A DNA stretch of 22,604 nucleotides, from IMG/VR virus record IMGVR_UViG_3300032893_000284, positions 1 to 22,604 of that record; one strand, 5' to 3'. The notes beneath the pieces are model-generated. The model did not search any database and was not told the origin of the DNA. It saw only the letters and a program-made list of their open reading frames with translations. The stretch's first letter is position 1, and each line of letters opens with the position of its first letter. The translations under genes were made by a program, and so were the position numbers. Positions 1-22,604 of the stretch are shown here, in pieces. The stretch is from a virus.

Positions 1-504
1 GTTGATCGCCACCGTGATCTGCGGCGTGGCCGCCCGCGTGAGCGGATGCGCCTCCTGCCGCAGCAGCGCAAAGGCGTTCATGCCCAGGATGCCGGCCTTC
101 TCAAAAGTCTTGTCCTCGACGGTCACGTGATCCTCCAAAATCAGCCCGCTGGCCCGCCACAGCCGCCAGTTCCAAAGAAAATCAATCACCGAATCCGCCC
201 AGTCATCGCAGCCGCGCAGCGTGCCGATGTTCGGGCGCCAGTTGTCATTCGGGTTTTCGTAAATCCCGATGCCGAACAGGCGCTCGCGCTGCAAACTGTT
301 CGGCTTGGGAAACCGCGTGCTGGGTATTTGCACCACCAGCCCGATCCCGAATTTCCCGCTCGGGCTCGGCGTGAGCCAGCACTTGGCCATGTCAATTTTT
401 TTCGAGATGTAATCCCGGCCCAGCACCACGTTCGCGTCGGCAAACACGTCCGCCGATCGCATCCCGCGGAACAGCGCGTATTGGAGGGCAACGAGATCGT
501 TCAT
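1..504 (-). CDS. Phage neck/tail protein, partial (C-terminus off the left edge)
   Basis: The frame starts at ATG 504 and is open for 168 codons to the window edge, so the C-terminus is missing. The start overlaps the stop of the preceding tail-completion gene in an ATGA, which supports both the start and membership of the late operon. The visible protein begins MNDLVALQYALFRG and has an aromatic-rich middle (DFLWNWRLWRASG). I recognise no catalytic motif. After a capsid, connector and tail-completion gene, the usual next gene is a tail terminator or minor tail protein, so that is the inferred role. The alternative is a phage-specific hypothetical protein. Confidence 0.75.
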   Translation of the reverse strand, partial: MNDLVALQYALFRGMRSADVFADANVVLGRDYISKKIDMAKCWLTPSPSGKFGIGLVVQIPSTRFPKPNSLQRERLFGIGIYENPNDNWRPNIGTLRGCDDWADSVIDFLWNWRLWRASGLILEDHVTVEDKTFEKAGILGMNAFALLRQEAHPLTRAATPQITVAIN

Positions 505-1019
505 GACGCGCCTCCGGTTCGGGCCAGCCGCAGGATCGCCCGCGTGAACGCCGCGCCATATTCCTCCAGCCGGTCCATGATGCCGCGCCGGACATAATGC
601 CGCCCCTCGATGTGCGAGCCCGGATGATTCACCGAGCGGCGGAAAATTCCGTTGAACGCCAGCGCCTTCGCGTTCCGGGCCACAATCTTGTGCGGCGCCG
701 TGTCCCCGCCCGTCTCCAAAATCTCCGCATACGCCACGTTCGACCCCATTGCCGATTTCACGCCGGCCTCGGCAATCTCCGAACGGCTGGCCCGCACCGA
801 CGCGCGCAAACGGTTGCTGATCGTGCGCAACCCATCCAGCGAGGTCGGGCCATCCTTCGGCAAACTCATATACCGCTGCTGAATGTGCGAGACGGTGAAC
901 TGGTTCTGCTTGTCCATCTCGCCGGCCAGCGCCGCGCCCAGGGCCGCCTTGTCCGTGATCCGCTCCAGCGCCGGCGTCGCGGTGTCCTGGTCGATGGTGA
1001 TTTGAACGGCTTCGTTCAT
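501..1019 (-). CDS. Tail-completion / head-tail joining protein (HK97-gp10 or Mu gpG-like)
   Basis: This 172-aa protein starts at ATG 1019, overlapping the TGA of the gp6-like connector, and its own stop overlaps the next start, so it is translationally coupled on both sides. It has a basic middle (TISNRLRASVRASRSEI), then a glycine-rich beta section (NVAYAEILETGG) and a C-terminal helix (GRHYVRRGIMDRLEEYGAAF). This layout is typical of small virion-morphogenesis proteins that join heads to tails (HK97-gp10 and Phage_tail_S groups). The family assignment rests on position and pattern, not on an invariant motif. A longer in-frame extension to 1172 exists but lies inside the connector gene, so the ATGA start is preferred. 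Confidence 0.75.
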   Translation of the reverse strand: MNEAVQITIDQDTATPALERITDKAALGAALAGEMDKQNQFTVSHIQQRYMSLPKDGPTSLDGLRTISNRLRASVRASRSEIAEAGVKSAMGSNVAYAEILETGGDTAPHKIVARNAKALAFNGIFRRSVNHPGSHIEGRHYVRRGIMDRLEEYGAAFTRAILRLARTGGAS

Positions 1020-1687
1020 GTGAGCTGGTAACGGATGTAGCTGTTCAGGATCTCTTTCACCTCCGGCACCAGGTCCAGCCCGGCCAGCGCCTCGCTCGGG
1101 TTCCGCGTGTTCGACCCCACCTCGGTTATCTTCGAGCCGATCTTGTCCGCCGCTTCCCACACCTTGCGGCACTGCGTCACCCAGGCAAAAATCAAATCGT
1201 TCGGCAGGTAGAACGAGCTGGGATCGATCCCCGCCGGATTGTTCGTGATGTCGTCCGGGACCGGCGTGGGATAGCCATTGGTGCTCGGCTCAAGCTGTTC
1301 CCAGAAATAGCCGCCGTTGTAGGTGATCCGCACCTGGATGGGCCGCCGGCCCAGCGTGTAGCCGAAATGGATGAGCCCCTTGTGCTCGTCCGCCGCCAGC
1401 GGCTGGCCGCTGATGTCCGTCCACGGATCCGCCCGGAAATAGCGCAGCTCCACCTTGGTGAAACTGCTCACCGGCGTGCGCCGCACATACCAGTGATCCC
1501 GCTCGCCCTGGGTCACTTCCTGCGCCCCGATCTTCCAATCGAAATCCCGGTTGCAATAGCGCCCAAACGATCCGGCCACGCCCAATCCGATTACTTGCAA
1601 CAGGTTGTCCCAGTCGTTCCGCGTCTGCAGCTCCGGCGCCAGGAGCTGCTGCTTCAGCGTCGTCAAATTGGCAAAACCGGCATTCAT
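1016..1687 (-). CDS. gp6-like head-tail connector protein
   Basis: This 223-aa protein is likely the ring protein sitting between portal and tail. The N-terminal helices (LQTRNDWDNLLQVIGLGVAG) lead into a segment with an RDF element (GRYCNRDFDWKIGAQEV). A long beta-rich middle follows, ending in ITYNGGYFWEQ, and then C-terminal helices (FAWVTQCRKVWEAADKIGSK). The pattern of helical bundle, 'R.F....', beta insert ending 'v.vtYtaGy' and final helices is the one I know from gp6-like connector and DUF1320-type proteins. Position after capsid and before a tail-completion gene agrees. ATG 1687 is 4 nt after the previous stop. The C-terminus overlaps the next gene by ATGA. Confidence 0.8.
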   Translation of the reverse strand: MNAGFANLTTLKQQLLAPELQTRNDWDNLLQVIGLGVAGSFGRYCNRDFDWKIGAQEVTQGERDHWYVRRTPVSSFTKVELRYFRADPWTDISGQPLAADEHKGLIHFGYTLGRRPIQVRITYNGGYFWEQLEPSTNGYPTPVPDDITNNPAGIDPSSFYLPNDLIFAWVTQCRKVWEAADKIGSKITEVGSNTRNPSEALAGLDLVPEVKEILNSYIRYQLT

Positions 1688-1691
1688 GGTT

Positions 1692-1877
1692 TCAATCTCC
1701 CGGATTCGGTTCGGCGCTCGTCACCAGGATCGGGCGCGATCCCGGCACCACCAGCTTGCGCGGCAGAATGTCCGCCGTGGTGGCGCGCCCGACCGTCTCG
1801 CCCGGGCGCAGCATCCGGTCCCGCGGCGGCGTCCGCAGCGCCCGCCCGTTTACTTTGTTTTGTGCCTTCATTTTCAT
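1692..1877 (-). CDS. Small hypothetical protein upstream of the connector
   Basis: A 61-aa frame begins MKMKAQNKVNG at ATG 1877 and stops 4 nt before the connector start. The second half (MLRPGETVGRATTADILPR, then VVPGSRPILVTS) reads like a real beta-rich polypeptide. A competing frame in the same place (1684-1884) is low-complexity Gly/Ala/Arg and looks like a shadow. Small genes between capsid and connector are common in phages, as decoration or assembly factors. I cannot assign a function. Confidence 0.5.
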   Translation of the reverse strand: MKMKAQNKVNGRALRTPPRDRMLRPGETVGRATTADILPRKLVVPGSRPILVTSAEPNPGD

Positions 1878-1915
1878 TTTTCAAATCGGACGGCAGCGCC
1901 CAAAAATGGACGTTA

Positions 1916-1933
1916 AAGGGCGCCGCCGCCCTT
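1916..1933 (-). other. GC-rich hairpin between two late genes
   Basis: AAGGGCG (1916-1922) and CGCCCTT (1927-1933) form a perfect 7-bp stem with a 4-nt loop. It lies in the 100-bp gap between the exported-protein gene and the small gene upstream of the connector. On the transcribed strand only TTTAA follows, so it is a weak terminator at best; an attenuating hairpin or mRNA-end stabiliser is equally possible. Confidence 0.35.
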
Positions 1934-1977
1934 GTGCCGCGCGACCGGGGCGGGTAACACGCGGCAGAGCTATTCCG

Positions 1978-2502
1978 CTAATGCAAGACCTGGAACCAGC
2001 TTCCCAGCGTGGCCACCGTGCCGGTGAGATTGGTCACCACCACGTTGTCCGCGGAGTTGCAGGGCATCGTCGCGCTCCAACAGTTCGTCCCCAGCGCCGT
2101 CACGCCGCCCATGAAGATCACCACCGTGCTGGTGGCGTTGCTCACGGCCACGAGCGCCGCGTTCGTCGTCTCGACGCTCACCGTCAGAAGCCCCGCCGCC
2201 GGCGCCGTGAACGGTTTGCCCGACGTCGCAAACGACGCCGCGCTGTTCGTCCACAACAGGCCGGTCAGGTTGGTCAGGCCCGCGCCGTTCCCGATCGGCA
2301 GGTTGCTCGATATGGTGCCGGAGAACCCGAGGCTGCTCAGCGCCGAGGACGCGTTGGTGGCCGTCCACATGAATCCCTGCCCGAGGAACGGCGTGGCTTG
2401 ATAGGTGCCCAGCGGAACCGTCGGCTGGGTCGATTGCGCCCATGCGCCCAAAGCCAGCATGGTGCTGGCGATTGCTGCTGCGATTAATTTTTTCATGTTC
2501 AT
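1978..2502 (-). CDS. Exported Asn/Thr/Ala-rich protein in the structural operon
   Basis: This 174-aa protein starts at ATG 2502 (MNMKKLIAAAIAS). An in-frame extension to 2589 overlaps the upstream gene and reads as non-coding, so the later start is chosen. Residues 1-22 are a classic Sec signal peptide: Lys pair, hydrophobic core, then LGAWAQS as a cleavage site. The mature part is small-residue-rich and probably beta (PIGNGAGLTNLTGLLW and TSGKPFTAPAAGLLTVSVE). NGAGLTNL-type motifs are familiar from repeat and fibre proteins of Verrucomicrobia-like genomes (from memory, not searched). An exported protein among head genes is odd. A decoration protein, or a host-surface moron protein, are candidate roles. 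Confidence 0.75.
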   Translation of the reverse strand: MNMKKLIAAAIASTMLALGAWAQSTQPTVPLGTYQATPFLGQGFMWTATNASSALSSLGFSGTISSNLPIGNGAGLTNLTGLLWTNSAASFATSGKPFTAPAAGLLTVSVETTNAALVAVSNATSTVVIFMGGVTALGTNCWSATMPCNSADNVVVTNLTGTVATLGSWFQVLH

Positions 2503-2539
2503 TTCCAGTTGATTTTTTTGTTGATGGTTAAACGTCAGG

Positions 2540-3568
2540 TTAGAACGGGCCGGTCTTGCTCGCCTTCCCGGCCACCTCCAGGATGACATTCGTCATGAAC
2601 ACCGTGGTGCTCGGGTAGCCGAGCTGGTTGAGCCGGATGTAGCCGGGCCCAAACTGGCTTTGCGTCGAACTTGTGGCCACCGGCACGGTGCCGGCGCCCG
2701 TGAGCGTGATCACCAGCGCGTTCGTCTGCCAGTTCATCCCATCCACCGAGTAGTCCCAGGTGTTGGTGGCGATGCCCGTCCCGGACGTGTTCAGCACGTA
2801 CTGCAGATAAATGCAGAGCAGGTCCTGGTTCGGAACGCTCACCACGCCCGGCACGTTCGTCGAGTATGTGTAGTTCGTGGAGGGATTGTTGTAGGCGATC
2901 CCGTTGCTGATGATGATGCCCGGCGACACCAGCGTGTTCGTGGTGATGGTGGCCGTGGTGTAGTAGTTGGTGCCCAGAATGAAGTTGGTCCCCCCATTCA
3001 GGCCCGCCACATAGTAAACGTGGTACGAGTTCGGCGCGCCCAGCGCCGTCGTCTGTACCTGCGCCTGCAGGTTCATTCCCAACAGCAGGCAGGCGAACAG
3101 CAGGATCATTGCGGCAACCTTTCCGGCGCCCTTCAATCCTTCCTTGATGCCTTCCGCCACAGCCTGTTTGATGATCTCGGTGATCGGTAATTCAGATGCG
3201 GCCGGAGCCGGCGCTTCTGCCGGACGGAGCTTGGTCAATTCAATGTTGCGCTTGGCGAGCACCGCAGCGAACTCCTCGCTCGGTTCGACCCAGCGTGACA
3301 ACGCGGCCGCCTGCCAGGGATACACCTTGGCGGTGGCATCCTTGGAGATGACCTTGCCGTCGCAACTGATGTCGTGGCCGGCGATGTTTTTCACTTCGCC
3401 CAGCTCGGGCTCAACCCACTTCAGCTTGCCGGTCAAGCCGGTGATGAAGGCGATGAGGGCCTTGGCCGTGGCGTAGAATTTGTCGTCCGTGGGGGTGGCG
3501 CGAAGCTCGACGACGAGCTTCTGCTTGTCCTCCAGAGACATGGCTCGGATTTCGTTTTCAGTTTTCAT
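2540..3568 (-). CDS. Two-part protein with an internal signal-peptide-like segment
   Basis: This 342-aa protein starts at ATG 3568, after an AAAGG stretch. Residues 1-150 are soluble and helical (MKTENEIRAMSLEDKQKLVV), with an Ala/Pro linker near 120-128 and an amphipathic helix (IIKQAVAEGIKEGLKGAGK). Residues 151-172 (AAMILLFACLLLGMNLQAQ) look exactly like a bacterial signal peptide with an internal Met and an AQ cleavage region. Residues 173-342 are an Asn/Thr/Tyr-rich beta domain resembling the product of the next gene. The layout suggests fusion of a cytoplasmic phage protein to a secreted one, or a type II membrane protein with an extracytoplasmic beta domain. It sits directly downstream of the capsid gene. 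Internal initiation at the Met of the hydrophobic segment would give a second, exported product. Confidence 0.75.
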   Translation of the reverse strand: MKTENEIRAMSLEDKQKLVVELRATPTDDKFYATAKALIAFITGLTGKLKWVEPELGEVKNIAGHDISCDGKVISKDATAKVYPWQAAALSRWVEPSEEFAAVLAKRNIELTKLRPAEAPAPAASELPITEIIKQAVAEGIKEGLKGAGKVAAMILLFACLLLGMNLQAQVQTTALGAPNSYHVYYVAGLNGGTNFILGTNYYTTATITTNTLVSPGIIISNGIAYNNPSTNYTYSTNVPGVVSVPNQDLLCIYLQYVLNTSGTGIATNTWDYSVDGMNWQTNALVITLTGAGTVPVATSSTQSQFGPGYIRLNQLGYPSTTVFMTNVILEVAGKASKTGPF

Positions 3569-3611
3569 TTTTAACCTTTGGTTAAGAGTTGATGTCGGTT
3601 TGGTCCGCGGG

Positions 3612-4997
3612 TTACACCGCGGCGGTCGAGAGGACCGCGAACGGCTTGAGCGTGGTGCTGGCCGCCTGCGTCTTCATCTTCACGCCCGCGCGCATCAGCG
3701 TGCGGTACGCCATGAGGTTCTGCGGGAACCCGATGTCCGCGCTCGTCGCCAGCTCCAGGTCCGACCGGATGCCCACCGCCTGGCCTTCGGGATCGCCAAA
3801 CGCCGCTACGGCCTGCCCGTTGCCGTCCGTGTTCGGCGCGATGTTCGTCAGGTGAATCGGGAAGCCCAGGATGCTCATGATGGCTCCCGGCACCGGCGCC
3901 TCCAGCATCGTCTGGAAGATCGCGCGGCCCTGGTTGTCGCGGATGAGCGGCAGGCGCGCCACCATCTGCGGATGCATCCACCACTTCGGTTTGCGGTTGA
4001 GCACTTCGGCGCTCACCGCCAGCAGCACGCTCACGAAGTCGTCAATCTTGAGCGCCCCCACCGTGGTCCGGCCCGCGCCGGCGCCCACGCCCAGGTTCGT
4101 GTTGGCCAGCGCGGCGTTGAACACGCCCACATAGCCGGCGTTCGTGGTGTCCATGTTGCCCGTGCCGATGAAGGCCGCGGTGTCCATGCCCCAGTTCACG
4201 CTCTGGATCATCTGCCGCACAACGTACGGCGCGAGGTCCACCGTCGAGTCCGCCAACAGCTCGCGCGCCACGTACATCAGGACGGCGAGCGTGTTGATGA
4301 TGAGCAGCACCTGGCCGCCGCCAAAGGCGCCGCTGGTGATGGTCGCGCCTTCCGCCAGCGTCGATTGGTTGCCGATCCAGTAGAACTGCGGACGCGCCGT
4401 GGCCACCGGCAGCACCGTGGTCCGCGCGCCGACGCGCTGCACCCCGAGCGACGCCCAGTCGCCGTACTGCAGGAGCAGGTCGTAAATCTCGTTGAACGTC
4501 TCGATGGGCACCACCGCCTGGCCCAGCCCGGCGTCCACGCCCGTCAGGGCTTTCTGGTTGACGTCCTCGATGATTTTCTTGTACGCCGGATCCAGCGGCG
4601 CGCTCACGCCCTTGGTGTGGTGCGCGATGTACCGGGCCGCGGCATTCAGCCACGCGCGGAATTCCTCGTTGTTCGCCAGGGCGCGCTCGACGGGATCGCG
4701 GAACGAGGTGCGGGCCGTCAGCGCCACCTGCTTCTGCACCTTTTCGATGCGTTTCATGACGTCCTCAAACGTCTCGTTCATTTTGTTCTTGGCCAGCGTC
4801 AGGTCTTCCAGCGCTTTTTTGCCGGCTTTGTCCCAGCGGTCGGGATCCGCCAGCACCTTATCGATGTCGGAGATTTTCGTCTCCAGCGTGCCGAGCCGTT
4901 TGTTCTGGCTCTCGACGCCGTCAATGACTTTTCTTTGAAAGTCCTTTTCCGACAGCACGCCCTCGGCGGCGTCGGCGATGAGTAAAATACGTTTCAT
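3612..4997 (-). CDS. HK97-fold major capsid protein
   Basis: This 461-aa protein fits the HK97 gp5 plan. Residues about 15-110 form a charged coiled coil (ESQNKRLGTLETKISDIDKV, then KMNETFEDVMKRIEKVQKQV) that would serve as the internal scaffolding (delta) domain. The folded part follows, with an E-loop-like stretch around GNQSTLAEGATI, a spine helix around LAPYVVRQMIQSVNWGMDTA, the hallmark MSILGFPIHLTN, and a C-terminal region rich in DLELATSADIGF. The prohead protease gene lies 2 nt upstream, as expected for cleavage of the delta domain. The start at ATG 4997 follows an A-rich leader without a clear Shine-Dalgarno. Mu itself uses a different gene set here (I and T), so this is a mosaic head module. 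Confidence 0.92.
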   Translation of the reverse strand: MKRILLIADAAEGVLSEKDFQRKVIDGVESQNKRLGTLETKISDIDKVLADPDRWDKAGKKALEDLTLAKNKMNETFEDVMKRIEKVQKQVALTARTSFRDPVERALANNEEFRAWLNAAARYIAHHTKGVSAPLDPAYKKIIEDVNQKALTGVDAGLGQAVVPIETFNEIYDLLLQYGDWASLGVQRVGARTTVLPVATARPQFYWIGNQSTLAEGATITSGAFGGGQVLLIINTLAVLMYVARELLADSTVDLAPYVVRQMIQSVNWGMDTAAFIGTGNMDTTNAGYVGVFNAALANTNLGVGAGAGRTTVGALKIDDFVSVLLAVSAEVLNRKPKWWMHPQMVARLPLIRDNQGRAIFQTMLEAPVPGAIMSILGFPIHLTNIAPNTDGNGQAVAAFGDPEGQAVGIRSDLELATSADIGFPQNLMAYRTLMRAGVKMKTQAASTTLKPFAVLSTAAV

Positions 4998-4999
4998 GT

Positions 5000-5686
5000 T
5001 CAGATTGATTTGATTTTTCGGTTCAGGTCCAACAGGAAAGCCATCCGCGCCCGCTGCCTTGCCTGGGCCACAACAGCGGGATCATCGGTGGCCCAGGCGG
5101 TTTCACGTTTGGCGAACTCGTTGGAAATCAGGTCCAGCGCGGCGTCATCAATCACGCCGGCTTTGTAGGCGCGCGCCACGGCATTGCCGTTCGCGCCAAG
5201 GATGCAGGCCGAGAGCTCCATCTGCTCCCACTCCGTATAGATGCAGCGGACGCCGTCCTCCTCGTGCAGGCCCAGCTCCTTGAGCTGGTCCCGCCACGCC
5301 GTCGGGTCATTGTCCCACCGCGTCACAAACGCCGTCGGAATGAACCCGATGCTCACCGCCTTCAAATAGCCCGCCGCCGTCATCGTAAAGCCAAACTGCG
5401 CCAGCTTGTTCGCCGCCACATCAATCGCCCACTGGCAAGTCTCGATCACCTCGCGCCCGCGCACCGCAAAATCCACCACCTTCCCCACGCAGCACTCGAT
5501 GCTCTCGTAATTGTGGCTGTCCACGAACGGCGCGTTCTTCTGGAATCGGTTGAACCGCGCCCCATTGGCGCGCACCACCTCGTTGTAACTGTCCAGGCTC
5601 TCGTCGCTCGCCACGTATTCGACCAGGCCGAGCTTGGCGTCGATCACGCGGATCTGCGGATGAATGGTTCGGCGTAATGTTTTCAT
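5000..5686 (-). CDS. HK97-family prohead protease (peptidase S78)
   Basis: This 228-aa maturation protease would remove the capsid delta domain during head assembly. It carries the family pattern: substitution-tolerant N-terminus with SDESLDSYNEVV, the catalytic His in PFVDSHNY (His58), the catalytic Ser in KAVSIGFIPT (Ser112), and the acidic/'A..NA' segment MELSACILGANGNA (Glu157). Length is normal for the family. ATG 5686 overlaps the stop of the 66-aa gene upstream (ATGA), and the capsid gene starts right after its stop. The leader of the capsid gene lies partly within its last codons. Confidence 0.92.
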   Translation of the reverse strand: MKTLRRTIHPQIRVIDAKLGLVEYVASDESLDSYNEVVRANGARFNRFQKNAPFVDSHNYESIECCVGKVVDFAVRGREVIETCQWAIDVAANKLAQFGFTMTAAGYLKAVSIGFIPTAFVTRWDNDPTAWRDQLKELGLHEEDGVRCIYTEWEQMELSACILGANGNAVARAYKAGVIDDAALDLISNEFAKRETAWATDDPAVVAQARQRARMAFLLDLNRKIKSI

Positions 5687-5883
5687 GCTGGCAATGGCGG
5701 CCGGATCACGGCCACCGGAATTTTGCTGTTGATGAGGCGGGCGGTTTCCTCGTTGGCCCCCTTGCGCTCCACCCGGTACGTCAGCCCGTCGCCGCTCACC
5801 TCGATCTTGCGGCCGAACCCGAACACGCCCGTCCGCCGGACCTTCAAACCCGGCCGGAGCGCCTTGACAAATTTTCTGCTCAT
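5683..5883 (-). CDS. Small basic protein between Mu-F domain and protease
   Basis: This 66-aa protein starts MSRKFVKALRPGLKVRRTG and contains a compact beta-like stretch (GDGLTYRVERKGANEETA). Its stop overlaps the protease start by ATGA, which supports coding. The frame stays open upstream to a TTG at 6051, but the extension is encoded partly by the heptamer array at 5911-5942 and looks like leader sequence, so ATG 5883 is preferred. I do not recognise the family. Confidence 0.65.
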   Translation of the reverse strand: MSRKFVKALRPGLKVRRTGVFGFGRKIEVSGDGLTYRVERKGANEETARLINSKIPVAVIRPPLPA

Positions 5884-5910
5884 AAAATCTCTAATTCTGC
5901 CTTGCCGCTG

Positions 5911-5942
5911 CCCTCGACTCTCGACTCTCGTCACTCGACCCT
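5911..5942 (+). repeat. TCGACCC-type degenerate heptamer array (copy 1, intergenic)
   Basis: The plus strand reads CCCTCGACTCTCGACTCTCG followed by TCACTCGACCCT, a run of CTCTCGA/CCCTCGA units with a 7-nt period. It lies between the portal/Mu-F gene and the 66-aa gene, 28 nt upstream of that gene's ATG. Confidence 0.7.
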
Positions 5943-6066
5943 GATTCTGGCTGTTGCAACGCCGCGTTATGGCCTTGCAATGACGATTCCAAGCCGCCTG
6001 CAGCATCACGCCATCCGCATTCCCGGCCCGTCCTGGAGCCGCCGGCGTCAATTCGTCCCGTTGACC

Positions 6067-8478
6067 TCATGCGACCTCCTTTTTGCGAAACGTCATTTCC
6101 CCCGCGCCATGCACCAGGTACGTCACGCTCTTCTCGTCCTCGTCCTGCTTGTCCGCCGCCAACTGGATGCACTGGCAGTTGATCACATTCTCCGGCGAGC
6201 CCGCCGGGTCGCCCGGGTACATCAGCTCCTCTCCGCCCACCTCGAATGGCTCGTCAATGGGAATCGGATCGTCGATGTAATCGTCCTCGGCCTGCGCGTG
6301 CGCGTCGCGCACGTTCGGCCCATGGCTGCTCAGCCACGCCTTGTATTCGATGCCCGCGTCCGTCATCGCCTCCTGCCGGCTGAAGTTGTAGGCCACGTTC
6401 GTCTCCGTCATGGCGATCCGCTTGGCCTCGTACTTGGAAAGATTGTTGAACACGCCGCGCACGCGATCGCTGAGCTGCTCCGTCGTCTCGCCCTTTTCGA
6501 GCCCCTCCTGCAGCGCCGTGTTGAGCTGGCTCTGGGCCGTCTCGCCCACCCGCTTCACCAGCGCCTCGCGGCTGGACACAAACGACAGCACCTTGCCCGG
6601 CGCCATCTGCCACGGATCATCCGGCTGGCCGATCTCCTCGAAAAGTTCCTTGCCGCTCATCGCCAGCGTCGCCCGCATCACCGGCTCCAGCGCCTTGAAC
6701 AAATCCAGCCCGAACAGCTTCGGATCAAAAATCACATCCACCAGGCTCTTGCCCTCGACCCTCGACCCTCGGCTCTCGACTGCCTTTTTCGCCTGCTCCA
6801 GCTTGCGCAGCGCCGCGATGCGGTACGCGTTGAAAACCTTCGAGCTTTTGCTCTGGAATAATTTTATCGCCTTGGTCCGGATCCGCATGTGCGCCTTCCA
6901 CAGCGCCTCCGTCTTCGGGCTGCGCACGGTGGGGCCGGCATCGCCGCGGGCCGCCAGCGCCCGCATCATCTCCTGCACTTCTTTGGGCGGCTCGGCCTCG
7001 CCCGGCTTGGGCCCCGGCTGTTCGGAATAATCCTCCGGCTTGGGCGCCGTCTCGGCCATCTCCTCCTCGCTCTGTGTCGGCGTGATGTTGATGGGGATGT
7101 AACCGATGTCGTCATTGTCAAACCGCGGCAGGCCCAGGCGCAGGTGATCGCTGATGTCCTTCATCGGCATTCCCTTGGCGAACAGGCTGTCCGCGTCCTT
7201 CATTCGTTCGCTGCGCACCTGCTGCATCACGTAGTGCTCGTCCCAATCCAGCGCCACCTCCACCTGCTGCCCGGTCAGTTTTAAAATCAGCTTCTCCAGC
7301 ACCGCGCAGAATTTTCCGCCCACGGGAATGCACGTGTTGAAGATCAGCGCGAACCAGTCGCTCGCCTGGCCGATGCTGTAACTGGCCTTCACGTCCGCCA
7401 GGCTCGGCGGCACGCCGAACGCCATGAAGATCTCGTGCCGGTCCTCCAGCATCGAGCTGATGAACCCCGCATCGACGCTCAAAATCTTCGGGTCATGCAC
7501 ATCAATCTCGGCTGGCAAAAACAACGTCTTGCTCATCCCGCGCTGCTTGGCCGAGCGCCGCTCCAGAATCTGCATCTTGATCTGGTCGATCTGTGCGTCG
7601 CTCGGCGTGCCGTTCTTGGCGTTGATGATCGGCGCCGTGTCGTTGTCCGCCGTCAGCGCCCGCTTGAACTTGCCGCCCAACCAGTGGCTCTCCGCCGCGA
7701 TGGCGGCGCTCGGGTAATCGCCCAGGCCGCGATGAGGGTCGTACGGATTCCACCCGAACAGCCGCACCACCTGCTCCTTGTCCAGCGCCCACGTCTTGCC
7801 GCTGTAATCCGTGAACTCCCACGCCGCAATCTTCCCGTCCTCCAGCACCGGCCGCATCCGGTCCGGCCGCGCCACGATGATCGGCTGGAACGGCCGCTTG
7901 CTCGCCTCCGGAAACGGCACGTTCAGGTCGTCGCCCAGCAGCCAGAAACATTCATTCAGCATGTACCAGCCCAGGCTGGCCTCCACAAAATCCTCGTACG
8001 TCAGCTCCTCCATCGGCTCGCGCAGCCATTGCCGGATCTGCGGCAGCTCGATCTCATTGTCCGGCTCGCGCCGCACGATGCCCCGGCTGGTGAACAATCT
8101 CGGCCCGCGCCCTTTGTGCCGCCGCAGCGACGCGTCCAGCTTCGGCTTGGTGAACACCAGGTCCACGCTCGAAATCGGCCCGCTCACAAACTTGATGGCC
8201 CGCCGCACCCAGGCGCTGTCCCGGTACGGCGTGTAGAGCTGCTCCAGCATCAGGGGATCCAGCGCCCGGGCGAACCAGAACGCCGGGATGCCCTGCGTGA
8301 AATTCCCCGAGCCGATGGTCGCGTCCGTCGGATCGCGCCGGACGATGCCGGCGGCTTTATACCACGCGTCGCCGGGATCATGGCGCAGCAGCGGTTCCGC
8401 CGCCTGGCACCAGTCGCGCATGGCCTTCTCCGTGCGGAGCATGGTGAACGCCTTGCCGATGAGATCTGCCTGCGTCAT
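6067..8478 (-). CDS. Portal protein fused to a Mu F-like head morphogenesis domain
   Basis: This 803-aa protein starts at ATG 8478 (MTQADLIGKAFTML), overlapping the large terminase stop by ATGA; an upstream extension in frame is a shadow. The first ~480 residues are an HK97-type portal: SAWVRRAIKFVSGPISSVD near the N-terminus, RPDRMRPVLEDGKIAAWEF, the 'DPHRGLGDYP' segment, and the clip/stem hallmark HEIFMAFGVPPSLADVKAS. A Pro/Glu-rich linker follows (about 495-530). The C-terminal part (about 680-780) is a Mu gpF/SPP1 gp7-type domain: SKYEAKRIAMTETNVAYNFS, AWLSSHGPNVRDAHAQ, and the C-terminal CQC (NVINCQCIQL). Portal and Mu-F are usually separate adjacent genes (gp29/gp30 in Mu). A heptamer array encodes residues about 566-576 (SRGSRVEGK). 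Confidence 0.9.
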   Translation of the reverse strand: MTQADLIGKAFTMLRTEKAMRDWCQAAEPLLRHDPGDAWYKAAGIVRRDPTDATIGSGNFTQGIPAFWFARALDPLMLEQLYTPYRDSAWVRRAIKFVSGPISSVDLVFTKPKLDASLRRHKGRGPRLFTSRGIVRREPDNEIELPQIRQWLREPMEELTYEDFVEASLGWYMLNECFWLLGDDLNVPFPEASKRPFQPIIVARPDRMRPVLEDGKIAAWEFTDYSGKTWALDKEQVVRLFGWNPYDPHRGLGDYPSAAIAAESHWLGGKFKRALTADNDTAPIINAKNGTPSDAQIDQIKMQILERRSAKQRGMSKTLFLPAEIDVHDPKILSVDAGFISSMLEDRHEIFMAFGVPPSLADVKASYSIGQASDWFALIFNTCIPVGGKFCAVLEKLILKLTGQQVEVALDWDEHYVMQQVRSERMKDADSLFAKGMPMKDISDHLRLGLPRFDNDDIGYIPINITPTQSEEEMAETAPKPEDYSEQPGPKPGEAEPPKEVQEMMRALAARGDAGPTVRSPKTEALWKAHMRIRTKAIKLFQSKSSKVFNAYRIAALRKLEQAKKAVESRGSRVEGKSLVDVIFDPKLFGLDLFKALEPVMRATLAMSGKELFEEIGQPDDPWQMAPGKVLSFVSSREALVKRVGETAQSQLNTALQEGLEKGETTEQLSDRVRGVFNNLSKYEAKRIAMTETNVAYNFSRQEAMTDAGIEYKAWLSSHGPNVRDAHAQAEDDYIDDPIPIDEPFEVGGEELMYPGDPAGSPENVINCQCIQLAADKQDEDEKSVTYLVHGAGEMTFRKKEVA
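6752..6781 (+). repeat. TCGACCC-type heptamer array (copy 2, inside the portal/Mu-F gene)
   Basis: The plus strand reads CCCTCGACCCTCGACCCTCG then GCTCTCGACT, giving heptad units CCCTCGA/CTCTCGA. It is in frame inside the portal/Mu-F gene, in a linker upstream of the Mu-F domain, encoding SRGSRVEG-like residues on the minus strand. Confidence 0.8.
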
Positions 8479-9983
8479 ATCAGCATCGCCCCCTTTCCGC
8501 CGCCCCAGGTCTCCACCGCGTCCGCCTTGGTGGCCAGGCCGCCGCCCCAGGCAATGTCGCAGTGGCTCGCCGGGTTCAGCGCGTTGCGGCCCTCCGAGAA
8601 AATCCATTTCCGGCCCGAGTACGTCTTGCGCAGCCCGAAATAATCCGCGGCGATGTCCCGCTCGTCCCGCGGGAACCGCTTCTCCGCCACCGTGAGCTGG
8701 TTCATCAGCGCAAAGCCCATGTCATGCTTCTCGCTGGAAAAGTTCACCGGCGTGAAAACGCCCGGAAACTGCTTCGACGTTTCCCAGCAGATCTGCCGGC
8801 CCAGGCCCGTCTCATCCCCGCACGATTGCAGCGAGGAAAGCCGGCGATGGAACGTCCAGAGCACCGTCTTGAGAAAATTCCAATCTTCCGTCCGGCACGT
8901 GAACAGCGAACGCAGGACCAGCTCGTTTCCCTTCTTCTCGTCGGTATAGATCGCCGCCAGGTCGCCCTGCCCGGAGGCCGCCACGTCGAAGCCCAGGCGC
9001 GCCCGGAACGGCGTTTTGAAAGTCTTGCTGAAAGCCTGTTGCACCCAGACTGCAATCTGCTTTTCGCGCGCCGTTTGTTGCGCCGGATTGAACTCGCCGA
9101 ACAGCTTCAAAATCTGGTCGGATTCCAAATGCACCCGCTCGATCTGGTAATCCATCAGGCAGCGGGCGATGGCGCTCCATGGCACGATCGCCGCCGTGCC
9201 GCCCTTCGGATTGCACATATAATCCTGCTCATAAACTTCCGGCAGCCGCGCCCGGTTCTTGCAATCCTGGATGAACTGTTCCCGCGTGAACTTCTGCCCG
9301 CTCACCTGGTTGATCTTCTCCACCAGGCCCAGCTCGACGGCGTCCTCCATGGTCACCCGGTAATAACTCCAGCCGCCCTTGCCGCTCTGCGCCTCCTGGG
9401 CGAAGGTGTAAAACAGCGTGTCCTCGCCATTGTGCGATGACCACACGCCCAGGTCATAGCCCCACGTGATGCGGCCCTGCGCGCTCGCCCACAATTCCTC
9501 CGGCGATGGATGAAACGCGAACTCGTCCATCCCCACGTCGCCGCCAAAGGCGCGCAGCGCGTTCGGATTCGAGCTGAAGGCGATGATCCGGCTGCCATTG
9601 TCGAACTTGATCAGCCCCACCTTCACGTCCTCGGTGAAGCCCGTCGCCCGGCCGTCCTTGAACACCGGCACCTTCCAATCCTCGATGCCATGCGCGAGGA
9701 TGCTCTTGGTGTAGTTGTAGATCTCGCAGAAGTTGTAAGCGGTCTGCACATACTCGATGGCCGTAGCCTGGTCCTTGGTGGTGAAGAGATAATCCCGCTT
9801 GGCGTGGCGCAGCCGCTTGCGCACGTTTTTGAACGCGTCGCCGTACGTCCAGCCGATCCGCACCGATTTTTCCCCCAGCCGCATCTGCGAATCATCCAGG
9901 ATCCACGCGAGCTGGTACGGCAGGAAATACTTCGAGACCTTCCGGTCCGAATCAATTTTCAGCGATGGCAGGATGGCGGCCAT
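8475..9983 (-). CDS. Mu gp28-type terminase large subunit
   Basis: This 502-aa packaging motor ATPase/nuclease has the degenerate Walker A region typical of the Mu-like branch (GEKSVRIGWTYGDAFKNV), a Walker B-like VGMDEFAFHPSPEEL, and a C-terminal RNase H-fold nuclease with RLGFDVAASGQGDLAAIY (catalytic Asp) and SCGDETGLGRQICWE (second acidic motif). It drives packaged DNA through the portal encoded just downstream. I start it at ATG 9983 (MAAILPSLKIDSDRK); a start at 10007 adds MQFLLIII, whose codons lack the GC-rich third positions of the rest. The stop overlaps the portal start by ATGA. Confidence 0.9.
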   Translation of the reverse strand: MAAILPSLKIDSDRKVSKYFLPYQLAWILDDSQMRLGEKSVRIGWTYGDAFKNVRKRLRHAKRDYLFTTKDQATAIEYVQTAYNFCEIYNYTKSILAHGIEDWKVPVFKDGRATGFTEDVKVGLIKFDNGSRIIAFSSNPNALRAFGGDVGMDEFAFHPSPEELWASAQGRITWGYDLGVWSSHNGEDTLFYTFAQEAQSGKGGWSYYRVTMEDAVELGLVEKINQVSGQKFTREQFIQDCKNRARLPEVYEQDYMCNPKGGTAAIVPWSAIARCLMDYQIERVHLESDQILKLFGEFNPAQQTAREKQIAVWVQQAFSKTFKTPFRARLGFDVAASGQGDLAAIYTDEKKGNELVLRSLFTCRTEDWNFLKTVLWTFHRRLSSLQSCGDETGLGRQICWETSKQFPGVFTPVNFSSEKHDMGFALMNQLTVAEKRFPRDERDIAADYFGLRKTYSGRKWIFSEGRNALNPASHCDIAWGGGLATKADAVETWGGGKGAMLI

Positions 9984-10017
9984 GATTATGATCAGTAAAA
10001 ATTGCATGTGCGCGGCT

Positions 10018-10605
10018 TCATTTGATGCCCAGGATTTCATCCACCTTGTCGATGATGCTGTTGCGCTCGGAGTCATCGAGTTCCTCTTTCGGGTCGCGCA
10101 GCTTTTGGATTTCCTCCCGCGCCTTGCTCACCGCGTCCTGGTATTTCTTCAGCTCCAGCTCCAGCTTCTCACGCTTCGTCCGCTCGCTGCTCTGGCCGAT
10201 CACGCTCGCCGCCAGGTTGAAAAATTCCTTCGGCTTCTCGGCCAGCAAATCGCTCAGCCCTTTCCCGTCAAACGCCTGCAGCGCCTCGTTGATCTGGCTC
10301 GCCAGAATCAGCTCGTTCGCCTCCGTGATATGCACGTCGCCGGCCGCCTTCAGCTCGCGCACCAGGTCCAGGCTGGCTTTCGCCCGCGCCCCCACCTGGT
10401 CCGCCAGTTGCCGGTCTTTCAGCCAGTCCTGGTAGCCGCCCTGGAACCAGTTCGTCAGGTTCATCTCCTGCACCCCGCGCACGCCCTGGCTCTCCAGCCA
10501 CTTGATGATGGCCGGGTATTTCGCGCCGTCCCGCAGCCGCTCGTTCACCTGCTCCCGCACCTCGTGCGGCAGGCTCGCGATCTTGCCTGTGCGCTTGTTG
10601 CTCAT
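10018..10605 (-). CDS. Mu gp27-type terminase small subunit (DUF3486-like)
   Basis: This 195-aa protein begins with a helix-turn-helix-like region (KIASLPHEVREQVNERLRDG, then AIIKWLESQGVRG) that matches the Mu gp27/DUF3486 pattern, followed by long charged helices (KREKLELELKKYQDAVSKA) ending in a helical C-terminus (SIIDKVDEILGIK). In Mu-like phages the small terminase selects phage DNA together with gp28, and the same order is kept here. The start at ATG 10605 overlaps the upstream stop by ATGA. Confidence 0.8.
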   Translation of the reverse strand: MSNKRTGKIASLPHEVREQVNERLRDGAKYPAIIKWLESQGVRGVQEMNLTNWFQGGYQDWLKDRQLADQVGARAKASLDLVRELKAAGDVHITEANELILASQINEALQAFDGKGLSDLLAEKPKEFFNLAASVIGQSSERTKREKLELELKKYQDAVSKAREEIQKLRDPKEELDDSERNSIIDKVDEILGIK

Positions 10606-10865
10606 GCCGTTTGCGCCCGGATCCGCCCCTTGGGCGTGAGCGCCCAGAGCTGCCCGTCGATGGTGTCGGTCGTGCCGGTGATGAATTTCTCCCGCTCCAG
10701 GAACCCGATCAGCCGGTTGAGGTCGCCGTCCGTCAGCGCCACGCGCTGATGCTGGCTGCGCACCGCCCGCCGCAGTTCCGTGCCGCTCACCGGCCGCCCT
10801 TCCAGCGCCGGGTCGTTCAGGAACAGCAGCAGAAAATTTACAATGTCATGGTCCAGTTCAGTCAT
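10602..10865 (-). CDS. Small winged-helix-like protein (Mu gp26 position)
   Basis: This 87-aa protein has alternating helices with a final beta-hairpin-like end (LNRLIGFLEREKFITGTTD, then GQLWALTPKGRIRA), typical of a winged-helix fold of ArsR/MarR size. It is coupled by ATGA to both neighbours and sits where Mu gp26 lies, between gp25 and gp27. It may help terminase recognise DNA or have a purely structural role. The fold is inferred from sequence pattern. Confidence 0.75.
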   Translation of the reverse strand: MTELDHDIVNFLLLFLNDPALEGRPVSGTELRRAVRSQHQRVALTDGDLNRLIGFLEREKFITGTTDTIDGQLWALTPKGRIRAQTA

Positions 10866-11278
10866 GATTCCAGCAGCCCTTTCGCGTTGCGCAGGTCGGC
10901 GATGATCTTGCTCGGCATGTCGTCAATCTTCTGGCTCAGCTCCAGCCGCACCACGTCGATGTGTTTGTAAATTGCCCGCCGGTCCTCCGACGCCTGCTGC
11001 CGCGCCGTCTCGCGCGACTTTTCCAGCTCGATCAACTGCTGGTGCAACTGCTCGATGCCCCGCGTGCTGTCCGCGTGCCGCGCCATGCAATCCTTCTCCG
11101 CCGCCAGCTTCTCCATCTTCTGCACCCGCAGCGGGTCCGGCAGGATCTCGCGCTGCTTGCCCGCGTGCCGGGCCATGTAAATCGTCGCCATGGCCATGCC
11201 GATGTTGGCGAACAGGCCGATGATCAGGATGAACTGCATCGTCGAGCCGGGTTCCGGTGTTGCTTGTGCCAGGATCAT
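10862..11278 (-). CDS. Membrane-anchored coiled-coil protein (Mu gp25/DUF2730-like)
   Basis: This 138-aa protein starts at ATG 11278 after GGGAAAG on the minus strand, which is one of the few clear Shine-Dalgarno-like sites here and favours this start over the longer frame to 11371. Residues 14-35 are a single transmembrane segment (MQFILIIGLFANIGMAMATI). The rest is a charged coiled coil (GIEQLHQQLIELEKSRETAR; VVRLELSQKIDDMPSKI). Topology and place in the operon match Mu gp25. A spanin-like lysis role is an alternative, since the gene follows a lipase and the protein has one membrane anchor plus a periplasm-sized coil. Confidence 0.75.
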   Translation of the reverse strand: MILAQATPEPGSTMQFILIIGLFANIGMAMATIYMARHAGKQREILPDPLRVQKMEKLAAEKDCMARHADSTRGIEQLHQQLIELEKSRETARQQASEDRRAIYKHIDVVRLELSQKIDDMPSKIIADLRNAKGLLES

Positions 11279-11309
11279 TAGTCTTTCCCTTTCGCGGTTT
11301 TGGTTCGGG

Positions 11310-12110
11310 TCATAGAAATTGAATCCGCTTCTGATAACTCCCGATCGCGTGCTCGGACACGAGCACGTCACGCTCCTGCCGCCATGCGCCCCACAGTCCC
11401 ATCGCGTCGCTCAGCAGTTGGCTGCCCAGGCCCGGGTTCAGGCACCAGCCCCCGCCGACCGGCAGGAAAATCTCCTGCCCGCAATGCCGGTAGCCCATCG
11501 TCCACAGCGGCACCCGCGGCACGATGTCGTTCTCGTTCACCACCCGCCACGTCAGCGCCCGCAGCTCGTCGTTGTACACCCGCCGGAACACCGCGTTGCC
11601 CACGCGCGGCTGGCCGAACGTGTACACGCCCGCCACCTGCACGAAATTCTGCCGCGCCAGCTCCAGCGCGAATAAGATCGCCTCCGACCCGCCCTTGGAA
11701 TGGCCCGTCACAAACACCGGCTTCTGGCCCGTCGCGTTCACCACCAGGTTCCGCAGCGCGTGCGTCAGCTCCTCGCTCACACTCTCCACGTCCTGCATGA
11801 AACCCGTGTGCACCTGCACCACGTCCCCGGCCTCCTCCACCACCAGGTCCGTGCGCGGATGCTCCTTGGCCACCTTGAAATCCTGGATCCAGTCCCGCAG
11901 ATTCCGCGAGCCACGGAACGAGACCGACACACAGTCCGGCTCCAGGATCACCAGCGCCTCCGTATCCGTCTGCGCGTTGGTTATCAATCTGGTCCGGCTT
12001 CCGTCCTCCGCCTTCTGTCCTCCGGCCTGGTAAGCCGCCGCGCACCGCTCCGCCAGCGCCCGGGCGTTCACCCAGGAGAATCCGGCCTGCTTTATGTCAA
12101 GCGGCAGCAT
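11310..12110 (-). CDS. Class 3 lipase-like alpha/beta hydrolase
   Basis: This 266-aa protein has all main features of the fungal-type (class 3) lipase family: VSFRGSRNLRDWIQDFKV (residues 63-80, oxyanion region), the nucleophile elbow VTGHSKGGSEA (Ser138), the signature YTFGQPRVGNAVF, NDIVPRVP (Asp195), and a C-terminal EHAIGSYQ (His254). The Ser-Asp-His triad is therefore intact and an active acyl-ester hydrolase is likely. No signal peptide is visible. It is the second gene of the late operon, next to a membrane coiled-coil protein, so a role in membrane lysis or exit is plausible (inference). A metabolic moron gene is the alternative. Confidence 0.88.
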   Translation of the reverse strand: MLPLDIKQAGFSWVNARALAERCAAAYQAGGQKAEDGSRTRLITNAQTDTEALVILEPDCVSVSFRGSRNLRDWIQDFKVAKEHPRTDLVVEEAGDVVQVHTGFMQDVESVSEELTHALRNLVVNATGQKPVFVTGHSKGGSEAILFALELARQNFVQVAGVYTFGQPRVGNAVFRRVYNDELRALTWRVVNENDIVPRVPLWTMGYRHCGQEIFLPVGGGWCLNPGLGSQLLSDAMGLWGAWRQERDVLVSEHAIGSYQKRIQFL

Positions 12111-12113
12111 GTT

Positions 12114-12695
12114 TTAAAACCCGTGGCTCCAGCCCGCGAAAAAGTGATAGCGCGCCACGTCGTACTCGCCCACGCCGTTCCAGCGGCCCCAGCAGACGCC
12201 CACGTTGAACTGCCCGCCTGCCGCCCGCCCGAACTGGATGTAGCCGCCCGTGTCCACAATCGTGCTGGCGCTCCCGTTGAAATTGCCCGCGCCCGAATAC
12301 GCCGTCCCCACGCCGGCCAGCGCAAATGGAGAAATGAGCAACGTGGGAAACTTGCTCGGCCACGGATGAAACGGCGTCGAGATCTGCGCGTTGGCCGAGA
12401 CCAGGCTCAGGTTCCCCAGCCAGTCCAGCCCCAACCCGATGCCCGCCTTGACGAGCGAATCGGACTGCGCGTTCACATTCCAGATGGCCAGCAGGCCGCC
12501 GCCGTAATGCTGCGGCGCCTTCGGCGCGTACGTGGCATACGGCTCGATCGCGTAATTGGTGAAGCCCGGCAGATCCGCCAGCAGCTTGTCCAGCGTCGTG
12601 AGGTTTACCGAAGTGCCATTCGTCCCCTGGCCGAAAACCAAACCTTGAACGCTTAACAGGGTGGCGAGGATTGCCCCGACGGACATTTTTCTCAT
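12114..12695 (-). CDS. Secreted hypothetical protein, first gene of the late operon
   Basis: This 193-aa protein has a Sec signal peptide (MRKMSVGAILATLLSVQG, followed by FGQG) and an aromatic/glycine-rich mature part (IEPYATYAPKAPQHYGGGL; VGVCWGRWNGVGEYDVARYH) with alternating patterns that could form an outer-membrane-like or extracellular beta structure. ATG 12695 is preceded by GGAAAG at 6-nt spacing; that RBS is one arm of the hairpin at 12699-12745. The lipase gene starts 3 nt after the stop. I do not recognise the family. Confidence 0.75.
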   Translation of the reverse strand: MRKMSVGAILATLLSVQGLVFGQGTNGTSVNLTTLDKLLADLPGFTNYAIEPYATYAPKAPQHYGGGLLAIWNVNAQSDSLVKAGIGLGLDWLGNLSLVSANAQISTPFHPWPSKFPTLLISPFALAGVGTAYSGAGNFNGSASTIVDTGGYIQFGRAAGGQFNVGVCWGRWNGVGEYDVARYHFFAGWSHGF

Positions 12696-12698
12696 GAT

Positions 12699-12745
12699 AA
12701 ACTTTCCGTTATGCAGCCGGGGCGGGCTGCGGTTCAGGAAAGTTT
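12699..12745 (-). promoter_or_regulatory. RBS-pairing two-tier hairpin leader
   Basis: AAACTTTCC (12699-12707) pairs perfectly with GGAAAGTTT (12737-12745). Inside it, GCAGCC (12713-12718) pairs with GGCTGC (12725-12730). On the minus-strand transcript the outer 3' arm is the GGAAAG that serves as the putative ribosome binding site for the gene starting at 12695, so folding would hide the RBS. Confidence 0.6.
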
Positions 12746-12775
12746 TACCCTAAATGCGAGACGGAATACTAAATG

Positions 12776-12844
12776 AAGTTACTGAAGTTACTGGCAGCCT
12801 ACTGGCAAAAATATCGCTCAATTTATCTCTAATTCTGACTGGCA
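12776..12844. promoter_or_regulatory. Repeat cluster in the putative late promoter region
   Basis: AAGTTACT occurs at 12776-12783 and 12785-12792, and ACTGGCA at 12790-12796, 12801-12807 and 12838-12844. On the minus strand a TAGTAT hexamer lies in the same 204-bp gene-free stretch (12696-12899) without a good -35. This would fit an activator-dependent late promoter of the Mu Mor/C kind (inference). Confidence 0.45.
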
Positions 12845-12899
12845 CTTTGGCAACCGTTGCCGGACGGATGAATAGATTATCAACGACTTACGCAGAATT

Positions 12900-13289
12900 T
12901 TAACGTCCCTTTTCGCGGGCCAAAAGCGCCCGGATATGAACAATCTGCCCCACCAGGAAAAACCAGAAAGCCAGCCCCAGGCCGGCGCCCGTTAGGCACA
13001 AAACCGTCACCAGGTCGGCTCCGCCGCCGAGCAGGGCAAAGATCGCATCGGCCAAAAGACAGAGCAATCCCGCCACCAGAAAAAATATCGACCAGCCCAC
13101 CAGCCCCCGCGCCAGGTTGGACACTCTTTCCGCCTCGGACAATTCGTCGCTGGCCGGCGCGGTCGTCCCGCTGGGCAGCACCGTCGTTTCCACCATGTCC
13201 GGCTTGAACCATTCGCCGCAGCCGCCGCACCGCACCTTTGGACAAAAACTGATGCCCACCACTATGTAATTTTTAGGTTCTTCAGCCAT
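12900..13289 (-). CDS. Zinc-ribbon-like protein with two transmembrane helices
   Basis: This 129-aa protein has three close cysteines near the N-terminus (Cys16, Cys21, Cys24: SFCPKVRCGGCGEWFKP), half of a zinc-ribbon pattern. Two hydrophobic helices follow at about 62-86 (GWSIFFLVAGLLCLLADAIF) and 92-116 (LVTVLCLTGAGLGLAFWFFL), with a basic C-terminal tail. It is divergent to the early operon and upstream of the late operon. Two TM helices and a charged tail would suit a holin, but the cysteine cluster is unusual for one; a host-like membrane protein is the alternative. Confidence 0.7.
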   Translation of the reverse strand: MAEEPKNYIVVGISFCPKVRCGGCGEWFKPDMVETTVLPSGTTAPASDELSEAERVSNLARGLVGWSIFFLVAGLLCLLADAIFALLGGGADLVTVLCLTGAGLGLAFWFFLVGQIVHIRALLAREKGR

Positions 13290-13333
13290 TTAGGAAGACT
13301 TTATAACCCCTGAAAAATAATTCAATTTTTTTG

Positions 13334-13376
13334 TTGACTTTTCTTTTCAAGTCTTGCAAATTGCTTTCAAGTTACT
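13334..13376 (+). promoter_or_regulatory. Early promoter and operator-like repeats
   Basis: TTGACT (13334-13339) with a 17-nt spacer leads to CAAATT (13357-13362), a good -35 with a weak -10, just ahead of ATG 13380. TTTCAAGT is repeated at 13345-13352 and 13365-13372, exactly 20 bp apart (about two helical turns), flanking the dyad GCAA-A-TTGC (13356-13364). AAGTTACT at 13369-13376 repeats the motif seen twice in the late control region. This is a likely operator for the RHH proteins encoded next. Confidence 0.45.
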
Positions 13377-13379
13377 CGC

Positions 13380-13586
13380 ATGGCCACCAAAAACACATCG
13401 AAACCGCAAGGAATCAGCTTTCCCAGTGATCTGCTGGCAGCAGCTCAAATCCGGGCAACCCGACTGGACCGGAACCTGAGCAATTACGTTTGCTGGTTGG
13501 TGCGCCAAGACATCCAAAACAGCCCTGACCATGGCAGCACATCCAATCGGCAAAGGAACCGCGAACGTCGCGGTCAACCTGCTTGA
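13380..13586 (+). CDS. Ribbon-helix-helix protein 1 (candidate early repressor)
   Basis: This 68-aa protein has the Arc/MetJ pattern: a short beta strand (GISFPSDLL), helix A (AAAQIRATRLD) and helix B (NLSNYVCWLVRQDIQ), followed by a basic tail (NRQRNRERRGQPA). It is the first gene after the promoter-like region and would be the obvious candidate to bind the TTTCAAGT/AAGTTACT repeats. Its 3' end overlaps the next RHH gene by 56 bp in another frame. Small size and clear fold pattern give reasonable confidence in the fold; the target is inference. Confidence 0.7.
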   Translation: MATKNTSKPQGISFPSDLLAAAQIRATRLDRNLSNYVCWLVRQDIQNSPDHGSTSNRQRNRERRGQPA

Positions 13587-13758
13587 CGCGGAAAAGTCTA
13601 TTCTCGGTCGCTTGGCACTCGCGGAGGACCGCAGCCTGGGCGACTTCATCCGGCGCACCGTTGTAATCGGCCTGCGCGCTACTTATCCCGCCGCCGCCAG
13701 TGAAATGGAGGCAGCCCGCCGCAATCATAACGAGCAAATGATTTTCGCCCTCCGATAA
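13531..13758 (+). CDS. Ribbon-helix-helix protein 2
   Basis: This 75-aa protein has a beta strand (NVAVNLLDA), helix A (EKSILGRLALAED) and helix B (SLGDFIRRTVVIGLRA), again the RHH plan, with a polar C-terminal helix. It starts inside the coding region of the first RHH gene in a different frame, so the basic tail of protein 1 and the N-terminus of protein 2 share DNA. Two different RHH proteins in tandem could form homodimers or a heterodimer acting on the early promoter. Confidence 0.7.
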   Translation: MAAHPIGKGTANVAVNLLDAEKSILGRLALAEDRSLGDFIRRTVVIGLRATYPAAASEMEAARRNHNEQMIFALR

Positions 13759-13777
13759 CCAAAACAAAGGACACACC

Positions 13778-13963
13778 ATGAACCAGTACGAACAGCTCCT
13801 CGGCGCCATCACGCGCTCTCAAACCATCAGCGAAATCACCGACGTCCAGCTCCTCGCCTCCGCCGCCTTCGCCCAGGGCCTCATCTCCGCCACGCAGCTC
13901 GCCCTGCTCCGCCGCTCCGCCACCCGCCGCGAAGACGCCATCGTCCAGCTCGCCATCGCATGA
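13778..13963 (+). CDS. Small helical protein of unknown function
   Basis: This 61-aa protein (MNQYEQLLGAITRSQTISEI) starts after AAAGGA, a fair Shine-Dalgarno at 6-nt spacing. It is all-helical (LLASAAFAQGLISATQLALL). Codons are strongly GC-ending like the rest of the early operon. Its stop overlaps the next ATG (ATGA). No family recognised. Confidence 0.65.
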   Translation: MNQYEQLLGAITRSQTISEITDVQLLASAAFAQGLISATQLALLRRSATRREDAIVQLAIA

Positions 13964-14283
13964 ACCCTGCCACCGAAATAAAATTACCGCGCCGGTTGGC
14001 GGTTGCTTTCGGCAAAGACCTCCGCCAGCAATTTGTAATCGGCGGGGGCGAGCGGGCCAAGTTCGCGGAAAAGCTGCCGCAGGTCTTTTTCAAGGAGCGC
14101 GCCACGCGGCTGCCACGTGACAAGAATTCTACGGGGGTTTTCCACATAGTAGTAGGCGCTGATAAAACCGCGTTGGCGCATCCGGTCAAGAAGCGTGCGG
14201 AGGCGGCGCGCGTCGCGCTGCTCGTTTTTGCGATCATGCTTCACGAAACCCATCCTAAATCCGCAGCCCGAAATCGTAAATGA
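13960..14283 (+). CDS. Hypothetical protein bridging the early operon (antisense overlap)
   Basis: This 107-aa frame joins its neighbours by ATGA at both ends, as do many junctions in this operon, which is the main support. The protein is basic (ATEIKLPRRLAVAF; ALAHPVKKRAEAARVA) with no recognised domain. The opposite strand carries an equally open, more protein-like frame in exact antisense register, and third-position GC here is lower than in neighbouring genes. One of the two, or both, may be real. Confidence 0.45.
   Translation: MNPATEIKLPRRLAVAFGKDLRQQFVIGGGERAKFAEKLPQVFFKERATRLPRDKNSTGVFHIVVGADKTALAHPVKKRAEAARVALLVFAIMLHETHPKSAARNRK
13984..14253 (-). CDS. Possible antisense gene inside the early operon
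   Basis: This 89-aa frame (MGFVKHDRKNEQRDARRLRT) reads like a folded protein: a basic N-terminal helix, a beta hairpin (GFISAYYYVENPRRILVTW) and a C-terminal helical part (LGPLAPADYKLLAEVFAE). Composition looks more natural than the overlapping plus-strand frame, but it would be transcribed against the operon. It could be an inserted gene with its own promoter, or the antisense shadow of the plus-strand gene. Confidence 0.45.
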   Translation of the reverse strand: MGFVKHDRKNEQRDARRLRTLLDRMRQRGFISAYYYVENPRRILVTWQPRGALLEKDLRQLFRELGPLAPADYKLLAEVFAESNRQPAR

Positions 14284-14894
14284 GCAAACGCCCCCTTCAA
14301 TCCGCCGCCGCCCGGTGGATGCTTGAAGGCATCCGCGAGCACGAAGCCTTCAACGCCGCCTTCCGCTCCGCCCGAGCCCACGCCATCAACGCCGGCTTCT
14401 TCTTCCTCTCCGCCCGCCAGCAGATCGCCGACGGCAACTGGGGCGAATTCCTGTTTGGCTACAACCACAAAATCTCCGAGCGCGCCGTGCGCTTTTACAT
14501 GTTGCTGGCCACCGAGGCCATCGAGTGGGTCAAGCACGCCCAGCCCCAGCTCGCCGGCCTGGATAAAATCCAGGCCGCCGCCCGCGACCTCGTCATGGAA
14601 AGCCCCAAGCCGCTGGTTGCCTTGGCCCGCGAGCTCGGCTTCATGCGCCGGTTCGGCGAATACGACGCCGTCAAATATGCCACCCGCAAACGCCTGGGCG
14701 ACGCCGGCCAGATCGAATTTGAGTTCACCGCCGCCGAGCACACGCTCGACCTGCTCTGCGATCCCAAAGTTGTGCTCAAGTTCCCCGAAAGCGCTGACCA
14801 GCACGAAGCCCTTACCGAGCTCAAGGGCAAGCTCCAGAGCGCCACCGCCCGCGTCGAGCACCTGCTCCAAAACGCCACCCCCATCGAAACCTGA
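14280..14894 (+). CDS. DUF3102-like helical protein
   Basis: This 204-aa protein has the central pattern I associate with DUF3102: a helix with NAGFFFLSARQQIADGNWGE, then FLFGYNHKISERAVRFYMLL, in which a serine-containing HTH-like turn is followed by a 'YM' helix. A second helical part (LVALARELGFMRRFGEYDAV) and a C-terminal coiled coil (LTELKGKLQSATARVEHLL) follow. DUF3102 proteins occur on phages and mobile elements and probably bind DNA, but their role is unknown. Start overlaps the previous stop by ATGA. Confidence 0.65.
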   Translation: MSKRPLQSAAARWMLEGIREHEAFNAAFRSARAHAINAGFFFLSARQQIADGNWGEFLFGYNHKISERAVRFYMLLATEAIEWVKHAQPQLAGLDKIQAAARDLVMESPKPLVALARELGFMRRFGEYDAVKYATRKRLGDAGQIEFEFTAAEHTLDLLCDPKVVLKFPESADQHEALTELKGKLQSATARVEHLLQNATPIET

Positions 14895-14896
14895 TT

Positions 14897-15178
14897 ATGC
14901 CATCGACCCTCGACCCTCGACCCTCGACCAGTTCTCGCGGCCGCCTGCGCGAGAATTCCCAATGCGCCATCATCCTGCGCGCCCTCCAGGCCGCCGAGGG
15001 CGACTGGATCTCCATGCCCACGCTCGTCGCCATCAGCCACAGCTACAACATCCACTCGCGCATTGACGAACTCCGCCAGGTCCACGGCTACAACATCGAG
15101 AACGACACGGACCTCTCCGTCCGGCCCCACGTCTCGCGCTACCGTCTCCTCACCAATCCAGAACCCGCAATCCCATGA
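14897..15178 (+). CDS. Winged-helix DNA-binding protein
   Basis: This 93-aa protein has a compact winged helix from about residue 20: NSQCAIILRALQAAEGDWIS, MPTLVAISHSYNIHSRIDEL and a wing that ends in SRYRLL. The 'n..sRI.eLR...Gy.I' pattern is common in small phage HTH proteins. The first 15 residues (MPSTLDPRPSTSSRG) are encoded by a TCGACCC heptamer array (14903-14930) and look unrelated to the fold. Its stop overlaps the start of the DnaA-like gene (ATGA). Confidence 0.75.
   Translation: MPSTLDPRPSTSSRGRLRENSQCAIILRALQAAEGDWISMPTLVAISHSYNIHSRIDELRQVHGYNIENDTDLSVRPHVSRYRLLTNPEPAIP
14903..14930 (+). repeat. TCGACCC heptamer array (copy 3, four units)
   Basis: Three perfect TCGACCC units at 14903-14909, 14910-14916 and 14917-14923 are followed by TCGACCA at 14924-14930. 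The array lies in frame at the 5' end of the winged-helix gene and encodes most of its disordered N-terminus. Confidence 0.9.
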
Positions 15179-15594
15179 CTCTCACCACCCAGCTCAACAC
15201 CACCGTGCGCCAGCTCCTCGTGCTGGTCGGGCGCGCCGAGCAGCTCGTCGCCCGCGCCGACGGCCATGTGCGCCTGCCCGTCGGGCCGGAGACCGGGCGC
15301 CGCGCCATGCTCATCGTCCGCGTCGTCGCCCGCCGCCTCGATATTCCCGAGCAAAAAATCTTTTCGCGCGATCGCCAGGCCGCCGTCGCGCTCGCCCGGC
15401 AGGTGGCCATGGTCCTGTGCCGGCGGCGGCTCGGCCTCACGCTCGACGCCACCGCCCAGATCTTCGGGCGCGATCACGGCGCCGTCACCTGGGCGCTCAA
15501 GGCCGTCGAAGACCGCGTCCAGACGGATTGCTCGTTCGGCCGCCTGTTCGCCGCCATTGAGGCCGAGGCCAAAAAGGAGATTGCCACTTCATGA
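15175..15594 (+). CDS. Orphan DnaA domain IV (DnaA-box-binding) protein
   Basis: This 139-aa protein aligns by eye with the C-terminal DNA-binding domain of the replication initiator DnaA. It has RVVARRLDIPEQKIFSRDRQ (residues 49-68), VALARQVAMVLCRRRLGLTL (71-90), and the signature FGRDHGAVTWALKAVEDRV (97-115), close to the canonical GRDHTTV box-recognition helix. The AAA+ ATPase domain of DnaA is absent. A protein like this could bind DnaA boxes in host or phage DNA without loading helicase, either competing with DnaA or marking a site. The gene is coupled by ATGA to both neighbours and lies two genes before the transposase. Confidence 0.85.
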   Translation: MTLTTQLNTTVRQLLVLVGRAEQLVARADGHVRLPVGPETGRRAMLIVRVVARRLDIPEQKIFSRDRQAAVALARQVAMVLCRRRLGLTLDATAQIFGRDHGAVTWALKAVEDRVQTDCSFGRLFAAIEAEAKKEIATS

Positions 15595-16211
15595 AAACGC
15601 TGGCGCTCTTCCTCATCGCGTTGGCCGGCTGCCTGGCTGCGCTGCTGGGTTTGCGCCGGCTGGACGCCTGGCTGGAGCGCAAGTTCCTCAAGCTCTCCTG
15701 CGCCTGGTCAATTTTGGTCGCGCTTGTCTTGGTGTTAAATTCTCCTGCGGGGTATTGGATGGCCGCAGCGGACGCGGTTCCGGGCCGGTCCCCCGCCGGG
15801 CCTTTCGTTGGCCGGCCCGGTCTTCTGTCGGTGTGTTTGCCGAGCGCCGTGTCGTCCGCATCGGCTGTCCGTCTCGCCGCCCTCTCGATGATCGAGTCCG
15901 GCGACTCCGACGCCGCTGTCGGCCGCGCCCGCGAAGTCTCCCGGTTCCAGATCACGCCCGCCGTCTGGCGCCAGTATGCCGGCGGCCTCGACCCCGCAAA
16001 TCCCTTCACCGCCTGGAACACCGCCGCCGCCATCATGCACGACCGTTGCAAGGCTTTTGAACGCCGCTTCCAGCGCCCCTGCACCGACGCGGAATTTTAC
16101 ATTCTCTGGGCGCGCCCGGCCCTGCTCATCGGTCCCGGTCGTCCCATTCATGCCGCCCTGCGCGATCGCGCCGCACGCTTTGTCAACCTCGTCAAACTAC
16201 ATCAACCATGA
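15591..16211 (+). CDS. Membrane-anchored lysozyme/transglycosylase-like protein
   Basis: This 206-aa protein has two hydrophobic segments (about 3-20 and 37-52), then a linker, then a compact lysozyme-like domain: ALSMIESGDSDAAVGRARE (Glu102 is the likely catalytic acid), SRFQITPAVWRQYAGGL, and a C-terminal ERRFQRPCTDAEFYILWARP. The 'E-S-G, G..SR.QI.P.vW, t..dfY.lW' layout is that of SLT/lysozyme-like domains. It may be the phage endolysin or a virion-entry muralytic enzyme held in the membrane. Position inside the early operon, coupled by ATGA to the transposase, is unusual for either. Confidence 0.7.
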   Translation: MKTLALFLIALAGCLAALLGLRRLDAWLERKFLKLSCAWSILVALVLVLNSPAGYWMAAADAVPGRSPAGPFVGRPGLLSVCLPSAVSSASAVRLAALSMIESGDSDAAVGRAREVSRFQITPAVWRQYAGGLDPANPFTAWNTAAAIMHDRCKAFERRFQRPCTDAEFYILWARPALLIGPGRPIHAALRDRAARFVNLVKLHQP

Positions 16212-18340
16212 AAACTCTCGCCCCAGAGTCTCATTCAACCGTCCCCCCCGGAGCCGTGGCGGATCAATACTTCGCCGCCGCCGACATCGCCCTCGCTTTG
16301 GCCGTCCACAAAAAGCGCGTCCTGCGCGTCGCCCGCCGCGACGCCTGGCCGCAGCGCACCGACGGCTACCGCCTCCTGCTCCAGCCCCCGCCCGACATCG
16401 CGGCGTTGATCATTGCCCGGCCCATCAGTCCCAGTAGTCCCATTCGCCCCATCCATTTCGCCGATCTCGTCCACTCCGATCCCCAGCGCGAGCTGGTGCT
16501 CCGCCGTGAGCAGGCCGTCCGCCTGCTCCAGGAAAACCTGCACCTGGGCAAGGAAGTCGCGCTTGTCTCGACCGCCGCCATCATCCGCGCCACTTATCCC
16601 GGGTTCCGTTGCCAGGCCCGCGCGCTCCGCGAATGGCTCAAACGCTATCAGGCCCACGGCCTCGACGGCCTCGTCGATCAAAAGCGCGGTCGGGTCGGCC
16701 GCAAACCGTTCGCCGCCGATCTCGATCAGACGGACATCCTCCGCGCCCGCGCCGCCGCCATCGAATTCGGTGCCGCCCGCAAAGGCGATGGCAAGCCCGC
16801 GCTCAACATCGCCCGCTCGTACCGTGACACTTTGGTGGCCAACCCCACCATCACTGGCCCCGCCCGGCGCTGGCTCCACGGCGCCAACGCCAGCAAATCC
16901 TACGTGCCGCCCAGCGTGCGCCAGGCGCTGGCTTCCGCGCCCCTCACCGCCACCCTCATCCAGCGCGGGCCCAAAGCCGCCAAGCTCGACGGCGCCTGGA
17001 CCGAGTGCGATTACTCAGAAGTCCCCGCCGGCCGCGCCTTCACCGCCGACGACATGACCGCCAACGTTTATGTCTGGACCGAGTGGCCGAACGAGCAGGG
17101 CTTCATTTTAATCCGCCCGCAGATCCTCGCCGCCATGGACATCGGCTCCATGTCCTGGCTTTGCCTCCGCGCCGTCATCCGGCCCAAAGGCCAGTACAAT
17201 CACGACGATGTCTGGGGCTTGATTGGTGACGTGTTCGACGACTTCGGCCTTTACCCTATCGCCGTGTTGGAGGGTGGCACCTGGCAGAGCAAGGAAATCA
17301 CCGGCCAGCTCTGCGACGACGAGGTCCGCTTCGGCGGCCTGCGCGCCCTGGGCTGCAAAGTCATCCACACCCGCACGCCCCGCGGCAAGATCATCGAGAC
17401 GGCGTTCAACACCCTGCAGCACGCCGCCGACAACTGCGTCGGCTTCTGTGGCCGCAATGAGCGCGTCGATTGTCCCGAGACCGTCAAACAGCAGCTTGCC
17501 GCCGTGCGCAGCGGCAAGGCCCACCCGCGCGAATTCTTCCAGCACATCTCGGCCTATAAGACCCATTTGTCCCACGTCATGAATTCCCTGAATCATGAGC
17601 GCTCGGACGGCAAGATCCTCCGCGGCCTGGCGCCGGCGGACAAATGGGCCCAGGACAATCCGCAGAACCCGCGCTTCCCGGATTCCAGCAAGTGGATGTA
17701 CCGCGCCAGCTATCGCGTGAACGAAGTCACCCGGAACGGCGTCCGCATCTCCACCGGCTCCGGCAAATACCAGCTCCACTACACCTACAGCGCGCCCGAG
17801 CTGGTGGCGCATCGCGGCCGCCGCGTCGCCATTTTTTGGAACGATTACGATCCGGACACCGACGCCGTCATCTACACCATTCGCGCCGGCAAGCCGGACC
17901 AGCTCATTTGCGTGGCTCCGCGTGTTCAATCTCTTCCACGGTTCGGGGCAACCGGGGACCAGGTCCACGCGGAGTCCACGCGTAAAGCCGCGCTGGCGAA
18001 CGTCGCCCGCGTCGAGCGCGCCTCGCTGGCGCCGTTTCTCCAGCGCAGCGCCCAATCATCGGTCAGGCCCTCGACCCTCGACTCTCGGCTCTCGGCTGAT
18101 TTGAGCGCCGCCCGCCAGGAACAGGGCCGCCGCATCCGCACCCGCAAAACACTCCGCGATTTTCAGGGCACCGCCGAGGCCCTGCTCGATGAGGCAGGTT
18201 CATCGCTTGCCCGAAACACAACCCAGGAGGTGACGCATGAAGTAAACGAAACCGACCAACATACTTCGACCAGCCGGGTCGTCTCAGAAGATCGCGGCCC
18301 GGCTGTTCCCGACCTCGACGCCTCCGCCTTGCTCGATTAG
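16208..18340 (+). CDS. MuA-like DDE transposase
   Basis: This 710-aa protein has an N-terminal Mu-type DNA-binding region (residues 18-60: YFAAADIALALAVHKKRVLR), a second HTH (ALVSTAAIIRATYPGF to RALREWLKRYQAHGLDG), and a retroviral-integrase-fold core. The first acidic residue is Asp268 in WTECDYSEVP. The third is Glu397 in RGKIIETAFNTLQ. At the second position, where Asp-Asn-Gly is usual, it has LEGGTW (Glu355). A beta-barrel-like region (YRVNEVTRNGVRISTGSGKY) and a helical C-terminal part follow. It would cut and join the phage ends and act with the MuB-like ATPase encoded next. A heptamer array encodes residues about 620-630 (RPSTLDSRLSA). The 710-aa length is in the MuA range. Confidence 0.9.
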   Translation: MKTLAPESHSTVPPGAVADQYFAAADIALALAVHKKRVLRVARRDAWPQRTDGYRLLLQPPPDIAALIIARPISPSSPIRPIHFADLVHSDPQRELVLRREQAVRLLQENLHLGKEVALVSTAAIIRATYPGFRCQARALREWLKRYQAHGLDGLVDQKRGRVGRKPFAADLDQTDILRARAAAIEFGAARKGDGKPALNIARSYRDTLVANPTITGPARRWLHGANASKSYVPPSVRQALASAPLTATLIQRGPKAAKLDGAWTECDYSEVPAGRAFTADDMTANVYVWTEWPNEQGFILIRPQILAAMDIGSMSWLCLRAVIRPKGQYNHDDVWGLIGDVFDDFGLYPIAVLEGGTWQSKEITGQLCDDEVRFGGLRALGCKVIHTRTPRGKIIETAFNTLQHAADNCVGFCGRNERVDCPETVKQQLAAVRSGKAHPREFFQHISAYKTHLSHVMNSLNHERSDGKILRGLAPADKWAQDNPQNPRFPDSSKWMYRASYRVNEVTRNGVRISTGSGKYQLHYTYSAPELVAHRGRRVAIFWNDYDPDTDAVIYTIRAGKPDQLICVAPRVQSLPRFGATGDQVHAESTRKAALANVARVERASLAPFLQRSAQSSVRPSTLDSRLSADLSAARQEQGRRIRTRKTLRDFQGTAEALLDEAGSSLARNTTQEVTHEVNETDQHTSTSRVVSEDRGPAVPDLDASALLD
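18067..18097 (+). repeat. TCGACCC-type heptamer array (copy 4, inside the transposase gene)
   Basis: The plus strand reads GCCCTCGACCCTCGACTCTC then GGCTCTCGGCT, with units CCCTCGA, CTCTCGG and CTCTCGG. It is in frame and encodes PSTLDSRLSA in the C-terminal linker of the transposase, between the barrel and the final helical region. Confidence 0.85.
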
Positions 18341-18351
18341 GCCCGCAACTC

Positions 18352-18374
18352 TCAACCTTCAACCTAAACAAAAA
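18352..18374 (+). promoter_or_regulatory. TCAACCN leader of the MuB-like gene
   Basis: TCAACCT is repeated at 18352-18358 and 18359-18365, followed by a 9-nt A-rich spacer (18366-18374) and then ATG 18375. No Shine-Dalgarno is visible. The same unit and spacing precede two later genes. Confidence 0.6.
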
Positions 18375-19544
18375 ATGGACACCGCCACCAAACCCCCCCC
18401 TGAAGTCACCGAGATCCCGCAGGAGATCCTCGGCAACAACGTCCGCGCCTCCTGGCAGTTCTCGCTCGACAACGTCCGGTCCGCCATCGCGCCCTATTCG
18501 CCCCGCGCCAAGGAGCTCCTCATCCGCGCCTTCCTCTGGTGCATCGATGACGCCCACCCCGTCACCAAGCCCGACTTCGCCGAGCGCGTCGGCTCCAGCG
18601 ACAACACCATTTACAAGATTTACACCGGCAAATACACGCACCCCGAGACCAAGGCCACCCTCCAGCCCTCGGACAAGCTCATCGACGCCATCGAGAAATT
18701 CCTGGCCCTGGAGAAAAAGCGGTTCGCCGGCGGCAAGACTGACCTCGTCCGCACGCCCACGCTCGTCTCCATCGAAACCGCCTGCAATCTCGCCCGCGAA
18801 TCCCAGACCATCTGCTTCCTCGTCGGCCCGTCGCACATCGGCAAGACCTGGGCGCTGGAGCGCGCCTACACGCCGGAGAACAATCACGGCAACACCATTT
18901 ACACGCGCATGGAAGCCGCGTCCGGCCTCGGCGGCATGGTCCGCGCCATGGCCCGCTCCGTCGGCATCTCGGACAAGGCGAACACCGCCGACCTCATCTC
19001 CCGCATCAAGAACGCCGTCACCAAAGACATGCTCTGGATCCTCGACGAGGTTCACCTGCTCGCCCACACCTACCGCCGCGGCTCGTTCTACTCCTGCATG
19101 GAAGTCATCCGCGAAATCCACGACGTCAAGAAGCTCGGCATGGTCCTGTCGTTCACCATCCTGGATGAAGTCAAGGCCGCCAGCCAAAAGGAGCTGCAGC
19201 AGCTTTGGCGCCGCGGCGTGCACAAACTCGTTTTGCCGAACATGCCCACCGTCGGCGACCTCACCGCCATTCTGGAATACAACGGACTCAGTTTCCCGGC
19301 TCCGGATTACAAGGTGCAGGTGCGTTTCAAGGACGCCGCCGGCCGGTTGCAAACCATCGAGGAAAAGCCCCGCGAGCTGCTCCGCCAGATCGCCAAGTCC
19401 GAGGCCCTGCTGGCCGTCACCGAGCGCATCCGGTACGCCCGCAAGATGGCCGGCAAGACCGGCAGCCGCCTCAACTGGTCCCATTTCGTCGAAGCCCATC
19501 TCCGCATCGCCAAACAAGCCCAGCCACAGGACGACTGGAACTAG
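18375..19544 (+). CDS. MuB-like AAA+ transposition ATPase
   Basis: This 389-aa protein has an N-terminal helical/HTH region (residues 40-90, with KPDFAERVGSSDNTIYKIY), a Walker A motif GPSHIGKT (151-158), a Walker B MLWILDEVH (219-227, Asp224/Glu225), and an AAA+ lid region. MuB binds target DNA, activates MuA and mediates target immunity. Gene order transposase then ATPase is the Mu order. It is larger than Mu MuB (about 310 aa) because of the extra N-terminal segment. The start is set by the TCAACC leader and a 9-nt spacer. Confidence 0.9.
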   Translation: MDTATKPPPEVTEIPQEILGNNVRASWQFSLDNVRSAIAPYSPRAKELLIRAFLWCIDDAHPVTKPDFAERVGSSDNTIYKIYTGKYTHPETKATLQPSDKLIDAIEKFLALEKKRFAGGKTDLVRTPTLVSIETACNLARESQTICFLVGPSHIGKTWALERAYTPENNHGNTIYTRMEAASGLGGMVRAMARSVGISDKANTADLISRIKNAVTKDMLWILDEVHLLAHTYRRGSFYSCMEVIREIHDVKKLGMVLSFTILDEVKAASQKELQQLWRRGVHKLVLPNMPTVGDLTAILEYNGLSFPAPDYKVQVRFKDAAGRLQTIEEKPRELLRQIAKSEALLAVTERIRYARKMAGKTGSRLNWSHFVEAHLRIAKQAQPQDDWN

Positions 19545-19550
19545 GTGTCT

Positions 19551-19907
19551 ATGCGCGACCTTTTAAAACGCAAAAAGTACTTAAAGCGATGGAGGCAACT
19601 CCATCTAGAAAAAGTGCGAGCTCAATCACGAGCGGGCGCCAAGCGTTGGCGCGAAACTCATCCTGAGGAAGCTAAAGTGCATGTGGAACGATGGAGGCGA
19701 CTTCATCCAGAAAAAGTGCGAGCTCAATCACGAGCGGGCGTCAAGCGTTGGCGCAAAACTCATCCTGAGGAAGCACGAGCATATAAGAGGCAGTACTATG
19801 CCACCCATCGAGAGGAGTACCTACGTAGGAATAGAAATAAATCCAGTCAAAAAAAACAGTTACAACTCCATGAAATCTACCGAAACATTATCCAAGGTTC
19901 CGTCTGA
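19551..19907 (+). CDS. Basic 34-aa tandem-repeat protein
   Basis: This 118-aa, strongly basic helical protein starts at ATG 19551 (a GTG at 19545 is in frame). It carries two near-identical 34-residue units (RWRRLHPEKVRAQSRAGVKR and onward, ending in THPEE) plus a partial third (YKRQYYATHREEYLRRNR). 'RWR..HPEK' repeats of this sort occur in phage and HNH-linked proteins and probably bind nucleic acid. The last 38 bp overlap the next gene in another frame. Base composition is clearly less GC-rich than the MuB-like gene before it, which suggests recent acquisition. Confidence 0.7.
   Translation: MRDLLKRKKYLKRWRQLHLEKVRAQSRAGAKRWRETHPEEAKVHVERWRRLHPEKVRAQSRAGVKRWRKTHPEEARAYKRQYYATHREEYLRRNRNKSSQKKQLQLHEIYRNIIQGSV
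19587..19774 (+). repeat. 102-bp tandem DNA repeat
   Basis: Unit 1 begins at 19587 and unit 2 at 19689, a 102-bp period. Over the first 86 bp (19587-19672 against 19689-19774) 81 positions match. All five differences are transitions and four change an amino acid. The repeat lies in the 34-aa repeat protein gene. Confidence 0.9.
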
Positions 19908-20436
19908 AGACGAGCTCTACCAGCTCGTGGTTCAGTTCACCAAACAGAGCATCCTGCTCGCCTACGAAGCCGGCGAGAAACTCGTCGCGGCCTTCGAGGT
20001 TAAACCCGAGCTGCGCGACAGGCTCATCGAGCGCGGCGCCCCGGCTTGGTTGATCAACCGGCTGGAGCTCTGTGGGCACCATCTAATAGACGAGCGCCTT
20101 ATCTATGCCAGCGGCAGACCGTATCAGAAGCTGCTCGCCTACCAGCCATCCGTTCAAAAAACGGCGCTGGACAACGGCGTTGAGGTGCTCGATCCGGACG
20201 AAAAGGAAAGACGCATCATTCCGCTCGATAGTCTGACCCAGCAGCAAGTCAACCAGGTATTCGACCGCAACCATATCCGGGATGTGGCCGAACAGCGCAC
20301 CTGGCTCCGCGCCCAGAAAGCCAAGGCGCCCCCGGCAGAGACCGTGGACTGGAAGGTCTTCAAGGACCGCGTCGTCTATCACGGCCTGACCATCCACAAA
20401 AAGTTGCTGCTCCAATGGCTTTCTGAAATGGGCTGA
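19870..20436 (+). CDS. Phage early protein of unknown function
   Basis: This 188-aa protein starts at ATG 19870 (MKSTETLSKVPSEDELYQLV); the frame is open further upstream to 19681, but that part lies inside the repeat protein gene. It is mostly helical (LVVQFTKQSILLAYEAGEKL; RLIERGAPAWLINRLELCGH) and ends with VVYHGLTIHKKLLLQWLSEM. No known motif is visible. It is followed 2 nt later by the Clp N-domain gene. Conserved early genes after A and B in Mu-like phages are often host-interaction or replication accessory factors. Confidence 0.7.
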   Translation: MKSTETLSKVPSEDELYQLVVQFTKQSILLAYEAGEKLVAAFEVKPELRDRLIERGAPAWLINRLELCGHHLIDERLIYASGRPYQKLLAYQPSVQKTALDNGVEVLDPDEKERRIIPLDSLTQQQVNQVFDRNHIRDVAEQRTWLRAQKAKAPPAETVDWKVFKDRVVYHGLTIHKKLLLQWLSEMG

Positions 20437-20438
20437 TT

Positions 20439-20666
20439 ATGGAACTCACTCCCCGAGCTCAAGAAATTCTTGCCACGGCGCATTCCGTCGCCAAGGAGCT
20501 GAACGACCAATTCATCGGCGTTGACCACATCGTCATTGCCATCCTGAGCGACGGTCGTGGCATCGCCAACAACATCCTGCAAAAGCACGGCGTCACCCAA
20601 GCCGAAATTATCGGCGAACTCCATTTATCCCGTTCGATCTCTCAACCATCAACCATCAACCAATAA
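20439..20666 (+). CDS. Stand-alone Clp N-terminal domain protein
   Basis: This 75-aa protein is almost entirely a Clp N domain of the ClpA/ClpC/ClpB type: MELTPRAQEILATAHSVAKE, LNDQFIGVDHIVIAILSD (the 'yi.teHlLlaLl' position) and IANNILQKHGVTQAEI. Clp N domains bind adaptors and substrates; here there is no AAA+ module. It could be a decoy or adaptor for host Clp, whose proteases control repressor turnover and transpososome disassembly in Mu (that known case uses ClpX). The last residues (SISQPSTINQ) are encoded by the TCAACCA leader of the next gene. Confidence 0.85.
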   Translation: MELTPRAQEILATAHSVAKELNDQFIGVDHIVIAILSDGRGIANNILQKHGVTQAEIIGELHLSRSISQPSTINQ

Positions 20667-20671
20667 AAAAT
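20642..20671 (+). promoter_or_regulatory. TCAACCA x3 leader
   Basis: Three perfect TCAACCA units (20642-20662) are followed by a 9-nt A/T-rich spacer (20663-20671) and ATG 20672. The array also encodes the C-terminal tail of the Clp N-domain protein. Confidence 0.65.
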
Positions 20672-20902
20672 ATGGCCAACACCAAAGAAGAACTCCAAGA
20701 GCGCGCCCAGCTCATTCGCATTCACGAGGCCAACTGCCACATCGACTATCCCACGCCCGAGGAGGCGAACTTCCGCATCGCCATCATGCGCAAGATCGGA
20801 TTCACCTTCAACCTCAAGGAGATGCGCGCCGCACCCGTCACCGGCCCGGTGCAGAGCACGCCCAGCCGCCCCGCCGGCGCCACCGCCCGAAAAATTAATT
20901 AA
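20672..20902 (+). CDS. Small hypothetical protein
   Basis: This 76-aa protein (MANTKEELQERAQLIRIHEA) has a helical N-terminal half with HIDYPTPEEANFRIAIMRKI and a disordered, Pro/Ala-rich C-terminus. Start is set by the TCAACCA leader at 9-nt spacing. No family recognised. Confidence 0.65.
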   Translation: MANTKEELQERAQLIRIHEANCHIDYPTPEEANFRIAIMRKIGFTFNLKEMRAAPVTGPVQSTPSRPAGATARKIN

Positions 20903-20905
20903 CCC

Positions 20906-20921
20906 TCAACCCGAAACCAAA
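20906..20921 (+). promoter_or_regulatory. TCAACCC leader, single unit
   Basis: TCAACCC (20906-20912) is followed by a 9-nt A-rich spacer (20913-20921) and ATG 20922, the same geometry as the two other leaders. Confidence 0.55.
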
Positions 20922-21380
20922 ATGAGACCACACGTAAAATTGACCATCGCCGACATCGACCAGGAGATCGCCGAGCTGCAGCAGCTCCGCGACGGCCTGG
21001 ACACCCTGTTCGGCGGCGAAACCGAGTTACCCCCCCCCGTTAAAGTGAAGAAGACACGCAAAACCAAAGCGCTCGGGAAGTATGCCCGCCGCAACAATGC
21101 CGGGAACGAAGTCGCCGATCCTGCGCCCGCTGGCGTCTCGCGGAATCCGACTCAAGGCACCGCCGGCTTCACCCGCGCGCCCTCGGCCGACATGGTCGAA
21201 CTGATGGCCGCCGCCCGCAAGCTGCCCGAGCCGATTTCCGCCACGACGCTATCCGTGGCCTCCGGCAAGGACCGCGTGTTTTGCACCAACAGCATCACCC
21301 GTTGGGCCGCCAAAGGCTGGCTTCAAAAGACTGCCTATGGCGAATACAAACGCACCAACATGTTCCCCGCCCAGGCGTAA
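20922..21380 (+). CDS. Coiled-coil and winged-helix-like protein
   Basis: This 152-aa protein has an N-terminal coiled coil (TIADIDQEIAELQQLRDGLD), a basic, disordered middle (KVKKTRKTKALGKYARRN) and a C-terminal part with an HTH-like arrangement (MVELMAAARKLPEPISATTL, then NSITRWAAKGWLQKTAYGEY). The C-terminal pattern 'n.itrw..kGwl.k...G.y' is that of a small winged helix. Probably DNA-binding; the target is unknown. Confidence 0.65.
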   Translation: MRPHVKLTIADIDQEIAELQQLRDGLDTLFGGETELPPPVKVKKTRKTKALGKYARRNNAGNEVADPAPAGVSRNPTQGTAGFTRAPSADMVELMAAARKLPEPISATTLSVASGKDRVFCTNSITRWAAKGWLQKTAYGEYKRTNMFPAQA

Positions 21381-21384
21381 AACC

Positions 21385-21738
21385 ATGAAGAACCCCTGGG
21401 GAGAAAGATACGATCAGAGCGCGCTCATGCGCGGCTGCATCACGTGCGACGCCGAGAGCCGCATCCAGCAGATCAGGGAGAGCGCCGACGTTGCCTGGCT
21501 GCTGCGCGTGGCGAAGCATCGCGGCAATCAAAAGTCGGTGCAGCAGGCGGTCGAGGCCCGGATTTTAAAGCTGGATCGCGCCTATCGGCCCGGCTGCGCG
21601 TATCACGGATGCTCGGGGAAATTCTCCCCGGTTTTCCCCAAGCCCCTCGGCCAGATGTGCTATGAATGCCCGCTCGCCTGCGCGCGGAAGGCTAACGGCG
21701 AAGCTGTGCGGCAACTGAACGAGAGGACAAGTCAATGA
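21385..21738 (+). CDS. Cysteine-rich putative zinc-binding protein
   Basis: This 117-aa protein starts at ATG 21385 (MKNPWGERYDQS). Paired cysteines at 18/21 (CITC), 71/76 (CAYHGC) and 92/95/99 (CYECPLAC) indicate one or two zinc sites. Its central part is helical and basic. The stop overlaps the next ATG (ATGA). The DNA of its last 16 codons begins at a GGCTAAC that could be the inverse core of an attC-like site. Confidence 0.65.
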   Translation: MKNPWGERYDQSALMRGCITCDAESRIQQIRESADVAWLLRVAKHRGNQKSVQQAVEARILKLDRAYRPGCAYHGCSGKFSPVFPKPLGQMCYECPLACARKANGEAVRQLNERTSQ

Positions 21739-21863
21739 GAATATGCCCGACATGTGGTGGAATAAAAGGTGGAGACCCGCTCCAAGGTGAAATTTCCTGT
21801 ACCTGCTTGTCCTCTCGTGAAGGGTCGCCGCAGGCGATGTCGCGCACCAGCGAAGTGTTAGCC
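21690..21863 (+). other. Possible long attC-like palindrome
   Basis: GGCTAAC (21690-21696) and GTTAGCC (21857-21863) are exact complements. Inside, ACGAGAGGACAAG (21719-21731) and CTTGTCCTCTCGT (21806-21818) form a 13-bp perfect inverted repeat, with weaker pairing between. At 174 bp it is longer than usual attC sites and it contains a start codon, so the call is tentative. Confidence 0.4.
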
Positions 21864-22154
21864 GCGCCGAGCGGCGAACACGAGCTGGCAGCTTCGCCGT
21901 TAGCCGCGCCGAAAAGCGATTCAGGCCAGGTTTACCGCAAGCAAATTCGACGGCTCCAAGAGCAAAATAAACTACTCGCCGAATGTCTTGCTGACGAAAG
22001 GGGGCGGCGCAAGCGAGCATACAAGTGGTATCAAAACCGATTACATTCCCGTTTGTGGACAATTTTTGACATTACGATGATGGGCTTGCGCCGCTGGCCT
22101 GACGCTGGTCCCGCGAGGGCCAGCGAGCGAGGCGCGGCTAACGAAAAAAGCTGA
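21735..22154 (+). CDS. Zinc-ribbon plus coiled-coil protein, possibly cassette-encoded
   Basis: This 139-aa protein has CPTC and CTC pairs at residues 4/7 and 22/24 (half-ribbon pattern), an Ala/Ser/Pro-rich linker (VLAAPSGEHELAASPLAAPK), a coiled coil (YRKQIRRLQEQNKLLAECL) and a short aromatic/hydrophobic stretch (LWTIFDITMMGL). The linker is encoded by a duplicated GTTAGCCGCGCCGA sequence. The stop (22152-22154) lies just inside an attC-like site, as is typical of integron cassette genes. The part upstream of about 21,858 could belong to the phage and the rest to a cassette, in which case the reading frame is a fusion. Confidence 0.55.
   Translation: MRICPTCGGIKGGDPLQGEISCTCLSSREGSPQAMSRTSEVLAAPSGEHELAASPLAAPKSDSGQVYRKQIRRLQEQNKLLAECLADERGRRKRAYKWYQNRLHSRLWTIFDITMMGLRRWPDAGPARASERGAANEKS
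21857..21912 (+). repeat. GTTAGCCGCGCCGA direct repeat
   Basis: A 14-bp sequence is repeated exactly at 21857-21870 and 21899-21912, 42 bp apart. Its first 12 bases are the inverse complement of GGCGCGGCTAAC at 22131-22142. GTTAGCC fits an integron core site except for one base. Confidence 0.8.
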
Positions 22155-22234
22155 GCCGCCGCCGACTCGCGACGTGAACCGCGACAGCGGAACTGCCAGC
22201 GCCATCGGCGGTTGGCTCCGGCGACGTGTTGGGC
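22136..22234 (+). other. attC (59-base element)-like recombination site
   Basis: The 99-bp element starts with GGCTAAC (22136-22142, one mismatch to RYYYAAC) and ends with GTTGGGC (22228-22234, perfect GTTRRRY). The inner arms GAGCC (22153-22157) and GGCTC (22214-22218), then CCGCCGA (22159-22165) and TCGGCGG (22205-22211), pair with an asymmetric bulge (G against TT), like L''/L' with extrahelical bases. About 10-nt spacers separate the arms from the core sites. The stop of the preceding gene falls inside it, and a new gene follows 25 bp later in the same direction. Confidence 0.62.
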
Positions 22235-22259
22235 AGAGCAACTAGCGACATACACAACT

Positions 22260-22604
22260 ATGAGCAAAACTATGAGCAAAAACATAACGAACGATGCAGA
22301 GCGGTGGATTGATGGTGAAATCAGCCTCGGCAAACTGCTCCAAATAATCGGCTGCTCGCGGCCATCCGGTGACGACCTCGCCGGAGCAATCGCCAACGCA
22401 TACAGCGACCGAATCCAACGCGCCTACACCAAAATCGAAGCCGAAGCGAAACGCTCAAAATCCGAATACGACGCGGAGGAAAAAGCGAACGACTCAATCA
22501 ACGCTGCGGCATCCGCTGCCGCTCACCGCGCATATATCCACGCCTTGAGCATCTTAAATTTTGAGACGCACGCCGCGCTGCCCAACGCCGACATCAGGCA
22601 CGGC
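22260..22604 (+). CDS. Putative cassette gene, partial (C-terminus off the right edge)
   Basis: This frame starts at ATG 22260 (MSKTMSKNITNDAERWIDGE), with a second possible start five codons... at residue 5, and is open for 115 codons to the window end. The product is a helical, Ala- and charge-rich protein (RIQRAYTKIEAEAKRSKSEY; NAAASAAAHRAYIHAL) with no recognised family, as is common for integron cassettes. Codon use is less GC-biased than the phage genes. It begins 25 bp after the attC-like site. Near its visible end the DNA contains GCCCAAC, the exact complement of the GTTGGGC that precedes it, so the gene probably ends within a second attC. Confidence 0.65.
   Translation, partial: MSKTMSKNITNDAERWIDGEISLGKLLQIIGCSRPSGDDLAGAIANAYSDRIQRAYTKIEAEAKRSKSEYDAEEKANDSINAAASAAAHRAYIHALSILNFETHAALPNADIRHG
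22580..22604 (+). other. Start of a second attC-like site (truncated)
   Basis: GCCCAAC (22580-22586) matches the inverse core RYYYAAC perfectly and is the exact reverse complement of GTTGGGC at 22228-22234. Extending outwards, GCGCTGCCCAAC pairs with GTTGGGCAGAGC at 11 of 12 positions. The rest of the site lies beyond the window. Confidence 0.5.

Follow-up and report, generated by a model that had tools for sequence, protein, structure and literature searches.

The probable distal part of a cassette array, with genes opposed to their attC sites, in the early operon of a Mu-like phage

Bacteria shuffle gene cassettes mainly by means of integrons. In mobile and sedentary integrons (classes 1-3 and Vibrio), attC sites have an R''-L''-L'-R' layout with a GTTRRRY core and unpaired bases on the L'' arm, and the integrase carries the IntI insert; the phage system described here is alike in these respects, with one core of the window's site a base off the motif. 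Conventional arrays read outward from Pc near intI, and orientation of a gene with its attC is usual in cassettes, though not strictly defining. By contrast with these conventional integrons, the genes described here read inward.

Integrons have already been described in phages. Qi et al. (2023; PMC9892861) report integrons or CALINs in 21 phages among 10,705 genomes; of six phage attC sites that they tested, five recombined with IntI1 and attI1. Like the phages considered here, theirs carry attC cassettes and sometimes intI, and include temperate and virulent types; the TJE1 and PH101 arrays hold one-direction cassettes, most typical of bacteria. Their text has no mention of Verrucomicrobiota and uses "Mu-like" only in a reference title, and the sections consulted yielded neither a consistent reversal of genes against attC nor a phage IntI clade. 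Likewise, searches of the open-access literature yielded no account of phage arrays with a consistent reversal, of an IntI clade proper to phages or of such arrays in Mu-like phages. What is new here is that the layout is reversed, that phage IntIs form a clade of their own and that the carriers include Mu-like phages.

The window, a stretch of 22,604 nucleotides from IMG/VR virus record IMGVR_UViG_3300032893_000284, encodes both proteins by which we recognize a Mu-like phage, namely a MuA-like transposase (16208-18340, plus strand; phrog_310, E = 5e-25) and a MuB-like ATPase (18375-19544, plus; phrog_296, E = 6e-19; AAA_22), and shares with other transposable phages the placement of these transposition genes in the early operon. 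They are followed by an early gene that is kept in relatives (20672-20902, plus; 62% by tblastn to L003) and by a phage gene at 21385-21738 (plus) with homologues in L008 and L009 (tblastn E = 4e-8 and 8e-7). These homologues lie directly after MuA (L008, 12158-12406; L009, 12151-12414); in the window the gene stands downstream, fused to the distal attC. Relatives of the MuA protein occur in virus records and MAGs, the latter labelled Verrucomicrobia, Pirellulales and Patescibacteria; the Patescibacteria-labelled MAG contig with a close MuA relative (L006, JAGWKM010000013.1) is probably mis-binned. The Verrucomicrobia MAG (G001) contains several integron integrases above the curated cut-off. 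The early operon also encodes a 75-aa Clp N-terminal domain protein that stands alone, with no ATPase (20439-20666; PF02861, E = 4e-12), and that may serve as a decoy or adaptor of the host's Clp. A 120-aa protein with near-perfect internal repeats is encoded at 19545-19907 (LHPEKVRAQSRAG.KRWR.THPEEA). A short repeat, TLDPRPSTLDSRLS or its reverse, recurs near 5740-5950, 14880-14960 and 18060-18110, within ORFs and between genes.

The right end of the window had been predicted to contain integron cassettes, and all of the short motifs on which that prediction rested are present, GTTAGCC at 21857 and 21899, GGCTAAC at 22136, GTTGGGC at 22228 and GCCCAAC at 22580, with a further copy of GGCTAAC at 21690. 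The fragment contains one full attC, one weak attC and one cut attC, all on the minus strand. The complete site, attC1 (22136-22235), scored 102.4 bits in a covariance model (R1) trained on 30 family sites that include the window's own. Read on the minus strand, it has paired R and L boxes in the order R'' (GCCCAAC), L'' (GGAGCCAACCGCC), L' (GGCGGCGGCTC) and R' (GTTAGCC), with a spacer and extra L''-arm bases. The R'' core fits RYYYAAC, and the R' core is one base off GTTRRRY, an uncommon form that also occurs elsewhere in the family (L118). The probable distal end of the array, attC0 (21690-21864), has a long central loop and is weak alone (17.4 bits; E = 5.5e-4 within 1.3 kb); a similar long-loop attC of 41 bits lies at the same boundary in the related Mu-like phage L007. 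The third site, attC2 (22580-22604; GCCCAACGCCGACATCAGGCACGGC), is cut by the contig end; it is complementary to GTTGGGC at 22228 and resembles a stretch inside a family attC (L149:5240-5262).

These sites bound two cassette bodies in the plus direction. The ends of the first (21857-22142) are complementary over 12 of 12 nt (GTTAGCCGCGCC / GGCGCGGCTAAC), beyond the 7-mers and with attC0 as the bounding partner, and those of the second (22228-22586) over 9 of 9 nt, so that the predicted complementarity of cassette ends holds for both. Twelve nucleotides is the typical matched-end length in many segments of the bacterial arrays of this family. GTTAGCCGCGCCGA is duplicated internally: besides the copy at the boundary (21857) there is a second one 42 bp further on (21899-21912, plus). 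The first cassette ORF (21735-22154, plus; 139 aa) begins in phage DNA, with an ATGA overlap with the preceding gene, and as predicted its stop falls inside attC1, where the protein ends in ANEKS; cassette genes of other phages likewise end inside attC, in PNEKS. The second ORF starts at an ATG 26 bp past attC1, close behind the site as had been noted, and is open at the contig end, where it enters attC2 (22260-22604, plus; ...PNADIRHG). Family searches gave no match for the first protein and no convincing match for the second. Because the contig ends within the array, no intI of the phage's own is seen: the 22.6-kb record contains no TIGR02249 match, and neither an attI nor a phage gene to the right of the array is seen in it.

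Structure alone did not establish attC1. The DNA fold z-scores of the 99-bp palindrome against shuffled DNA are near zero on both strands (-0.6 minus, -0.1 plus), which is what a chance palindrome in GC-rich coding DNA would give. A simple stem-and-box detector returned a 40-point match within the MuA coding sequence of a relative, and structure-only detection was dropped because similar objects were found by chance too often. An Rfam search, which is not informative for attC, gave no match, BLASTn against phage and plasmid collections gave only chance matches, and a 24-mer attC pattern had zero matches over viral contigs; looser patterns succeeded. Since folding was no better than in shuffled DNA, the case for attC rested on homology. 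Within one Verrucomicrobiota order, 96 of 320 genomes gave BLASTn matches to the window site, at about 90-95% identity (best match 95%, E = 2e-39), and a scan of intI surroundings found sites about 90% identical to the palindrome at the bacterial locus L083. At this and three further loci (L189, L199 and L201), arrays of the family adjoin an intI that points away from them. Alignment of the 30 family sites gave a consensus in which R'' pairs with R' and L'' with L', and in which two A's of the L'' arm are unpaired; at 10 of 18 consensus pairs both sides have changed with pairing kept. Identity of up to 95% to sites in independent genomes and covariation within the family refute a chance palindrome, the probability of which is negligible. 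The homologous sites, the intI-adjacent arrays and the pair-keeping changes imply that the window's family is, as judged from sequence, a genuine integron site that is used in bacterial arrays. The same homologous arrays indicate that the conventional top strand of the site is the minus strand here, although the original prediction had taken it to be the plus strand. Thus, the attC, the cassettes and the link between a transposable phage and an integron system were borne out, and the orientation was not: the genes do lie on the plus strand, but the sites face minus, and this is not a normal same-direction array.

We compared gene orientation in phages and bacteria, with strands called by a home-made codon-usage model trained on long ORFs. 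Between neighbouring attC sites in phages, 62 genes run opposite to attC and 2 in the same direction, and all 17 records are reversed. Bacterial loci have 73 genes in the direction of attC and 10 opposite, the latter largely at array edges; the counting rules differ slightly, as 73:10 was counted on flanking genes and 62:2 on genes between sites (Fisher p = 4e-28 for genes and 4e-11 for records). The phage reversal is also seen under the flanking-gene rule (6 same, 92 opposite), and a second bacterial sample counted between neighbouring sites gave 10 same and 3 opposite. Strand assignment by longest ORF gave a misleading 53:47 for phages because antisense ORFs are long in GC-rich DNA; the codon model resolved the strands. 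One array in a bacterial bin (L198; G630 C185) has genes opposite to attC, as in phages, and is possibly a prophage or phage contig within the bin. The window, with attC on minus and ORFs on plus, follows the phage pattern rather than the usual orientation of genes with attC.

These comparisons bear on whether the array is host DNA beside which the phage had integrated. The contig does end in the array, IMG/VR fragments can contain host DNA, and IntI is present in 106 of 376 sampled Verrucomicrobiota genomes (28%). However, host genes run with attC, at 73:10, whereas the window shows the phage layout, and the 3' end of its last phage gene runs into the distal attC. Moreover, relatives have further early genes after the homologue of 20672-20902 that are missing before the array in the window, and therefore the phage had not ended there. 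In L007, three attC sites follow the early genes, all on minus and at 41-44 bits, none of them in the training set; this array occupies the same slot as that of the window. Other phage records likewise have arrays in their interior. A host array adjoining the prophage is therefore improbable. Not every relative has such an array: no cassette array was found in L002, L003, L008 or L009, unlike the window, and G391, G392, G394 and G395 had zero covariance-model matches to attC in their whole records. Ordinary early genes follow the conserved early gene in three of these last four that were examined closely, and in L028. L028 encodes an integron integrase at a comparable place in the early operon (317 bits against a cut-off of 265), and neither an attI-like nor an attC site was found in it. 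The array-less orthologues lack the window's sequence, contrary to what ordinary conserved coding DNA would show, and a covariance-model match and further attC sites, whose absence the original prediction had listed against itself, were both obtained, the further sites in the window and in related phages.

Two attC patterns located arrays in about 20 other virus records, which are metagenomic contigs and, since they were found through these patterns, not a random sample. By the covariance model, G720 has 19 sites, G731 has 16, G725 and G727 have 8 apiece, G726 has 7 and G714 has 6; many of the arrays are interior to their contigs, among them those of G731, G725, G727 and G714. Genes of tailed phages were found in several of the records, a terminase gene in G714 and in G725 and a portal gene in G719 and in G715. 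Among the cassette products are DNA methyltransferases, a PAPS-reductase-like protein, a radical SAM protein and a sigma-like regulator, in keeping with phage-host conflict. G720 and G731 share a 98%-identical block that starts and ends at attC between unrelated flanks, and one cassette body is common to G716 and G727 (92%); such attC-bounded blocks imply that cassettes move between phages. Many phage cassette ORFs (for example in L146, L148, L152, G720 and G721) have an N-terminal leader, VGSG-x-LLG, that runs through an attC half, which suggests attC-encoded leader peptides or translational coupling.

The original prediction offered a choice between secondary-site insertion and a phage beside a chromosomal array, and so omitted the better-supported case of an array that resides in the phage, as in these roughly 20 records, some with intI. 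Alternatively, a host IntI may have inserted a few host cassettes once into a secondary site of the phage and left a plain CALIN, defined by two or more attC sites with no intI, rather than a resident integron. This agrees with the lack of intI in the window record and in most array-bearing phage records. Host cassettes would carry genes in the direction of attC, however, and the arrays are long, common to several phages and in some cases accompanied by intI and attI; we regard this insertion as a possible but doubtful explanation, more credible than an adjoining host array.

Three array-bearing phages encode IntI-like proteins next to the array and divergent from it (G728, 263.6 bits; G733, 225 bits; G727, 224 bits). 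All three score under the TIGR02249 cut-off of 265. The IntI insert is present in each, as are the conserved R, H-x-x-R, H and Y residues. The three proteins form one clade apart from bacterial IntIs (support 100/100), to which the IntI of L083 does not belong. An attI-like site accompanies each (AACAGTTAAT/AACAGTAAAA, compared with AACAGATAAT in L083), and the interval between array and intI contains CTAACAGTTAAT or CTAACAGTAAAA (in L083, CTAACAGATAAT). The Verrucomicrobiota chromosomal integron at L083 thus resembles the phage system in its attC family, its 12-nt matched ends, its similar attI-like core and an intI divergent from the array; unlike those of the phages, its genes run with attC and away from intI. 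IntI-like integrases with a C-terminal extension in other virus records (L030, L031 and L032) form a tight separate group, outside the phage integrons considered here, and were left out of the argument.

A further explanation is that the hairpins are dispersed repeats derived from attC that now serve phages merely as intergenic hairpins or stop-codon donors. Phage genes do often end in a site with the same residues (PNEKS and the stop), and leader ORFs read through the site. In 48 of 67 segments, however, the cassette ends match over 9-14 nt; this, the exchange of attC-ended blocks and the adjacent IntI point instead to live recombination, and we consider dispersed repeats very unlikely, somewhat more so than an adjoining host array.

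We conclude, with a probability of roughly 80%, that a Mu-like phage has a cassette array within its early operon, and that the window shows the distal part of this array at its right end. The phage probably infects a member of Verrucomicrobiota; links through attC and IntI suggest the host order. Because the genes run against attC, they are read with the phage operon and, where intI is present, toward intI and in its direction. We predict that the window phage's own intI lies beyond 22604, with an attI of the form AACAGNTAAT. IntI, whether encoded there by the phage or supplied by the host, would fold and recombine one attC strand, here the coding (plus) strand, and cassettes would be swapped between phages and host through IntI exchange. 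The phage early promoter would drive cassette expression, and selection may favour the reversed layout in two ways. The T-run after the stem (GGCTCAGCTTTTTTCG) may act as a terminator in the attC direction only, and the reversal is therefore proposed to allow read-through. Moreover, the recombinogenic strand would be the coding strand, exposed as lagging template when genes run with replication; attC excision is higher with the recombinogenic strand on the lagging template (PMC5371416, PMC11023631).

More broadly, and with confidence only somewhat above an even chance, we propose that Verrucomicrobiota phages carry a virus-borne class of integron, with its own IntI clade and attI and with genes antiparallel to attC that are read toward the integrase from phage promoters. 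These phages would form a cassette pool, and possibly a source, separate from bacterial arrays, of which the window phage would be one carrier, with intI just beyond 22604. The origin of cassettes and the way in which genes gain an attC are two questions on which phage arrays bear. That one phage lineage combines large arrays, an integrase of its own and consistently reversed genes implies that the usual orientation of genes with attC is not inherent to cassettes. Phage arrays give cassettes a way to pass between viruses and hosts, and they offer a natural test of what sets the orientation of cassettes, expression or the exposure of a strand.
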